This document shows, piece by piece, positions 1 through 64,000 of a stretch of DNA of 64,000 bases; position 1 is the stretch's first letter; every line of letters starts with the position of its first letter. A model generated the notes under the pieces. It made no database searches, was not told the origin of the DNA, and saw only the letters and a list, made by a program, of their open reading frames with translations. Where the stretch lies: contig CACOFQ010000004.1 in assembly GCA_902626505.1 (NCBI GenBank), forward strand, positions 51,333 to 115,332, written 5' to 3'. Origin of the DNA: an uncultured Marinoscillum sp. (GTDB taxonomy: Bacteria > Bacteroidota > Bacteroidia > Cytophagales > MED-G16). A program made the position numbers and the translations under genes.

Positions 1-769
1 CTACACAAGCTCCAACGGGATCAATTCTATCATCATATGACTCAACACAAATTTTAGCTCTTTCACCTGGTTCTCTTACAACCTTTTTTATTGTTATTAA
101 GCCATCACTAATTTCTGGGACTTCATTTTCAAAAAGTTTTTCAAGAAAAACTGGACTAGTTCTTGAAAGCGTAATTTTTGGATTTCCTCTAAACATTTCA
201 ACACTAGAAATTACTCCACGTAATGTATCTCCTTTTCTATACTTGTCCTTGTAAATTTGTTCATTTCTTGGGAGAGAAATTTCATTACCCTCACCATCTA
301 CTAATAATACTTCTCTGCTTAGTATTTGATAAATTTCGCCAGATATAATTTCACCAACTAAATCGTCATATTTGCTAATTATTACTTCTTTTTCTAAATC
401 TTTTACCCTTTGGATTAAAGTTTGTTTTGCTAAAATAACAGCTCTTCTACCAAAATCTTCAATTTTAATTTCTTCTGCAACCTCGTCACCAACTTCAAAA
501 TCTTTTTCGATTTTTTTAGCATCAGATAATTTTATCTTATCAAAATCCCATATATCTTCAGAGTTATCATCAACTATTTCTCTAAATCTCATTATTTCTA
601 AATCACCTTTATCTGCATTAATTACAATATCAAAATTTTCATCATGTTCAAATCTTTTTTTAATCATTGCTCTAAAAACGTCCTGCAAAATTCTGATCAT
701 TGTAGGTCTATCAACGTTCTTTTGCTTAGCAAATTCTGTGAAAGTTTGTATTAGTACTTTTGTTTCCAT
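1..769 (-). CDS. nusA: Transcription termination/antitermination factor NusA (5' part, runs off window)
   Basis: This gene is not in the ORF track because its 3' end lies outside the window. The reverse strand from 769 reads METKVLIQTFTEF, then an N-terminal NusA domain and the start of the S1 domain (VGEIISGEIYQI, REVLLVDGEGNEISLPRNEQ) and the KH region (ITLSRTSP, EVPEISDGLITIKKVVREPGERAK). NusA binds RNA polymerase and modulates pausing, termination and antitermination. About 256 codons are present. The ATG at 769 is the only start consistent with NusA's usual N-terminus. A Bacteroidota-type promoter and a terminator-like hairpin lie directly upstream. rimP, often found upstream of nusA, is not here; the neighbour is divergent cysS. 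Confidence 0.93.
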   Translation of the reverse strand, partial: METKVLIQTFTEFAKQKNVDRPTMIRILQDVFRAMIKKRFEHDENFDIVINADKGDLEIMRFREIVDDNSEDIWDFDKIKLSDAKKIEKDFEVGDEVAEEIKIEDFGRRAVILAKQTLIQRVKDLEKEVIISKYDDLVGEIISGEIYQILSREVLLVDGEGNEISLPRNEQIYKDKYRKGDTLRGVISSVEMFRGNPKITLSRTSPVFLEKLFENEVPEISDGLITIKKVVREPGERAKICVESYDDRIDPVGACV

Positions 770-780
770 AATATTTTTCA

Positions 781-804
781 AAAAAAATGGGGACAAATGT
801 CCCC
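781..804 (-). terminator. Terminator-like hairpin in the nusA leader (possible attenuator)
   Basis: On the minus strand the leader contains GGGGACATTTGTCCCC, a perfect inverted repeat of 6-7 bp, followed by A and a run of seven T, then 11 bases before the nusA ATG. This is the shape of an intrinsic terminator. It sits downstream of the predicted nusA start site and no other minus-strand gene precedes it, so it would act within the nusA transcript. Attenuation or autoregulation by NusA is inference. Confidence 0.6.
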
Positions 805-825
805 GCTTCCAATTAAATTAGTACG

Positions 826-856
826 CAAACTTAACTTTTTTTAAGTAGAAGACAAA
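826..856 (-). promoter_or_regulatory. Promoter of nusA
   Basis: On the minus strand the sequence reads TTTG, 19 bp, TAAGTTTG, a full match to the Bacteroidota housekeeping promoter (TTTG at -33, TAnnTTTG at -7). The predicted start is near 821, giving a leader of about 50 nt. It lies between the divergent genes cysS and nusA, and its -33 element overlaps the probable cysS upstream region. Confidence 0.7.
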
Positions 857-884
857 TTTTGATATAAAAAAGGTACAAATAATA

Positions 885-2345
885 ATGAGTGATTCTTTAA
901 TGCTTTTTAATTCACTTGGTAAAAAAAAGGAAGTTTTTTTTACAAATAAAAAAAAGGAAGTTTCTATGTATGTGTGTGGCCCAACAGTATATGACTTATT
1001 ACATATTGGCAATTTTAGAGGTCCAATTTTTTTTAATTTCTTTAGGAATTTTTTAGAGTATAAAGGATATAAAGTAATATACGTTTATAACTATACGGAC
1101 ATAGATGATAAAATAATAAATAGATCTAGTGAAGAAAATATTTCAACTTATGAACTTTCAGAAAAATATATAAATGAATTTGAAAGTGATTATGCCTCTC
1201 TAAAAATCAAAAAACCATCTTTTACTCCAAAATGCACTGATCATATAGATGATATAATTGATTTTATAAATGATTTAATTGAAAAAGGTTATGCTTATGT
1301 TTCTTCCAATAGCGTATTTTTTTCAATCCAAAAATTTAAAAGGTATGGAAAACTATCTGGAAAAAACACGGAAGACTTACTTGCAGGTCATAGGGTAAAT
1401 GTAAATGATAAAAAAGAAAATCCGTTAGATTTTGTTTTATGGAAACCATCATCAGGCAATGATCCAGGATGGGATTCTCCATGGGGATTTGGTAGGCCAG
1501 GATGGCATATAGAATGCTCTGCTATGTCTAGTAAATTACTTGGAGATCAAATAGATATACATGGTGGTGGTGTTGACTTGCTTTTCCCTCATCACGAAAA
1601 CGAAATTGCCCAATCAGAGTGCAGAAGCTCATGTACCTTTGCAAATTTTTGGGTACATAATAATTTAATAAATTTTGATAATCAAAAAATGTCTAAGTCT
1701 TTAGGGAATATTATTAAAGGTAGAGATTTCATACGTGATTATAATCCTGAAATATTTAAGTTTTTAATATTGAGCGTTCATTATAGGTCAATACTAAATT
1801 TTAATAAGAAAATCATTGATCAGACAATTGGGAATCTTATTAAAATTTATTCGGCTCTTCAACTGGCAAATACTATTATGTCTTCTGATTTAAATATCAA
1901 AGTTGATGTTAATTATAAAAATGAATTCATAAAATATAACAAAAAAATAGATGCTTTTTTAAATAATGATTTAAATACACCTGGTGTTTTTGGAGTTCTT
2001 TTTGATGTAATTAGAAAGTTTAATTTATTATCTGTTAACAAAAAAATAACTAGTGAAATTAAATTTTTTGTTGATAGCTTTTTGAAGTTAATTGATAAAG
2101 TTGGAACATTAATGGGTTTGTTTAATGAATCAAAATCTGATTTTATTATGGAACTTAATTTGCTTTTATTAAAATCTAAATCAATTACATTAATAGATAT
2201 TGAAAATCAAATTGACTTTAGGAATAAAGCTAGAGAATCAAAAAATTATGTTCTATCTGATAAGTTAAGAGATGAATTATTAGATAGAGGTATAGAATTA
2301 AAAGATAATCCTGACGGAACTACAAATTGGTCAGTAAAAATTTAG
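885..2345 (+). CDS. cysS: Cysteinyl-tRNA synthetase
   Basis: Class I aminoacyl-tRNA synthetase that charges tRNA-Cys with cysteine in the cytoplasm. The 486 residues match the family length. The HIGH-type motif appears as HIGN at residues 40-43, following the zinc-binding CGPT at 31. The KMSKS loop is intact near residue 266. Further family segments are GWHIECSAMS and GGGVDLLFPHHENE, which contribute zinc ligands. The start at 885 places the CGPTVYDLLHIG block at the normal distance from the N-terminus. The gene is divergent from nusA and convergent with the nfu gene, whose stop overlaps by 4 bp. Confidence 0.97.
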   Translation: MSDSLMLFNSLGKKKEVFFTNKKKEVSMYVCGPTVYDLLHIGNFRGPIFFNFFRNFLEYKGYKVIYVYNYTDIDDKIINRSSEENISTYELSEKYINEFESDYASLKIKKPSFTPKCTDHIDDIIDFINDLIEKGYAYVSSNSVFFSIQKFKRYGKLSGKNTEDLLAGHRVNVNDKKENPLDFVLWKPSSGNDPGWDSPWGFGRPGWHIECSAMSSKLLGDQIDIHGGGVDLLFPHHENEIAQSECRSSCTFANFWVHNNLINFDNQKMSKSLGNIIKGRDFIRDYNPEIFKFLILSVHYRSILNFNKKIIDQTIGNLIKIYSALQLANTIMSSDLNIKVDVNYKNEFIKYNKKIDAFLNNDLNTPGVFGVLFDVIRKFNLLSVNKKITSEIKFFVDSFLKLIDKVGTLMGLFNESKSDFIMELNLLLLKSKSITLIDIENQIDFRNKARESKNYVLSDKLRDELLDRGIELKDNPDGTTNWSVKI

Positions 2346-2905
2346 ACTCCTTCAGCTACTACTTCATTTACTTCTGGAATAAATCTTTTTAATAGCTTTT
2401 CTATTCCTCCTTTTAAAGTAATCATGGACGAAGGACATCCGCTACATGCACCTTGAAGAGACACTTTGACGACACCTTTATTAAATGATTCAAATTGAAT
2501 TGCTCCTCCATCTTGTTCTACTGCAGGTTTTATATATTCGTCTAATATTTCAATTATTTTATTATCTATTTCTTTATTAGATGATTTAATATTTTCTTTT
2601 TTATGATTTATTTCCACAACTGGCTTTCCTTCATCTAAATATTTTTTTATAAAATTTTTTAATTCTAATTTTATAGCATCCCAATGTACTTGATTGTTTT
2701 TTGTTATAGTTATAAAATTGCTCATTATAAAAACTCTTTCAACATAATCAAAATCAAATAGTTTTTTTGCAATTTCAGAGTCGGTAGCACTGTCAGCATC
2801 TGGATAATCTCTTATTATTTTATCTTTCAGAAGCATTTTATTTGCAACAAATTTTAATGAATTTGGATTAGGGTTAGCTTCTAAATATATACTTACGTTA
2901 TTCAT
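2342..2905 (-). CDS. NifU/Nfu-type iron-sulfur cluster scaffold or carrier protein
   Basis: The protein (187 aa from ATG 2905) begins MNNVSIYLEANPNPNSLKF, typical of the Nfu N-terminal domain. It ends with a NifU C-terminal domain carrying the cluster-binding CxxC in GACSGCPSS. Such proteins assemble or deliver Fe-S clusters to apo-enzymes. The ORF track start at 2968 would add 21 residues read from within the upstream transporter gene; 2905 is preferred because it restores the family N-terminus and overlaps the upstream stop by only 8 bp. It is the last gene of the batD-aroC-transporter-nfu run, implying co-transcription. Confidence 0.92.
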   Translation of the reverse strand: MNNVSIYLEANPNPNSLKFVANKMLLKDKIIRDYPDADSATDSEIAKKLFDFDYVERVFIMSNFITITKNNQVHWDAIKLELKNFIKKYLDEGKPVVEINHKKENIKSSNKEIDNKIIEILDEYIKPAVEQDGGAIQFESFNKGVVKVSLQGACSGCPSSMITLKGGIEKLLKRFIPEVNEVVAEGV

Positions 2906-4187
2906 CTTTAATAAATTTAATCTTTTCTCCTTCAGTTGATGCAACCACACTTGCAACAGTTGCATCACCTGTTACATTTACAACCGTTCTTAACATATCT
3001 AATGGCCTGTCAATTGCTATGATTAATGCTAAACCTTGCGGGTCAATACCTATTGCTCCAAGAACAATTACCAACATAATTAAACCAGCACCTGGTACAG
3101 CAGCAGCACCTATCGAAGATAAAGTTGCAGTTAAGACAATTGCAACTTGATCAACTAAAGTGAGGTCTTGACCAAAAGCTTGTGCAATAAAAACAGCAGA
3201 TATAGCTTGATGAATACTTGTTCCGTCCATATTAATTGTTGCACCTAAAGGGCACACAAAGCTTGTTACTTCATCTGATACATTTAAATTTTTTTCAACT
3301 CTTTTCATAGTTAATGGCAAAGTGGCTGCACTTGAGCTTGTAGAGAAAGCAAGCATTTGTGCTGGAAATATCGCTTTTAAAAATTTACTTAAAGGGACAC
3401 CGGTGTATGAATATATAATCAATGGATAAAATATAAAAACCATAAAGGTTAATCCAATAATAACAGTCAAGGCATAATATAATAATGGTGTTAATGTAGT
3501 AATAATATTATTTGGATCATCACCAGCTAAATCAACAATTAATCCTGCTAAAAGAGCAAATACTCCAATTGGAGCATATTCCATTATAATCTCAACAATT
3601 TTTATAATGATTTCATTTAGTCCATCAAATGCTTTTTTAATTGAGTTGGTTTTTGATGGAGAGGATAAAACAAGTGCAATACCAAATAAAACAGCAAAAA
3701 ATATTATTTGAAGCATGTTTTTATTATTGCTTGCTGAATAAAAAAAGTTGTCTGGGACAACATCAATCATCATTTGTAATGGTCCAGAATCTTCGACATT
3801 TTTTGCGCTTGATATTTTCATCGAGGCATCAGAAGCATACTTTTCTTTTAGTTCCAGTGTTTTTTCTTCAGGAAAATACTCTCCTGGCTGCAAAGTGTTA
3901 GCTAAAATTAAGGCTATTACAATAGCTGAAATTGTTGTAAGTACATAAATACCAAAGGTCTTTCCTCCTATTCTCGATAATTTAGAAGTATCTCTTAAAT
4001 TAGAAATTCCTGATACTAATGATACTAAGATTAATGGAACAGCAACTAGCTTTAGCATCTTTACAAATATTGTCCCAAAGGGCATTACCCAATCAGATAT
4101 ATAGTTTCCTATCCCAAGAAAAACAGATGAAACTCCTAGAATTAAACCTAAAATTAAACCTAAAATTATTTTTGAATGAAGAGCCAT
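2898..4187 (-). CDS. Dicarboxylate/amino acid:cation symporter (DAACS family, GltP/GltT-like)
   Basis: A 429-residue membrane transporter of the glutamate/aspartate/dicarboxylate family, which imports acidic substrates with sodium or protons. Visible hallmarks are the hydrophobic N-terminal helices, the serine-rich re-entrant hairpin FSTSSSAATLPLTM, and the substrate/cation motif NMDGTS in CPLGATINMDGTSI. The second hairpin is in the TLSSIGAAAVPGAG stretch and a conserved C-terminal block reads DRPLDMLRTVVNVTGD. Length and motif order are normal. The start is 2 bp after the aroC stop. Exact substrate (glutamate, aspartate, succinate or similar) cannot be told. Confidence 0.93.
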   Translation of the reverse strand: MALHSKIILGLILGLILGVSSVFLGIGNYISDWVMPFGTIFVKMLKLVAVPLILVSLVSGISNLRDTSKLSRIGGKTFGIYVLTTISAIVIALILANTLQPGEYFPEEKTLELKEKYASDASMKISSAKNVEDSGPLQMMIDVVPDNFFYSASNNKNMLQIIFFAVLFGIALVLSSPSKTNSIKKAFDGLNEIIIKIVEIIMEYAPIGVFALLAGLIVDLAGDDPNNIITTLTPLLYYALTVIIGLTFMVFIFYPLIIYSYTGVPLSKFLKAIFPAQMLAFSTSSSAATLPLTMKRVEKNLNVSDEVTSFVCPLGATINMDGTSIHQAISAVFIAQAFGQDLTLVDQVAIVLTATLSSIGAAAVPGAGLIMLVIVLGAIGIDPQGLALIIAIDRPLDMLRTVVNVTGDATVASVVASTEGEKIKFIKDE

Positions 4188-4189
4188 AC

Positions 4190-5257
4190 TTACTTATTAC
4201 TTTGCAAATATAAATCAACTAAAACATTTGCAGCCATCGATTCAACTATTGGAACTGCTCTAGGTACAACACATGGATCATGTCTGCCTTTTCCCTTTAC
4301 TACAATTTCTTTTTTTTCACAATCAATACTATTCTGATCTTTCATGATTGTTGAAACCGGCTTAAATGCAACATTAAAATAAATGTCTTCACCGTTACTT
4401 ATTCCACCTTGTATTCCACCAGAAAAATTTGTTTTGGTCGATACTTTATTATTGATTATACGAAATTGATCATTATGCTCAGATCCAAACATATCTGTCC
4501 CTTTAAATCCACTACCATATTCAAATCCTTTTACAGCGTTGATAGATAACATTGCTTTACCTAATTCTGCATGAAGCTTTGAAAATATAGGTTCTCCAAT
4601 TCCAACTGGACAACCAGAAACCACACATGTAATTACCCCTCCAACCGTATCTCTATTTTTTCTTGTGTTATCAATCAATGAAATAAACTTTTTTGCCATT
4701 TCATCATCAGGGCATCTTACAATATTATTTTCTATGTTCTCAAAATTTAGCTCTTTATATCTTTTTTTTAATTCTAATTTTCCAACTTTTGAAACATATG
4801 CATGTATCTCTATACCTATATTAGCTAATATTTTTTTAGATATTGCTCCGGCAGCTACCCAATTTGCAGTTTCTCTTGCAGAGCTTCTTCCTCCACCTCT
4901 GTGATCTCTATTTTTATATTTTTTATGGTATGTATAATCGGCATGTGATGGTCTAAATGATTTTGCAATATGATCATAATCACTACTTTTTTGATCTTTG
5001 TTATTTATAATCAAACTAATTGGGGCACCTGTTGTTTTACCTTTAAAAATGCCTGAAAGAATTTCAATTAAATCATTTTCTTTTCTTTGAGTAGTAATTT
5101 TAGATTGTCCTGGTTTTCTTCTTTCTAATTCATTTTGAATTTCATTCTTATCAATTTCTATTCCAGAGGGGCAACCATCAATTATTACACCTATAGCTTT
5201 TCCGTGTGACTCCCCATAAGTTGAAATTTTAAAAAGTTTCCCAAATGAATTACTCAT
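4190..5257 (-). CDS. aroC: Chorismate synthase
   Basis: Last step of the shikimate pathway: converts 5-enolpyruvylshikimate-3-phosphate to chorismate using reduced FMN. The 355 residues match the family. Signatures seen are GESHG near residue 15, [11 protein letters not shown], the block [29 protein letters not shown], and C-terminal [16 protein letters not shown]. The ATG overlaps the 3' end of the upstream BatD gene by 8 bp, suggesting translational coupling. Confidence 0.97.
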
Positions 5258-6707
5258 ATTTTCTATATATTAAGAAAAAGCTAAATACAATAAATAAAGT
5301 TAAAGTAATAATATTTAGTATTTGAGTTATATCTTCCTGTTTTTTTATGTTTTCTAGTTGATTATCATTATAATTTAATAAATCTAATATGTCATTTTCT
5401 TTTTTATCAATTAAACTTTTAATTGTTTTGCTTTCTCCTTTTACATTTAAATTTATACTTGATTTAAGTGTGTCATATTTTTTTTTATATGGATCAAAAT
5501 ATATCCATTGGATTTTATTTGATAAATCATAATTTCCTGGTTCTGAAGGAACAGCATAATAATTAAACTTCTTTGAACCAAATACTTTGCCTTTTTCTCT
5601 CTGGATATTTTGTTGTGAGTTTGGAGGGTAAAAGTCAATTGTAGAAATTTCTATTTTAGGTTCATTTATTGCTGAAATGTTTCCTTCGCCAAATATTTCA
5701 AAATCATAATTTAAGCTTTCCCCAGTACTTATAGTTTTCAAATCTATCTTTTCTTTCATTCTATATTTACCAACTGAAATATTTTCTTGTAGTGGGTGAG
5801 GAGGTAAATTTTTAATTGATACTGATAATGGCTTAGAATAAAATTTTTCAAAATCTTCAATTTTGTTTCTGCCAAAAAAAGAGGGTCTTTTAGAAATTTT
5901 ATATTTTATAAGTTCTAATTCTAAAATTGGAAAGTTAATTTTCTCGTTATTTAACGGATAATAAGTTGCCTCAAATATTTTATACTGATTATACCTTTTA
6001 TTATTTAATACAACTGGTATACTACTTATATTCTCAATATTAAAATTCTCCTCCCAACAATTAGCTGGTTTTATCTTCTTAATTATCTCAGTTAGTTGTT
6101 TTCCAAGCTCATAAAATCTCATATCAGCAACATTATTCTCACTTACAAAGAATGACAAGGTAGTATTAAATCCTTCACCAACATATACGCTTTCTTTATC
6201 TGTTGATAAATTTAGAAATGCATCTGCCTCTATCTCATAAAATTCTTCATTATTTCTATCAAAGAAGTTATCAAAAGGGTCATCAAAGGGATCAAAAAAA
6301 TTATTAAATGGAGATTGTTTAGGGTCATCATATGAATTATCAACTTCAATTAATTTTCCATTAACATTAATATTTCGACCATTTACATTAATTGTAAAAC
6401 TTTCAATATCAAAGGTTCCAATTTCTGTTGAGATATAATTTTGAATAATACTTTGAGAGCTTGACATCTTACCATTTATAAAATTAGTTGAGCTTGAAGA
6501 TGATATCCCAGACTTTCTAAAGCCTTTAATTTCAGGGAATGGTCCATAATTTTTTATTTGTTCATTATTAACAGTTATTGTAATTTTTAAGGTATTTCCA
6601 ATGGATATTTTTTCAGGTGAAATATCTATTTTCACATTTTGCGAAAATGTAAGATATGGTACCTGAAAAATTAAAATGATAAAACAGAAAGAATAAGCTA
6701 ATTTCAT
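5250..6707 (-). CDS. batD: BatD family protein
   Basis: A 485-residue protein with a signal peptide (cleavage likely after TFSQ), beta-rich repeats and a single C-terminal membrane helix ([19 protein letters not shown]) with a short basic tail. The opening [22 protein letters not shown], the [18 protein letters not shown] segment and the central [16 protein letters not shown] are typical of Bacteroidota BatD ('oxygen tolerance'), normally encoded with BatA, BatB and BatC. Here it stands without them, leading the aroC operon. The role in Bat complexes is not well settled; the periplasmic, membrane-anchored location follows from the topology. Confidence 0.85.
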
Positions 6708-6766
6708 TTTTAAATTTAATTAATAGGAAGAATAAGTTTCAAATAAAAAAATTAAAAAAAGTTAAA

Positions 6767-7684
6767 TTAATTTGCGGCTTTTATATTTCTAATAATACCT
6801 TCATATTTAGCTCTCTTAACTGCAGACCCCTCAAATATTTTATTAAATGTTTCTTCAGTTAACTCTATCCAATCTGTTTTTTTTAATGAACTTAATTCAT
6901 TTTTCGGATTAAAACTTTCCTCTTTATGAGGTTTAGAAAATTTATTCCATGGACAAACATCTTGACAAATATCACATCCAAAAATTGTATCATTAAGATT
7001 ATTTTTAAGTTCAGTTGGTATTTCTTTTTTATTTTCAATTGTAAGATAAGAAATGCATTTATTTGCATTTATAATTTGTGCAGATGTTATAGCATCTGTT
7101 GGACAAGCATCTATGCATTTTGTACATTTACCACACCTATTAGCTACTGGAGAGTCATATTCTAAGTCAAGGTCACAAATTATTTCAGCTAAAAAAAAAT
7201 AACTGCCTTTTTTCTCGTTTATAAGTAATGAGTTTTTTCCTATCCATCCTAAACCAGAAAGTTTAGCCCATGCTCTTTCATGAACAGGTGCTGAGTCAAC
7301 AAAAACTCTTCCTTCTACGTCTCCAATTTTTTCTTTAATAGATCTAAAGAGGATTTTTAATTTTTTTTTTATCACCTTATGGTAGTCTTTACCATAAGCA
7401 TACTTTGATATTATAAAATTGTTTTTTTTATCAATATTCTTTTTTGGATAATAATTATAGCTAAGAGATATTATTGATTTAGATCCTGGAACAAGTTTTC
7501 TGGGATCTAACCGTTTATCAAAATTTTTTTCTAAATAATTCATTGACCCTTGAAATCCTTTAGATAACCATTTTTCAAATTTATTTTCTTCTTCATGAAG
7601 GTGTCTTGCCTTTGATATTCCAACACTTGAAAACCCTAAATCTTTTGCTTTATTCTTTATGAATTTGGTATTTTCTTTAATCAT
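6767..7684 (-). CDS. queG: Epoxyqueuosine reductase QueG
   Basis: Catalyses the last step of queuosine biosynthesis, reducing epoxyqueuosine in tRNA with cobalamin and two [4Fe-4S] clusters. The 305 residues include both ferredoxin-like motifs: CGKCTKCIDACP (about residues 186-197) and CDICQDVCPWN (about 237-247). The segment VFVDSAPVHERAWAKLSGLGWIGKNSLLI is the QueG family block containing the catalytic aspartate. The start overlaps the end of ruvB by 8 bp, so the two are probably co-transcribed. It lacks the C-terminal HEAT repeats of longer homologues, normal for shorter QueG. Confidence 0.95.
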   Translation of the reverse strand: MIKENTKFIKNKAKDLGFSSVGISKARHLHEEENKFEKWLSKGFQGSMNYLEKNFDKRLDPRKLVPGSKSIISLSYNYYPKKNIDKKNNFIISKYAYGKDYHKVIKKKLKILFRSIKEKIGDVEGRVFVDSAPVHERAWAKLSGLGWIGKNSLLINEKKGSYFFLAEIICDLDLEYDSPVANRCGKCTKCIDACPTDAITSAQIINANKCISYLTIENKKEIPTELKNNLNDTIFGCDICQDVCPWNKFSKPHKEESFNPKNELSSLKKTDWIELTEETFNKIFEGSAVKRAKYEGIIRNIKAAN

Positions 7685-8708
7685 TGAATATCTGATTTTG
7701 ATAACCGCCTTTTGGGTCTATTCCTAAATGAGAAAAAGATAATTTTGTAGCCACTCTTCCTTTTTGAGTTCTTTTTATGTAGCCTTTTTGAACAAGAAAA
7801 GGCTCATAAACCTCTTCAATTGTATTTGCTTCTTCACCACAAGCAGTTGCTATTGTTTTTATTCCTACCGGGCCACCATTAAATTTATTTACAATTGCTT
7901 CAATTATTTTATTATCCATTTCATCCAATCCTTTCTTATCAATTTTTAATGCATCAAGGCTTTTCATGGTTATAGTTTTTGTTATATTTCCATCCCCTTC
8001 AACTTCAGCAAAGTCTCTAACTCTTCTTAATAAATTATTTAGTATTCTAGGTGTACCTCTGCTTCTTGTAGAAATTTCATTAGAAGCATTATCTTCAATT
8101 GGTATTTTTAATATTTCTGCAGATCTATTTACTATTTTTTTTAATATTTTTTTATTATAATATTCCAACCTAAAAATTATTGAAAATCTAGATCTAAGCG
8201 GAGCAGATAATAGCCCTGACCTAGTAGTAGCTCCGATCAAAGTAAATGGGTTTAATTTAATTTGAACAGATCTTGCACTTGGACCAGAATCAATCATAAG
8301 ATCAATCTTAAAATCCTCCATAGCTGAATATAAATATTCTTCAATTACTTTATTTAGTCTATGAATTTCATCGATAAATAAAACATCTCCCTCTTCAAGA
8401 TTTGTAAGAATTCCTGCTAAATCACCTGCTTTTTCAAGAACTGGTCCAGATGTCACCTTTAGATTAGTAGCTAATTCGGTAGCAATGATATGTGATAGAG
8501 TAGTTTTTCCAAGACCAGGTGGACCATGAAGTAATACATGGTCAAGAGGTTCGGATCTCTTCTTTGCAGCCTTCACAAATACTTGTATGTTTTTTAAAAT
8601 CTGATCTTGTCCAAAAAAATCATTAAATGATTTTGGTCTAAGAATATTTTCAAATTCTTTATCTTTAGAGTTAGAATTTTTATCTGAATTTAAATAGTCT
8701 TCTCTCAT
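7677..8708 (-). CDS. ruvB: Holliday junction branch migration helicase RuvB
   Basis: AAA+ ATPase motor that works with RuvA to move Holliday junctions in recombination and repair. The 343 residues match the family. Walker A is GPPGLGKTT, Walker B and its neighbourhood read DVLFIDEIHRLNK, the sensor region contains LIGATTRSGLLSAPLRSRF, and the C-terminal winged helix includes GGPVGIKTIA. The gene leads a two-gene unit with queG and is divergent from apbE with only 27 bp between them, so promoters must overlap the coding ends. Confidence 0.97.
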   Translation of the reverse strand: MREDYLNSDKNSNSKDKEFENILRPKSFNDFFGQDQILKNIQVFVKAAKKRSEPLDHVLLHGPPGLGKTTLSHIIATELATNLKVTSGPVLEKAGDLAGILTNLEEGDVLFIDEIHRLNKVIEEYLYSAMEDFKIDLMIDSGPSARSVQIKLNPFTLIGATTRSGLLSAPLRSRFSIIFRLEYYNKKILKKIVNRSAEILKIPIEDNASNEISTRSRGTPRILNNLLRRVRDFAEVEGDGNITKTITMKSLDALKIDKKGLDEMDNKIIEAIVNKFNGGPVGIKTIATACGEEANTIEEVYEPFLVQKGYIKRTQKGRVATKLSFSHLGIDPKGGYQNQIFND

Positions 8709-8735
8709 ACAACAGTTGCTAATTTAATTATTTTT

Positions 8736-9746
8736 ATGCGTCGTATATTAATCTCTTTAATTTTTGTTTTAATCATTATCATTTTTTTTCTTGATAGAAA
8801 AAATTTTAATGAGTATGAAATTTCAGGCAAAACAATGGGATCAATCGATTATAATATTAAATACATATCATATGAAAAAAAAATATTGAAAACAGATCTT
8901 GATTCAATTCTAATTGAATTCAATAAGACATTTTCCACCTACATTCCAAATTCAGAAATTTCTATAATAAACAATTCGATAGGCAAATCAAATGTAAGTA
9001 AAGAATTTGGGGAACTGTTTTCAATTAGTAAATTAATTCATTTACAAACCGATGGAATGTTTGATCCAACAGTTGGACCTTTAGTTAATAAATGGGGTTT
9101 TGGCCCACAGAGTATTGAAACTATACCTACTAAAAATGAAATTGATCAGATTATGCAATTTGTTGGATTTGATAAAATAATTTTTGAAAATGGATATATA
9201 AATAAAAAATTCAAAGAATCTTATATTGATTTCAGCTCTGTTGCAAAGGGATATGCTGTTGACATAATTCATTCGTATATTCAATCCAAAAATATTTTTA
9301 ATTCATATGTTGAGATTGGTGGTGAGGTTAGAGTTAGTGGAAAAAATAAGAATCAAAAAAATTGGGTATTAGGAATAAGAGAACCAAGATTTGACGATAA
9401 GATTGATTTATCTGCAATAGTATCTTTATCTAATATGGCACTTGCCACTTCCGGAAATTATTTAAATAATTATTATGTTGATGATAGTCTTTATTTTCAT
9501 ACTATTAATCCTAAAACTGGTTATCCCGCTTATACAAATATGTTAAGTGCATCTGTATTTTCTGAGACTTGTTTGGTTGCTGATGCTTATGCAACTGCAT
9601 TTATGGCTATGGATTTTAATGAATCAAAAAAAATATTAGAATCATCAAATAACTTGTTAGGATATTTTATTTATTTAGAAAAAGGAGAGATTAAAAGTTA
9701 TATATCTGATAAATTAAAGCCTAATATCACAATAAATCGTAAATAA
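8736..9746 (+). CDS. apbE: FAD:protein FMN transferase (ApbE family)
   Basis: ApbE enzymes attach FMN covalently to threonine in flavoproteins such as Na+-NQR and RNF subunits. The 336 residues begin with a hydrophobic N-terminal segment (about 1-20), consistent with export to the periplasmic face, but no lipobox cysteine is seen. Family motifs follow: SGKTMGS, MFDPTVGPLVNKWGFG, IDFSSVAKGYAVD, GGEVRVSG and HTINPKTGYPA, with the C-terminal ADAYATAFMAM. The gene is alone on the plus strand between ruvB and an SMP-30-like gene. Confidence 0.93.
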   Translation: MRRILISLIFVLIIIIFFLDRKNFNEYEISGKTMGSIDYNIKYISYEKKILKTDLDSILIEFNKTFSTYIPNSEISIINNSIGKSNVSKEFGELFSISKLIHLQTDGMFDPTVGPLVNKWGFGPQSIETIPTKNEIDQIMQFVGFDKIIFENGYINKKFKESYIDFSSVAKGYAVDIIHSYIQSKNIFNSYVEIGGEVRVSGKNKNQKNWVLGIREPRFDDKIDLSAIVSLSNMALATSGNYLNNYYVDDSLYFHTINPKTGYPAYTNMLSASVFSETCLVADAYATAFMAMDFNESKKILESSNNLLGYFIYLEKGEIKSYISDKLKPNITINRK

Positions 9747-9823
9747 ACTTAATATTATTAATTTGATAATTTTTTATAAGATCTGTTTTTTTCTAATAGA
9801 ATCATTTTCAAAACATTGGGTAA

Positions 9824-10801
9824 TTATTTTGTGTTTATTTTTATTCTTGTCAAAAACATATCCGATGTCATATATAAATATTCAAATTTTTCATCGAATG
9901 CACAATTTGCAGTTCTTACCTCAGTTCTGATTGTTCCAATGTGATCTCCATTTTCTTTTATAACTAATACTCCACCCGGTCCAGTGGCAAAAATATTCCC
10001 ACTAGGATGGACCTTTAATCCATCAAACAATCCTATATCTTTTTTTGTTAATTCTCTTCCATCAAAAAACACCTCAGGATTATTAACACCATCTTCAGAT
10101 AATTCATACTTCATGATAATTGGATTTTTATTATCTGAATTAGCCACGTATAAAGTTTTTTCATCATTTGAAATACTTATACCATTTGGTCTTGATAGAT
10201 TTTTTATAAGAACTTTAATATCACCATTTGGTGATAACATATATACACCATTAAAAGAAATTTCTTTTAATTTGTCATTATCACCTTCGAGTAATCCGTA
10301 TGGAGGATCTGTAAAAAAAAGATTTCCATTAGAATCATAAACTAAATCATTTGGACTATTGAATAATTTATTATTAAAAGATTTTACTAGAATTGATTTT
10401 TTATTGACATTTAAATTTTCAATTTTAGTAATCATTCTATCTCCATGCATACAAATTATAAGGTCTCCATCAGAATTAATTGTTAGGCCATTAGTTCCTG
10501 CTTTTTTAAGATTGGGTACTTTTCCACTATATCCAATTGGTTTTAAAAAAACACTTAGACCATTTTTTTCATTCCATTTATATATTACATTATTTGGAAC
10601 ATCTGAAAATAAAATGGAGTTCAGCTTTTCAGACCATATTGGACCTTCAGACCACTCAAATCCATTAGCAAGAATTTCTATTTTTGCTTCTGGATGAATT
10701 AGATCATTTATTTCATTAGACAACCTTTCTATAGAACCTAAATGTTTTTCTTGATTAAAATGAAAAAAAGAAAGAAATAATAGTGTTACATTAATTAACA
10801 T
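9824..10801 (-). CDS. SMP-30/gluconolactonase-like beta-propeller protein
   Basis: A 325-residue predicted secreted protein with a short hydrophobic N-terminus (MLINVTLLFLSFF). It carries the SMP-30/LRE-like blocks FEWSEGPIWSEKLNSILFSDVP, KAGTNGLTINSDGDLIICMHGDRMI, FNSPNDLVYDSNGNLFFTDPPYG, LSRPNGISISNDEKTLYVANS and GLFDGLKVHPSGNIFATGPGGVL. These are the usual metal-binding and active-site regions of calcium-dependent lactonases. Substrate is unknown. A clear paralogue is encoded at 34510-35532. The gene is convergent with apbE. Confidence 0.87.
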   Translation of the reverse strand: MLINVTLLFLSFFHFNQEKHLGSIERLSNEINDLIHPEAKIEILANGFEWSEGPIWSEKLNSILFSDVPNNVIYKWNEKNGLSVFLKPIGYSGKVPNLKKAGTNGLTINSDGDLIICMHGDRMITKIENLNVNKKSILVKSFNNKLFNSPNDLVYDSNGNLFFTDPPYGLLEGDNDKLKEISFNGVYMLSPNGDIKVLIKNLSRPNGISISNDEKTLYVANSDNKNPIIMKYELSEDGVNNPEVFFDGRELTKKDIGLFDGLKVHPSGNIFATGPGGVLVIKENGDHIGTIRTEVRTANCAFDEKFEYLYMTSDMFLTRIKINTK

Positions 10802-10846
10802 CTATTGATTATTATAAATTAGCTTTTTAAAAAGACTAAAGAATAT

Positions 10847-13201
10847 TTAGCTTCCACACATCTCACAATCATCTTGATTGTCTATTGAACATTGCATGGC
10901 TGCTTGACTTTCTTCTTTAGTTTGTGACTTTTCATCTTTTACGATTGTAAACTTGATAGCATCAGCAGCAGCTTTTGTTCTTAGATAATAAAGTCCAGTT
11001 TTTAATCCTTTTTTCCAAGCATGAAAGTGCATTGATGTTAATTTTCCAAAGTTAGCATCTTGCATATGAATATTCATACTTTGACTTTGACAAATATATG
11101 CGCCCCTATCAGCTGCCATATCAATTATACTTTTTTGTGAAACTTCCCACACCGTTCTATATAGTAGTTTAATATCATCAGGAATCTCTTTGATTCCTTG
11201 GATAGACCCGTTTGATTCCATGAGCCTATCTTTCATATTTTCATCCCAAAGTTTTAACTTAATCAAATCTTTGAGTAAATGTTTATTAACAACTATAAAC
11301 TCGCCAGATAATACTCTTCTTGTATATATATTAGATGTATATGGTTCGAAACATTCATTATTTCCAAGAATTTGAGATGTAGATGCTGTTGGCATTGGAG
11401 CAAGTAAAAGAGAATTTCTTACTCCGTGTTTTTTTACTTCTCTTTTAAGTTTTGTCCAATCCCATCTTTTTGAGCTTGGAACTATACCCCACATATCAAA
11501 TTGAAAAATACCTTTTGAAACAGGTGAACCTTCATACGTTTTATACGGTCCTTCTTTCTGAGCAATTTCCATCGAGGATTCCATGGCAGCAAAATAAATT
11601 GTTTCAAAAATTTCAGAATTTAGTTGCTTTGCTTCAGGAGAATCAAATGCATGTCTCATTAAAATAAATGTATCAGCTAATCCTTGAACCCCTATTCCTA
11701 TTGGTCTGTGTCTCATGTTAGAATTTCTTGCTTCTTCTACAGGATAGTAGTTTACATCTATTACCTTATTTAAATTTCTTGTAATAACTTTTGTAATTTC
11801 ATATAATTTTTGGTGATCATATGTCATATCATCTTTTACAAATTTATTAAGTGCAATTGAAGCTAAATTACAAACAGCAACTTCATCTGGTGAGGTATAC
11901 TCAACTATTTCTGTACAAAGGTTGGATGATTTAATAGTTCCTAAGTTCTTTTGATTAGATTTAATATTACATGCATCTTTATATAGTATATATGGGTTTC
12001 CTGTTTCTATTTGAGCTTCTAATATTTCAAACCAAAGATCTTGTGCCTTAACTGTCTTTCTTGCTTTTCCTTCTTTCTCAAACTTTTGATATAATTTCTC
12101 AAATTCCTCACCATAAGTTTCATGTAAATCCTTAGCTTCATCAGGCGAGAATAAGGACCAGTCACTATTTGACTCAACTCTCTTCATAAATAAATCTGGA
12201 ATCCACATAGCATAGAAAAGGTCTCTTGCTCTTAACTCTTCTTTACCATGATTCTTTTTAAGTTGTAAAAACTCAAATATATCTGAATGCCATGGTTCTA
12301 AATAAATAGCAAAACTTCCCTTTCTTTTACCTCCACCTTGGTCAACATATCTTGCGGTCATATCAAAGTTTCTAAGCATTGGAATAATTCCGTTTGAAAC
12401 TCCATTTGTTCCTTTAATATATGATCCTGTTGCTCGAACATTATGAATGCTTAATCCAATTCCTCCTGCAGATTGAGAGATCTTTGCACATTGTTTAAGT
12501 GTATCATAAATTCCATCTATGCTATCTTCTTTCATACTTAACAGAAAGCATGATGAAAGTTGTGGTTTTGGTGTTCCAGCATTAAAGAGGGTTGGTGTTG
12601 CATGAGTAAACCACTTTTCGGATAATAAATTATAAGTTTCTAATACAGCATCTATATCATCCATATGTATTCCAACTGCAACTCTCATTAACATATGTTG
12701 AGGTCTTTCAACAACCTTACCGTCAATTTTAAGTAAATAAGATTTTTCTAAAGTTTTAAATCCAAAATAATCATAACTAAAATCCCTATCATATATTATT
12801 GAGGAGTCAAGTAATGCTGCATTTTTATTTATTATACCATAGACTTCTTTTGAAAGTAATGATGCATTTTCTCCAGTTTTTGGACTCACATATGTATATA
12901 ATCTTTTCATTGTACTTGAAAAAGATTTGCTTGTTGTTTTGTGTAAATTTGAAACTGCGATTCTTGCGGCTAGTGTAGCAAAATCTGGATGTTTAGTAGT
13001 AAGAGTTGCAGCTGTTTCTGCAGCAAGCTCATCAAGTTCTTGAGTAGAAACACCATCATAAAGCCCATCTATAACTTTTTTTGCAATTTCTATGGTCTTT
13101 ACAAAATCAGAATTTAATCCATAACTTAGCTTTTCAATTCTAGCTGTTATTTTATCAAACTTTACTGATTCTTTTCTACCGTCTCTCTTTATTACTAACA
13201 T
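10847..13201 (-). CDS. nrdA: Ribonucleoside-diphosphate reductase, alpha subunit (class I)
   Basis: Large catalytic subunit that reduces ribonucleotides to deoxyribonucleotides. The 784 residues start with an ATP-cone ([18 protein letters not shown]). The barrel contains SSCFLLSM (active-site cysteine), the NLCTEI signature holding the catalytic Asn, Cys and Glu, and [18 protein letters not shown]. The tail ends CEMCGS, supplying the redox-active cysteine pair for re-reduction. It follows nrdB after an 11-bp gap and is plainly in the same operon. Confidence 0.97.
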
Positions 13202-13212
13202 AATTATAAAAT

Positions 13213-14205
13213 TTAAAAGTCTTCTTCTAATGAAAATTTAGGTGTATCAGCTTCGTCTTCCTTCTTAAGAACACCTGCCTTTTGATATTCTGCAACTCTT
13301 TTCTCAAAGAAATTCGTTTTTCCTTGAAGGGATATCATATCCATAAAATCAAATGGATTTGTTGAGTTATAAACTCTTGGACATCCTAGTTCGACTAGAA
13401 GCCTATCCGCTACAAACTCTATATATTGACACATGAGATCTGCATTCATACCAATAAGCTTTACAGGAAGAGCATCTGTTACAAATTCTTTTTCTAAATC
13501 AACAGCATCTTTAATTATTTCTACAACTGTTTCTTTTGGCAGTGTATTTACTAAGTGTTTAGTATACAGATGGCAAGCAAAATCACAATGAAGACCCTCG
13601 TCTCTTGAGATAAGTTCATTTGAAAATGTCAATCCTGGCATTAAACCTCTTTTCTTTAGCCAGAATATAGAACAGAAACTTCCAGAAAAGAATATTCCTT
13701 CTACAGCAGCAAAAGCTATTAGTCTTTCGGCAAATGTTCCATTGTCAATCCATCTCAAAGCCCAATCAGCCTTTTTCTTAACACAGTCAAGAGTTTCAAT
13801 TGCATGTAAGAGTGTATCTTTTTCTTTTGGGTCATCGACATATGTATCTATTAACAATGAATATGTTTCAGAATGAATATTTTCTATGGCTATTTGAAAT
13901 CCATAAAAGAATTTGGCTTCAGTATATTGAACATCAGAAACGAAATGTTCTGCTAAATTTTCATTTACTATACCATCACTTGCTGCAAAAAAAGCAAGGA
14001 CATGTTTTATAAAATGTCTTTCTCCATCATTTAAATTTCCCCAGTCTTTAAGGTCTTGGCTTAAATCAATTTCTTCAGCTGTCCAAAAACTGGCTTCAGC
14101 TTTTTTATAAAATTGCCAAATGTCATCATGTTCAATTGGAAATAATACAAATCTGTCTGCGTTTTCTTGTAGTATTGGTTCTAGACTTTGCTCTTTATTT
14201 TGCAT
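13213..14205 (-). CDS. nrdB: Ribonucleoside-diphosphate reductase, beta subunit (class I)
   Basis: Small subunit that houses the metal centre and stable radical needed by NrdA. The 330 residues include [13 protein letters not shown] and [15 protein letters not shown], where Glu108, His111 and Tyr115 have the spacing of the diiron ligands and radical tyrosine in the classical enzyme (E, +3 H, +7 Y). A second ligand pair is in [15 protein letters not shown]. Retention of the tyrosine argues for a tyrosyl-radical class Ia/Ib-type protein, not the tyrosine-less Ic. Start 14205 gives the expected N-terminus. Upstream lies a 20-bp palindrome that may be an operator. Confidence 0.96.
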
Positions 14206-14275
14206 TTTATTAATATTTTAACTAAAAAAAAGACAAAAAAATCCTCGTCATTACATTAATTTTTTTGTAACATAA

Positions 14276-14295
14276 TGACTAAAATATTTTAGTCA
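14276..14295. promoter_or_regulatory. 20-bp perfect palindrome upstream of nrdBA (candidate operator)
   Basis: TGACTAAAATATTTTAGTCA is a perfect palindrome with 10-bp arms, 71 bp upstream of the nrdB start. A perfect 20-bp dyad with no spacer resembles a site for a dimeric regulator more than a terminator, since there is no following T-run on either strand. It does not match the NrdR box consensus known from other bacteria (two ACACTATATATTGT-like motifs). The binding factor is unknown. Confidence 0.45.
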
Positions 14296-14474
14296 ATAAG
14301 TGGTTTATAATCTTTGTGTTTGGAAGCTGTGACCGAAAAAAAAATAGTAAAATTTATCTCTCGATCTAGGCAGTACAAATATTATAAAAAGACTTTAAAA
14401 TATCAAAACATATTTCAAAGGTTTTTTATTTTTTTTTATTTTTTTTTATTTTTTTTCTATTTTGATTTTTTTGA

Positions 14475-14505
14475 TTTGAATAATAGAGATAAAATTATAA
14501 ATTTG
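14475..14505 (+). promoter_or_regulatory. Promoter of rplU-rpmA
   Basis: TTTG (14475-14478), 19 bp, TAAATTTG (14498-14505): an exact match to the Bacteroidota TTTG/TAnnTTTG promoter. The predicted transcription start near 14510 leaves a leader of about 18 nt before the rplU ATG. The T-rich phased tract ends about 20 bp upstream of the -33 element and may act like an UP element. Confidence 0.75.
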
Positions 14506-14527
14506 CACACGTTTTAAAAAAGCACAT

Positions 14528-14836
14528 ATGTACGCAATTGTTGAAATTTCTGGGAAACAATTTAAAGTAGAAAAAAATAAATTTATTTATACTGACAAAA
14601 TTTTACCAAAAACTGGGAAAAAGGTAGAATTTAATAATGTCTTATTTATAAGTGATAAAGGAAAAGCTAAGATAGGTAAGCCTACTATTAAAGGTTCAAA
14701 AGTAACAGGAGAAGTACTTACACAATTTAAAGATGATAAGGTTACTGTCTTTAAGAAGAAAAGAAGAAAAGGATATAAAGTTAAAAATGGTCATAGACAA
14801 CAAATGACAAAAATTTTAATAAAAGATATAAAGTAA
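14528..14836 (+). CDS. rplU: Large ribosomal subunit protein bL21
   Basis: A 102-residue 50S protein. The N-terminus MYAIVEISGKQFKVEKNKFIYTDKI and the central GKPTIKGSKVTGEVL are diagnostic of bL21, and the basic C-terminal stretch KKKRRKGYKVKNGHRQQ contacts 23S rRNA. The length is normal. It sits 3 bp before rpmA in the standard rplU-rpmA pair and is preceded by a consensus promoter. Confidence 0.97.
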   Translation: MYAIVEISGKQFKVEKNKFIYTDKILPKTGKKVEFNNVLFISDKGKAKIGKPTIKGSKVTGEVLTQFKDDKVTVFKKKRRKGYKVKNGHRQQMTKILIKDIK

Positions 14837-14839
14837 ATT

Positions 14840-15088
14840 ATGGCACATAAAAAAGGAGCAGGTAGTTCTAAAAATGGTAGAGAGTCACATAGTAAAAGAC
14901 TCGGGATAAAAATTTTTGGTGGACAAAAAATAATTGCCGGCAATATAATTGTTAGGCAAAGAGGTACAAAGCATCATCCGGGGAATAATGTTGGTATGGG
15001 AAAAGATCACACTCTTTTTGCATTGACAGATGGTACAGTTCAATTTAAAAAAGGTAGAAATAATAGATCTTTCGTATCTATTGTTTAA
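14840..15088 (+). CDS. rpmA: Large ribosomal subunit protein bL27
   Basis: An 82-residue 50S protein near the peptidyl transferase centre. The N-terminus [24 protein letters not shown] and the block [29 protein letters not shown] are diagnostic. No N-terminal propeptide of the Firmicutes type is seen. It is the second gene of the rplU operon and convergent with the prenyl synthase gene, with stops directly adjacent (15088/15089). Confidence 0.97.
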
Positions 15089-16054
15089 TCAATAATATCT
15101 ATTCCTTATTTTTTCGAAATAATTTTTCAAATTTTTTAAAGATTCTTTATTTCCTGCAATATTATTTAGTATTTCTATTCCATCATTAAAAAAACTATCC
15201 ATTTTATCTTTTGATATTTTATCAATCTCATATTTTATCATCATACTAGTAATAAATTTAATTTTATTTTCATCATCATTACTATTCATCATTTTTAAAA
15301 TGTTTTTTTTATCATAAGTATCAGCTTGTTCTAATAGCTTAATAATTAGATATGTTTTTTTATTTAATAAAATATCTCCACCAATTTTTTTTCCAAATTC
15401 TACATTTCCAAATACATCTAAATAATCATCCATAAGCTGAAAAGATATTCCAATTTTTTCTCCAGCTAAATACAACTGATCAGTTATTTGTTTTTCTTGG
15501 TTAGCAATTAAACCACCTAACTCCAGACTGAATCCGATTAAAACAGCAGTTTTTAAAGTTATCATTTTAAGATAATCATCTTCTGAAATTTCATTTTTAA
15601 TCTCAAAATTCATGTCATATTGTTGGCCTTCACAAACTTTAATAGCAATATTATTAAATCTTTCAAATGTTTTTTTGAAAGATTTATTATCTATGTTTTC
15701 TAACATTTTATAGGCAAAAATCATTAATAAATCTCCCGATAAAATTCCAATGTTTTTGTTCCATTTTTTATGAATTGTATCTTTTCCTCTTCTTATCTCT
15801 GCATTATCCATTATATCGTCATGAATCAATGTGAAATTATGAAAAAACTCTAGTGCAATAGATGGTTCAGTTATTTTATTTAAATCTTCTTTAAAAAGTG
15901 AATAGGAGAGTATTGAAAGAGTTGGTCTAACTCTCTTGCTTTTAAGACTTAAAATGTAATTAATTGGATTATATAGCTCATCAGGGTTTCCCTGAATTCT
16001 AACTTTTTTAATTTTATAATTTATAATTTCTTGATACTCCTTTATTTTATTCAT
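15089..16054 (-). CDS. Polyprenyl diphosphate synthase (IspA/IspB-type)
   Basis: A trans-prenyltransferase that condenses isopentenyl diphosphate onto an allylic diphosphate to make quinone or carrier side chains. The 321 residues contain both aspartate-rich motifs, DDIMD (with downstream NAEIRRGKDT) and DDYLD, which bind the magnesium-diphosphate groups, and the GKKIGGD segment after the second motif. Chain length cannot be read with confidence, although the residues before the first motif (FFHNFTLIHDD) fit the family. The start overlaps the rnr stop by 4 bp. Confidence 0.92.
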   Translation of the reverse strand: MNKIKEYQEIINYKIKKVRIQGNPDELYNPINYILSLKSKRVRPTLSILSYSLFKEDLNKITEPSIALEFFHNFTLIHDDIMDNAEIRRGKDTIHKKWNKNIGILSGDLLMIFAYKMLENIDNKSFKKTFERFNNIAIKVCEGQQYDMNFEIKNEISEDDYLKMITLKTAVLIGFSLELGGLIANQEKQITDQLYLAGEKIGISFQLMDDYLDVFGNVEFGKKIGGDILLNKKTYLIIKLLEQADTYDKKNILKMMNSNDDENKIKFITSMMIKYEIDKISKDKMDSFFNDGIEILNNIAGNKESLKNLKNYFEKIRNRYY

Positions 16055-17979
16055 GTTAACTCTAAATCTATAGTTCTTTTTTCTATATCAGTATCAATAA
16101 CTAAAACTCTAATCGGTTGTCCTAACCTAAATATTTTTTTACTATTTCTTCCTGTTATTCTCATTTTTTCTGAATCAAAAATATAATGATCGTCTTTCAT
16201 ACTTGATATTTTTATTAAACCTTCACATAATGTTTTAACAATCTCTGCATATATTCCCCATTCAGTTACCCCTGAGATAATTGCATCAAACTTTTTGCCA
16301 ATAAATAGCGACATGTATTCAGCTTGTTTATATTTAATTGACTCCCTTTCTGCTTTTGTTGCATTAATTTCCATTTTAGAACTATGCTTACACATGATGT
16401 CGTAATAAGTTTTTTCTTTAGGTTTACTTTCATTCATATAATCACTCAATAGTCTATGAACCATAACATCAGGGAATCTCCGAATAGGTGATGTAAAGTG
16501 AGTGTAGTGCCTAAATGATAAACCAAAGTGTTTCTCTTTTTCAGTAGAATATTTAGCTTTTGACATTGACCTAATAGCAAACTTTTCAACTGACCTCTCT
16601 TCAGGCTTTCCCTTTATTTCTTTCATTAAACCATTTAATGAGTTTGCTAAACTTCCCTCATTGGTATTGATTGTATACCCAAATTGTTTTATGTAATTTT
16701 TTAATTCACTTATTTTACTTTCTTCTGGATCCTCATGAATTCTGTAAACAAAAGGATAGGATTTTTTTTCTTTTTTTTCAATTGATATAATTTTTTCAGC
16801 AACTAATTTGTTAGCAAGAAGCATATATTCTTCAACCATTTTATGAGTGTCTTTCCTTTTTTTTCTGAAAACTTCAATAGGTTTCTTTTCTTTGTCTAAT
16901 CTAAATTTAATTTCGTTACTACTGAAGTTAAATGATCCTGACTTAAACCTTTTTGCTCTTATGTTTTTTGCTATATTATTTAAAATATTAAGTTTTTCAT
17001 GAAATAGACCATCTTTATTATTTATTGATTCCTGAGCTTCATCATATGTAAATCTTTTTTTTGAATGAATGACAGTTCTACCAATCCAATAGTCTATTAT
17101 AGATAAATTAGAATCAAACTTAATAATTACTGAATAAGTTAATCTATCAACATTAGGTTTAAGAGAACATAAATTATTTGATAGTTTTTCAGGGAGCATG
17201 GGAATAGTTCTATCAACTAGATAAACGGAAGTAGCTCTCTTTTCTGCCTCCTTATTTATATCGGTTCTAACATTAAAATAATGAGATACATCAGCAATAT
17301 GAATTCCTATTATAATATTATCATTTTCTTTTTCTACTGATAAAGCATCATCAAAATCTTTTGCATCGTCAGGATCAATGGTGAAGGAATCTAATGATCT
17401 TAAGTCTTTCCTTTTTTTTATTTCTTTTTCTGAAATAATTTCATTTAACATATTAGTTTCTTCTTTAACATCTGAAGGAAATTCTGTTGGGAGATCAAAA
17501 TCATAAATTATTGAGTTTATTTCAGTTTCATTTTCTCCTATATTCCCTATACATTTAACTATTATAGCTTCTGGTTTTTTTGAACTGTTTCCCCAATTAA
17601 TAACTTTCGCTAAATACTTTTTTCTCTTTGAAAATTTATCTGATCTTTTTTTTCTGATGAAAAAATCTACAAAAACCTTTTTATTTTTAGGTAAAAAAAA
17701 AGCGAAACCCTTACTGTCCTCAACTGTTCCAATAAATTCAGTTGTTTTTCTTTCTAATATTTTAATAACTTCTCCTTCAAGGTTTCTTTTTGATAATTGA
17801 TGAGAAACTTTAATTTCAACTTTATCACCATGTATTGCTCCTCTTAAATATCTACTCCTAACTTTAATGTCTTCTGAAAAATCATCTATTACAATGAAAG
17901 CATATTTTTTATTTACATGATCGACAGTTCCATTCAAGGTATATCCTCTTGATCTTGTTTTTTTCTTTTTATATTTCAT
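16051..17979 (-). CDS. rnr: Ribonuclease R (RNB-family 3'-5' exoribonuclease)
   Basis: Processive exoribonuclease that degrades structured RNA. The 642 residues include cold-shock domains at the N-terminus, the RNB catalytic block SFTIDPDDAKDFDDALSVEKEN with its four conserved aspartates, and HIADVSHYFNVRTDINKEAEKRATSVYLVDRTIPMLPEKLSN. The region HYTHFTSPIRRFPDVMVHRLL follows, and a C-terminal S1 domain starts near FDAIISGVTEWGIYAEI. It is shorter than E. coli RNase R because the N-terminal helix-turn-helix extension is missing, common in Bacteroidota. It overlaps lipB by 11 bp and the prenyl synthase gene by 4 bp. Confidence 0.95.
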   Translation of the reverse strand: MKYKKKKTRSRGYTLNGTVDHVNKKYAFIVIDDFSEDIKVRSRYLRGAIHGDKVEIKVSHQLSKRNLEGEVIKILERKTTEFIGTVEDSKGFAFFLPKNKKVFVDFFIRKKRSDKFSKRKKYLAKVINWGNSSKKPEAIIVKCIGNIGENETEINSIIYDFDLPTEFPSDVKEETNMLNEIISEKEIKKRKDLRSLDSFTIDPDDAKDFDDALSVEKENDNIIIGIHIADVSHYFNVRTDINKEAEKRATSVYLVDRTIPMLPEKLSNNLCSLKPNVDRLTYSVIIKFDSNLSIIDYWIGRTVIHSKKRFTYDEAQESINNKDGLFHEKLNILNNIAKNIRAKRFKSGSFNFSSNEIKFRLDKEKKPIEVFRKKRKDTHKMVEEYMLLANKLVAEKIISIEKKEKKSYPFVYRIHEDPEESKISELKNYIKQFGYTINTNEGSLANSLNGLMKEIKGKPEERSVEKFAIRSMSKAKYSTEKEKHFGLSFRHYTHFTSPIRRFPDVMVHRLLSDYMNESKPKEKTYYDIMCKHSSKMEINATKAERESIKYKQAEYMSLFIGKKFDAIISGVTEWGIYAEIVKTLCEGLIKISSMKDDHYIFDSEKMRITGRNSKKIFRLGQPIRVLVIDTDIEKRTIDLELT

Positions 17980-18688
17980 TATCTAAAATTTTAAACTTGA
18001 ATATCTTAGAGAGGTTTATAATTAATTTATTTTCTATATCTAATATGTCAACTTTTTTATTGTTTTCTTTATCAATAGAAGTCACATCTTTTCCTTGAAT
18101 GCCACAAGGAATTATATTTTCAAAATATTTAAGGTTTGTGTTTACATTTAAGGCAAGTCCATGCATTGTTACCCACCTACTAGTTTTTACACCCATTGCA
18201 CAAATTTTTCTAGGAAAATTACTTTGATGATTAACCCATACTCCAGTCAAGCCTTCAACTCTTCCTGCTTTTATGTCAAGCTCCTTTAAAGTTAAAATTA
18301 CAGCTTCCTCTAATGACCTTAAATATTTATGAATGTCAGTGAAAAAGTTTTCTAAATCAATGATTGGATAAATTACTATTTGTCCTGGCCCATGATAAGT
18401 TATATCACCACCTCTATTTATTTTATAAAAATCTAAATTATCTCTTTCAATTATACTTTTATCAATCAATAAATTGTTTTCGTCACCACTTCTTCCCAAG
18501 GTATAAACATGTGGATGTGAACAAGAGATAATATAATTTTTAGTTTCAGAAATATTCTTACTGGTTCTATTTTTAATTTTTGTTTTTACTATTGAATCAA
18601 ACAATTCTTCTTGTTGATCCCAAGCTTTTTGATAATCAATATGACCAAGTTTTATCCACTTGATATAATTATTTTTAATCGTATTCAA
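17969..18688 (-). CDS. lipB: Lipoyl(octanoyl) transferase LipB
   Basis: Transfers octanoyl groups from acyl carrier protein to lipoyl domains of 2-oxoacid dehydrogenases and the glycine cleavage H protein; the P protein gene of that system is also in this window (gcvP). The 239 residues show TLGRSGDENNLL, the family signature RGGDITYHGPGQIVIYPI, ICAMGVKTSRWVTMHGLALNV with the catalytic lysine, and IIPCGIQGKDVTSI with the catalytic cysteine. It overlaps rnr by 11 bp. Confidence 0.95.
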   Translation of the reverse strand: MNTIKNNYIKWIKLGHIDYQKAWDQQEELFDSIVKTKIKNRTSKNISETKNYIISCSHPHVYTLGRSGDENNLLIDKSIIERDNLDFYKINRGGDITYHGPGQIVIYPIIDLENFFTDIHKYLRSLEEAVILTLKELDIKAGRVEGLTGVWVNHQSNFPRKICAMGVKTSRWVTMHGLALNVNTNLKYFENIIPCGIQGKDVTSIDKENNKKVDILDIENKLIINLSKIFKFKILDNEI

Positions 18689-18710
18689 TGTAGTATGAAA
18701 TTTTCGAAAG

Positions 18711-19520
18711 TTAATTTTTCATAAATAACTTTCTATCATATATCAATTTACCATTTATATTCCATTCTCTAGTAATAAATGATTCATTTAAATTAAATGC
18801 TGATTCACTATATTTAATTTCTCTTTTCTTTTTTCCAGATTTATAAAATTCATTCCATGTACCTATAGGTCTATTATAGGAGTATGTTCCTTTAGCTGCT
18901 ACTTTTCCATCTTCATAAAATGCGTAGTATTTTCCATGTTTCTCTCCAAATCTAATTGGTATTATTTCTTTTATTTTTTTCTTACTAGAATCCCAAAAAA
19001 ATCTGATTGATTCATTATACCATCCTAATGAAAAAAACTCTTTGTCTTGTAATATATCCGACCTATTAAATCTTAACCATCTATCATGTTTTAATCCATA
19101 ATAAAAAGATCCTTCTTCAATTATTTGTTCACCAATTCTCTTTTTATAAGGTCCGTGCATCATTACTGCTCCTTCAAGAATATTAGTAGTCCTTACAATT
19201 TTTTTCTTCTTTTTATCATAAAAGTAAATTTCTTGGGCATACTCATTTTTTATCTCTGGATTTTTGATATAAAAGAAATTTTCATAAATGATATTTCTAC
19301 CACTATTTGACCTTATGAATCCTTTTTTAGATTTTATTCCATAAAAAACATTTTTCTTTTTCTTTTTCTTTTTTCTTATCATTAAAGTATCTTCAGCTTC
19401 TTGAAAAAGTAAATCATAGGATGAGATGGTATCCGTATTTAATCTAAAAATATCTTGACCTAAAATAGGATAATTACTTAATGTAATAATTATTAAATAG
19501 CATAGATATATTTTCTTCAT
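18711..19520 (-). CDS. Secreted MORN/YwqK-like repeat protein of unknown function
   Basis: A 269-residue protein with an N-terminal signal peptide (MKKIYLCYLIIITLSNYPILGQ). A lysine-rich segment (RKKKKKKKN) is followed by repeats of the type G..HGKYYAFYEDGKVAAKGTYSYNRPIGTWNEFYKSGKKKREIKYSE. These resemble the MORN-like repeats in the Bacteroidota 'toxin-antitoxin YwqK' family, although no antitoxin role should be assumed. It lies 22 bp upstream of lipB and 29 bp downstream of the htpG stop, on the same strand. Function unknown. Confidence 0.75.
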   Translation of the reverse strand: MKKIYLCYLIIITLSNYPILGQDIFRLNTDTISSYDLLFQEAEDTLMIRKKKKKKKNVFYGIKSKKGFIRSNSGRNIIYENFFYIKNPEIKNEYAQEIYFYDKKKKKIVRTTNILEGAVMMHGPYKKRIGEQIIEEGSFYYGLKHDRWLRFNRSDILQDKEFFSLGWYNESIRFFWDSSKKKIKEIIPIRFGEKHGKYYAFYEDGKVAAKGTYSYNRPIGTWNEFYKSGKKKREIKYSESAFNLNESFITREWNINGKLIYDRKLFMKN

Positions 19521-19549
19521 AGATATAAAACGAGAATATATAAAAAAAA

Positions 19550-21442
19550 TTATTTTGATAATATATCAAGACTTCGTTTTACAAAACTTGTTAACTCTGA
19601 ACCACTTAACATATTTTGTGATAGTAAAGCTAAGTCATATAACTGAGATGCAATTTTATTTTTAGTTTTAGTTGTCTTAGCTTTTAATATTTTATCAATA
19701 GCCTTATGATTTCCATTTATACTTACTGATATCATTTCTCCTGGACCTCCCATCATCATTGGGTTTCCTCCACTTGTTTTCGCCATATCTTGCATTCTTC
19801 TAAAAAATTCTGGTAAAGTAATGGTAACAGGATTATCATTAGGACTAAGAGCGTCAACAGTTAGTACTGTTGATTTATTATCTATAATTTTTTCAAAAAC
19901 TTCTTTTAATTCTTTCTGATTTTCTTCAGTTATAACTGTCTCTTTTTTCTCATCTTTATCAATAAGTTTATCCAAGATATCAGCATCAACTCTTTTAATT
20001 TTTGTTTTTTCTAATTTCTGCTCTAAATGGTTAATATAATGGCTGTCAATAACATTATTAAAAACTACTACATCATAATTTCTGTTTTTTGCATCCTGTA
20101 TAAAAGAATCTTGTTTATTAATATCAGATGTATATAAAATAACATGATTTTTATCTTTATCTTTTTGAGTTTTATCAATGAATTTTTTGTATTCGTCAAA
20201 CGTTCTCATTTTTCCATCAACGCTTTCAAGTAAAGCAAGAGATTGAACTTTATCATAAAATTTTTCTTCTGATATCATTCCATACTTTACAAAGAGATTA
20301 ATGTCTTTCCACTTATTTTCAAACTCTTCTCTATTTTCTTTAAATAATTCATTGAGTTTATCGGCAACTTTTTTTGTTATATAGGTATTGATTTTCTTTA
20401 CATTACCATCTGCTTGAAGATAACTTCTTGAAACGTTTAGAGGTATATCTGGAGAGTCTATAATACCATGAAGTAACATTAAAAATTCTGGGACTACATC
20501 TTTAACTTCATCAGTTATAAATACCTGCCTAGAGTATAATTGAATTTTATTTTTTTGAACCTCAAAATCATTTTTAATTTTTGGAAAATATAATATACCA
20601 GTTAGATTGAATGGATAATCTACATTTAGATGAATCCAAAATAGCGGTTCTTCTGAAAAGGGGTAAAGTTCTTTATAAAATTTTTTATAGTCTTCATCTT
20701 TAAGGTCTTTAGGACTTTTATTCCAAATGGGTGTTGGGTTATTAATAATATTATCAACTTTTACGGTCTTATATTTTGGGTTTCCGTCTTTATCTTTTCC
20801 ATCTTCCTTTGATTCATCTTTCTTACCGAATTTTATTTCGACAGGTAAAAATTTACAGTATTTAGTAAGTATTTCATTAATTTTTGTGTCCTCTAGAAAC
20901 TCCTTAGAATCATTATTAATATGTAAAATTATTTCAGTGCCTCTTTCTTTTTTATTAGACTCTTTAATTTCAAATTCTGTGTTTCCATCACATCTCCAGT
21001 ATGCTGATTTATTCTTATTTATGTATGATTTTGATTTGATTTCTACATATGAAGAAACCATAAAAGCTGAGTAAAACCCAAGTCCAAAATGTCCAATAAT
21101 TTGTTGAGCATCACCCTTCTCTTTATATTTCTCTACAAATTCAGTAGCACCAGAGAAAGCAATTTGGTTAATATATTTTTTTATCTCATCAGCAGACATA
21201 CCAATTCCTTTATCTAAAATTGATATTGTTTTTTTCTTTTTATTAACAGATATTTCAATAGTTAAATCACCTAATTCCTCTTTTAACTCTCCCATTTGTG
21301 ATAAACTTTTTATTTTCTGAGTTGCATCAACAGCATTTGACACTAATTCTCTTAAAAATATATCATGATCTGAATAGAGAAATTTTTTAATTATTGGAAA
21401 AATATTCTCTGTATTTATAGAAATGTTACCTTTTTCTTTCAC
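19550..21442 (-). CDS. htpG: Molecular chaperone HtpG (Hsp90)
   Basis: ATP-dependent Hsp90 chaperone. The 630 residues match the bacterial family. The N-terminal GHKL ATP-binding domain shows FLRELVSNAVDAT, ISILDKGIGMSADEI and IGHFGLGFYSAFMV. Middle-domain landmarks are PLNVSRSYLQ and DLNLFVKYG-type sequence, and the C-terminal dimerisation domain ends near residue 630. A charged segment KKDESKEDGKDKDGNPKYK sits in the ATPase-middle linker region. The start is 6 bp after the DUF4293 gene. Confidence 0.97.
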   Translation of the reverse strand: MKEKGNISINTENIFPIIKKFLYSDHDIFLRELVSNAVDATQKIKSLSQMGELKEELGDLTIEISVNKKKKTISILDKGIGMSADEIKKYINQIAFSGATEFVEKYKEKGDAQQIIGHFGLGFYSAFMVSSYVEIKSKSYINKNKSAYWRCDGNTEFEIKESNKKERGTEIILHINNDSKEFLEDTKINEILTKYCKFLPVEIKFGKKDESKEDGKDKDGNPKYKTVKVDNIINNPTPIWNKSPKDLKDEDYKKFYKELYPFSEEPLFWIHLNVDYPFNLTGILYFPKIKNDFEVQKNKIQLYSRQVFITDEVKDVVPEFLMLLHGIIDSPDIPLNVSRSYLQADGNVKKINTYITKKVADKLNELFKENREEFENKWKDINLFVKYGMISEEKFYDKVQSLALLESVDGKMRTFDEYKKFIDKTQKDKDKNHVILYTSDINKQDSFIQDAKNRNYDVVVFNNVIDSHYINHLEQKLEKTKIKRVDADILDKLIDKDEKKETVITEENQKELKEVFEKIIDNKSTVLTVDALSPNDNPVTITLPEFFRRMQDMAKTSGGNPMMMGGPGEMISVSINGNHKAIDKILKAKTTKTKNKIASQLYDLALLSQNMLSGSELTSFVKRSLDILSK

Positions 21443-21448
21443 TTTATT

Positions 21449-21931
21449 TTATCTTATTCTTTCTGATTCTCTAACTAATAATTCGTCTTTCCTAATAAAT
21501 CTGTTTGACAGAAAATTAAAAAATATCGCCAAAAATATTAAATAAAATGAAATAAGAAAACTGATTTTATCATTGATATCAATGTACATATCATTATAAA
21601 AAATTTCATATAAGAAATATATTATTAATATAGAAGTAATTAATGAGTTAAGTGCACCTAATTTAATTTGGTTTAGTCTATTCTTGTAACTGAAAATTGA
21701 AATTAATGCAATTATACATGATGCTATTATTAATCCACTAACAAAAAAATTATCATATAAAATACTCGAATCTCCTCTACTAAAATCTACTCCTGAAACG
21801 TAACCAGTAACCATTACATTTACAGAGTTATTTTGATCAAATGATATTTTTTGCCAAACGGGGAAAAAAAATGTGCAAACTAAAGCTCCAATATATAAGA
21901 TTAAGAATATTGTTTGGATTCTCTGTATCAT
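21449..21931 (-). CDS. DUF4293 family membrane protein
   Basis: A 160-residue inner-membrane protein with about four hydrophobic segments. The opening MIQRIQTIFLILYIGALVCTFFFPVW is typical of DUF4293 proteins in Bacteroidota, often found near core genes but without assigned function. The C-terminus is charged (RNRFIRKDELLVRESERIR-type tail). It lies 6 bp upstream of htpG in the same direction and is divergent from truA. Confidence 0.85.
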   Translation of the reverse strand: MIQRIQTIFLILYIGALVCTFFFPVWQKISFDQNNSVNVMVTGYVSGVDFSRGDSSILYDNFFVSGLIIASCIIALISIFSYKNRLNQIKLGALNSLITSILIIYFLYEIFYNDMYIDINDKISFLISFYLIFLAIFFNFLSNRFIRKDELLVRESERIR

Positions 21932-21972
21932 GAGATTATTTTGTACAAAGAAATAAAAAAATGAATTAAAAA

Positions 21973-22713
21973 GTGAGATTTTTTATTGAGATATCATATT
22001 TTGGAAAAAATTTTCATGGATGGCAAATTCAAGAAAATGCTTCTACAATTCAAGAAGAAGTTGATAATGCTTTATCGACACTGCTAAAGATAAAAATAAA
22101 AACATTAGGTAGTGGAAGAACAGATTCAGGAGTTCATGCTTTAAACCAAGTTGCTCATTTTGATTATCACAAATCACTTGATGAGTCTTTTCTATATCGA
22201 TTAAATGCATTTCTTTCAAAGGATATAGCAATTAATTCAATTAAGAAAGTAAAAGATGGTGTTAATGCAAGATTTGATGCAATAAGTAGGGAATATATTT
22301 ATAAAATACATTCTATAAAATCTTCCTTTTTAAATGATAGGTCATTATTTTATCCAAAAAAAATAAGTATGGATCTTATAAATGATGCATGTGCAATTCT
22401 TGTAAAACATACTGATTTTAAAACATTTTCAAAAGTTAAAACAGATGTCAATAACTATAATTGTCAAATAAGTAAAGCTGAAATTAAAAAAGAAGGCTAT
22501 AATTATTATTTTACTATTTCTTCGGATAGATTCCTAAGAGGAATGGTTAGAGCAATTATGGGAACAATGATTAAAATTAATGAAGGAAAAATAAGTTTAG
22601 ATACACTTAATGAAATTATATTAAAACAAAACAGAAAATACGGTGGTCCCTCAGTTCCGGCTCATGGTTTATACCTTAGCAAAGTTTTGTATGATAAAGA
22701 GATATACATATGA
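21973..22713 (+). CDS. truA: tRNA pseudouridine(38-40) synthase TruA
   Basis: Isomerises uridines 38-40 in the anticodon arm. The 246 residues contain the catalytic block GSGRTDSGVHALNQVAHF, whose aspartate is the nucleophile, plus FHGWQIQ near the N-terminus and RFLRGMVRAIMGT near the C-terminus. The start codon is GTG at 21973; the ATG 12 bp upstream is followed at once by a stop. The stop codon overlaps the start of the downstream ABC transporter gene by 4 bp. Confidence 0.96.
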   Translation: MRFFIEISYFGKNFHGWQIQENASTIQEEVDNALSTLLKIKIKTLGSGRTDSGVHALNQVAHFDYHKSLDESFLYRLNAFLSKDIAINSIKKVKDGVNARFDAISREYIYKIHSIKSSFLNDRSLFYPKKISMDLINDACAILVKHTDFKTFSKVKTDVNNYNCQISKAEIKKEGYNYYFTISSDRFLRGMVRAIMGTMIKINEGKISLDTLNEIILKQNRKYGGPSVPAHGLYLSKVLYDKEIYI

Positions 22714-24473
22714 AAGATAAGAATATAAGTGGAAACTTATTTGATTTAAAAATCTTAAACAGACTTTTTGTTTTTTGTAAGCCATATATGGGGGTTTTTT
22801 ATGCCTTAATATTTTTGACATTAAGCCTATCTATTCTTCAGCCAATTAGACCTTTTATAACGCAAATTATTATTGATGACTATGTAAGTTTAAATGATAT
22901 TGAAGGTTTAAGGAAGATGATAATTTTATTATTTGGATTGTTAATTTTGAATGCCATTGTCATGTATTTTCACACCTATCTATCCGGGTGGCTTGGTCAA
23001 AATATTATAAAAGATATAAGAATTAAGTTATTTTCTCATTTACAAAACTTTAAACTTCAATTTTTTGATAAAACTCCAATTGGAAGAATAGTTACTAGAA
23101 ATGTGTCTGATATAGAAACTATTGCAGATATATTCGGTCAAGGAATTGCTGCAATTATTGGAGATGTTCTTCAACTATTTGGAATAGTTTTTTTGATGTT
23201 TTATATAAACTGGAAATTAACTTTAATAAGTTTAGCTACGTTACCTTTCCTCTTTTTAACTACTTATATTTTTAAGGAAAAGGTAAAACGTTCATTTAAT
23301 AATGTTAGAAATGCAGTTGCTAGCCTCAATTCTTATGTTCAGGAACATATCATTGGAATGAATATTGTTCAAATTTTTGGGAATGAGAAAAAAGAATATG
23401 AAAGATTTCAGAAGATAAATGAGACACATTTAAAAGCTAACTTAAAGGCTGTTCTTTATTACTCTATTTATTTCCCAGTAATGGAATTGTTTACCTCAAT
23501 TGGTTTGGGTTTACTTATCTGGTATGGCTCAAATCAGTTATTTACAGAAGAAGTTACTTTAGGAGTTTTAGTTGCGTTTATTATGTATTTACAGTTATTT
23601 TTTAGACCGATAAGAGCAATTGCAGATAGATTTAATACTCTTCAGATGGGTGTTGTTAGTTCAAAAAGAATATTTGATTTACTAGATAGAAAAGAGAGGA
23701 TTAGTTCAAATGAAAAATTATATGATGTTCAATTAAAAGGAGATGTAGAATTCAAAGATGTTTGGTTCGCTTACAATAATGATGATTATATCTTGAAAAA
23801 TATATCTTTTAAAATAAACCCCGGAGAGTCAGTAGGATTTGTTGGGGCAACAGGATCTGGCAAAACATCAATAATTAATCTTATTAATAGATTTTATGAT
23901 TTTCAGAAAGGAAAAATTTTAGTTGATGGTAACGATATAAAGGATTATAATTTGGCTTCATTAAGAAATAATTTAGGATTAGTTTCTCAAGATGTTTTCC
24001 TTTTCTCAGATACTATATATAATAATATTACTTTATTTAATGACTCTATAAAAGAAGATGAAGTATGGAATGCAATTAAAAAAGTAGGTGCTGAAAAATT
24101 TATAAATAAACTACCAAGGAAATTAAAATTTGATGTAAAGGAAAGAGGAATTTCTCTTTCAGTTGGACAACGACAATTAATTTCATGTATTAGAATTATG
24201 TTGTATGATCCAAAGATTATTCTTCTTGACGAAGCTACCTCTTCAGTTGATTCAGAATCTGAAATGATGATTCAAAATGCTATTTCAGAAATTCTAAAAA
24301 ATAGAACCTCCATTGTTGTAGCTCATAGATTATCAACAATAAAAGAAGTAGATAAAATTGTAGTACTTGATTCTGGGGGTATTAAAGAAATTGGGAGTCA
24401 TAAAGATTTATTGAAAAGAAATGGTTTCTACAATAAACTTTATGAAATGCAATATAAAAATATAGCTTACTAA
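22710..24473 (+). CDS. ABC exporter, fused membrane and ATPase domains (MsbA/MdlB-type)
   Basis: A 587-residue half-transporter: six membrane helices in about residues 1-320, then the nucleotide-binding domain with Walker A GATGSGKTS, signature LSVGQRQL, Walker B ILLDEAT and the H-loop AHRLS. The signature has valine in place of the usual first glycine pair (LSVGQ versus LSGGQ). Homologues export lipids, peptides or drugs. It overlaps truA by 4 bp and is convergent, end to end, with a second ABC exporter (24474-26243). The pair could form a heterodimer but opposite orientation makes that only a possibility. Confidence 0.93.
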   Translation: MKDKNISGNLFDLKILNRLFVFCKPYMGVFYALIFLTLSLSILQPIRPFITQIIIDDYVSLNDIEGLRKMIILLFGLLILNAIVMYFHTYLSGWLGQNIIKDIRIKLFSHLQNFKLQFFDKTPIGRIVTRNVSDIETIADIFGQGIAAIIGDVLQLFGIVFLMFYINWKLTLISLATLPFLFLTTYIFKEKVKRSFNNVRNAVASLNSYVQEHIIGMNIVQIFGNEKKEYERFQKINETHLKANLKAVLYYSIYFPVMELFTSIGLGLLIWYGSNQLFTEEVTLGVLVAFIMYLQLFFRPIRAIADRFNTLQMGVVSSKRIFDLLDRKERISSNEKLYDVQLKGDVEFKDVWFAYNNDDYILKNISFKINPGESVGFVGATGSGKTSIINLINRFYDFQKGKILVDGNDIKDYNLASLRNNLGLVSQDVFLFSDTIYNNITLFNDSIKEDEVWNAIKKVGAEKFINKLPRKLKFDVKERGISLSVGQRQLISCIRIMLYDPKIILLDEATSSVDSESEMMIQNAISEILKNRTSIVVAHRLSTIKEVDKIVVLDSGGIKEIGSHKDLLKRNGFYNKLYEMQYKNIAY

Positions 24474-26243
24474 TTATAACTGTTTATCACTTTCAAGTTG
24501 TTGTTTATACAGATCAAAATAGATCCCTTTTTTTTCTAGAAGACTTTTGTGATTACCTTCTTCTTTAATTTTTCCCGAATCAATTACAATAATCTTTTTT
24601 GCTAGTTTGACGGATGAGATTCTATGTGAAATAATTATCGATGTTCTATTAATCATAATTTTTTTCATATTTTCAAGGATAACATTTTCCGTTTTAGTAT
24701 CTACTGCCGAAAGGCAATCATCTAAAATTAAGATTTTAGGTTGCTTTATTATAGCTCTAGCAATAGATACTCTTTGTTTCTGACCGCCAGACAATGTTAT
24801 TCCTCTTTCACCAATTTTTGTTTTGAATTTTTCAGGAAAAGAATTTATGTTTCTAATTAAATCAGCATTCTCTGCGGCTTCCTTAACTAAATCAAAACTC
24901 TTATTTTCTGTTCCAAATAATATGTTGTTTTCAATGGTGTCTGAGAATAGGAAAACGTCTTGGGGAACATAGCCAATCTGTTTTCTAAAGTGTATGATGT
25001 CAAGTTTTTTAATATCATTATCGTCAATTAAAATTTTCCCCTTATCAGCATCAAATAATCTTAATATGCTATTAGCTATTGTACTTTTTCCTGATCCTGT
25101 CAAACCAATAATACCTAATGATTCTCCAGGGTTAATCATAAAAGACACATTATTCATTCCTTTAATCTTTGTGTCGGAATATTCATAAAAAACATTTTTA
25201 AACTCAATTTTACCTTTAAGATTAATCTTCTTATTATCAGATAAAATTATATCAGATTTTTCCTCAAGAAACTCATTGATTCTTTTCTGAGAAGCGGATG
25301 CTCTTTGGATAATGCTTGTAATCCAACCTAAAGCTGTTACTGGCCATGTTAACAGATAGACGTAAATTAAAAACTCAGCTATATTTCCAATTGATAAATT
25401 TCCTTCAAAAACTTCTAATGCTCCAACATAAACCGTAATTATTATACTTAGACCAATTAGAGTCATTATTACCGGAAAAAATAAAGCTAGAACAAACTGA
25501 AGTCCTATAGATTTATTTTTATACTCTTTACTTTTTGTTGTAAAAACTCTTTCAAAATTAATTTCTCTGACGAATGATTTTATTAGTCTTATCCCTGAGA
25601 AAGTTTCTTGGACATAAGTAGATAAATCAGATAAAGACTCTTGTATTTGCTCTGACCTTTTATTAATTATATTTTGTACTAAATATATAGAAACTACTAG
25701 TAGAGGTAACGGCATTAAACTATAAAATGCTAAATTTTTATTAATATAAAACATAAAGGGGATAACCATTAACATCAAAATAGTAACATTCATTCCATAC
25801 ATCAAGGCAGGACCTAAGTACATCCTTACTTTACTTACATCTTCAGAAATTCTATTCATTAAATCTCCGGTATTATTTTTTTTATAAAATTTAAGAGGAA
25901 GGGTTTGGTAGTGATAAAAAATCTCGTTTTTTAAATCATACTCAATTTTCCTAGACGCAACAATTATTGTTTGTCGCATCATATACATGAAAAATCCCCT
26001 TATTAGTGCTGCAAAAATTATTGCTGAAGAGTAAAATAAAACATCTTTTAAGATTTCTTCTTTTAGTATATTATTTCCCAAAGAATACTCTTTATAACCA
26101 TTTTCAATAAGATTAAATGTCTCTCTTATTAATGTGGCTGGAACGATTGCAAAGGCTGTTGATATAAATATAAATAACCCTCCAATGGTGTAGTAATATT
26201 TGTACTTTATAAGGTATTTATTTAAATAGGATAGGTCTTTCAA
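24474..26243 (-). CDS. ABC exporter, fused membrane and ATPase domains
   Basis: A 589-residue half-transporter of the lipid/multidrug exporter type. The membrane domain covers about residues 1-315. The nucleotide-binding domain has Walker A GLTGSGKST, the consensus signature LSGGQKQR, Walker B ILILDDCLSAVD (aspartate where glutamate is usual for the catalytic base) and H-loop SHRISS. The Walker B D-D ending is seen in degenerate sites of heterodimeric exporters. Its stop abuts that of the neighbouring exporter on the other strand. Confidence 0.93.
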   Translation of the reverse strand: MKDLSYLNKYLIKYKYYYTIGGLFIFISTAFAIVPATLIRETFNLIENGYKEYSLGNNILKEEILKDVLFYSSAIIFAALIRGFFMYMMRQTIIVASRKIEYDLKNEIFYHYQTLPLKFYKKNNTGDLMNRISEDVSKVRMYLGPALMYGMNVTILMLMVIPFMFYINKNLAFYSLMPLPLLVVSIYLVQNIINKRSEQIQESLSDLSTYVQETFSGIRLIKSFVREINFERVFTTKSKEYKNKSIGLQFVLALFFPVIMTLIGLSIIITVYVGALEVFEGNLSIGNIAEFLIYVYLLTWPVTALGWITSIIQRASASQKRINEFLEEKSDIILSDNKKINLKGKIEFKNVFYEYSDTKIKGMNNVSFMINPGESLGIIGLTGSGKSTIANSILRLFDADKGKILIDDNDIKKLDIIHFRKQIGYVPQDVFLFSDTIENNILFGTENKSFDLVKEAAENADLIRNINSFPEKFKTKIGERGITLSGGQKQRVSIARAIIKQPKILILDDCLSAVDTKTENVILENMKKIMINRTSIIISHRISSVKLAKKIIVIDSGKIKEEGNHKSLLEKKGIYFDLYKQQLESDKQL

Positions 26244-26299
26244 ATTTTTATATAATTTTATGAATAACTAACTGTAAAACTATTATTTAAATCATAATT

Positions 26300-27367
26300 A
26301 TGAGCATAGATGAAAACAATTCCGTCTTTGAAAAAATTAAGAATGATAATCATGAACAACTTGTCTTTTGTAATGACGATTCTATTGGCTTGAAAGCAAT
26401 TATAGGCATTCATAATACTGTTCTTGGACCTGCAATTGGAGGAACAAGAATGTGGAATTATAATTCTGATGCAGCTGCGCTTAAAGACGTAATTAATTTA
26501 TCCAAGGCAATGAGTTATAAATCATCTCTTGCAGGATTAAATGCTGGAGGCGGTAAAGCTGTTATAATTGGTGATCCAAAAATCAAGTCTGAAAAGTTTA
26601 TAAAAAGGTTTGGAGATTTTATAAATGATTTAAATGGAAAATATTGGACTGCACAAGATGTTAATATGTCTACTCAAGATATTATTTGGATAAAAGAAAA
26701 GAGCAAATTTGTTGTAGGTCTACCAAAAGAGCACGGTGGACTTGGTGACTCTTCTTCTCCAACAGCATTTGGAGTATATATGGGAATAAAATCAGCTGTC
26801 AATCACATATCAGGACGAGATTCATTAGAAGGAAAGAAAGTTTTAGTTCAAGGTGTTGGTAATGTAGGAAGAAAATTAGTTGATCATCTATTAAAAGAAA
26901 ATGCTAATGTTGCCATATGTGATATTAATCAAAAAAATATCGATTTAATGTCTGATAAAAACATAACAGTAGTTAATCCTGAAAATATTTATGATAATTT
27001 TTATGATATTATTTCTCCTTGTGCTTTAGGGGGTATTATAAATAATAACTCATTGAAAGATATAAAGTGTGATATAATTGCAGGAGCTGCAAATAATCAG
27101 TTAGAAAATGATACTGATGTCCCAGAAGAACTTAATATCAAGAAAATATTATATGTGCCTGACTTCCTAATTAATGCTGGTGGAATCATAAGTGTTTATC
27201 ATGAGCAGATTAATGATATAGATTTTAAAAAAGTCATGGAGATGACAGGCTTAATATATGATAAGGTAAGTTCAGTAATAAAACATTCTGATGAAAATAA
27301 AATTTCAACTAACTCCTCTGCTATACAGATAGCGAAAGATAGAATTAAAGAAAATTCTAAAAAGTAA
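26300..27367 (+). CDS. Glu/Leu/Phe/Val dehydrogenase (leucine dehydrogenase-like)
   Basis: An NAD(P)-dependent amino acid dehydrogenase of 355 residues, the length of leucine/valine dehydrogenases rather than of hexameric glutamate dehydrogenase (about 450). Motifs: GPAIGGTRMWNY, KAMSYKSSLAGLNAGGGKAVIIGDP with the catalytic lysine, and the Rossmann glycine motif VLVQGVGNVGRKLV. The C-terminal PDFLINAGGIISVYHEQ is family-typical. It probably supports branched-chain amino acid catabolism or branched fatty acid precursor supply; substrate choice is inferred. Confidence 0.9.
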   Translation: MSIDENNSVFEKIKNDNHEQLVFCNDDSIGLKAIIGIHNTVLGPAIGGTRMWNYNSDAAALKDVINLSKAMSYKSSLAGLNAGGGKAVIIGDPKIKSEKFIKRFGDFINDLNGKYWTAQDVNMSTQDIIWIKEKSKFVVGLPKEHGGLGDSSSPTAFGVYMGIKSAVNHISGRDSLEGKKVLVQGVGNVGRKLVDHLLKENANVAICDINQKNIDLMSDKNITVVNPENIYDNFYDIISPCALGGIINNNSLKDIKCDIIAGAANNQLENDTDVPEELNIKKILYVPDFLINAGGIISVYHEQINDIDFKKVMEMTGLIYDKVSSVIKHSDENKISTNSSAIQIAKDRIKENSKK

Positions 27368-27368
27368 T

Positions 27369-27376
27369 TACATTTG
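27369..27376 (+). promoter_or_regulatory. Candidate -7 element upstream of nusB
   Basis: TACATTTG matches TAnnTTTG. No TTTG lies at the expected -33 distance, so this is a partial match. The predicted start near 27381 would precede the ATG at 27402 by about 20 nt and would exclude the TTG at 27393 as an efficient start. Confidence 0.4.
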
Positions 27377-27401
27377 CACCTCGTTCTTTAATTTGAAGCT
27401 T

Positions 27402-28364
27402 ATGATAAACAGAAGATCCTTAAGGGTAAAAGTCTTACAGCTATTGTTTTCTTATTATAATCAAGTTATTCACAAACAAGATAAAAAAAAGCTTCAATTA
27501 GAAATTTCTAAACAACTTAATAAATCAATATTAGATATAGAAAAGTCATACTATGATATTATTTCCCTCTTAATAGTTTTTAAAAATATTAATGAGGAAA
27601 AAAAGATGATTGCTGAAGATGAGTTAATAAAGAAGAGTGCATTAAGGTTTAACCTTTCTAAAAACAGCATCATTAATTTTTTAGAGACGAATTCTTCAGT
27701 AATTGATGGATTGATAAAACATAAGAATGGTTGGAGCCCTAAAACTGAAAAAATTAGAAATTGGTATAATATTTTATTACAGCAGGAGTTTTATAAAACT
27801 TATATTTCTATAGAGCAACCATCTTTTGATGAAGATTATGATTTTTTGCAAAATTTGATTTTAAAATTTTTATTTAAATATGAAGATATTCAGAAGTCTT
27901 TTGAGGAAGATAACATTTTTTGGAATGAAGATTTCTTGATTGTAAAATCAATGATAAAAAAAACATTGAAAACTATTAATTCATCAAATTTTAATACATT
28001 TGCAACCGCAAGTTTATCTGAGGATATCAAAGATGACGTTAAATTTGCTTGCTCTTTGTTTGATTTTGTTATTGATAATTCAAATGAATATGATGAATAT
28101 ATATCTAAATTTGCTAAAAATTGGGATTTTGACAGAATATCATTAATGGATAGAACCATCTTAAGAATGGGGATAGGAGAAATGACAAATTTTAGTAATA
28201 TTCCTTTGAAAGTATCAATTAATGAGTGCATTGATATTGCAAAAAATTATAGTACTCCAAAGAGTGGAAAATTTATTAATGGTCTTTTAGATGTAATTTC
28301 ATTAAATTTGCTGAAAGAAGATAAAATAATTAAAACCGGAAAGGGTTTAATTGATAATAAATAA
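27402..28364 (+). CDS. nusB: Transcription antitermination factor NusB (long Bacteroidota form)
   Basis: NusB binds boxA RNA with NusE and promotes antitermination in rRNA operons. The 320-residue product has the usual Bacteroidota extended N-terminal region and a C-terminal NusB fold: WDFDRISLMDRTILRMGIGEM, IPLKVSINECIDIAKNYSTPKSGKFINGLLD. The start ATG 27402 (MINRRSLRVKVLQLLFSYY) is preferred to the TTG at 27393 in the ORF track. It leads the run to YtxH, DUF1573, yajC, ybbR-like and coaE, a common Bacteroidota order. Confidence 0.93.
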   Translation: MINRRSLRVKVLQLLFSYYNQVIHKQDKKKLQLEISKQLNKSILDIEKSYYDIISLLIVFKNINEEKKMIAEDELIKKSALRFNLSKNSIINFLETNSSVIDGLIKHKNGWSPKTEKIRNWYNILLQQEFYKTYISIEQPSFDEDYDFLQNLILKFLFKYEDIQKSFEEDNIFWNEDFLIVKSMIKKTLKTINSSNFNTFATASLSEDIKDDVKFACSLFDFVIDNSNEYDEYISKFAKNWDFDRISLMDRTILRMGIGEMTNFSNIPLKVSINECIDIAKNYSTPKSGKFINGLLDVISLNLLKEDKIIKTGKGLIDNK

Positions 28365-28370
28365 ATAATT

Positions 28371-28670
28371 ATGAGTAAAAATTCAACAAATTCATTTATT
28401 AGTCTTATAGTAGGATTAATTGTTGGTGGTGTTCTTGGTATTTTATTTGCCCCTGATAAGGGTAATAATACTAGAGATAGATTGACTTATAGATTAAATA
28501 AATATAAAAGAAAGTTAGAGGAGCTTTTAGATGAGATTATTGATGAAAAGGATTCAATAGATTCTGAAGCAAAAACCAAAAGTGAAAAAGTTGTAAATAA
28601 TGCTAAAACAAAAGCAGAAAAATTATTGAAAGATGTTGATGGTATTTTATCTAAAATCAAAGAAAATTAA
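28371..28670 (+). CDS. YtxH-like membrane-anchored small protein
   Basis: A 99-residue protein with one N-terminal glycine-rich hydrophobic segment (FISLIVGLIVGGVLGILFAPDKG) and a charged, helical C-terminus rich in Lys, Glu and Asp. This is the layout of YtxH/gas-vesicle-like proteins. The function is unknown in Bacteroidota; a membrane-tethered coiled coil is inferred. It lies 6 bp after nusB and before the DUF1573 lipoprotein. Confidence 0.78.
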   Translation: MSKNSTNSFISLIVGLIVGGVLGILFAPDKGNNTRDRLTYRLNKYKRKLEELLDEIIDEKDSIDSEAKTKSEKVVNNAKTKAEKLLKDVDGILSKIKEN

Positions 28671-28677
28671 AAATATT

Positions 28678-29145
28678 ATGAAAAAAATTATATCAATTTT
28701 ATTTAGTTCACTTCTTATTTCATGTGGATCTCAAGTTAGTGATTTAGAGTTAAGAGTAGCTAAACTTGAAACGGAAATTGCATCTATGAGAAAAGGTGGT
28801 GTAAGTACTATCGTTCCTGCTGGTGCTTTTCCAAAATTTACATTTAATGAAGAAGAATATAATTTTGGAGATATTAGAGATGGTGATATTGTAAGTCATG
28901 TTTTTAAATTTACAAATACTGGAAGTGCTCCGTTAATTATATCAAAAGCTACCGCTGCATGTGGATGTACTGTCCCTCAATGGCCAAGACAACCTATACC
29001 AGTGGGTGGTTCTGGAGAAATTAAAGTTCAATTTGATTCTAGTAACAAACCAGGTATGCAAAATAAAGTGGTTACAATTACAGCTAATACTGAGTCAAAG
29101 GTTAAAAAGTTATTAATTAGAGCACAGGTAAACCCTAGGTCTTAA
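28678..29145 (+). CDS. DUF1573 lipoprotein
   Basis: A 155-residue predicted lipoprotein. The ATG at 28678 gives MKKIISILFSSLLISCGSQ with a lipobox cysteine; the ORF track start at 28633 adds 15 residues from the previous gene and hides the signal peptide. A short coiled-coil stretch (LELRVAKLETEIASMRKG) follows, then a DUF1573 immunoglobulin-like domain: FKFTNTGSAPLIISKATAACGCTVPQWP and GEIKVQFDSSNKPG. Such domains bind or organise partners outside the cytoplasm; the exact role is unknown. Confidence 0.88.
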   Translation: MKKIISILFSSLLISCGSQVSDLELRVAKLETEIASMRKGGVSTIVPAGAFPKFTFNEEEYNFGDIRDGDIVSHVFKFTNTGSAPLIISKATAACGCTVPQWPRQPIPVGGSGEIKVQFDSSNKPGMQNKVVTITANTESKVKKLLIRAQVNPRS

Positions 29146-29154
29146 TTATAACAT

Positions 29155-29442
29155 ATGATTTTATTACAATCATTTGGTTCGGGTTTTGCTCAGTTGTTTT
29201 TTCCTATTGCAATTATCGTAGTTGCTTACTTTTTTATATATAGGCCTGAGCAAAAAAGAAGAACAAATCAAAGTAACTTTATCTCTAATTTGAAGAAAGG
29301 AGATAGGGTTGTTACTGCTGGAGGATTACATGGTAAAATTATGTTGATTGATGAGAAATCTGTTACATTGGAAGTAGACAGAGGAACTAAGTTAAAATTT
29401 GATAAAAACTCTATCTCCTTTGAGATGTCAGGCTCAAAATAA
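29155..29442 (+). CDS. yajC: Preprotein translocase accessory protein YajC
   Basis: A 95-residue single-pass membrane protein that associates with SecDF. The hydrophobic helix (FFPIAIIVVAYFFIYRPEQKRR) is followed by the family block LKKGDRVVTAGGLHGKIMLIDEKSVTLEVDRGTKLKFDK. Length and motif order are standard. It lies 9 bp after the DUF1573 gene and 6 bp before the YbbR-like gene. Confidence 0.95.
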   Translation: MILLQSFGSGFAQLFFPIAIIVVAYFFIYRPEQKRRTNQSNFISNLKKGDRVVTAGGLHGKIMLIDEKSVTLEVDRGTKLKFDKNSISFEMSGSK

Positions 29443-29448
29443 ATAATT

Positions 29449-30351
29449 ATGAGGATTAATAATCCTTTAAAACTAATCTCTCAACCTAAAATATTCTTTT
29501 ATTGTTTCATAGCAGGTTTTCTGATTTGGTTTTTTAATGAATTAAATAATAGATCAAATGCATCCATGTATTATCCTATTAACTTTAAGTATGATATTAA
29601 AGAAGAGCATATTGAGGTTTTGTCTCCTCCTGATGCAATTCAAATATCAATTAATGGAACTGGATGGAATTTATTAAGAAATATATTAAAGATAAATATT
29701 CAAGCAATTGAATATAATATCAATAACCCGTTACAAACAAAGTTTATTTTATCTAATTCACTATTACCTTCTGTCTCTCAGTCATTAGAAAATGTAAACT
29801 TAAATTATATAATTACGGATTCAATATTTTTAAATATTGAAAATACAATGGGTAAAGAATTAGATGTTTTGATTGATTCTTCAAGTATTTCAATTGCAGA
29901 TGGTTTTGAAAGGGTTAGTGATTTTACTTTATCTCATAATAAGATTTACATTGAAGGGCCTCAGTCAATAATAAATTCTTTGCCTAATACATATCTTCTT
30001 AAATCTGATAATATAATCAATATAAGTTCAAATTTTGATGAGGATATTATAATAGAAAAGATAGATAAAGATATATTAGTAAATCCTGAATCAATTAACC
30101 TTAGTTTTAAAATTGAAGAATTTGTTCAAGAAGAAATAATACTTAAAGTTAATTTTCAAGATGAAAATTTTAAAATAGATACTTCGGTAACAGTATTATA
30201 TAAAATGAAGAAAGGAGATGAACCAATATCTGATGATTCATTGTTTGTTAATTTAAGAAAAAAAGATGGTTATCTTATCCCAGAGGTTAATGGCATTCAG
30301 GATGTTCAAATTTTAAATATTTATCCCAATTCATTTATATTAGATAAATGA
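29449..30351 (+). CDS. YbbR-like domain protein
   Basis: A 300-residue protein anchored by one N-terminal helix (PKIFFYCFIAGFLIWFFNELNN) with an extracytoplasmic part built of YbbR-like beta repeats (VLSPPDAIQISINGTGWNLLRNILKINI; YIEGPQSIINSLPN). YbbR proteins affect diadenylate cyclase in Firmicutes, but that partner is not visible here. In Bacteroidota the gene normally lies between yajC and coaE, as it does here, with a 4-bp overlap into coaE. Confidence 0.8.
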   Translation: MRINNPLKLISQPKIFFYCFIAGFLIWFFNELNNRSNASMYYPINFKYDIKEEHIEVLSPPDAIQISINGTGWNLLRNILKINIQAIEYNINNPLQTKFILSNSLLPSVSQSLENVNLNYIITDSIFLNIENTMGKELDVLIDSSSISIADGFERVSDFTLSHNKIYIEGPQSIINSLPNTYLLKSDNIINISSNFDEDIIIEKIDKDILVNPESINLSFKIEEFVQEEIILKVNFQDENFKIDTSVTVLYKMKKGDEPISDDSLFVNLRKKDGYLIPEVNGIQDVQILNIYPNSFILDK

Positions 30352-30929
30352 AGCCTAAATTAATCGGTATTACTGGTGGTATTGGATCAGGAAAGTCTAC
30401 TGTATCAGACATATTAAAACACTTAGGATATAAAATTTATAATTCTGATTTAAGAGCAAAAGAATTAATAAGGGGGTCAGTTATTAAAGATAAATTAGTA
30501 AATGCTTTTGGAGATAGGATCCTCAAAAATGATAAGTTAGATAAAAAGCTATTATCAGAAATTATATTTGAAAATAAATCAGCTCTTAAGAATATAAACT
30601 CAATTATTCACCCTGAAGTAAAAAAAGATTTTAAAAACTGGGTTAAAAACAACTCAAAGAATAAAACTTTATTCAAAGAATCTGCTCTTCTTTTTGAATC
30701 TGGAACTTATAATGATCTTGATAAAATAATATTAATAATTGCAGATAAGGATTTAAGAATTTCACGAGTTTTAGAGAGAGATAAAAATAGGTCAAAAAAA
30801 GAAATTGAGTCTATAATAAATAACCAGATTAGTGAAAAAGAAGCAATTAAATGTGCAGATGTAATTATTGAGAATAATCAAAAAAAAATGCTACTTCCTA
30901 AGGTAATTAAAGAACTTGAAAAGTTGTAA
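30348..30929 (+). CDS. coaE: Dephospho-CoA kinase
   Basis: Last enzyme of coenzyme A biosynthesis, phosphorylating the 3'-hydroxyl of dephospho-CoA. The 193 residues begin with a P-loop (GITGGIGSGKSTVSDIL) and continue with YNSDLRAKELI, the family block IIHPEVKKDFKNW, ESALLFESGTYNDLDKIILI and the lid-region arginines. The ATG overlaps the YbbR-like stop by 4 bp, consistent with translational coupling. Confidence 0.95.
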   Translation: MKPKLIGITGGIGSGKSTVSDILKHLGYKIYNSDLRAKELIRGSVIKDKLVNAFGDRILKNDKLDKKLLSEIIFENKSALKNINSIIHPEVKKDFKNWVKNNSKNKTLFKESALLFESGTYNDLDKIILIIADKDLRISRVLERDKNRSKKEIESIINNQISEKEAIKCADVIIENNQKKMLLPKVIKELEKL

Positions 30930-30954
30930 TCTAAGTATTTGATGGAATATATTC

Positions 30955-31377
30955 TTACATATTAAATTCGCTTTTCATTATCATAGCTGAATGGATTAAA
31001 GTTGATGATAACTTTCCCTCAGAATTATATAATTCTCCTTTTATTGTAACAATATTTTTTCCTTTTTTAATTATTTCTGCTGTTGCTATTGCTTTGCCAA
31101 TGAACAAAGGTCTGTGATGAATAGTATGAAGATTCGTAGAGTTAGGGTACTCTTTTCCTCTAGCTTCATATATAAATAATAAGCTTGTTACATCATCGAG
31201 CATAGAGTTCATTTGACCACCTTGAACTGTACCACTAGGATTTAGAGTTTCAGGTATAAACTCACCTTCAAGTTTTAGGAATCCATCTTTATATTCTAAA
31301 AACTTAAAATTAAAAAGCTTTCCTGTGCCACCATTTTCCTTGTGAAACTTTAAATATTCATTAAAATCATTTTTCAT
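30955..31377 (-). CDS. PaaI/hotdog-fold thioesterase
   Basis: A 140-residue hotdog-fold protein. The helix region GTVQGGQMNSMLDDVTSLLF is the acyl-CoA thioesterase signature of the PaaI type, with the catalytic acidic residue expected in MLDD. A second family block reads TNLHTIHHRPLFIGKAIATAEIIKKGKNIVTIKGELYN. Substrate is unknown. It marks the border between the nusB-coaE core run and an accessory stretch of small secreted proteins. Confidence 0.85.
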   Translation of the reverse strand: MKNDFNEYLKFHKENGGTGKLFNFKFLEYKDGFLKLEGEFIPETLNPSGTVQGGQMNSMLDDVTSLLFIYEARGKEYPNSTNLHTIHHRPLFIGKAIATAEIIKKGKNIVTIKGELYNSEGKLSSTLIHSAMIMKSEFNM

Positions 31378-31521
31378 AACTTAAGTTTAAGGTTTGAACT
31401 TTTAATAATAATAATGTTTTCATTAATAACAATCTTATTATCTATATAATAAAAAAATAATTAGATATAATTAATTTTTCTATAGATTAGCAAGAATCAA
31501 TTTAAGTTAAAATTAATTATT

Positions 31522-32073
31522 ATGATAAAATCTCTAAAACTTATACTCTATATTCCAATTCTATTCTTTATGTTCAATTGTGGTGGGCCTAATAAAGAAC
31601 AAAAACAAGTATTAGATTCTCAGGCTCAGTTAGAAAAAGATCTCGAAATGTATAAATATGTTTGGAGTCGTTTTTTTGAAGGTGATACAGCTATAGTTAG
31701 TGATAAATATTTTTCAGATGATGTTGTTGTTGTTACTGCTGAGGGTAATCTTGTAGGAGTTGAAGCAGTAAAAAATTTTTATTTAAATTATTTTCTAGGA
31801 TTCTCTGATGTTGAATTTACAATTGTTGATGCTTTTGGTCAAGGTGATAAAATTGTTAAGTATTGGAATTTCAAGGGAACTCATACTGGAAACTTTTTTG
31901 GTATTCCAGCCTCTGGAAATAAATTAGATTTATCTGGGACCACTCTTGTAAGTATAAAAGATGGAAAAATTTCTAGAGAACAAGATTTTTTCGATATGAT
32001 GTCGATGCTAAACCAACTTCAACAAAACTCTGGTGATGTAACTATAGATGCTCAAAATCAAGGAGTCCTTTAA
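31522..32073 (+). CDS. NTF2-fold (SnoaL/ester-cyclase-like) lipoprotein
   Basis: A 183-residue predicted lipoprotein (MIKSLKLILYIPILFFMFNCGG, lipobox cysteine 20). The body carries an NTF2/SnoaL-like pattern: a short helix with MYKYVWSRFFEGDTAIVSDKYFSDDVVVV, then VGVEAVKNFYLNYFLGFSDVEFTIVDAFGQGDKIVKYWNFKGTHTGNFFGIPASGNKLDLSGTTLVSIKDGKISREQDFFD. The GTHTG.F.GI.ASG.. motif is typical of ester-cyclase-type SnoaL proteins. Substrate unknown. The end overlaps the next gene by 26 bp. Confidence 0.8.
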   Translation: MIKSLKLILYIPILFFMFNCGGPNKEQKQVLDSQAQLEKDLEMYKYVWSRFFEGDTAIVSDKYFSDDVVVVTAEGNLVGVEAVKNFYLNYFLGFSDVEFTIVDAFGQGDKIVKYWNFKGTHTGNFFGIPASGNKLDLSGTTLVSIKDGKISREQDFFDMMSMLNQLQQNSGDVTIDAQNQGVL

Positions 32074-32878
32074 ATATTCAAAATTGCTTAAAAAAATATT
32101 GTTTTTATTCTTTCTTGTTTTTTCATGTGCGGATAACTCTGATTTAGCAAATATTGATTTCACTCAACATGTAGATTCTAATAACCTTAGAATTTTTGGT
32201 AAAGAAGATGTTAGCATTGAGTTCTTAAATAAGGTAGCGCAATCGTATGATGCTATGCTTAAAGAGAATCAAAATATTGATCAGTCTATGCGATCAAAAT
32301 ATCTTCAAACCTCAAAAGATGAACATGTTTATCAGCGTGTTGGTTTAGAAGAATCATTCAGTAAGAATAAACAATATGCTCATAATACTGATGTTCCTAG
32401 ACCATATAAACATAACTGTACAGATTTTATTTGGGAAGAAAACCAAGGTGGCCCAAGACAAATTAATGAAGTTATCGAACATCTATTACACACAGTAACA
32501 GCAGTAATTTTAAACCTTGCCTATCCAAATGATTGGGGATATATGAACTCGTCTTCAAGACTAAGGCAGGCGACTCAAGAAGCAATAGATAAAGGCGTAT
32601 ATAATGTATCAGATTATGATGAAATTAAAGGAGATAAAGAGGGATATAATAAAATTATAACTCAAGAATACGCATACTGGCTTATTCTAGCAGAATGGGA
32701 TTATTTTGTGGTTTCTGGAAATCAGGAAGATGGAATGACTGGAAATGGGGAATTCACCTTAGGAACACCAAATGAAATCAGAGAGCAATTACCATTAGGA
32801 CATCAGCTTTATTTAGACTATGCTGAAAAAATATTAACAGAGCCAGATAAACAACTAATAGAGTCATTGTTTAAATAA
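32048..32878 (+). CDS. Conserved-looking lipoprotein of unknown function
   Basis: A 276-residue predicted lipoprotein (LLKKILFLFFLVFSCADNS, lipobox cysteine near residue 27). I do not recognise the family. The central part has a patterned block CTDFIWEENQGGPRQINEVIEHLLHTVTAVILNLAYPNDWGY with clustered His/Glu (EVIEHLLH), and later ITQEYAYWLILAEWDYFV and TLGTPNEIREQLPLGHQLYLDYAEKIL. The His/Glu arrangement could bind a metal, but it is not a canonical HExxH. The start ATG lies within the previous gene, so coupling is likely. Well-ordered composition argues for a real protein. Confidence 0.75.
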   Translation: MLKIKESFKYSKLLKKILFLFFLVFSCADNSDLANIDFTQHVDSNNLRIFGKEDVSIEFLNKVAQSYDAMLKENQNIDQSMRSKYLQTSKDEHVYQRVGLEESFSKNKQYAHNTDVPRPYKHNCTDFIWEENQGGPRQINEVIEHLLHTVTAVILNLAYPNDWGYMNSSSRLRQATQEAIDKGVYNVSDYDEIKGDKEGYNKIITQEYAYWLILAEWDYFVVSGNQEDGMTGNGEFTLGTPNEIREQLPLGHQLYLDYAEKILTEPDKQLIESLFK

Positions 32879-32882
32879 TTAT

Positions 32883-33329
32883 ATGAAAATCATTATAACC
32901 ATATTATTTACTTTATTTATTCATTTTAATTTAAGTGGACAAGAATATTCATCCTTGAAAAAACATGAACTATCATATAAGGATAGTGTTAATTTAGTTT
33001 CTCTCGGATTAGAAATTAACAATAATAAATACAATACTCTTCAACTTAGAAATTTGCTATTTATTGAAAAGAGAAGAAAAGTTAATAATATTATTGGATC
33101 TATATTTAGAATAGGAGGATATATTAATGGTGGAATAGGTGTATTGATTCTTGCTACTGTTCCTTCTCAAGATTCTGGTTTAGGTCAAGGTTTAGCTGTT
33201 CTTATAGGATCAAGTTTTATTAGTGTAGGTGCTATAGGATATGGTATTTCAGTACCCTTTAAAGGTGCATCAAAAAGAAGAGCCTTTGAAAAAGAATTAT
33301 TGATACAGAAATTAAGGGAGAAAGAATAG
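32883..33329 (+). CDS. Small secreted or membrane protein, unknown function
   Basis: A 148-residue protein with an N-terminal signal peptide (MKIIITILFTLFIHFNLSGQ). A charged segment follows, then two hydrophobic stretches (GSIFRIGGYINGGIGVLILATV and LGQGLAVLIGSSFISVGAIGYGISVPF) that look like a glycine-rich membrane hairpin, and a basic C-terminus. No family recognised. It lies 4 bp after the unknown lipoprotein gene and is likely in the same transcript. Confidence 0.65.
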   Translation: MKIIITILFTLFIHFNLSGQEYSSLKKHELSYKDSVNLVSLGLEINNNKYNTLQLRNLLFIEKRRKVNNIIGSIFRIGGYINGGIGVLILATVPSQDSGLGQGLAVLIGSSFISVGAIGYGISVPFKGASKRRAFEKELLIQKLREKE

Positions 33330-33336
33330 AATTTTT

Positions 33337-34044
33337 ATGTTAAAGTCTGTTAGTATATTTAAATATTTTATAGAGTTTATAGTTATAGTACTTGGAGTCA
33401 GTGCCTCATTTTGGGTAGAAGAGTATAGAGAAACTCTCCAAAATAAGGAGGAAAGATTTAAAGTATTAAATAATTTAAAAATTGAATTGGATGAAATTGA
33501 TATTTTCTCTCAAGAAAGAAAAATGGTGTTTAATAAGGATGAAAGAATCCTTTTCCATTTGATGAGTGAAAAATTAAATTCTATCGATAGCTTAAAAAAT
33601 ATTATAAGCTCTTATGATGAAGTCAATATTGCAGTTATAGATTATAGAGGGTTTGGCCCACCTTTGAATAGGTATAATTCAATAATTAATGAGGGTACAT
33701 TGAAATTTGTTAAATCAGACTCAATAAAGCAACTCCTTAGCCAATTACATAATACTTTCTTCAAATATATTAATGCAAACGTTAGCGATGAGAAGGTAAT
33801 TCAACAGAAAATAAGCTTATACCTAGCTGATAATTATCCTGAAATTTTTCTTAATCAGGATAAATTATCGTTTGACCAATCTTTATATAATCTAAAAAAT
33901 ATAATACAGAATGATCCTAACTTTAAAGCTTATCTAAAAATAAAATCAAGGACAATGTTTGTAAAAACTTTTTTCCTAGAAAAATACTACGATACCCTAA
34001 TAGAATTAAGAAATAAGATTGAAAAAAAACTTAGTGAACGTTAA
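33337..34044 (+). CDS. Membrane-anchored protein, DUF6090-like
   Basis: A 235-residue protein with one N-terminal membrane helix (FKYFIEFIVIVLGVSASFWVEEYRE) followed by a long helical, charged extracytoplasmic part. The pattern of a helix ending in a W-x-E/N-E-x-R boundary and then a heptad-like region resembles DUF6090-type proteins common in marine Bacteroidota. Function unknown. It lies 7 bp downstream of the preceding small membrane protein gene and ends the plus-strand run. Confidence 0.65.
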   Translation: MLKSVSIFKYFIEFIVIVLGVSASFWVEEYRETLQNKEERFKVLNNLKIELDEIDIFSQERKMVFNKDERILFHLMSEKLNSIDSLKNIISSYDEVNIAVIDYRGFGPPLNRYNSIINEGTLKFVKSDSIKQLLSQLHNTFFKYINANVSDEKVIQQKISLYLADNYPEIFLNQDKLSFDQSLYNLKNIIQNDPNFKAYLKIKSRTMFVKTFFLEKYYDTLIELRNKIEKKLSER

Positions 34045-34053
34045 TCAGTGAAT

Positions 34054-34488
34054 CTAATTGTCTGCATTATGTAATTCTACATATTTCACCTCAGCCTTTT
34101 TCTCTAAAATATTAACATCCCACATAACAAAATTCATTGCTCCATTATTTATTGCATCAGTAAAATAAAATTTAACCAAAGCTCCACTTCTTTTCCAGGT
34201 CCCTTTCAATGGAGTAGATAATAATGTCCCGTCTTCAAGTATAGTTCTTGCTTGACCATCTAAAGTACCGCTAGTTTTAGAGGTATTAATTGATGCCACT
34301 TTAAATTTTACGTAAACTGATCCGTAACCTGTAATATCACCCTCAAAATTCATTATAGAATAGTCTTCGCCAGGACTAACTAAAACTATATCAAGAGTTC
34401 CACCACCAGTTGGTTGGGAAAGATCTTGAGAAAAAGAATTAAAATTTAAGGTTATTAATAGGGTTATAAGAAATATTATAATTTTCAT
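34054..34488 (-). CDS. Small secreted protein, unknown function
   Basis: A 144-residue protein with a signal peptide (MKIIIFLITLLITLNFNSFSQ). The mature part looks beta-rich (GGTLDIVLVSPGEDYSIMNFEGDITGYGSVYVKFKVASIN, SGALVKFYFTDAINNGAMNFVMWDVN). The sequence TSGTLDGQARTILEDGTLLSTPLKGTWKRSG suggests a lipocalin- or allene-oxide-cyclase-like barrel, but this is a guess. The gene lies 21 bp downstream of the second SMP-30-like gene on the same strand, which suggests joint expression. Confidence 0.65.
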   Translation of the reverse strand: MKIIIFLITLLITLNFNSFSQDLSQPTGGGTLDIVLVSPGEDYSIMNFEGDITGYGSVYVKFKVASINTSKTSGTLDGQARTILEDGTLLSTPLKGTWKRSGALVKFYFTDAINNGAMNFVMWDVNILEKKAEVKYVELHNADN

Positions 34489-34509
34489 TTTAATAAAATT
34501 TAGATTTGA

Positions 34510-35532
34510 TTATGAATTATTTTTCAATTTAATTCTATACACTTTAGGATTATTTACAAAACCTGTTGCATATAAATATTCTTCTTTATCATCGAAGGCA
34601 CAATTTGTAATCTGTCCAAAATCAATCTTTCCTAAAAGATCACCTGATGGAGAGATAATTAATAAACCGCCAGGACCTGATGTGAAAATATTTCCTGAAG
34701 AATGTACTTTCATACCATCAAAATCACCTTCATCTTCAGGCGGGAGATTTGCACCATCAAATAATGTGCTCATTTCCATATTTTCAAGATTTATTTTAAT
34801 AATTTTTTTATTGCCATCTATGAAAGCCATCTTATTAACATAAAGTGTCTTCTCATCTGGAGAGAGTGCTATTCCGTTTGGTAAATCAATCTGATCAGTA
34901 ACAAGTGAAACTTCACCTGATTGCGTATTGTATTTATAGACTCCATTGAAATTTAAATCTTTAACTTCCGATTCAACAAATTGAAATGTTTCAAGATTAA
35001 AGAATCCAAATGCAGGATCTGTAAAATATATATCTCCTGTACTAGAATAAGTTAAATCGTTTGGACTATTAAATTTTTTACCTTCATAGTTGTCAACTAA
35101 AGTTGAAAAATTCGGTGAGGTTGTAGAAGCATTTTCAATTTTTGCTAATCTTCTATCACCATGTTGACATACTATTAAATCTCCGCTTTCATCAATCATT
35201 AACCCGTTAGCACCTAGTAGACCTAAGTTTACATTTGGAGCATAACCTGTGTTTCCACTTGGTGATATATATTCTTTTGTGCCTTCTTCTTCATTCCATT
35301 TGAAAAGTTTATTATTCATTACATCAACAAATAGAAGAGAGTTAGAGGCTTTATCCCAAACGGGACCTTCAGGAAGGGAAATAGAGTCTGCTAACTGTTC
35401 AATTTCAGAATACATATCAATTATATCTAAAATAGAATCATCATATATTTTAATATTAGGGTTAGCTATTTTTTCTGTTGTTGAACAAGAAAACAAAAAA
35501 AGTAAAAAGGTTAATGCAAATAAGTTTTTCAT
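34510..35532 (-). CDS. SMP-30/gluconolactonase-like lipoprotein
   Basis: A 340-residue predicted lipoprotein (MKNLFALTFLLFLFSCSTT). It has SMP-30-type blocks: SLPEGPVWDKASNSLLFVDVMNNKLFKWNEE, GANGLMIDESGDLIVCQHGDRRLAKIE, FNSPNDLTYSSTGDIYFTDPAFGF, LPNGIALSPDEKTLYVNK and GDFDGMKVHSSGNIFTSGPGGLLIISP. These align block for block with the protein at 9824-10801, so the two are paralogues with different anchoring. Calcium-dependent lactonase activity is plausible; substrate unknown. Confidence 0.88.
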   Translation of the reverse strand: MKNLFALTFLLFLFSCSTTEKIANPNIKIYDDSILDIIDMYSEIEQLADSISLPEGPVWDKASNSLLFVDVMNNKLFKWNEEEGTKEYISPSGNTGYAPNVNLGLLGANGLMIDESGDLIVCQHGDRRLAKIENASTTSPNFSTLVDNYEGKKFNSPNDLTYSSTGDIYFTDPAFGFFNLETFQFVESEVKDLNFNGVYKYNTQSGEVSLVTDQIDLPNGIALSPDEKTLYVNKMAFIDGNKKIIKINLENMEMSTLFDGANLPPEDEGDFDGMKVHSSGNIFTSGPGGLLIISPSGDLLGKIDFGQITNCAFDDKEEYLYATGFVNNPKVYRIKLKNNS

Positions 35533-35635
35533 AGGAGTTGATTTAATCTTCTATTAATTTAAGATTTTTTATAAACAAAAGCTATTTAATTTTAAATATG
35601 CTACTTTTAATATTATTAATTTAAAATTATTTCAA

Positions 35636-36124
35636 ATGAAAAAATTTACTTATTTACTTATTATGGTTCCAATTATTTTTGGGTGTAATACTACAACTAA
35701 TACTGTGGATTTAGATCAAGCTAAAGCTGAAGTTGCTGCATTTATTGATACTCAATTTGATTTTTTTAGTTCTGGTAGTATTGAAGAAGCAAAGGAAACT
35801 TTTGCAATGGATGCTGTATTAATTGGAACAGATGAGGATGAATATTTGAGTGGGTGGTCTGAAGTAGAGCCGTCATTAATAGGTCAAATTGCTGCTATCA
35901 AAGACCCAGTATTTACGACTAGGAATTTAAATATTGTTATGGGTGATGATGGTAATATGGCATCATATACACAAATAGTTGATTTTACTTTTAGTTCTGA
36001 TGGCCAAACTCTTGAGGTTACAAATGTAAGATCAAGTGGCGTTGTTAAAAAATATGATGGAAAATGGAAAATTGCACAAATACATTGGTCTGTAGGTGTT
36101 CAGGGACAAGTAATTGAATATTAG
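35636..36124 (+). CDS. NTF2-fold (SnoaL-like) lipoprotein
   Basis: A 162-residue predicted lipoprotein (MKKFTYLLIMVPIIFGCNTT). The mature part follows the DUF4440/SnoaL-like layout: AKAEVAAFIDTQFDFFSSGSIEEAKETFAMDAVLIGTDEDEYLSGWSEVEPSL, then a beta sheet ending VVKKYDGKWKIAQIHWSVGVQG. This is the common dimeric cone-fold used by many small enzymes and binding proteins; the substrate is not known. A clear intrinsic terminator follows at 36148. Confidence 0.8.
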   Translation: MKKFTYLLIMVPIIFGCNTTTNTVDLDQAKAEVAAFIDTQFDFFSSGSIEEAKETFAMDAVLIGTDEDEYLSGWSEVEPSLIGQIAAIKDPVFTTRNLNIVMGDDGNMASYTQIVDFTFSSDGQTLEVTNVRSSGVVKKYDGKWKIAQIHWSVGVQGQVIEY

Positions 36125-36147
36125 TTTTACTATTTCCTTATTTTTTG

Positions 36148-36176
36148 AAAGCTCTTAAATTTTAAGAGCTTTTTTT
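36148..36176 (+). terminator. Intrinsic terminator after the NTF2-fold lipoprotein gene
   Basis: AAAGCTCTTAAA, one base, TTTAAGAGCTTT form a long perfect inverted repeat followed by a T-run (TTTTTTATTT). It lies 24 bp after the stop codon. The A-run on the left arm means it may also work for the convergent minus-strand gene at 36232. Confidence 0.85.
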
Positions 36177-36231
36177 ATTTAAGTTAGATATAACTTTGGA
36201 TTAATCTAACGTTTTAATTGGTTTAAATTTT

Positions 36232-36696
36232 TTATTCTTTTCTTATAAAGACACCATCAGCAAGAAATGTCACTGAAACCTCAGGTTCCGTAATTTTATT
36301 AATTTCCTCTAATGATTTTCCAGCATCTTCAGCATAATGTCTTAGAAGCGTAACACTTAAAGTATCTATAGAAAGTTTACCATTTATGATAGTTTTATCT
36401 CCAGCTATTCCTTCCTTAGGTACAAAAAACCCATAATCCTTAAACCTTACAAGAATTGTATCTTCCTCAGATTTAATTTTCATCCAGCAACCTTTCATTG
36501 GGCAAGATGATAAAATCTGACCTTCTATCTTAATAAGATTTTCTGTATCAACAACAAATTTTTGTTTATTGGATTTATAATCTTTTATATCTAAAACAGA
36601 AAATTCTTTTCCATAATATTTTTCTGTATTATAGTTTGTCTGTGAGAAAGAACTAAATGAAATTATAAAAATCAATATCAAAAATAAATTTTTCAT
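36232..36696 (-). CDS. DUF4920 secreted protein
   Basis: A 154-residue protein with a signal peptide (MKNLFLILIFIISFSSFSQ). The mature part reads like Bacteroidota DUF4920: YYGKEFSVLD, a central KIEGQILSSCPMKGCWMKI with two cysteines (CPMKGC) and VRFKDYGFFVPKEGIAGDKTIINGKL, then RHYAEDAGKS. The CxxxxC and methionines could bind a metal such as copper; that is inference. Function not established. Confidence 0.85.
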   Translation of the reverse strand: MKNLFLILIFIISFSSFSQTNYNTEKYYGKEFSVLDIKDYKSNKQKFVVDTENLIKIEGQILSSCPMKGCWMKIKSEEDTILVRFKDYGFFVPKEGIAGDKTIINGKLSIDTLSVTLLRHYAEDAGKSLEEINKITEPEVSVTFLADGVFIRKE

Positions 36697-36732
36697 AAAT
36701 CAAATATAATAAATCATCCAACCTTATAGGGA

Positions 36733-37176
36733 CTAAATCCACCTTCTGGTTTTATTCTTATATGATAAATATTCTTTACCAAATTTTTTTGTCAGAAAGA
36801 CTTCTTCTCTTTTTATCTGAAATTTGTTTATCCATAATATAAATAAGAAAGGGGTAAGTATAGAGTAAATGTTTAAATAAAATATTGATGTGGATATAAT
36901 AATCATTAACATACCTAGGTACATAGGATTTCTTGAATGTTCAAAAATTCCTGATGTTACTAGTTTATTAGTTTCCTCGAACTTGATTGGATTAATAGTA
37001 GTTTTTGATTTTATGAATTGCAGTACTGGATTTATAAAAATAAGTATACCAATAGAAAGAATAAAAATTGATATAGGGAGTTGAAATGGTATGTGAATTA
37101 AATCAATTTTTTTTGATGAAAAAAAAATTGAAATAACTAAAATTAAAACTATAAGTGGGGGTGGTATTTTTATCAT
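36733..37176 (-). CDS. Isoprenylcysteine carboxyl methyltransferase-like membrane methyltransferase
   Basis: A 147-residue membrane protein with about four helices. The C-terminal half carries the PEMT/ICMT-type signature LVTSGIFEHSRNPMYLGMLMIIISTS and EEVFLTKKFGKEYLSYKNKTRRWI, which bind S-adenosylmethionine in this integral membrane family. The bacterial substrate is not known; lipids or small molecules are candidates. The start overlaps the stop of the preceding NTF2-fold lipoprotein gene by 4 bp. Confidence 0.85.
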   Translation of the reverse strand: MIKIPPPLIVLILVISIFFSSKKIDLIHIPFQLPISIFILSIGILIFINPVLQFIKSKTTINPIKFEETNKLVTSGIFEHSRNPMYLGMLMIIISTSIFYLNIYSILTPFLFILWINKFQIKREEVFLTKKFGKEYLSYKNKTRRWI

Positions 37177-37658
37177 TCTTCTTCTATAATTAATTTATAG
37201 TCATATAATTGGGTCGCAACCAAAATATCACTATTGTACTCTCTTATTGAATGAATTAAACCGTCTTTCATTTTAAATATCCAAACATATTTATTATCAT
37301 ATTCACCATTTTTACCAACTGCGTCACCTTCTTGAATTATAGCTACTCCTTTTTCATCAGAAATAGAATCAACTGTTTTTAAAATAATACCATTTGGAAG
37401 AATTTTTGGTATAATATTTTTGAAATATTCACTAAATAAATTTTCTCTATTCCAAATTCTACCACCCTGTTCAATAATACCCATCCAGGCAAATGTAAAG
37501 TCTTTGTGAAGTAGACTCTGAGCTTTTTCTGGATTGGCAATAATATTATCAAGAAAAGATTGAGCCATTTCTAGATTTTTTTCACTCAGTGAATTTTCTT
37601 TTGTTTCTGAACAAGAAAGAATTAGTGTTGTTATTATAATTAAAAATGTTGTTTTCAT
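37173..37658 (-). CDS. NTF2-fold lipoprotein
   Basis: A 161-residue predicted lipoprotein (MKTTFLIIITTLILSCSET). The mature part has a SnoaL/NTF2-like pattern: EMAQSFLDNIIANPEKAQSLLHKDFTFAWMGIIEQGGRIWNRENLFSEYFKNIIPKILP, then KYVWIFKMKDGLIHSIREYNS. It is the third protein of this fold within about 6 kb. It is coupled to the downstream methyltransferase-like gene by a 4-bp overlap. Ligand unknown. Confidence 0.75.
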   Translation of the reverse strand: MKTTFLIIITTLILSCSETKENSLSEKNLEMAQSFLDNIIANPEKAQSLLHKDFTFAWMGIIEQGGRIWNRENLFSEYFKNIIPKILPNGIILKTVDSISDEKGVAIIQEGDAVGKNGEYDNKYVWIFKMKDGLIHSIREYNSDILVATQLYDYKLIIEEE

Positions 37659-37686
37659 ACTTTAAAATTTTAAATCAATTATATTT

Positions 37687-38142
37687 TTATTTCATGATCA
37701 AATAGAAGGAGGCTATAAGTACAGAATAAAACACTCCCATCAGAATATTTTTTTTACGATCTTCTGCTGTAAACTCTTCATTAATCTTTTTAAGATAATT
37801 ATTTATAAAGAATATTGGAATTACTCCAAAAAGTGAAAATGTTAAACTCCAATTTACCAGAAATTCTACAAAAGGCCATTTCATTACTTTAAACCAAAGA
37901 CCTAGTGATAATGTGTTAAAAAAGAAAATCCCAATAGCTATTATAATTTTTCCTTCTTTTAATTTTGAAAAAATATAATAGGGCATAATAACGCCACAAA
38001 TTCCACCGAACCCAATTATTAACGCAATGTTTGAGAAAGGAAGATTAAGTTCTTTTAAAATACATCCCAAAATAATTATTAAAGTATGAACAACCCCATA
38101 AATTTCAATAGGGTTTTTATCCTCATTAAAAATATCATTCAT
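37687..38142 (-). CDS. Small multi-pass membrane protein, unknown function
   Basis: A 151-residue hydrophobic protein with four to five membrane segments (for example VVHTLIIILGCILKELNL, ALIIGFGGICGVIMPYYIF, IIIAIGIFFFNTLSLGLWF, KNILMGVFYSVLIASFYLI). No family recognised; similar small proteins occur widely in marine Bacteroidota. It is the last ordinary chromosomal gene before the tRNA-His island and is on the minus strand, leading to the NTF2-methyltransferase pair. Confidence 0.65.
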   Translation of the reverse strand: MNDIFNEDKNPIEIYGVVHTLIIILGCILKELNLPFSNIALIIGFGGICGVIMPYYIFSKLKEGKIIIAIGIFFFNTLSLGLWFKVMKWPFVEFLVNWSLTFSLFGVIPIFFINNYLKKINEEFTAEDRKKNILMGVFYSVLIASFYLIMK

Positions 38143-38224
38143 ATCTCTAATTTACTGATATTATTTTGAAAAAGATTGATTAATCAATAACTGTCAGAAT
38201 TATTTATCTTTAGAGAGAAAAAAC

Positions 38225-38296
38225 TGCAAGCATTGTAAGAAAAAAGGGTGGAAGACCGGACTCGAACCGGCGACCTCCTGAACCACAATCAGGCGT
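38225..38296. repeat. Left attachment repeat (72 bp)
   Basis: Identical over 72 bp to 49183-49254: it begins TGCAAGCATTGTAAGAAAAA and ends in ...CACAATCAGGCGT. It includes the tRNA-His 3' half from the D-arm edge through the anticodon GTG, T-arm and acceptor. By the usual geometry this copy holds the displaced chromosomal 3' end. Confidence 0.9.
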
Positions 38297-38340
38297 GTCT
38301 TCGACGCGCTTCGCTTACTAACAAACTGAACTACAGTCAC
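38247..38340 (-). pseudogene. Degenerate tRNA-His-like remnant at left junction
   Basis: On the minus strand the 3' half is identical to tRNA-His, and the 5' half reads GTGACTGTAGTTCAGTTTGTTAG, clearly related to GGTGGTTGTAGTTCAGTTGGTTAG but with changes in the acceptor strand. About 19 extra bases (around AAGCGAAGCGCGTCGAAGAC) are inserted at the D-arm/anticodon-stem junction. The acceptor cannot pair with the 3' strand and no TAnnTTTG promoter lies upstream. It is therefore not a functional tRNA gene; the 5' half probably came with the element. Confidence 0.75.
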
Positions 38341-38374
38341 TTACACTACTCTTAAATTTAATGTTTAAGTAAAA

Positions 38375-38392
38375 GTGCCAAATAAGTGCCAA
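38375..38392 (+). repeat. Element-end repeat GTGCCAAATAAGTGCCAA, left copy
   Basis: An 18-bp sequence also found in the same orientation at 49137-49154, inside the other end. It contains two GTGCCAA units 11 bp apart. The left copy covers the presumed GTG start of the integrase gene. Its position inside both element ends fits an arm-type binding site for integrase or an excision factor; this is inference. Confidence 0.6.
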
Positions 38393-39432
38393 AAAATAGT
38401 ATAAGTTATCCCAATGTCTGTAAGAAATCTGATGGTAGATACTTTATAGATTTTAATCTGAATGATAGGAGGTATAGGCTGTTTAGCGGTAGGATGATTC
38501 ATTCATCTTTAAGACCAAATACCTATCCAAAAAAATTAAGATTAGGTAAAGCAGTCCTTTTAGCTAAAGAGGTTTATGATTTCTTAGTAAAGAATAATTA
38601 TTCATTTGAAAAGAAGATAAGTTCATTAGAGTTTTTTGATAAAATCATTGATAAGAAATTACAAGAACCTTTATCTGATAGATACAAGAAAGAACTTAAA
38701 TCTCTGTCAGACAAACTTAGAAAGCAATTGGCCTTTAAGGGGGAGATTTCTTTGGACTATTTAGACTCTATTCCCCTTAGATATAATAACAATACCAGTT
38801 ACAATACAATTAGAAGATACCTGAATGTTTTAGTGAACTATTTATATGAAAATAACTTTCCTATTGAGAAGTCTAAACTCAAGTCAAGAAAACAAGAAGA
38901 GACTCTTCATAAACCCATAGAGGAAGTAAAAGAATTACTTACTAAGGTAAAGGCCTTTAATGAAGATTTGTATCTCTGTTGTTTGCTTACTTATGGGTGT
39001 CTATTAAGACCTCATCAGGAAATACGATTACTTAAATGGGAGGACTTCACAAGTGATTTATCTCATATAAGATTATCAGGAAATCAGGTAAAATCTAAAC
39101 GTAACAGGATAGTTCCAGTAAGCCCTAAAATAAGAGAAACTCTTAAAAGAAAAGAAGGCCATTTAAACATCTTTACTGGCCTTAAACAGCCTTATAGCAG
39201 AAGCTATTTTATACAGCTTTGGAGACGTTTTAAGAGACTCAATCCAGGGGTTTGTAAAGAGATAACCTTGTACTCTTTCAGACACTCAGGGGCTATAGAA
39301 ATCTTTAAAAGAACAGGCTCAATCACTAAGCTACAGAAGGCTATGGGACACTCATCTATGACAGTAAGTTTAACCTACTTACGGGGATTAGAAGTTGCTG
39401 AATTAAAGGAAGAAGATATGCCTATTTTTTAA
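38386..39432 (+). CDS. Tyrosine recombinase/integrase of the element
   Basis: A 348-residue site-specific recombinase. An N-terminal arm/SAM-like DNA-binding region is followed by the catalytic domain with box I CLLRPHQEIRLLKWED (Arg), the box II region LYSFRHSG (Arg-His; Tyr replaces the first His, as in many Bacteroidota integrases), AMGHSSMTVSLTYLRG (His and the nucleophile Tyr). The start is GTG at 38386, within a repeat; another GTG at 38375 is in a different reading of the same repeat (not in frame). It lies 90 bp inside the left attachment repeat and transcribes into the element, as expected. Confidence 0.93.
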   Translation: MPKNSISYPNVCKKSDGRYFIDFNLNDRRYRLFSGRMIHSSLRPNTYPKKLRLGKAVLLAKEVYDFLVKNNYSFEKKISSLEFFDKIIDKKLQEPLSDRYKKELKSLSDKLRKQLAFKGEISLDYLDSIPLRYNNNTSYNTIRRYLNVLVNYLYENNFPIEKSKLKSRKQEETLHKPIEEVKELLTKVKAFNEDLYLCCLLTYGCLLRPHQEIRLLKWEDFTSDLSHIRLSGNQVKSKRNRIVPVSPKIRETLKRKEGHLNIFTGLKQPYSRSYFIQLWRRFKRLNPGVCKEITLYSFRHSGAIEIFKRTGSITKLQKAMGHSSMTVSLTYLRGLEVAELKEEDMPIF

Positions 39433-42272
39433 ACAGATACTATATCTTCAATAAATGTATTTACAAAGCTCATAATCTTATCAATCACTCTTGTAGTGTT
39501 TTTTTGACGGGATAAAAGACCCTCCTTTTTCTTCATTGATTCCATTACCTTATTTCTTATATCAGGCACTTGGTTTGCAAATAAATACTCATCAACAATT
39601 TTTTCAATTTGTGAATTATCAAGGTCTTCTTCCTCACATAAAGTATTAAATGCCTTAATTTTCTTTTCACCCCAAAAAGATTCAAACTTATCTGCCACTT
39701 CATCTGAATTTTCAATGCCATCAAGATTTTTTTCAATGAATTCCTCTATAAGTTCTTTCTTACTTCTTAGTTTAATATCTCCTGACAGAATATCTGAAAT
39801 TTGTTTCTTTTTACGTTCAAAGCTTTCCCCTTTTGTTCCTACTAAAGAAGAAAGTAATTCGAGAATGTATGCAACATTGATAACATCTCTGTGCATTAAT
39901 TCTAATTCAAAATCAATATCATCTAAAGCAGATACTTCCTCCTTATCGGTATTACTTTTTGCTTTTTCATATATATCTAAATATTTACTTCTATAATCAT
40001 AAAACTCTTCCTCGGACATTTCTAAATCATCAAATGAAAAATCAGCAAAAGAACTTAGAGTGTTTTGTACTCTCATCAAATTTCTAAAAGCTCTCACGAA
40101 CTGAACTTCTTCTTTCTCAGATTCTAATGAATTAACGCTATCTACTGTAGGAGCTATCTGTTTTACCATTTCCATCGCCTCATTAAATTCTTCTAAATAA
40201 TCCCCATATGGTTGCAATAATATTATTTCATTTGCCTCTTTATTTGAGAATAATGCAATTGCTTCATCCGTTGCCTTTTTAAGATTTCTAAACGATACAA
40301 TATTACCGTGTGACTTGTTTTTATTTAATATCCTATTCGTTCTTGAAAACGCTTGAATTAGTCCGTGGTGTTTCAAGTTTTTATCTACATATAGAGTATT
40401 TAACGGCTTGCTATCAAAACCAGTAAGAAACATATTTACTACAAGAAGAATATCTATCTCTCTGTTTTTCACCCGTCTTGCTATATCTCTGTAATAGTTA
40501 TAATATAGTTGACTATCTCTTGTTGAATATTGTGTGCCAAACATCTTAGCATAATCATTCATAAATTCATCAAGTTTCTCTCTACTATGTCTTGACTTAG
40601 GTGTGTCTTCAACAGCAAACATATCTTCATCAAAAGTTGTTATGCCATCAGCATCTTCATTCTCCTCGTTGGCTGAGTAAGAAAAAATAGTAGCTATTTT
40701 TAATTTATGGTCTTTGGATTTAAAGAGGTCATAATATTTTATTAATGTTTCAACACTGCTTACCGCAAACATTGCTGTGAACTGCTGATTAACAGTTTTT
40801 ATTTTATGGTTATCAATGATGTAATCTGTTATTTTATTTAAGCGGTCTTCGTTATCAAAAAGTTCTTTCTTATCAATTGCCTCTACATCTATGTCTCTGT
40901 AGTTTGAACTATTTTTTTCTTTATATCTACCTACGTATTCAATTGAAAATTTTAATACATTTTCATCACGAATAGCATCCGTTATCACATACTTATGTAG
41001 GCAATCTCCAAAAAGTTCTTTTGTAGTTCTTTTTCCTAACTGATTCTTTACAGCATTATCAGCAAATATTGGAGTTCCTGTAAATCCAAACATCTGATGA
41101 TTATTAAAATATTTTACAATGCGTTTATGAGTCTCTCCAAATTGGGAGCGGTGACACTCATCAAATATGAAAACTATTTTTTTGTCTTTAAGAGCCTGCA
41201 TCGATGAAGCATAACGTTCTCCTCCAATTGCATTATTCAACTTTTGAATAGTAGTTACTAATAGTTTAGTATCATCACCAAATTGTTTTACAAGTGCTTT
41301 GGTGTTTGCGGTTCCATCTACACTGCCCTTTGAAAAATTATTAAACTCAGCTGTTGTTTGGCTATCAAGGTCTCTTCTATCTACAACAAAAACTACCTTA
41401 TGAACCTCTGGCATATGCGTTAATATCTGACTTGCCTTAAAAGAGGTGAGCGTCTTACCGCTACCAGTAGTATGCCATATGTAACCGTTTTTATTTGTAT
41501 TTTTTACTTTGTCAATTAACTTTTCAATTGCATAGTATTGGTATTGTCTTAATACCATCAGCTGCTTCGCAGACTCAGCAAGCACAATGTACTTACATAT
41601 CATTTTTGACAAATGACAAGGCTCTAAAAATTCATCTGCAAACTCAGGGAGGTTAGTGATTTTATTGTTATTCTCATCAGACCAGAAAAAAGTCTGTTTA
41701 AAATTTAGATATTTAATATGGTTATTGGCAAAGTACTTTGTATTAACTCCATTACTTATTACAAAAAGCTGTACATACTGAAATAGTGCAGCTCCACTAC
41801 CAAATGATTGTTCTTTATATCGTAATATCTGCCTATGTGCTTCTCCAAGTTCATATCCTCTTCTTTTAAGTTCTATTTGAACAAGTGGCAATCCGTTAAT
41901 TAAAATGGTAACATCATAGCGGTTTTCATATTTACCGTCTATTGTTATTTGATTGGTAACTTGAAACTCATTTTTACACCAATCTTTTTTGTTGATAAAT
42001 TCAAAGTATACAGTTTCTCCATCATCCTTTATAATATGGTGTTTTATCTCTCTTAATGTTTTGGCTCTATCGTAAACTGAACCTTCATTTAAAATATTAA
42101 GTACCTTCTTAAACTCATTATCTGTGAAAGTGATTTTATTATGTTTTTCTAATTGGACTTTGAGATTTGCAAGAAGCGCTTCTTCATTATTTACATTCAC
42201 AGGTGCGTGACCTAAGGAATGGAGCTGCTTAAGTAGTTGTTGTTCTAATGCTTGTTCGCTTTGTCTTGCCAT
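39429..42272 (-). CDS. hsdR: Type I restriction enzyme, R subunit
   Basis: The motor and nuclease subunit of a type I restriction complex. The 947 residues (from ATG 42272) begin with an R-protein nuclease domain: YDVTILINGLPLVQIELKRRG supplies the D...ExK residues. Then the SF2 translocase has Walker A HTTGSGKTLTSF, Walker B VFIFDECHRSQFG, motif III FTGTPIF and motif VI QAFSRTNRIL. The ORF track begins at TTG 42281; ATG 42272, 2 bp after the hsdS stop, is a better start (MARQSEQ). It closes the hsdM-hsdS-hsdR operon and is convergent with the integrase (4-bp overlap). Confidence 0.95.
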   Translation of the reverse strand: MARQSEQALEQQLLKQLHSLGHAPVNVNNEEALLANLKVQLEKHNKITFTDNEFKKVLNILNEGSVYDRAKTLREIKHHIIKDDGETVYFEFINKKDWCKNEFQVTNQITIDGKYENRYDVTILINGLPLVQIELKRRGYELGEAHRQILRYKEQSFGSGAALFQYVQLFVISNGVNTKYFANNHIKYLNFKQTFFWSDENNNKITNLPEFADEFLEPCHLSKMICKYIVLAESAKQLMVLRQYQYYAIEKLIDKVKNTNKNGYIWHTTGSGKTLTSFKASQILTHMPEVHKVVFVVDRRDLDSQTTAEFNNFSKGSVDGTANTKALVKQFGDDTKLLVTTIQKLNNAIGGERYASSMQALKDKKIVFIFDECHRSQFGETHKRIVKYFNNHQMFGFTGTPIFADNAVKNQLGKRTTKELFGDCLHKYVITDAIRDENVLKFSIEYVGRYKEKNSSNYRDIDVEAIDKKELFDNEDRLNKITDYIIDNHKIKTVNQQFTAMFAVSSVETLIKYYDLFKSKDHKLKIATIFSYSANEENEDADGITTFDEDMFAVEDTPKSRHSREKLDEFMNDYAKMFGTQYSTRDSQLYYNYYRDIARRVKNREIDILLVVNMFLTGFDSKPLNTLYVDKNLKHHGLIQAFSRTNRILNKNKSHGNIVSFRNLKKATDEAIALFSNKEANEIILLQPYGDYLEEFNEAMEMVKQIAPTVDSVNSLESEKEEVQFVRAFRNLMRVQNTLSSFADFSFDDLEMSEEEFYDYRSKYLDIYEKAKSNTDKEEVSALDDIDFELELMHRDVINVAYILELLSSLVGTKGESFERKKKQISDILSGDIKLRSKKELIEEFIEKNLDGIENSDEVADKFESFWGEKKIKAFNTLCEEEDLDNSQIEKIVDEYLFANQVPDIRNKVMESMKKKEGLLSRQKNTTRVIDKIMSFVNTFIEDIVSV

Positions 42273-42273
42273 A

Positions 42274-43566
42274 TCACACAAACATTTGTTGTAAAAGTCC
42301 TTTTTTAAAGGCCTTGGTATTTTCTATTTGGGTGTTAACTAAATCTATCTTTTTGTCAATAGCGGATAGAAAATTGGATATTTTTTGTTGTTCGTCTAAT
42401 GAAGGTAATCTTAGAGGTAATAGTTTTAAATCTTTAAGTTTAATACTTTTAAAAGAACTTCCTGTACTATTACTTTTAAGGTACCACTTTGAATCAGCAT
42501 TATTTAAAATAAAATATAAAAAATAAGGTTTAATTATGCTTTTTGCTCTGAGCATAAAAACAGACTCATTTATATTCCAATTAATTGGTTCTTCTTTTAG
42601 TAAATATGATTCTCCAACATTTCCAATACTTGACATAATAATATCATTTTTTGTCAGATTAGACCTTTTGGATATCATTTTCATTGCATCATCATCTATC
42701 TTTTCTGCTTTATCAAAATTTAATTTGCCATTATCTATATTCTTTATTGTTATATAATAATTATTTCCAAAACCAAGTTTGAAGTTTCTTCTTGGATTTA
42801 AACCTGTTGAAGTTCTTTCTAAAACCTCACCCAACTTCTTCTCCTCCCAATCAGGATATTTGTTTCCATTATCATCTTTAAAGCGTAACTCTTGGGAGAA
42901 GATTTTCTGCATTACGCCTTTTTTGTATTCGTTTAATAATTCTTTTTTTTTAGTTAGTTGTTTTAATTTATCATCTACAGAATTTAGGAAAGAAGTTATC
43001 TTTTTTTGTTCCTGATATTCAGGAATACTGAGTTTAACTTTCCCTAATCTACCAGTTGCAATACCTAACACTTTAGTCCCTTGAGCAATTACCATAACCT
43101 GTTTTCTAACTTTCCAGGTTTGCATTAAGTAAGTAGCAAATCCTTTAGCCATTTTATACTTATTTGGTCTTGCCAGAAATGTATGAAGCCCTGCTAAAAC
43201 CTTTTTATTATTAATATTAATAAGTTCAATAGTTTTTCCAATATCTTCATAATCTTCAGATGCATCTGCAACTACTAAGTCACCTTCTCTACAGTATTTT
43301 TCTTCATTATATTTACTTAAATCAACGTCATTATTTATTAGAGGGACCAATTCTTTAGTTAAATCAAATAAACTTGAAAACTTTGTGTGGATATCCCCAT
43401 AATGGATATTAAATACTTTGCCACTTTCATAATTAAGCTTATCTCTGGATAAGGAATTAGTAGAATAAAAATTATATATATCTCCATATAATTTTACGTT
43501 CCAATTTTTTTTAAAAGAAGAAAATCTTTTTTTAGGAAGTGTATTTTCAATTTTTAAGTCCATCAT
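42274..43566 (-). CDS. hsdS: Type I restriction enzyme, S (specificity) subunit
   Basis: The DNA-recognition subunit, 430 residues, with two variable target-recognition domains separated by conserved helices. The first repeat ends IPEYQEQKKITSFLNSVDDKLKQLTKKKELLNEYKKGVMQKIF and the second ends LPSLDEQQKISNFLSAIDKKIDLVNTQIENTKAFKKGLLQQMF, the classical tandem arrangement. The two recognition domains set a bipartite target that cannot be read from sequence. It begins 1 bp after the hsdM stop (start ATG adjacent) and overlaps nothing important downstream. Confidence 0.95.
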   Translation of the reverse strand: MMDLKIENTLPKKRFSSFKKNWNVKLYGDIYNFYSTNSLSRDKLNYESGKVFNIHYGDIHTKFSSLFDLTKELVPLINNDVDLSKYNEEKYCREGDLVVADASEDYEDIGKTIELININNKKVLAGLHTFLARPNKYKMAKGFATYLMQTWKVRKQVMVIAQGTKVLGIATGRLGKVKLSIPEYQEQKKITSFLNSVDDKLKQLTKKKELLNEYKKGVMQKIFSQELRFKDDNGNKYPDWEEKKLGEVLERTSTGLNPRRNFKLGFGNNYYITIKNIDNGKLNFDKAEKIDDDAMKMISKRSNLTKNDIIMSSIGNVGESYLLKEEPINWNINESVFMLRAKSIIKPYFLYFILNNADSKWYLKSNSTGSSFKSIKLKDLKLLPLRLPSLDEQQKISNFLSAIDKKIDLVNTQIENTKAFKKGLLQQMFV

Positions 43567-43567
43567 A

Positions 43568-45136
43568 TTATAAAGGCGGTTTAATATTTAGTTCCTTACA
43601 AAAACCTTCAATGGATTTGTCTATGTTACTAATATCACCATCTAATGATTGTAATTCATTACTAACTGATTCTAAATCAACTGGCTCCTCTTCTTCAAAA
43701 GTATCTACATATCGAGGTATGTTTAGGTTATATTCATTCTCTTTGATTTCATCTATTGAAGCTACATAACTGTACTTATCTTCAGTGTTTCTATTTCTGT
43801 AGGTATCTATTATTTTACCTATATGCTCTTTTCTTAGTACATTTTGCTTTCCAACTTTTTCAAATCCTTCTGAAGCATCTATAAATAGTATATCTTCATC
43901 CTGTTCTCTACATTTCTTAAATACCAAAATGCAGGTAGGTATGCCTGTTCCGTAGAATACTCCTCCAGGAATTCCGATAACTGCATCTAAGTAATTCTTT
44001 TCTTCTATCAAATATTTTCGAATATGCCCCTCAGCAGCGCCTCTAAATAATGCTCCGTGAGGTAATACTGTCGCCATAGTTCCATTCTCTGCTAATTGAT
44101 GTATCATATGTTGAACAAAAGCAAAATCAGCTTTACTTTTTGGTGCTAACTTACCGTATTGACTAAAGCGGTCATTTTGCAGGTGTATTGGATTTGCACT
44201 CCATTTAGCACTAAAAGGCGGATTGGCAACAATAGCCTCAAAACGCTTATCAAAATGTTGAGGGTTTTCTAAAGTGTCTTCTTGTTTTATATCGAACTTC
44301 TTATAATGCACATTATGAAGTATCATATTCATTCGTGCTAAGTTGTAAGTAGTATTATTCATTTCCTGTCCATAAAATGCGGAGACTTCTTTCACTTCTT
44401 TTGCAACACGAAGGAGTAGAGACCCAGAACCACACGTTGGGTCGTATACATTTTTTAATTTCTTTTTTCCTGTTGTAACAATTTTGGCTAATATCATAGA
44501 AACTTCTTGAGGAGTATAAAACTCACCAGCCTTTTTTCCTGCACCACTTGCAAACTGTGCAATGAGGTATTCATAAGCATCACCCAATACATCAAGCTCA
44601 GAATTTTCTAACTGAAAATCTATTTTATCTAAGTGAGCTAAAACCTTAGCAATTAGAGTATTTTTTTGTCCATCTTCTTTACCCAGTTTAGGTGAGGTAA
44701 GGTCTAAATCCTGAAACAAACCACCAAAGTCATCTTCACTATCTGTTCCTGTTGTACTTTGTTCAATATTTCTAAGAATATTTTTTAAATCTTCTATAAT
44801 AAAAGTTTCTCCACCATCTGAAGAGTTGCCCTTAGCTGATATGTGAGAAAATAATTCAGAGGGTTTTAGGAAATAACCCAACTTACTCAATGATTCTTTT
44901 TGAATTGCATTTAGATATTCTTTTCCATTAGAAGTATTTTCATTTAAGTCTTCGTACAAAAGATTATCTTCTTTTAATAATTTATTAGCATATAGGTGCA
45001 TTCTTTCTGATAGATACTTAAAGAAAATAAAGCCTAATATGTAATCTCTGAATTCATCAGCATCCATTTTTCCCCTAAGGGTATCTGCAATATTCCATAA
45101 TTGCTGTTCTAATTGTTTCTTTTGGTCTTCAGACAT
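43568..45136 (-). CDS. hsdM: Type I restriction enzyme, M (adenine methyltransferase) subunit
   Basis: N6-adenine methyltransferase subunit, 522 residues. The N-terminal HsdM domain (LWNIADTLRGKMDADEFRDYILGFIFFKYLSERM) is followed by the AdoMet-binding motif I NVYDPTCGSGSLLLRV, the GEFYTPQEVS block and catalytic motif IV ANPPFSAKW. All are intact. It is the first gene of the hsdM-hsdS-hsdR operon; the 84-codon gene upstream points the same way with an 87-bp gap. Confidence 0.96.
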   Translation of the reverse strand: MSEDQKKQLEQQLWNIADTLRGKMDADEFRDYILGFIFFKYLSERMHLYANKLLKEDNLLYEDLNENTSNGKEYLNAIQKESLSKLGYFLKPSELFSHISAKGNSSDGGETFIIEDLKNILRNIEQSTTGTDSEDDFGGLFQDLDLTSPKLGKEDGQKNTLIAKVLAHLDKIDFQLENSELDVLGDAYEYLIAQFASGAGKKAGEFYTPQEVSMILAKIVTTGKKKLKNVYDPTCGSGSLLLRVAKEVKEVSAFYGQEMNNTTYNLARMNMILHNVHYKKFDIKQEDTLENPQHFDKRFEAIVANPPFSAKWSANPIHLQNDRFSQYGKLAPKSKADFAFVQHMIHQLAENGTMATVLPHGALFRGAAEGHIRKYLIEEKNYLDAVIGIPGGVFYGTGIPTCILVFKKCREQDEDILFIDASEGFEKVGKQNVLRKEHIGKIIDTYRNRNTEDKYSYVASIDEIKENEYNLNIPRYVDTFEEEEPVDLESVSNELQSLDGDISNIDKSIEGFCKELNIKPPL

Positions 45137-45223
45137 AATTATTTAAAATGATATTTAAATTTAATATTTTGATTAGTCTTTAAGGAAAAAAAGGAATTAA
45201 TTCTTAATTATGGTGATTAACTA

Positions 45224-45478
45224 TCAATCTGAATCTTTAGTCAATCTATCTATTATTTCTACTGTGAAGTTTTGTTCTTCTTGTTCTTCTATTATTTGAG
45301 ATTTAGGAATGATGTATTGAAGTCCTATTTGTATGAGTTTTATCTTTTGATTAGAGTTCATTACTGAGATATCTAAACTATCTATTGTTTCATCTATGAT
45401 TTGAGATAACTTCTCCTTAACCTGACTTGATATCTTGTTTGGAGTACCTTTCTTTCTACCTCCTGTTTTAACTCTCAT
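45224..45478 (-). CDS. Small basic GRKKGTPNK-type protein (putative DNA-binding)
   Basis: An 84-residue protein starting MRVKTGGRKKGTPNKISSQVKEKLSQIIDETIDSLDI. The glycine-arginine-lysine opening resembles an AT-hook-like or nucleic-acid-binding arm seen at the N-terminus of many small phage and island proteins (including some terminase small subunit relatives). The rest is helical and ends acidic. It lies upstream of hsdM in the same direction, so a regulatory or accessory role is conceivable, but none is known. Confidence 0.6.
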   Translation of the reverse strand: MRVKTGGRKKGTPNKISSQVKEKLSQIIDETIDSLDISVMNSNQKIKLIQIGLQYIIPKSQIIEEQEEQNFTVEIIDRLTKDSD

Positions 45479-45510
45479 TGTATCTATTTAAATCTATTTT
45501 AGACTACTTC

Positions 45511-45518
45511 TATATTTG
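45511..45518 (+). promoter_or_regulatory. Candidate -7 element of the putative ncRNA
   Basis: TATATTTG matches TAnnTTTG exactly. No TTTG lies 19 bp upstream, so the match is partial. Transcription would start near 45523, just before the structured region. Confidence 0.4.
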
Positions 45519-45522
45519 CTTT

Positions 45523-45793
45523 TGTTAGATTTTTGTTTGAAGTCAAGACACACTTCCCCCATAGGAGGAAGGTGTTTTGCTTCCGTTTAGTTCTCGCCAG
45601 TTAGCAAGACATAGAGCTACAATCATATAACATTGCTCTAATCTGAGAGTATTTGGGTACCTATATGATTTGTACCCCCCGCGAGGCATCTCTCCTGCAC
45701 TTGCCTTGTCCCTATATGCTACTTTCTTGGGACTTTAAAATATAGACCGAAAGGTATTTAGCCGAAAAGTCTATGATTACATAGCTTTTTTTT
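45523..45793 (+). ncRNA. Candidate structured non-coding RNA in the defence element
   Basis: About 270 nt with at least four local inverted repeats: ACACTTCC/GGAAGGTGT (45550-45575, one bulged G), TAGAG..CAAT/ATTGCTCTA (45612-45640), a 6-bp GGGTAC/GTACCC stem with 11-nt loop (45655-45677), and GTCCC/GGGAC (45708-45733). A CCGAAAGG tetraloop stem lies within ATAGAC/GTCTAT (45742-45774), and CTATG-ATTA-CATAG plus T8 ends the region. No ORF overlaps it. I do not recognise it as tmRNA, SRP RNA, RNase P, 6S RNA or a known riboswitch. The plus orientation rests on the terminator; function unknown. Confidence 0.5.
45771..45793 (+). terminator. Terminator-like hairpin ending the putative ncRNA
   Basis: CTATG ATTA CATAG (5-bp stem) followed by C and eight T. 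The stem is short with two G:C pairs, so strength is uncertain. Its left arm is shared with the alternative ATAGAC/GTCTAT pairing. Confidence 0.5.
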
Positions 45794-45817
45794 ATTATAT
45801 AACTCCATAGAAATCCG

Positions 45818-45848
45818 ATTTTGCATTTTGGAATAAAAATTTTAGATT
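45818..45848 (+). promoter_or_regulatory. 31-bp twin block, copy 1 (promoter of DUF262 gene)
   Basis: ATTTTGCATTTTGGAATAAAAATTTTAGATT, differing from copy 2 (47705-47735) at one base. TTTG, 19 bp, TAGATTAC approximates the Bacteroidota promoter and places the transcription start at about the ATG (45855), predicting a leaderless mRNA. Alternatively it is an operator shared by the two genes. Confidence 0.6.
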
Positions 45849-45854
45849 ACTTTA

Positions 45855-47675
45855 ATGATAAATTCAGCAAGAGCAAATAGTTTGTCTGATTTATTTAATC
45901 AGGATAAATCTCTTATATATTTTGTTCCAAAATACCAGAGGGAATATATATGGTCAAAAAAGAACTGGGAACTTTTATTTGATGATATAATAACAAATGA
46001 TGAGGAACATTTTTTAGGATCTATTATTTGCATAAATACTAAAGTTGATTCATTAAAAGAAGATAAATTAGAGCTTATAGATGGCCAACAAAGAATGACA
46101 ACTTTGAGCTTGTTGTTGTTAGCTTTATACACTCATATGAAGTCGATTCCTATTGATAATTTAGATGAAAATGAAAAAGAAGAATTAAATACTGATTTAA
46201 TAAATTTAAAATATAGATTATTACTTAAGTCAGATAAAAGTAAACTTAGAATAGAGCCATCTATTTCAGGAAATAATAAAGAAGATTATTATTATTTATT
46301 TTCTCATAAAGTTGATTTTTTAGGCAGAGATTTACATCATAAACCATTAAATGCTGGAAATAGAAGAATTGTTAGGTGTTATAGATATTTTTTGGAGAGA
46401 CTAAAAGAGGAAAAAAATTTTAAAGATATTGGAGAGCCAATTTATAATTTAGATAAAAGTAAAGCATTACTTGCTAAAATCTATTCCTCAACTTTAGTTA
46501 AAATAGAAGTAAATACTCATTCTGATGCGTTTACTTTGTTTGAAACTCTAAATAATAGAGGCATACCTTTATCCCCTCTTGATCTTATAAAGAATTCCTT
46601 TTTAAATGAATCTGAAAAAGTAGATCCTGATTCATTAAATGAAAATTTTGAAAAATGGAATAAATTAATATCTAATCTTTCAGATGAATATGCAATTCAA
46701 GAAAGATTTTTAAGACATTTTTATAATGCTCACAAAAATAATCCTGATGTTGAAGTAAAAGGCAAGAATAGAGCTCTTAGATCAAATCTTATTGAGATTT
46801 ATGATAAACTTATTAAAAGAAATCCAAAATACTTTTTTAAAACTTTAAATATCAGTTCAGAAATATACAGTCAATTAATAGATCCAAATAATGAAAGTAA
46901 TACTGAGAGTATATCAAAAAGTTTAAGGGATTTATTAAATATTGGTGGAGCTCCATCATATGCTCTGATTTTATATGTATTTGAAGAGTGTAATATCAAT
47001 GAGGAAAAAAAGATAGAACTTATAGAATATCTTGTTAAATTCTTTTTAAAAAGAAATATATGTGATTCTCCACCAACAAGAGATCTTGATACTATATTTA
47101 TAGAAATCATAAAAAAATTATATAATCAAGGTTCTTATGATATAGGTATTATAAAATCTCACATTGAGAATTTATCTAATTATCCTTTAAATGAAATTTT
47201 TATAAAAAGATTAAAAGCAAGCTTATATGATGAAAATGTTGGTTCAACTCGTTTCATATTATGTAAGATTGAGGAATTAAATTCGACTAAGGAAACTTTT
47301 GTTGATTTATGGGCTAAAGATAGTTCAAATAAATATGTATGGACTATAGAACATATCTTTCCTCAAGGTGCTAATATTCCAGATGAATGGGTAAATATGA
47401 TAGCAAATGGAAATCTTAAAAATGCAGAAAATATACAAGAGGAATTAGTACATACAATTGGGAATCTTACTTTGACAGGTTATAATTCAAAACTTTCTAA
47501 TTTGTCCTTTCTTAAGAAGAGAGATAGAAAAGATCAAAATCAAAAACCTGTGGGATACAAAAATGGTTTGTTTTTAAATAATGAATTAAAAGACAAAGAC
47601 CAATGGAGAGAAGAAGATATAAGAGAAAGAGGTGAGTTTCTTATAGATTTAATTATTAAATATATTAATTCTTAA
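45855..47675 (+). CDS. DUF262/DUF1524 nuclease, GmrSD-like (type IV restriction-type)
   Basis: A 606-residue protein joining an N-terminal DUF262 domain (FVPKYQREYIWSKKNWELLFDDI, then LELIDGQQRMTTLSLLLLALY, the ParB-like nucleotide-binding DGQQR motif) to a C-terminal DUF1524 His-Asn-His nuclease (YVWTIEHIFPQGANIP, then LVHTIGNLTLTGYNSKLSNLSFLKKR). Proteins of this architecture include GmrSD and BrxU, which cut modified phage DNA in a nucleotide-dependent way. All key motifs appear intact. It opens the plus-strand half of the cargo and its start lies 6 bp after a 31-bp promoter-like block. Confidence 0.9.
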   Translation: MINSARANSLSDLFNQDKSLIYFVPKYQREYIWSKKNWELLFDDIITNDEEHFLGSIICINTKVDSLKEDKLELIDGQQRMTTLSLLLLALYTHMKSIPIDNLDENEKEELNTDLINLKYRLLLKSDKSKLRIEPSISGNNKEDYYYLFSHKVDFLGRDLHHKPLNAGNRRIVRCYRYFLERLKEEKNFKDIGEPIYNLDKSKALLAKIYSSTLVKIEVNTHSDAFTLFETLNNRGIPLSPLDLIKNSFLNESEKVDPDSLNENFEKWNKLISNLSDEYAIQERFLRHFYNAHKNNPDVEVKGKNRALRSNLIEIYDKLIKRNPKYFFKTLNISSEIYSQLIDPNNESNTESISKSLRDLLNIGGAPSYALILYVFEECNINEEKKIELIEYLVKFFLKRNICDSPPTRDLDTIFIEIIKKLYNQGSYDIGIIKSHIENLSNYPLNEIFIKRLKASLYDENVGSTRFILCKIEELNSTKETFVDLWAKDSSNKYVWTIEHIFPQGANIPDEWVNMIANGNLKNAENIQEELVHTIGNLTLTGYNSKLSNLSFLKKRDRKDQNQKPVGYKNGLFLNNELKDKDQWREEDIRERGEFLIDLIIKYINS

Positions 47676-47704
47676 ACTGTCAAATAACTGTCAGACCTAC
47701 CTCT

Positions 47705-47735
47705 ATTTTGCATTTTGGTATAAAAATTTTAGATT
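47705..47735 (+). promoter_or_regulatory. 31-bp twin block, copy 2 (promoter of PD-(D/E)XK-like gene)
   Basis: ATTTTGCATTTTGGTATAAAAATTTTAGATT ends 5 bp before the ATG at 47741. TTTG, 19 bp, TAGATTGA approximates the promoter consensus; the transcription start is predicted at or next to the ATG. There is no room for a leader. Confidence 0.6.
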
Positions 47736-47740
47736 GAAGG

Positions 47741-48352
47741 ATGGGGAAATTCAAAGAAATAAAAGCAAGTCCGAAAACTGGAAAAGAAAGTTTAACAGAT
47801 AATGGAAAGAATACAAACTATAATTTGTTTGACTTTTGGAGATGGAGCGTATCTGACATATTAAGTAATGCAACTCGTGGAAGGTTTGCTGAGTTTGTTG
47901 TTGGAACAGCAGTTGGACTTAATCCTAAAAATTTAAGAGACGAATGGGATGCTTATGACTTGACAACTGATGATGGAATCAAAATAGAAGTTAAATCTGC
48001 AGCATACATCCAAAGTTGGAAGCAAAAGAATTTTTCTACTATTTCTTTTTCTATTAAACCTGCCAGATATTGGGATGCAGAAACCAATATTCAACAAGAA
48101 AAACCAAAAAGACACGCTGACATTTATGTATTCTGTCATTTAAAACATAAAGACCAGAAAACTATTGACCCACTAAAAATGGAGCAATGGGATTTTTATG
48201 TTTTACCAACTTATCAACTTGACAATTATACAAGAAGTCAAAGTTCAATCACGATTAATTCACTAAAAAAAATGACTGAACCAAAAAAGTACAAAGAATT
48301 AAAAAACGAGATAACGAAAGCATATAAAGAACAAAAAAACTCCCAACCTTAA
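47741..48352 (+). CDS. PD-(D/E)XK-like nuclease family protein, unknown specificity
   Basis: A 203-residue protein. The segment NATRGRFAEFVVGTAVGLNPKNLRDEWDAYDLTTDDGIKIEVKSAAYIQSW has the order expected of a PD-(D/E)XK core: a helix glutamate (RFAEF), an aspartate (WDAYD), the E-x-K (IEVK) and a downstream glutamine (IQSW). Such small proteins often accompany restriction systems. The remaining part is basic and helical. Its promoter block duplicates that of the neighbouring DUF262 gene, implying joint regulation. Catalysis is inferred from motif pattern only. Confidence 0.7.
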   Translation: MGKFKEIKASPKTGKESLTDNGKNTNYNLFDFWRWSVSDILSNATRGRFAEFVVGTAVGLNPKNLRDEWDAYDLTTDDGIKIEVKSAAYIQSWKQKNFSTISFSIKPARYWDAETNIQQEKPKRHADIYVFCHLKHKDQKTIDPLKMEQWDFYVLPTYQLDNYTRSQSSITINSLKKMTEPKKYKELKNEITKAYKEQKNSQP

Positions 48353-48360
48353 AGGCCTTA

Positions 48361-48375
48361 AAAGATTGATTAATC
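48361..48375. repeat. AAAGATTGATTAATC repeat, middle copy
   Basis: The same 15-bp sequence occurs at 49118-49132 (continuing CAAAGGTGCC, here CGAAAGGTGC) and at 38171-38185. This copy includes the stop codon of the 257-codon ORF, whose start lies in the 49118 copy. Confidence 0.6.
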
Positions 48376-49143
48376 GAAAGGTGCAAGTTCACTAATTCTA
48401 TGGTTTCTCTCTTTAATAAATTTCATTAAATTATTTTTATATAATCTATATTCCTCAACATTATTTGGTAAAGGAGAGCCATTAAACCCATTAAAAGGAA
48501 TCCAATATTTAATTGATGAATAATTTTCATTAACAAGGTCTTGAAGAAGAAAAAAATTAACATATTCTTTAAAATTTTCAAACAAATAAAAAAATTGAGA
48601 GTATCTCTTGAAGGTATTACTAAGTGGACTATCTTCATTAGAATAAAAACGCCTTATACATTCTAAAGTAAGGTCAAACCTATCTTTAATTTTTCTATTT
48701 AAACCACGAGAAGCGTTTATGGTCATTTTTTTATCTACTTGTTTTGAAGGAAAAATAATATAACCTCCAATAGTACTACACACAGAAAAAAATTGGTCCA
48801 TTTCAAAGTTTGGAATTTTATTAATAATTGGAGCCATTTGATTTGTGTATCTGTAAGTATGACTAATAGAATCGCTGGACAAAGTAAACTCTCCTAATTC
48901 TGACTTATGACAAAGAACTCTTGCAAGATTATCATTTAAATCAAACTTTAAACCAGAAGGCAAAGGTTTACTCCATAGAAGTTTGTGATAATTTCGAAGA
49001 GTTGGACTATAAGAGTCTGGGTCCTTTCCTTTAGGTGTATCAGAATAAACATCAAAAGTTACATCAATATAATTGTCCACTATTTTTTTTAATGAGAGAT
49101 ACTTAAATGTATTGAAAAAAGATTGATTAATCAAAGGTGCCAA
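48370..49143 (-). CDS. Unrecognised 257-residue cargo protein
   Basis: The ORF starts with TTG at 49143 (MAPLINQSFFNTF), inside the element-end repeat, and ends within another copy of that repeat. Conserved-looking blocks are DTPKGKDPDSYSPTLRNYHKLLWSKPLPSGLKFDLND, HKSELGEFTLSSDSISHTYR, and RFDLTLECIRRFYSNEDSPLSNTFKRYSQFF. This looks like a family of uncharacterised proteins in island regions (possibly DUF6994-type; not verified). No catalytic motif recognised. A later start is possible. Base composition resembles its neighbours in the element. Confidence 0.6.
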   Translation of the reverse strand: MAPLINQSFFNTFKYLSLKKIVDNYIDVTFDVYSDTPKGKDPDSYSPTLRNYHKLLWSKPLPSGLKFDLNDNLARVLCHKSELGEFTLSSDSISHTYRYTNQMAPIINKIPNFEMDQFFSVCSTIGGYIIFPSKQVDKKMTINASRGLNRKIKDRFDLTLECIRRFYSNEDSPLSNTFKRYSQFFYLFENFKEYVNFFLLQDLVNENYSSIKYWIPFNGFNGSPLPNNVEEYRLYKNNLMKFIKERNHRISELAPFD

Positions 49144-49154
49144 ATAAGTGCCAA
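49118..49154. repeat. Right-end repeats: AAAGATTGATTAATC and GTGCCAAATAAGTGCCAA
   Basis: A palindrome (TTGATTAATCAA) with a flanking A-run (T-run on the minus strand), immediately followed by an 18-bp copy of the left-end repeat 38375-38392. On the minus strand the palindrome plus T-run could terminate tRNA-His transcription 70 bp downstream. It is in the element just inside the right attachment repeat. Confidence 0.6.
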
Positions 49155-49182
49155 GATTTTATATCTTTATAGGTAAGAGAAG

Positions 49183-49254
49183 TGCAAGCATTGTAAGAAA
49201 AAAGGGTGGAAGACCGGACTCGAACCGGCGACCTCCTGAACCACAATCAGGCGT
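49183..49254. repeat. Right attachment repeat (72 bp)
   Basis: Identical to 38225-38296. It supplies the 3' part of the functional tRNA-His after integration, so the tRNA gene stays usable although its 3' half is element-derived. Confidence 0.9.
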
Positions 49255-49279
49255 TCTAACCAACTGAACTACAACCACC
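49205..49279 (-). tRNA. tRNA-His (GTG anticodon), integration site
   Basis: The minus strand reads GGTGGTTGTAGTTCAGTTGGTTAGAACGCC, anticodon arm CTGATTGTGGTTCAG with anticodon GTG, then GGTCGCCGGTTCGAGTCCGGTCTTCCACC. The G-1:C73 feature of tRNA-His is present and CCA is not encoded; six T follow at once. The T-arm (GCCGG/CCGGT) is normal, but acceptor positions 5:68 and 6:67 are U-U mismatches. The promoter on the chromosomal side shows that this is the transcribed copy. The element lies directly downstream of its 3' end. Confidence 0.9.
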
Positions 49280-49291
49280 ATTTTGAATCAG

Positions 49292-49323
49292 CAAATCTAG
49301 AATAATGTTATTACTAAGACAAA
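49292..49323 (-). promoter_or_regulatory. Promoter of tRNA-His
   Basis: On the minus strand: TTTG, 20 bp, TAGATTTG, ending about 13 bp before the tRNA 5' end. This matches the Bacteroidota consensus and lies outside the element, so the original chromosomal promoter still drives the gene. Confidence 0.65.
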
Positions 49324-49327
49324 TTTT

Positions 49328-50665
49328 CTAATCTCTATTGAATTCCATTCTTAACCCTGAAGGCTCTCCATTGATTCTTCCATTTTTATATATATGATTT
49401 CCAGAAACGATTGTATGTATAACTTTTGAATTAAAACTTGTATTTTCAAAGGGACTCCATTTACATTTTGATAAAATATTATTCTCATCTACATCAGTTT
49501 TAGAATTGAAATCAAATAATACTATATCTGCAAAATACCCTTCTCTTATGTATCCTCTTTCTTTTATCTGAAATAGTTCAGCAACACTATGTGAAGTTTT
49601 CTCAACTATTTTCTCAATGGATATCTTATTATTTCTATTCATCTCAAGTAGTACTGGAAGTGAATATTGAATTAGAGGACCTCCTGATGGTGCATTAATA
49701 TATGTTCCTGATTTTTCCTCTTTTGTATGTGGTGCATGGTCGGTTGCAATTACATTAATCACTCCTTCATTTACAGCTTTAATTATAGCTTCTCTGTCAT
49801 CAGAAGTTTTTATTGCAGGATTCCATTTTATTAGACTCCCTAGCTTATCATAATCTTCATTTGAAAACCACATATGATGAAGACACGCCTCACATGTAAT
49901 GTTTTTATCTTTTAATGGAATCTTTTCAAATAGCTCCAACTCTTCTTTTGTTGAAATGTGTAAGACATGCAACTTAGCATTATGTTCTTGGGCTAGTGAT
50001 ATAGCGTTTGAGGAAGACTTATAGCATGCTTCTCTTGATCTAATAATGTGATGCTGATTAAATGGTATTTCATCTCCATACTTTTTTTGGGCATACTTTA
50101 AGTTTTCTTGAATAGTAAATTCATCTTCACAATGAGTTGTAATTATTACTTCTGAATATTTAAAAATATCGTTCAAAGCTTTTTCTCTATCAACTAACAT
50201 ATTTCCAGTAGAAGATCCCATGAAAATTTTTACTCCACAAATGTTATTTCTATCAATTCTTTTGACTTCCTCTATGTTGTCATTAGATGCTCCAAGATAA
50301 AATGAATAATTTCCAAATGATTTTTGTTGAGCAATATCATATTTATTTTCTAACTCTTGTATAGTTATTGCATTTGGAATTGTATTTGGCATTTCCATAA
50401 ATGAAGTTACTCCTCCAGCAATCGCAGCCATTGACTCAGTAAAAATGTCTCCTTTATGTGTTAAACCTGGCTCCCTAAAATGAACTTGATCATCAATTAA
50501 GCCAGGAATTAGGTATAGACCTTCAGCATCTATTTCATCGCACCTATGATTCACATTAATATTTTGACCGATTCTTTCTATTCTTTTTTTACTAATGAGA
50601 ACGTCTTTTATTTCCTGTTTATTTTCATTAATTATGGTAGCATTTTTTATAAGAATAGTACTCAT
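49328..50665 (-). CDS. Dihydroorotase or related amidohydrolase
   Basis: A 445-residue metal-dependent amidohydrolase. The zinc-binding HFREPG appears as DDQVHFREPGLTHKGDIFTESMAAIAGGVTSFMEMPNT, the carboxylated lysine region as GVKIFMGSSTGNML, and later metal ligands as TTHCED, HVLHISTKEE and ATDHAPHTKEEK. These fit type I dihydroorotase (pyrimidine biosynthesis) better than allantoinase or dihydropyrimidinase, but the separation is by overall resemblance only. It lies just upstream of the tRNA-His on the same strand. Confidence 0.88.
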   Translation of the reverse strand: MSTILIKNATIINENKQEIKDVLISKKRIERIGQNINVNHRCDEIDAEGLYLIPGLIDDQVHFREPGLTHKGDIFTESMAAIAGGVTSFMEMPNTIPNAITIQELENKYDIAQQKSFGNYSFYLGASNDNIEEVKRIDRNNICGVKIFMGSSTGNMLVDREKALNDIFKYSEVIITTHCEDEFTIQENLKYAQKKYGDEIPFNQHHIIRSREACYKSSSNAISLAQEHNAKLHVLHISTKEELELFEKIPLKDKNITCEACLHHMWFSNEDYDKLGSLIKWNPAIKTSDDREAIIKAVNEGVINVIATDHAPHTKEEKSGTYINAPSGGPLIQYSLPVLLEMNRNNKISIEKIVEKTSHSVAELFQIKERGYIREGYFADIVLFDFNSKTDVDENNILSKCKWSPFENTSFNSKVIHTIVSGNHIYKNGRINGEPSGLRMEFNRD

Positions 50666-50753
50666 GTTGATAATTGATTTATTTACAAATTTAATTTAAT
50701 ACTGTTAATGAATATTCTTATAAACAATCAATTTTATTTTTCAACTTTGTGTA

Positions 50754-50761
50754 TACATTTG
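50754..50761 (+). promoter_or_regulatory. Candidate -7 element upstream of gcvP
   Basis: TACATTTG matches TAnnTTTG. The -33 position lacks TTTG. The predicted start near 50766 would give a 20-nt AT-rich leader. Confidence 0.45.
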
Positions 50762-50786
50762 CGTATATATTTTTTTAATATTTATA

Positions 50787-52967
50787 ATGTCAAATATCAC
50801 TTTTAATTCAGACGAATTTTCTTCCAGGCATAATTCAATTTCTAAGCAGGAAGAAAATTTAATGTTAAAACAAATTGGTGTCAAATCGGTAGATGAACTA
50901 ATAAATCTTACAATACCTGATTCAATTAGATTAGAAAATGATCTTAATCTAGAAAAACCAAAAACTGAGAATGAATTTTTATCTCATTTTAAAACTCTTG
51001 CCTTAAAAAATAAGAAATACAAATCTTATATTGGAACGGGCTATTATGATTGTTTTACTCCCAATGTAATTAAAAGAAATATATTAGAAAATCCTGGTTG
51101 GTATACTGCGTACACTCCATACCAAGCAGAAATTGCTCAGGGAAGGATGGAAGCTCTTATCAATTATCAGACTATGGTTACTGACCTTACTGGAATGGAA
51201 ATATCAAACGCTTCCTTGTTAGATGAAGGCACCGCAGCATCTGAAGCAATGACAATGTTTTTTAGGGTAAGGAAAGGATCGAAGAAAAAAGCGTTTAAAT
51301 TTTTTGTTTCAAATAAAATTTTTCCTCAGACAATAGAGCTTTTAAAAACAAGGTCTGAACCGCTTGGTATTGAACTAGTAATTGATGAACTAGATAAGTT
51401 TAATTGTGGAGATGATTACTTTGGTGCTCTTTTCCAATACCCTGATAATGATGGTAATATAGTTGATCTGTCATCTTATTTAGAGAAAGCTAGGAGTAAA
51501 TCAATTTTCACATGTGTCGCTTCTGACTTAATGAGTTTAGTTCTTCTAAAATCTCCTGGTGAAATGGGTGCGGACGCAGTTGTTGGAAATTCCCAAAGAT
51601 TTGGAGTGCCAATGGGATATGGAGGACCTCATGCTGCTTTTTATGCCACAAAAGAAGAATTTAAAAGACATATACCCGGAAGAATTATAGGTGTAAGTGT
51701 TGACTCAGCTGGTAATAATGCTTATAGAATGGCTTTACAGACTAGAGAACAGCATATAAAAAGAGATAGAGCTACATCAAATATTTGTACAGCTCAGGTC
51801 CTTCTATCAGTAATGGCAGGGATGTATGCTGTATATCATGGCAAAGACGGATTAAAAAAGATTGCTACAAAAATTGCTTCTCTAACTCAGTTGCTTGAAA
51901 ATGGAATTTCTAGTTTAGATTTTAATCAAGAAAATAAAAACTTCTTTGATACTTTAAAAATTAAGGTAACATCTGAAGAAAAGGATAAGATTAAGAAAGT
52001 TGCTGAAAAGAATCATCTAAACTTTAGATATTTTGAAACAGACTATATTGGTATTTCGCTAGATGAAACCACTCAAGTTTCTGACGTTCTAGATATTCTT
52101 AATATCTTCTCGGAAGTATCTGGAAAATCTTTAGAAATTAACTTAGATAATATTGATGATTTAAAACATAACATTTCAGCAAATCAAATTAGAAGTTCGG
52201 AATTTTTATCTCACGAGGTATTTAACAAATATCATACTGAGCATGAAATTTTAAGGTACATGAAGAGGTTAGAAAATAAAGATTTATCTCTTGTTCATTC
52301 GATGATCTCACTGGGCTCTTGTACAATGAAACTTAATGCTACAACAGAAATGATTCCTGTAACGTGGGAGGAAATGAATCTTCATCCTTTTGTTCCAACG
52401 GATCAAGCTCAGGGGTATTCAGAAATGATAAATAGTTTAAATACTTGGTTATGTGAAATTACCGGTTTTTCAGCTATATCATTTCAACCAAATTCCGGTG
52501 CTCAAGGTGAGTACACAGGCTTAATGGTCATTAGAGCATATCATCTTGATAAGGGAAATGATAATAGAAATATTGCATTAATTCCATCATCTGCTCACGG
52601 AACAAATCCAGCTTCTGCAATAATGGCTGGGATGAAGGTAGTAGTAGTTGCATGTGATAAACATGGTAATATTGATTATGATGATTTAAAAGAGAAATGT
52701 GAACAACATTCTGAGAATTTAAGTTGTCTAATGATAACATATCCATCAACTCATGGGGTGTTTGAAGATAAAATTTTAGAAGTATGTAATCTAATACATG
52801 AAAATGGTGGATTAGTATATATGGATGGAGCAAATATGAATGCTCAGGTAGGATTAACTAATCCAAAAAATATTGGTGCTGATGTTTGTCACCTAAATCT
52901 TCACAAGACATTTTGTATACCTCACGGGGGGGGGTGGGCCAGGAATGGGGCCAATAGGTGTAGTTGA
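50787..52967 (+). CDS. gcvP: Glycine dehydrogenase (decarboxylating), P protein, N-terminal part before a frameshift
   Basis: The P protein of the glycine cleavage system decarboxylates glycine with pyridoxal phosphate and passes the aminomethyl group to the lipoylated H protein. This 5' reading frame (726 aa) contains both family halves up to the PLP site LNLHKTFCIPHGGG, then shifts and reads WARNGANRCS. Blocks such as YIGTGYYDCFTPNVIKRNILENPGWYTAYTPYQAEIAQGR and MISLGSCTMKLNATTEM are typical. A run of nine G at 52926-52934, where eight would keep the frame (HGGGGPGMGPIGV), breaks the gene. Corrected length is 958 aa, normal for the family. Confidence 0.95.
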   Translation: MSNITFNSDEFSSRHNSISKQEENLMLKQIGVKSVDELINLTIPDSIRLENDLNLEKPKTENEFLSHFKTLALKNKKYKSYIGTGYYDCFTPNVIKRNILENPGWYTAYTPYQAEIAQGRMEALINYQTMVTDLTGMEISNASLLDEGTAASEAMTMFFRVRKGSKKKAFKFFVSNKIFPQTIELLKTRSEPLGIELVIDELDKFNCGDDYFGALFQYPDNDGNIVDLSSYLEKARSKSIFTCVASDLMSLVLLKSPGEMGADAVVGNSQRFGVPMGYGGPHAAFYATKEEFKRHIPGRIIGVSVDSAGNNAYRMALQTREQHIKRDRATSNICTAQVLLSVMAGMYAVYHGKDGLKKIATKIASLTQLLENGISSLDFNQENKNFFDTLKIKVTSEEKDKIKKVAEKNHLNFRYFETDYIGISLDETTQVSDVLDILNIFSEVSGKSLEINLDNIDDLKHNISANQIRSSEFLSHEVFNKYHTEHEILRYMKRLENKDLSLVHSMISLGSCTMKLNATTEMIPVTWEEMNLHPFVPTDQAQGYSEMINSLNTWLCEITGFSAISFQPNSGAQGEYTGLMVIRAYHLDKGNDNRNIALIPSSAHGTNPASAIMAGMKVVVVACDKHGNIDYDDLKEKCEQHSENLSCLMITYPSTHGVFEDKILEVCNLIHENGGLVYMDGANMNAQVGLTNPKNIGADVCHLNLHKTFCIPHGGGWARNGANRCS
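52926..52934 (+). other. G9 tract causing the gcvP frameshift
   Basis: Nine consecutive G in the codons for the PLP-loop glycines. Removing one G restores the GGGGPGMGP reading. A G9 run is striking in such AT-rich DNA. It is either an assembly/sequencing error or a slippage-prone tract in the real genome. Confidence 0.85.
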
Positions 52968-53664
52968 AAAATTAGTAAAGTATCTACCAAGAAATATATT
53001 TGAAGATTATGATGACTCTAACATAACACCAGTATCTAGTGCACCATATGGTAGTGCAAGTATTCTCGCTATATCATACTCTTATATTTCTATGATGGGG
53101 GGTAATGCATTAAAAAAAGCAACAGAACTATCAATATTAAATGCTAATTACATTAGGTCAAGACTTCAAGATCACTATCAAGTTTTATATAAAGGTATCA
53201 ACGGTACGAGTGCTCATGAATTTATTATTGATTGCAGAGAATTCAAGTCAGATACTGATGTTGAGGTAGAAGATATTGCGAAAAGGCTAATGGATTATGG
53301 TTATCATGCTCCGACGGTTTCTTTTCCAGTACCAGGTACAATGATGATAGAACCAACTGAAAGTGAAACTAAAGCTGAGCTTGATAAGTTTTGTGATGTT
53401 ATGATTGAGATTAGAAACGAAATAGAAGAGATCAGAAATGGAACATATGATAAAGAGAATAATGTCTTAAAAAACTCACCCCATACTGCTTCAGTTGTAA
53501 CAGCTTCATCATGGATATTCCCGTACACCAGAGAAAAAGCTGCTTATCCATTAGATTTTGTTTCCTCCAATAAATTTTGGCCTTCAGTCGGAAGAATAGA
53601 TAATGCACATGGAGATAGGAATTTATTTTGTAGCTGTATACCACTTGAGGAATATTCTTCTTAA
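52945..53664 (+). CDS. gcvP: Glycine dehydrogenase P protein, C-terminal part after the frameshift
   Basis: The remaining 239 codons continue the P protein in the next frame (MGPIGVVEKLVKYLP, SAPYGSASILAISYSYISMMGG, ILNANYIRSRLQDHYQVLY, HEFIIDCREFK, YGYHAPTVSFPVPGTMMIEPTESE) to the usual C-terminus (KFWPSVGRIDNAHGDRNLFCSC). It is not a separate gene: the annotated start is an internal methionine next to the G9 tract. No other disruption is seen, which argues against long-standing decay. Confidence 0.92.
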   Translation: MGPIGVVEKLVKYLPRNIFEDYDDSNITPVSSAPYGSASILAISYSYISMMGGNALKKATELSILNANYIRSRLQDHYQVLYKGINGTSAHEFIIDCREFKSDTDVEVEDIAKRLMDYGYHAPTVSFPVPGTMMIEPTESETKAELDKFCDVMIEIRNEIEEIRNGTYDKENNVLKNSPHTASVVTASSWIFPYTREKAAYPLDFVSSNKFWPSVGRIDNAHGDRNLFCSCIPLEEYSS

Positions 53665-53695
53665 ATAGAAATAAATATTTAATTACTTTTGGCAA

Positions 53696-54835
53696 ATGGA
53701 TATAGTTATTCTTTTCATTAGTATTCTCATATTGTCTTCACTAGGTTATGTAATATATAAGTTTAATGATAAAGGAGATAACACAGATAATACCCAACAA
53801 AGACAAGATGAGATCAATCAAATGAAAGAGATGTTAACTCTTGAGTTTAAAAATCTTGCTAACGAAATCTTTGAAGAAAAAACAAAAAAAATTACGGATG
53901 TCAATAAAGAAAATCTATCAAATATCTTAGATCCATTAAAAGAGAATATTGCAAGATTTGAGAGAAAAGTTGAATCCTCAAATAAAGATGCAGTAGAGTT
54001 TAATGCTATATTAAAATCAGAGATAAATCATCTGAAAAATGAAACGCTCAAGATGAGAGATGATGCTAATAATTTAGCAAATGCCTTGAGAGGAGAAAGT
54101 AAAACCCAAGGAGATTGGGGGGAACAACAAATGGAAACAATTTTAAACGCAGCAGGTCTAGAAAAAAACATCCATTATGAAAAAGAAAAGAATCTAAAGA
54201 ATGAAAATGAAGATAACCAGCGTTTAGATTACATAGTAAAGTTACCTGGTGACAAATGTATAATTATTGACTCAAAGGTATCTCTAGTAGCTTATGTTAA
54301 TTACTATAATTCTGAAGATAAAGAAGATAAAAAACATTATCTAAAGGAACACCTGAAAAGTATAAATACTCATATAACAACTTTATCAAACAAAAATTAT
54401 CAAGAGCTAGATATTAATCAGCCTGATTATATTTTAATGTTTATGGCAAACGAACCCGCATTTAAGTTAGCTGTGCTTGAAGATGTAAGCATTTATAATA
54501 AGGCTATTGATAGAAATATTGTGATGGTTACAAATTCTACATTATTTGCAACTTTAAAAACTGTAGCATATATGTGGAAACAAGATAAAGCAAATAAAAA
54601 TGCTATTGAAATAGCTAGACAAGCGGGCTCACTCTATGATAAATTTCAATCTTTTTCTGAGGACTTAATCAAAGTAGGTAATAATTTGAACACTACTAAA
54701 AACACATATGAAGATGCTATGAAAAAACTGACAGAAGGTAAAGATAATCTTGTTAGAAAGACAGAAAGACTTAGAGAACTTGGAGCTAAGGCTAGTAAAA
54801 AAATTAATCCTAAATTACTTGATAGATCAGAATAA
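53696..54835 (+). CDS. rmuC: DNA recombination protein RmuC
   Basis: A 379-residue protein with an N-terminal membrane helix (VILFISILILSSLGYVIYKF), a coiled-coil stretch and the RmuC domain: RGESKTQGDWGEQQMETILNAAGLEKNIHYE, then LDYIVKLPGDKCIIIDSKVSLVAYVNYY and NQPDYILMFMANEPAF. RmuC proteins limit inversion or rearrangement at DNA repeats and look nuclease-like (IIIDSKVSL resembles a PD-(D/E)XK core). TACTTTTG at 53684-53691 matches a -7 element so close to the ATG that a leaderless mRNA is possible. Confidence 0.93.
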   Translation: MDIVILFISILILSSLGYVIYKFNDKGDNTDNTQQRQDEINQMKEMLTLEFKNLANEIFEEKTKKITDVNKENLSNILDPLKENIARFERKVESSNKDAVEFNAILKSEINHLKNETLKMRDDANNLANALRGESKTQGDWGEQQMETILNAAGLEKNIHYEKEKNLKNENEDNQRLDYIVKLPGDKCIIIDSKVSLVAYVNYYNSEDKEDKKHYLKEHLKSINTHITTLSNKNYQELDINQPDYILMFMANEPAFKLAVLEDVSIYNKAIDRNIVMVTNSTLFATLKTVAYMWKQDKANKNAIEIARQAGSLYDKFQSFSEDLIKVGNNLNTTKNTYEDAMKKLTEGKDNLVRKTERLRELGAKASKKINPKLLDRSE

Positions 54836-54839
54836 AATT

Positions 54840-55214
54840 ATGAAGACGAATAATTCTTTAGAAAAGATAAATGTAGTTGGAGATAGGGTTTTGGTGAAAC
54901 CTAGAAAAGAATCGGAGAGAACTGACAGTGGGTTATATCTTCCACCAGGAGTAAGAGAGAAAGAAAAAATTCAATATGGATATATAGTTAAAATTGGTCC
55001 TGGTTATCCAATTCCATTACCAGTTGATAATGATGAGCCTTGGAAATCTGAAGAAGAGAAAGTTAAATATGTTCCTTTACAAGTTAAAGAGGGGGACTTA
55101 GCTGTATTCTTACAGGGAGGAGCTTATGAGGTAATGTATCAAAATGAAAAATATTTTATAGTTCCTCAGTCATCAATTTTGATGATTGAAAGAGATGATA
55201 GTCTATTTAATTAG
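54840..55214 (+). CDS. GroES-family co-chaperone-like protein
   Basis: A 124-residue protein with a GroES fold pattern: VVGDRVLVKPRKESERTDSGLYLPPGVREKEKIQYGYIVKIGPG, then an insertion IPLPVDNDEPWKSEEEKVKYVPLQVKEGD and LAVFLQGGAYEVMYQNEKYFIVPQSSILMIE. It is longer than normal GroES (about 95) because of the insertion and lacks an adjacent groEL, so it is the Bacteroidota GroES-like paralogue. ATG 54840 is preferred; the ORF track start at 54750 lies within rmuC. Confidence 0.85.
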   Translation: MKTNNSLEKINVVGDRVLVKPRKESERTDSGLYLPPGVREKEKIQYGYIVKIGPGYPIPLPVDNDEPWKSEEEKVKYVPLQVKEGDLAVFLQGGAYEVMYQNEKYFIVPQSSILMIERDDSLFN

Positions 55215-55215
55215 A

Positions 55216-56442
55216 TTATTTATATTCAATAATACTTTTCTCAATTATATCACAAGAAATATTTATTTCATCTTCATTTATAACAAGAGGCGGAGCAAAT
55301 CTTATAATATTTCCATGTGTTGGTTTTGCAATGAGACCATTATTTTTCATTGAAATACAGATATCCCAAGCAGTAGAACTATCTTCCGAATCATTTATAA
55401 CCATTGCATTTAAAAGTCCCTTTCCTCTTATAAGTCTTACAAGCCCAGATTTACTTTTTAATTTTTCTAATCTATTTCTAAAGACTTCTCCCATCTCTAA
55501 TGCATTTTTATCAAGACTTTCATCTTTTACTATCTCTAAGGCTGCTTTCGCTACAGCACATGATAAAGGATTTCCTCCATATGTTGATCCGTGTTCTCCT
55601 GGTTTTATACACATCATTATATTATCATTAGCTAGAACTGCTGAAACTGGTAGCACACCTCCTGATAATGCTTTTCCTAAAATTAAAATGTCAGGTTTCG
55701 CATCCTCATGATCAGTAGCTAACATTTTTCCAGTTCTTGCTATACCTGTTTGAACTTCATCAGCTATGAAAAGCACATTATATTTATCACAAAGCTTTCT
55801 AATTCCACTTAAGTAGCCTTCATCTGGAACTACTACACCAGCTTCCCCTTGAATTGGCTCTACCATAAAAGCACAAACATTTTTGTCTTTTAATTTATCT
55901 TCTAAAGCTTCTAAATTATTATATGGTATTAGCTCATATCCTGGCATATATGGACCAAACCCTTTATAAGATAAGGGATCGTCTGAGGTAGAGATCGCAG
56001 CTAGAGTTCTACCCCAAAAATTTCCATGGGCAAATATAATTTTTGCTTTATTTTCCTCAATTCCTTTCTTTTCATATCCCCATTTTCTAGCTAACTTATT
56101 AGCAGTTTCTCCTCCTTCAACACCTGTGTTCATTGGTAATACTTTATCATAACCAAAATAATCAGCTATATATTTTTCATATTCACCTAAAACATCATTA
56201 TAAAAAGCTCTAGAAGTAAGTGTTAACTTCCTTCCTTGTTCTTCAAGAGCTTTAATAATTTTTGGATGACAATGTCCTTGATTTACTGCAGAATACGCAG
56301 ATAAATAGTCAAAATATTTTTTTCCTTCAACATCCCAAACATAAATACCTTCTCCCCTGGATAATACTACTGGTAGGGGGTGATAATTATGAGCTCCATA
56401 TTTATTTTCTAAATTAATGGCTTCTTGACTAGTTTTTATCAT
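55216..56442 (-). CDS. rocD: Ornithine aminotransferase
   Basis: A class III PLP aminotransferase, 408 residues, converting ornithine and 2-oxoglutarate to glutamate semialdehyde and glutamate. Start blocks [51 protein letters not shown] are almost diagnostic. Others: [57 protein letters not shown], and the PLP lysine in [10 protein letters not shown]. It is convergent with the GroES-like gene and may have a TAnnTTTG-type promoter at 56462-56469 (TATTTTTG on the minus strand). Confidence 0.95.
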
Positions 56443-56503
56443 AGTATGTGTTATTTACTATCAAAAATAGCAGATATAGAAAAAATAAAAAACATTGTAC
56501 AGA

Positions 56504-56534
56504 TTTGTTATTTTTTTCAGTTTTACGATATTTG
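56504..56534 (+). promoter_or_regulatory. Promoter of the rpmB operon
   Basis: TTTG (56504-56507), 19 bp, GATATTTG (56527-56534): one mismatch to TAnnTTTG with ideal spacing. The predicted start near 56539 leaves a leader of about 17 nt before the rpmB ATG. Confidence 0.6.
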
Positions 56535-56555
56535 CGTGCTAATAAAAAAAAGATA

Positions 56556-56795
56556 ATGTCAAAAGTTTGTCAAATTACTGGAAAAAGAGCTAGAGTTGGT
56601 AACAATGTATCAAAAGCTAATAACAAGACAAAAAGGATGTTTTATCCTAACTTGCATGTCAAAAAATTTTATATTCCTGAAGAAGATAAATGGATTAAAA
56701 TAAAGATTTGCTCTTCAGCATTAAAATCTATTAATAAGTTTGGAATTTCAGCTGTTTTAAAAAAAGCTAAAGAAAAAGGAACATTAAGTATTTAA
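56556..56795 (+). CDS. rpmB: Large ribosomal subunit protein bL28
   Basis: A 79-residue 50S protein starting [52 protein letters not shown], the standard bL28 pattern. The ORF track entry starts at 56448 and adds 36 residues of non-family sequence that overlap the promoter, so ATG 56556 is used. It heads the rpmB-rpmG-DUF4295 group usual in Bacteroidota. Confidence 0.95.
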
Positions 56796-56799
56796 AGTT

Positions 56800-56982
56800 A
56801 TGGCAAAAAAAGGAAATAGAATTCAAGTTATTTTAGAGTGTACTGAGCACAAAGCTTCCGGTCAACCTGGTACATCAAGATATGTTACTACAAAAAATAA
56901 AAAAAATACTCCTGATAGAATTGAACTAAAAAAGTACAATCCAATTCTTAGGAAATACACATTACATAAAGAAATAAAATAA
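56800..56982 (+). CDS. rpmG: Large ribosomal subunit protein bL33
   Basis: A 60-residue 50S protein: [58 protein letters not shown]. It has the bL33 fold. Only one cysteine (LECTEH) is visible, so the zinc-ribbon cysteine set is absent: a C-minus form. It lies 4 bp after rpmB and shares a base with the next ATG. Confidence 0.95.
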
Positions 56983-57293
56983 TGGCTAAAAAAGTAGTTG
57001 CTTCATTAAGAGATACATCAGGTGTTAAATATGCTAAACTTATCAAATCAGTTAAATCTGAGAAAACAGGATCTTATTCTTTTAAAGAGGAAATTGTTAT
57101 AGAAGATCATGTAAATGATATTTTAGCAGGAAAAACACAACAAGATATCATCAATGAAATAAGAGCTAAGGAAAAAGAAGCGGAAGCTGCAAAAATTGCT
57201 GCAGATAAAGCTGCTGCTGAAGCTCCTAAAGAAGAGGCACCTGCTGCTGAAGCTCCCAAAAAAAAAGGAGATAAGAGCTCTAAGCCAGAATAA
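56982..57293 (+). CDS. DUF4295 (bL38-like ribosomal) protein with C-terminal extension
   Basis: A 103-residue protein. The first 50 residues ([48 protein letters not shown]) are the DUF4295 family, normally about 50 aa and located after rpmG in Bacteroidota; as I recall, it was identified in a Flavobacterium ribosome structure as an extra large-subunit protein. The rest (EKEAEAAKIAADKAAAEAPKEEAPAAEAPKKKGDKSS) is a low-complexity Ala/Lys/Glu tail not expected in the family. Start overlaps the rpmG stop. Confidence 0.88.
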   Translation: MAKKVVASLRDTSGVKYAKLIKSVKSEKTGSYSFKEEIVIEDHVNDILAGKTQQDIINEIRAKEKEAEAAKIAADKAAAEAPKEEAPAAEAPKKKGDKSSKPE

Positions 57294-57300
57294 AATTTAA

Positions 57301-58431
57301 ATGTCTTTCCTACCTGACTTTAAGTTAGAGACCTATTTCTCTCGTTGGGAGTTCAATACTAAATATAATTTATGTGCATCTGATACTGAATCATTATCAC
57401 TAGAATATTTATTGGATTTATCAGATGATAAAGACAAAAAGTTATTAGAAGAAATTAAGTTTGGTTATTTAGAAACATATGGGTCTATAGAATTAAGAGA
57501 AGCTATATCTTCTACTTATAATAATTCTTCATATAAAGATATTTTAACTTTTGCTGGTGCTGAAGAAGGTATTTACGTTGCAATGAAGTCAATTCTTTCA
57601 AAAAAAGATCATGCTATTGTAATTACTCCTAATTATCAATCAGCTCAAACGCTTCCTACATCAATATGTGATGTTACTGCAATTAATCTTGACTCAGAGA
57701 ATAATTGGAATTTGGATATACAAAAAATTAAAGATTCTTTACAACCAAATACGCTTCTAATATCAATAAATTTTCCCCATAACCCAACCGGTAAAGTAAT
57801 ATCACAAAGTGAGTTAAATGATTTAGTAAATATTTCTAGGGAAAATAACCTATATCTATTTAGTGATGAAATTTACCGTTTAATGGAAAGAGATGAAAAC
57901 AAAAGACTTGATCAGATTTCAGATATTTATGATAAGGGAATATCACTAAACGGTATGTCAAAAACATATGGAATGCCAGGAATAAGAATTGGTTGGATTT
58001 CATGCAAGGATCATTCTCTTTTAGATAAGATGGAAAAACTAAAGCATTATTTATCAATTTGTAATTCAACTCCTAATGAAATATTATCAATTATTGCTCT
58101 TAAGTATAGATCAAAAATTATAGAGAGATCTAGAAAAATCATTAAAAATAACTTGTTTAAACTGAACAGTTTTTTTCAAAAATATGAGAATCTATTTGAG
58201 TGGAAAGAACCTGACGGGGGTTGTATAGGGTTTCCTAAATATAATGGGCCTGAAGGGGTTGAAGTTTTTTGCGAAAATTTGATAAAAGAAAAAAGTGTAT
58301 TATTACTTCCTTCTAGCGTTTATAACTCTAAACTAATTAATTCACCAAATAATCATTTCAGAATCGGATACGGTAGATCAAATATGCCACAAGCATTATC
58401 TGAGCTTGAAAACTTTATTAATAATAATTAA
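57301..58431 (+). CDS. Class I/II aminotransferase (PLP-dependent)
   Basis: A 376-residue fold-type I enzyme. Visible blocks: LETYGSIELREAISSTYNN, LTFAGAEEGIYVAMKSIL, NFPHNPTGKVIS, LYLFSDEIYRLME, and the PLP lysine region LNGMSKTYGMPGIRIGWISC, then FRIGYGR with the carboxylate-binding arginine. The amino donor and acceptor are unknown; relatives include capreomycidine-synthase-like and aspartate-type aminotransferases. It is 7 bp after DUF4295 and so probably co-transcribed with ribosomal protein genes. Confidence 0.88.
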   Translation: MSFLPDFKLETYFSRWEFNTKYNLCASDTESLSLEYLLDLSDDKDKKLLEEIKFGYLETYGSIELREAISSTYNNSSYKDILTFAGAEEGIYVAMKSILSKKDHAIVITPNYQSAQTLPTSICDVTAINLDSENNWNLDIQKIKDSLQPNTLLISINFPHNPTGKVISQSELNDLVNISRENNLYLFSDEIYRLMERDENKRLDQISDIYDKGISLNGMSKTYGMPGIRIGWISCKDHSLLDKMEKLKHYLSICNSTPNEILSIIALKYRSKIIERSRKIIKNNLFKLNSFFQKYENLFEWKEPDGGCIGFPKYNGPEGVEVFCENLIKEKSVLLLPSSVYNSKLINSPNNHFRIGYGRSNMPQALSELENFINNN

Positions 58432-58508
58432 AATAAGAAAAAGAAAATCTTAATTTTATTAACTAAAGTGTAATGTTGTTTTTAATATATTCTAAAATAT
58501 AATAGCTA

Positions 58509-59876
58509 ATGGGTCTATTTGATTTTATAAAAAAGAAGCTTTTTGGTAAAACTAAGAAAGTTGAAGAAACCAAGAAGGTTGATAAGAAAAAAAAGGAACA
58601 ATCAACTCAAGTTAAACCGAAACTATCAAAACCTAAAACAGTTAAGAAGGTTAAGCCACCAGTCGTAAAAGAAAAGGTTGCTAGAGAGAAAGAAAATAAA
58701 CCTAAAAAGGGATTTTTAACTAAAATTAAGGAAGCTATCATATCTTCTCCAAAGGAAGAAGAAATTAAAGAAGAACAAGAAAAGGAAATTAAAAAAGCAA
58801 CTGTACCCAAAAAAGTTAAAAGGAAGATTAAAGAAGAAGAGCCAGAGGTAGAGGAAGAAGTTGTTGAAGAGATTAAAGAAGAAGAGCCAGAGGTAGAGGA
58901 AGAAGTTGTTGAAGAGATTAAAGAAGAAGAGCCAGAGGTAGAGGAAGAAGTTGTTGAAGATGAAGATTCAATAAAAAAAGGATTAGAAAAAACCAAGAAA
59001 AGCTTTTTTTCAAAATTGAAATCAGCAATAATTGGTAAATCTAAAATTGATGAGGAAGTACTGGATGATCTTGAAGAAGTTTTAATAACCTCCGATGTTG
59101 GTGTTGAAACTACAGTTAAGATAATAGAAAGAATAGAGGATAGAGTATCAAAAGAAAAGTATACAAGTGTTAATGAATTAAATAATTTATTGAAGGATGA
59201 GATTATAAAAATTCTTGCAGAAAATAGCTCTGATCTAGATGCTTTTGATGTATCTGAAGATGCTGTCCCTTATGTTATATTAGTTGTTGGTGTTAATGGT
59301 GTTGGTAAAACTACAACTATTGGTAAGTTAGCTGCTCAGTTTAAAGAGGGAGGCTTAAATGTACTTATTGGTGCTGCAGATACATTTAGAGCAGCTGCAG
59401 TTGATCAAATTTTAATGTGGGGAAAAAAGGTAGGAGTAGATGTAGTCTCTCATGGTATGAATACAGATCCTGCTTCTGTAGCATATGATACTGTTAAAAA
59501 AGCAGTTGAGGAAAACTATGATGTTGTTATAATTGATACTGCGGGAAGACTCCATACTAAATTAAATTTGATGAATGAACTATCTAAAATAAAAAGAGTA
59601 GTTCAGAAATTTAAAGAGGATGCCCCACATGAAGTTATGTTAATTTTAGATGGAAGCACTGGACAAAATGCTTTTGTTCAAGCTGAAGAATTTACAAAAG
59701 TAACAGATGTAAATTCTATTACAATAACAAAGTTGGATGGCACGGCCAAGGGAGGAGTAGTTATAGGAATTACTGATCAATTTAAAATTCCAATTAAATA
59801 TATAGGAGTAGGAGAGAAGATAGGAGATTTAAAACTTTTTCATAAAGGTGAGTTTGTCAATTCTTTCTTTGACTAA
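58509..59876 (+). CDS. ftsY: Signal recognition particle receptor FtsY with acidic tandem-repeat N-terminal domain
   Basis: GTPase docking SRP-ribosome complexes at the membrane. The NG domain (about 160-455) contains LDDLEEVLITSDVGVETT, GVNGVGKTTTIGKLAAQF (G1), ADTFRAAAVDQ, IDTAGRLHTKLNLMNEL and TKLDGTAKGGVVIGI. Before it lies a charged region: lysine-rich (about 1-80), then three 15-residue acidic repeats (IKEEEPEVEEEVVEE) from three near-perfect 45-bp DNA repeats. Total 455 aa, long because of this. The stop overlaps the next start by 1 bp. Confidence 0.96.
   Translation: MGLFDFIKKKLFGKTKKVEETKKVDKKKKEQSTQVKPKLSKPKTVKKVKPPVVKEKVAREKENKPKKGFLTKIKEAIISSPKEEEIKEEQEKEIKKATVPKKVKRKIKEEEPEVEEEVVEEIKEEEPEVEEEVVEEIKEEEPEVEEEVVEDEDSIKKGLEKTKKSFFSKLKSAIIGKSKIDEEVLDDLEEVLITSDVGVETTVKIIERIEDRVSKEKYTSVNELNNLLKDEIIKILAENSSDLDAFDVSEDAVPYVILVVGVNGVGKTTTIGKLAAQFKEGGLNVLIGAADTFRAAAVDQILMWGKKVGVDVVSHGMNTDPASVAYDTVKKAVEENYDVVIIDTAGRLHTKLNLMNELSKIKRVVQKFKEDAPHEVMLILDGSTGQNAFVQAEEFTKVTDVNSITITKLDGTAKGGVVIGITDQFKIPIKYIGVGEKIGDLKLFHKGEFVNSFFD
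58827..58961 (+). repeat. Three tandem 45-bp repeats in ftsY
   Basis: The unit is ATTAAAGAAGAAGAGCCAGAGG followed by the rest of 45 bp, repeated three times in phase with the codons; copies 1 and 2 are identical and copy 3 differs at its last base. Such sequence-identical repeats indicate recent expansion by slippage or unequal recombination. Confidence 0.9.
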
Positions 59877-61231
59877 TGAATTTTATATCATCATTTTCGG
59901 AATATATTATATGGGCTGCAGATTTTTTATGGAATGGACCAGTACTGGTAACTTTATTATTGGGTAGTGGGGTTTATTTTTCTTTTAGGTCAAGGTTTAT
60001 TCCAATTTATTATTTTAGTCATGCTCTAAAATTATCAATAAATAAAAAAAAATCTATTAAAGGAATAAGTTCTTTTGAGAGTGTATCAAGTCAAATTGCA
60101 GGAATAGTTGGAATGGGAAATATTAGTGGTGTGGCTGTAGCAATTTCTATTGGTGGACCCGGTACAATCTTTTGGATGTGGGTTACAGCTTTCTTGGGTA
60201 TGATTACTAAGTTTTACACTTGCTCTTTATCTGTACTTTATAGGAAAAATTCAAATAATAATAATTATGGCGGTCCGATGTTTGTCATTTTAAATGGATT
60301 AGGAAATAAATGGAAACCTTTAGCTTTAATATTTTGTTTCTTTGGTTTATTAGGAGTGTCTCCAATCTTTCAATCAAATCAAATAATTGAGGTTATTAAC
60401 TCTGTTATAATAAATGATAATTATTTATTTGAAAATAAGTTTTCTAGTGATTTAACAATAGGCATTTGTTTATCAATTTTAGTTTCACTAGTAATTTTTG
60501 GAGGAATAAAAAGAATTGGAATGGTTGCTAGTAGAGTAGCTCCTATTATGGTATTTGTATATATGATTTCAGTATTTTATTTAATGATTATCCATTATGA
60601 TATGATACTTCCAAGCGTTTACTTGATTTTTATGGATGCTTTTTCTGCTAATTCAGTGTTAGGAGGTTCAATAGGTTCTATTATTTTAATAGGAGCTAGG
60701 AGGGCTTCCTTTTCTAATGAAGCTGGTATAGGGACAGCGCCTATTATTCATGCCTCAAGTGAGACTAAAGAACCAATTCAGGAAGGATTAGTTTCAATGA
60801 TTGGTCCTTTTATTGATACAATTATTGTTTGTACTTTGACCGCAGTTTGTATTTTAGTAACAGATTCTTGGTCAAATTATAATTACGCTGGAATTGAAAT
60901 AGTAGCTAAAGCATTTTCTAATTCTATGCCTCTTATTGGTCCTTATATATTACTTATTTCTACGTTATCTTTCGCAATATCTACTCTTTTCAGTCTATCC
61001 TTTTTTGGAGAAAGATGTATGGCTTTTCTTATTGGTGAGAAATATAAAATCCTTTATCGGTACATTTATTTAGGGTTAATAGTACTTGGCTCTGTTTCTT
61101 CTTTGAAGTTTGTTATAAGTCTAATAGACCTATCATATGGCATTATGGCATTCCCAACGTTAGTCTCTGCATTGATATTAGCACCTAAAATTGATGAATT
61201 ATCAAAAAAATATTTTAAAAAATTAAAATAA
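59876..61231 (+). CDS. Sodium:alanine/glycine symporter (AGCS family)
   Basis: A 451-residue, about ten-helix membrane protein. The N-terminal region FLWNGPVLVTLLLGSGVYFSFRSRFIPIYYFSHAL, SSFESVSSQIAGIVGMGNISGVAVAISIGGPGTIFWMWVTAFLGMITKF and the signature region IGARRASFSNEAGIGTAPIIHASSETKEPIQEGL define the AGCS family, which imports small neutral amino acids with sodium. Substrate specificity is not resolvable. It shares the final A of ftsY's TAA/ATG overlap. Confidence 0.92.
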   Translation: MNFISSFSEYIIWAADFLWNGPVLVTLLLGSGVYFSFRSRFIPIYYFSHALKLSINKKKSIKGISSFESVSSQIAGIVGMGNISGVAVAISIGGPGTIFWMWVTAFLGMITKFYTCSLSVLYRKNSNNNNYGGPMFVILNGLGNKWKPLALIFCFFGLLGVSPIFQSNQIIEVINSVIINDNYLFENKFSSDLTIGICLSILVSLVIFGGIKRIGMVASRVAPIMVFVYMISVFYLMIIHYDMILPSVYLIFMDAFSANSVLGGSIGSIILIGARRASFSNEAGIGTAPIIHASSETKEPIQEGLVSMIGPFIDTIIVCTLTAVCILVTDSWSNYNYAGIEIVAKAFSNSMPLIGPYILLISTLSFAISTLFSLSFFGERCMAFLIGEKYKILYRYIYLGLIVLGSVSSLKFVISLIDLSYGIMAFPTLVSALILAPKIDELSKKYFKKLK

Positions 61232-61251
61232 GACAAATGTTAACAAATTTC

Positions 61252-61259
61252 TATATTTG
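61252..61259 (+). promoter_or_regulatory. Candidate -7 element upstream of trkA
   Basis: TATATTTG matches TAnnTTTG; -33 TTTG is not seen at 19 bp. The start near 61264 would leave about 17 nt of leader. Confidence 0.45.
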
Positions 61260-61280
61260 TATCCCGATTAAACTTTAAAT

Positions 61281-62642
61281 ATGAATATTATAATTGCGGG
61301 AACAGGTGAAGTTGGATTTCACCTATCTAAGCTTTTGGCACAAGAATCTCATAATATTGTCATAATTGACCATGATAAAAAAGCGCTCGATAAAGCCTCT
61401 CACAACTTAGATGTATCAACCATAAAAGGTGATGTAACCTCAATTAAAACTCTAGAAATTGCTGGAGCAAAAAAAGCAGATCTTTTAATAGCAGTCACCT
61501 CATCACAACAGACTAATATATTATCGTGTTCTTTAGGCAAGAAACTTGGAGTAAAAAAATGTATAGCAAGAATTTCAAATTCTGAACTTTTACCGAGAAA
61601 AGACTCTTTTAATCTTTCATCCTTAGGAATAGATGAAGTAATTTATCCTGAATCTTTGGGTGCAAATGAAATTAAAGCTTTATTAAAAGAATCCGCAGTA
61701 ACTGATTCTCTTGAATTTGATGGAGGATTACTGCACTTAATGGGAATAATGATAGATGGAGCATCAGAGCTTAAGGATAAAACTTTAGGTGAATCAACTT
61801 ACTTAAATCCTGATACTAATTATACCCCAGTTGCAATAGTAAGAGATATTGAAGATGAAATTCATAATGAAACTATAATCCCTAGATCTCATAATATTCT
61901 TAAAGAAGGAGATACTGCATATTTTATTGCTGAATCTAATAAAGGAGTTGATAAAGTTTTGTCTCTTGCAGGAAAAGAGAACCTTGAAATTAAAAATATA
62001 ATGATATTTGGTGGATCCCCTTTAGCCTTTATGACTGCTAAATATCTTTCAAAAAAATATAATATCAAACTTATTTGTGATGATATAGAAAAATGTGAAA
62101 GGTTTGCAGATGAATTACCAAATGTATTAGTAATAAATGGCTCTGCAACAAATATTGATTTAATGAAGGAAGAGGATCTTGATAATATGGATGCTTTCTT
62201 GGCTTTATCATTAGAAACAGAAAAAAACATTTTAGCATCTCTTGCAGCAAAAGAGACTGGAGTAAAAAAAACTATATCTCAAGTAGAAAATATAGATTTT
62301 ATTCCACTTGCTCAGAATATGGGTTTAAATACAACTATTAATATAAAATACTTAACAGCAAACTTTATATTTAAATATATCAGTGGAGATAAGTTTTTAG
62401 ATTATTCTACACTAAAAGGTGTTGATGCAGAAATAATTGAAGTAGAAGTTAAAGAAGGAGCTGAAGTTTTGGGTAAAGAACTTAAAGATTTAAATTTTCC
62501 AAAAGATAGTATTGTAGGTGGTTTAACAAGAGGAGAAAAAGCATATTTTCCTAGGGGTAATTTTGAATTTGAAGAAGAGGATAGGGTAATTATAGTTACA
62601 AAGAAAGAGACAAAGAGTACTATAGAGTCAATGTTTAAATGA
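61281..62642 (+). CDS. trkA: Trk potassium uptake regulatory subunit TrkA
   Basis: A 453-residue peripheral NAD-binding protein that gates the TrkH potassium channel. Two RCK repeats are visible: the first starts MNIIIAGTGEVGFHLSKLLAQESHNIVIIDHD with the GxGxxG nucleotide motif, and the second starts NIMIFGGSPLAFMTAKYLSKKYNIKLICDD (degenerate glycine motif). TrkA-C domains follow each. The stop overlaps the trkH ATG (ATGA), so translation is coupled. Confidence 0.95.
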   Translation: MNIIIAGTGEVGFHLSKLLAQESHNIVIIDHDKKALDKASHNLDVSTIKGDVTSIKTLEIAGAKKADLLIAVTSSQQTNILSCSLGKKLGVKKCIARISNSELLPRKDSFNLSSLGIDEVIYPESLGANEIKALLKESAVTDSLEFDGGLLHLMGIMIDGASELKDKTLGESTYLNPDTNYTPVAIVRDIEDEIHNETIIPRSHNILKEGDTAYFIAESNKGVDKVLSLAGKENLEIKNIMIFGGSPLAFMTAKYLSKKYNIKLICDDIEKCERFADELPNVLVINGSATNIDLMKEEDLDNMDAFLALSLETEKNILASLAAKETGVKKTISQVENIDFIPLAQNMGLNTTINIKYLTANFIFKYISGDKFLDYSTLKGVDAEIIEVEVKEGAEVLGKELKDLNFPKDSIVGGLTRGEKAYFPRGNFEFEEEDRVIIVTKKETKSTIESMFK

Positions 62643-64000
62643 AATTTAACTTAAAAGTAATTAGTAATATAATTGGGATTCTATTAATGATAAATGGATC
62701 CCTAATGTTAACAGCTGTACCTTTTGGGTTATATCATAATGAAGGTTCATGGAAGGGTATTTTAATTTCAGCATTAATTAATTCAGCAGTTGGATTTTTT
62801 CTTTATTACCGAACTAAAGACAACGAAAATAAAGATCTTAAAAAAAGAGATGGTTATTTAATTGTTATATCAAGCTGGGTATTTATGTCTTTTTTTGGGA
62901 TGTTACCTTATTTAATAACAGGTCAAATCCCAAATATTCACGATGCTTTTTTTGAAACAGTTTCAGGTTATACTACCACTGGAGCAACCATATTAAATGA
63001 TATTGAAATATTAGATCATGGAATTTTATACTGGAGAAGTTTGACTCAGTGGATCGGAGGTATGGGTATTATTGTTTTAGCAGTTGCTATTTTACCTTTT
63101 TTAGGTATAGGAGGCATGCAACTATTTGTAGCTGAGGCTCCAGGAGTATCTATAGATAAGCTTCAACCTCGAATAAAAGAGACTGCTATGAGACTTTGGC
63201 AGATATATATATCATTTACTATAATATTATTTTTTATACTATGGGCAGAAGGTATGAATTCTTTTGAGGCTGTAAATCATGCAATGACTACTTTTGCTAC
63301 AGGAGGATTCTCAACAAAAAATGCTAGTATCGGCTATTTTGAATCTCCATTAATTCAGTATACTATTATTTTATTTATGTTCATATCAGCTACTAATTTC
63401 ACACTTATATATTTTGCAATAAAATTAAATTTTAGAAAGATATTTCAAAATGAAGAATTTAGAATTTACACCTCATTTATATTAATATTGACCTCTATAG
63501 TGTTTATAACATTATATTTAATAGATAGCTCTTATGCTGAAGAAACTTTTAGATCTGCTCTTTTTAGTGTTGTTTCAATTTTAACTACAACCGGTTATAC
63601 AACTGTCGATTTTACTGGTTGGACTGAGTTTATAACAATATTATTTTTTATCCTTATGTTTTTTGGAGCCTCTGCTGGATCTACTTCTGGTGGTATTAAA
63701 CTTGTTAGGCATGTAATCCTTTTAAAAAATAGTTATATAGAATTAAAAAAACAGATTCATCAATCTGGAGTGTTTACCTTAAAATTTAATAATAATAAAG
63801 TCCCACAAAATGTAGTTACTAATATTCTAGCCTTCATGATGTTATATGTTGTTATTTTTTCTTTAGGATCAATAATTATGACTCTATTAGGTGTAGATTT
63901 TATGACTGCAATTGGATCAGTTGGAGCAACTTTAGCAAATGTGGGTCCTGGTATTGGAGATGTAGGACCTGCTGGTAATTTTAGTTCAATACCTGATGCA
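62639..64000 (+). CDS. trkH: Trk potassium uptake channel subunit TrkH (3' end outside window)
   Basis: Absent from the ORF track because no stop is reached. It starts at ATG 62639 (MKFNLKVISNIIGILLMINGSLMLTAVPFGLYHNEGSW) overlapping trkA by 4 bp and runs 454 codons to the edge. The selectivity-filter repeats are visible as SGYTTTGAT, TFATGGFST and ILTTTGYTT, with GGMGIIVLAVAILPFLGIGGMQL and FFGASAGSTSGGIKLVRHVILLKN typical of TrkH. Usual length is 480-500, so only a few tens of residues are missing. Confidence 0.95.
   Translation, partial: MKFNLKVISNIIGILLMINGSLMLTAVPFGLYHNEGSWKGILISALINSAVGFFLYYRTKDNENKDLKKRDGYLIVISSWVFMSFFGMLPYLITGQIPNIHDAFFETVSGYTTTGATILNDIEILDHGILYWRSLTQWIGGMGIIVLAVAILPFLGIGGMQLFVAEAPGVSIDKLQPRIKETAMRLWQIYISFTIILFFILWAEGMNSFEAVNHAMTTFATGGFSTKNASIGYFESPLIQYTIILFMFISATNFTLIYFAIKLNFRKIFQNEEFRIYTSFILILTSIVFITLYLIDSSYAEETFRSALFSVVSILTTTGYTTVDFTGWTEFITILFFILMFFGASAGSTSGGIKLVRHVILLKNSYIELKKQIHQSGVFTLKFNNNKVPQNVVTNILAFMMLYVVIFSLGSIIMTLLGVDFMTAIGSVGATLANVGPGIGDVGPAGNFSSIPDA

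Follow-up and report, generated by a model that had tools for sequence, protein, structure and literature searches.

A patch at positions 45523-45793 of the window (the whole 64,000-nt stretch of DNA analysed here, located in a 1.55-Mb draft genome of an uncultured Marinoscillum sp.) lies between defence genes, and it raises the question of whether it specifies a functional RNA and, if so, from which strand and in the service of which genes. The original prediction described it as a structured RNA of the plus strand, and some of its basic observations hold. The patch is non-coding, its longest internal ORF being 48 aa, and G/C is retained in AT-rich surroundings, the GC content being 0.41 vs 0.29 window-wide, a value that only 0.03% of 261-nt windows reach. 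Folded as a single sequence, the patch is more stable than its dinucleotide shuffles on both the plus (z = -3.7) and the minus strand (z = -2.9). A search of the Rfam 15 covariance models gave no match at or near the gathering score for either the window copy or the G008 copy described below, in keeping with the claim that this is not a known housekeeping RNA.

Homologues, covariation and strand

We found two homologues of the RNA, in the genomes G002 and G008, both of the same genus and both with islands at the same tRNA-His. The G002 RNA is 97% identical to the window copy, and the G008 copy, which was detected by a covariance model of 199 positions (E = 7e-21), is ~69% identical over 165 nt and sits between the tRNA-His and small ORFs. 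The models R1 and R2 represent the plus strand and R3 the corrected minus-strand structure; R1 and R2 also recovered the homologues. No further credible copy was found among ~800 genomes, drawn from the order, the class and a related group, the large sets being searched with strict filters that weak copies could escape. Those weak covariance matches elsewhere that we inspected were coding DNA (ccoN in G366 and G812, other genes in G003 and G001), and the remaining matches at 15-29 bits were not credited, nor was one in G634 that scored 28.7 bits with R2 but 13.9 with the corrected R3. Short blastn matches in other genomes mostly hit the AT-rich promoter-like part, phage records gave no match, and the single 31-nt match in plasmid records is at chance level. 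Searches of viral contigs with six exact DNA patterns found none, and the integrase had no relative there.

The window, G002 and G008 sequences share a minus-strand structure of 53 base pairs in nine helices, all paired in 3/3 sequences, a percentage that is flattered by the derivation of the structure from these same sequences, so that more weight is due to the number of double changes and to the column-shuffle z. In this set of three sequences, which represents only two diverged lineages, 15 pairs are changed on both sides, compared with a mean of 4.9 after shuffling, and 0/500 shuffles reach 15; the signal is lost when the partners are slid by 1-3 columns. The consensus fold of the window and G008 copies is stronger on the minus strand (-44.5, z = -6.35, 0/200 shuffles) than on the plus strand (-29.3, z = -4.16), where the pairing contains 6 double changes in 20 pairs. 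Two A.C mismatches of the plus strand become G.U when read as minus strand, all pairs are preserved only when minus-strand G.U counts as a pair, and the unpaired bases are A-rich on the minus and C/U-rich on the plus strand. The compensating paired mutations in the second lineage show that the patch holds a real folded RNA, and the stronger minus-strand consensus fold, the pairs that depend on minus-strand G.U and the A-rich unpaired bases lead us to conclude that the conserved structure lies on the minus strand, opposite to the earlier proposal. The covariation analysis that had been suggested as a check was therefore positive, and the predicted RNA does fold and covary, while the strand assigned to it was wrong. 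Several of its plus-strand particulars did not hold: the stem at 45634-45651 and the GAAA tetraloop hairpin (ACC-GAAA-GGU) are not conserved in the diverged homologue G008, nor are the proposed TAnnTTTG element, which is TATATTTG at 45511 and is accompanied by a poor -33 box, and, by alignment, the U-run at 45786-45793 that had been read as a terminator-like end.

Between the window and G002, the patch carries 7 substitutions in 271 positions, compared with 5/49 at the synonymous sites of the adjacent small ORF (p = 0.02) and 20/146 once the integrase (tyrosine recombinase) is pooled in (p = 3e-5). Evolution slower than at the neighbours' synonymous sites, together with the covariation, supports the view that selection maintains the RNA.

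The coordinates of the helices are given in Table 1. Read 5' to 3' on the minus strand, the predicted order is P1, P2, a junction perhaps closed by P3, P4 with P5 and P6, P7, the loop-loop helix between P6 and P7, P9 and the tail. P3 competes with the base of P9. In the three copies the tail can also pair with the 5' strand of P1, at p = 0.37, 0.04 and 0.05, which scarcely exceeds random expectation.

Table 1. Coordinates in the window of the RNA, its predicted elements and the neighbouring features
Feature	Position	Strand	Remarks
Mobile island, ~11 kb, at tRNA-His	38225..49254	.	exact 72-bp direct repeats 38225-38296 and 49183-49254
Tyrosine recombinase of the island, adjoining the first repeat	38386..39432	+	Pfam PF00589, E = 2.4e-12
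84-aa small ORF, KTGGRKKGTPNK start, downstream of the RNA on the same strand	45224..45478	-	protein identical in G002; relatives in mobile elements and phages
Conserved structured RNA	45520..45780	-	5' end about 45780, 3' end about 45520, both approximate; 53 pairs in 9 helices, 15 double changes, minus consensus fold, homologues in G002 and G008
P1 hairpin	45742..45774 (45768-45774 with 45742-45748)	-	4/7 pairs double-changed, none broken
P2 hairpin	45708..45733 (45729-45733 with 45708-45712)	-	3/5 pairs double-changed
P3, tentative junction-closing helix	45545..45707 (45702-45707 with 45545-45550)	-	paired in 3/3, one-sided changes only
P4, enclosing P5 and P6	45645..45694 (45690-45694 with 45645-45649)	-	3/5 pairs double-changed
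P5, inside P4	45686-45688 with 45680-45682	-	
P6 hairpin	45655..45677 (45672-45677 with 45655-45660)	-	1 double and 1 one-sided change, none broken
P7 hairpin	45607..45644 (45635-45644 with 45607-45617)	-	10 pairs: 2 double and 1 one-sided change
Loop-loop (kissing) helix, 9 bp, P6 loop 45662-45670 with P7 loop 45621-45629	45621..45670	-	2 double changes, 1 change to G.U, none broken
P9, long hairpin near the 3' end	45539..45583	-	folds of window and G008; length varies between lineages; alignment too gapped for covariation
Near-invariant A-rich tail CAAAAATCTAACAAARGCAA before the ORF start	45516..45535	-	19-20/20 bases kept in G008

The mobile island and its cargo

The RNA is carried by a mobile island whose second 72-bp repeat overlaps the tRNA-His (49204-49278) and whose cargo in the window consists of a type I R-M system, a GmrSD/DUF262 protein, a 203-aa protein and a DUF6994 protein. 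The island of G002 uses the same tRNA-His site and the same recombinase, and has in common with the window a block (45222-45848, 97.6% identity) that contains the 84-aa ORF and the RNA, whereas its cargo differs and includes neither type I R-M nor GmrSD (DUF262) genes. Since the RNA recurs in G002 beside different cargo, we conclude that it is part of the core of the mobile island and does not depend on which defence genes are carried; the functional tie to defence that had been read from its position is not supported. Between G008 and the window island, only the tRNA-His, the flanking chromosome and short attachment-site repeats align beyond the RNA.

A specific attachment site and an integrase are present in the island, namely, the 72-bp repeats at tRNA-His and the tyrosine recombinase, and no primase or AlpA-like regulator was found among the island proteins using Pfam; the island may be a phage satellite. 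As the cargo of small marine satellites can include restriction systems along with further genes for defence (PMC10803314), the position of the RNA between defence genes needs no special link.

Several other features of these islands were observed. The final 40-60 bp of the recombinase gene (window 39372-39433) recur at cargo-gene junctions in related islands (L003 9346-9382; L060 6283-6331 and 9614-9674; L062 13558-13624), and the end of this gene looks like a possible insertion site for successive cargo, as in an integron-like cassette array. A 31-bp leader repeat precedes cargo start codons in the window (45818-45848 and 47705-47735) and in L003 (ORFs at 10771 and 8738), and reads TTTTGCATTTTGGWATAAAAATTTTAGATT in the window and before L003 10771; inter-island homology blocks stop at this repeat, and other cargo genes of L003 are preceded by a related, shorter leader. 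The motif AAAAGATTGATTAATC occurs three times at island edges or junctions (window 38170, 48358 and 49119), which may be secondary attachment sites. The 203-aa protein encoded after the DUF262 gene (47741-48352) matches nothing in Pfam, PHROGs, NCBIfam or PADLOC, and is a candidate for an unnamed defence partner. The gcvP gene (glycine dehydrogenase, window 50787-53664) is split by a frameshift near 52950 at a G-rich run, possibly a sequencing error; gcvP is intact in G002 (958 aa).

The downstream small genes and a possible leader function

The RNA is followed on the same strand by a small ORF in the window, G002 and G008, and no terminator was found between the RNA and the small ORFs in any of the three. 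The 84-aa ORF of the window differs from that of G002 by five synonymous and no nonsynonymous changes, indicating that it is under purifying selection. In G008, a 125-aa ORF comes first, followed by a protein starting MPFQEGNQYGKTTKRGEGKITSEIRER that is cut by the contig end; this second gene product is of the same N-terminal type as the 84-aa protein. Neither Pfam nor NCBIfam has a family that matches the 84-aa protein. In viruses, proteins that share its GGRKKGTPNK start are often encoded just ahead of a terminase large subunit, as confirmed with Pfam in six loci.

Small proteins with a KTGGRKKGTPNK start are encoded immediately upstream of TerL in the diverse viral contigs L019, L024, L026, L028, L031 and L032, which suggests that such proteins form an unnamed small-terminase-like family. 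When the 84-aa protein itself was compared with TerS, no Pfam or PDB match was obtained, its structure model is helical with low confidence, and its similarity to the phage relatives is mostly the N-terminal motif. A TerS-like role is possible for it on account of this motif and the gene position, without a profile match.

Our preferred reading, held at slightly below even odds (a probability of roughly 0.48), is that the RNA is a cis-acting 5' leader controlling a small operon of the island, which itself may be phage-satellite-like. The operon would consist of the 84-aa gene in the window, and of the 125-aa gene and then the same-type gene in G008. Control in cis would come from the fold, which would either make the A-rich tail ahead of the start codon accessible or mask it, or else bring about premature termination; should the small protein resemble a small terminase, a packaging or mobilisation step of the island would be gated by this leader. 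We favour this reading because covariation and strand agree with it, because the order of RNA and ORF is constant with no terminator between them, because the near-invariant A-rich tail abuts an ORF under purifying selection, and because, in phages, relatives of the small protein are encoded just before the terminase large subunit. Against it, the first downstream gene differs between the window and G008, a relative of the small ORF is present in L060 without such an RNA upstream, and the proposed switch between the tail and P1 is barely beyond chance. The minus-strand sequence preceding the RNA revealed no clear promoter of the Bacteroidota type.

Alternative explanations and known systems

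The minus-strand RNA might instead stand alone and act in trans, perhaps after processing from a leader transcript, by regulating genes of the island or of a helper phage or by forming a complex with the small protein. Its compact multi-helix fold with a loop-loop helix would suit such a role, for which the processed leader RNA that gives satellite phage P4 its immunity, CI RNA (PMC4825925), is a precedent; however, neither lineage has a terminator between RNA and ORF, and the unpaired stretch with the highest conservation lies right against the ORF, which leaves this a rather unlikely, tentative alternative. It is less likely still that a discrete RNA with this loop-loop core and the adjacent TerS-like protein jointly serve packaging, mobilisation or immunity of a phage-satellite island, beyond regulation of the downstream gene, and would thereby represent a new class of mobile-element RNA. 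The hairpins could also matter as DNA, in a packaging site or an origin of replication or transfer: both strands fold better than shuffles, and the patch adjoins a possible TerS-like gene and is conserved apart from the cargo. We consider a DNA-level element improbable in view of the strand asymmetry, that is, the stronger minus consensus fold, the keeping of all pairs only with minus-strand G.U, and the A-rich unpaired bases.

The idea of a plus-strand RNA, either serving the defence genes as a regulator, an antitoxin-like RNA or a sensed component, as originally proposed, or forming the leader of the DUF262 gene, draws on the TATATTTG box and the U-run that flank the RNA on that strand in both the window and G002, and on the DUF262 gene that follows in the window. 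This is very improbable, since G002 carries the RNA with other cargo, the plus-strand side in G008 holds no gene between the RNA and the tRNA, the box and the U-run are not conserved there, and the plus consensus fold is weaker; nothing was found in support of an antitoxin-like or sensed-component role, and the DUF262 leader was rejected because of the missing gene in G008. Single-sequence folding by itself is weak evidence and would be compatible with a protein-gene remnant or a chance fold, but we find such an origin hardly credible given the lack of a long ORF, the low substitution rate and the 15 compensatory pairs, and a decayed protein gene was rejected on these grounds.

The RNA constitutes a covariation-supported family absent from Rfam, and serves as a marker for the conserved core of those small islands that swap defence cargo among related marine bacteria; a sequence-structure model is now available for finding more members. 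If it is indeed a leader, it would provide RNA-level control of a mobility gene in defence islands of Bacteroidota. Like structured 5' leaders such as riboswitches, protein-binding leaders and attenuators, it has several helices and immediately precedes a gene in the same orientation, but it has no Rfam family and no visible attenuator terminator. The island resembles phage-inducible chromosomal islands and PICMI satellites (PMC6092414, PMC10803314) in its specific integration site, integrase, small size, defence cargo and possible TerS-like gene, and differs from them in having no AlpA-like regulator or primase. The P4 CI RNA shares with the putative leader described here that it is structured and comes from an integrated element, although the island here is only a possible satellite; P4 CI RNA pairs with two complementary sites, none of which was found here. 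With no sequence or structure relation seen between the two, the P4 CI RNA is the nearest working precedent by role, not by family.
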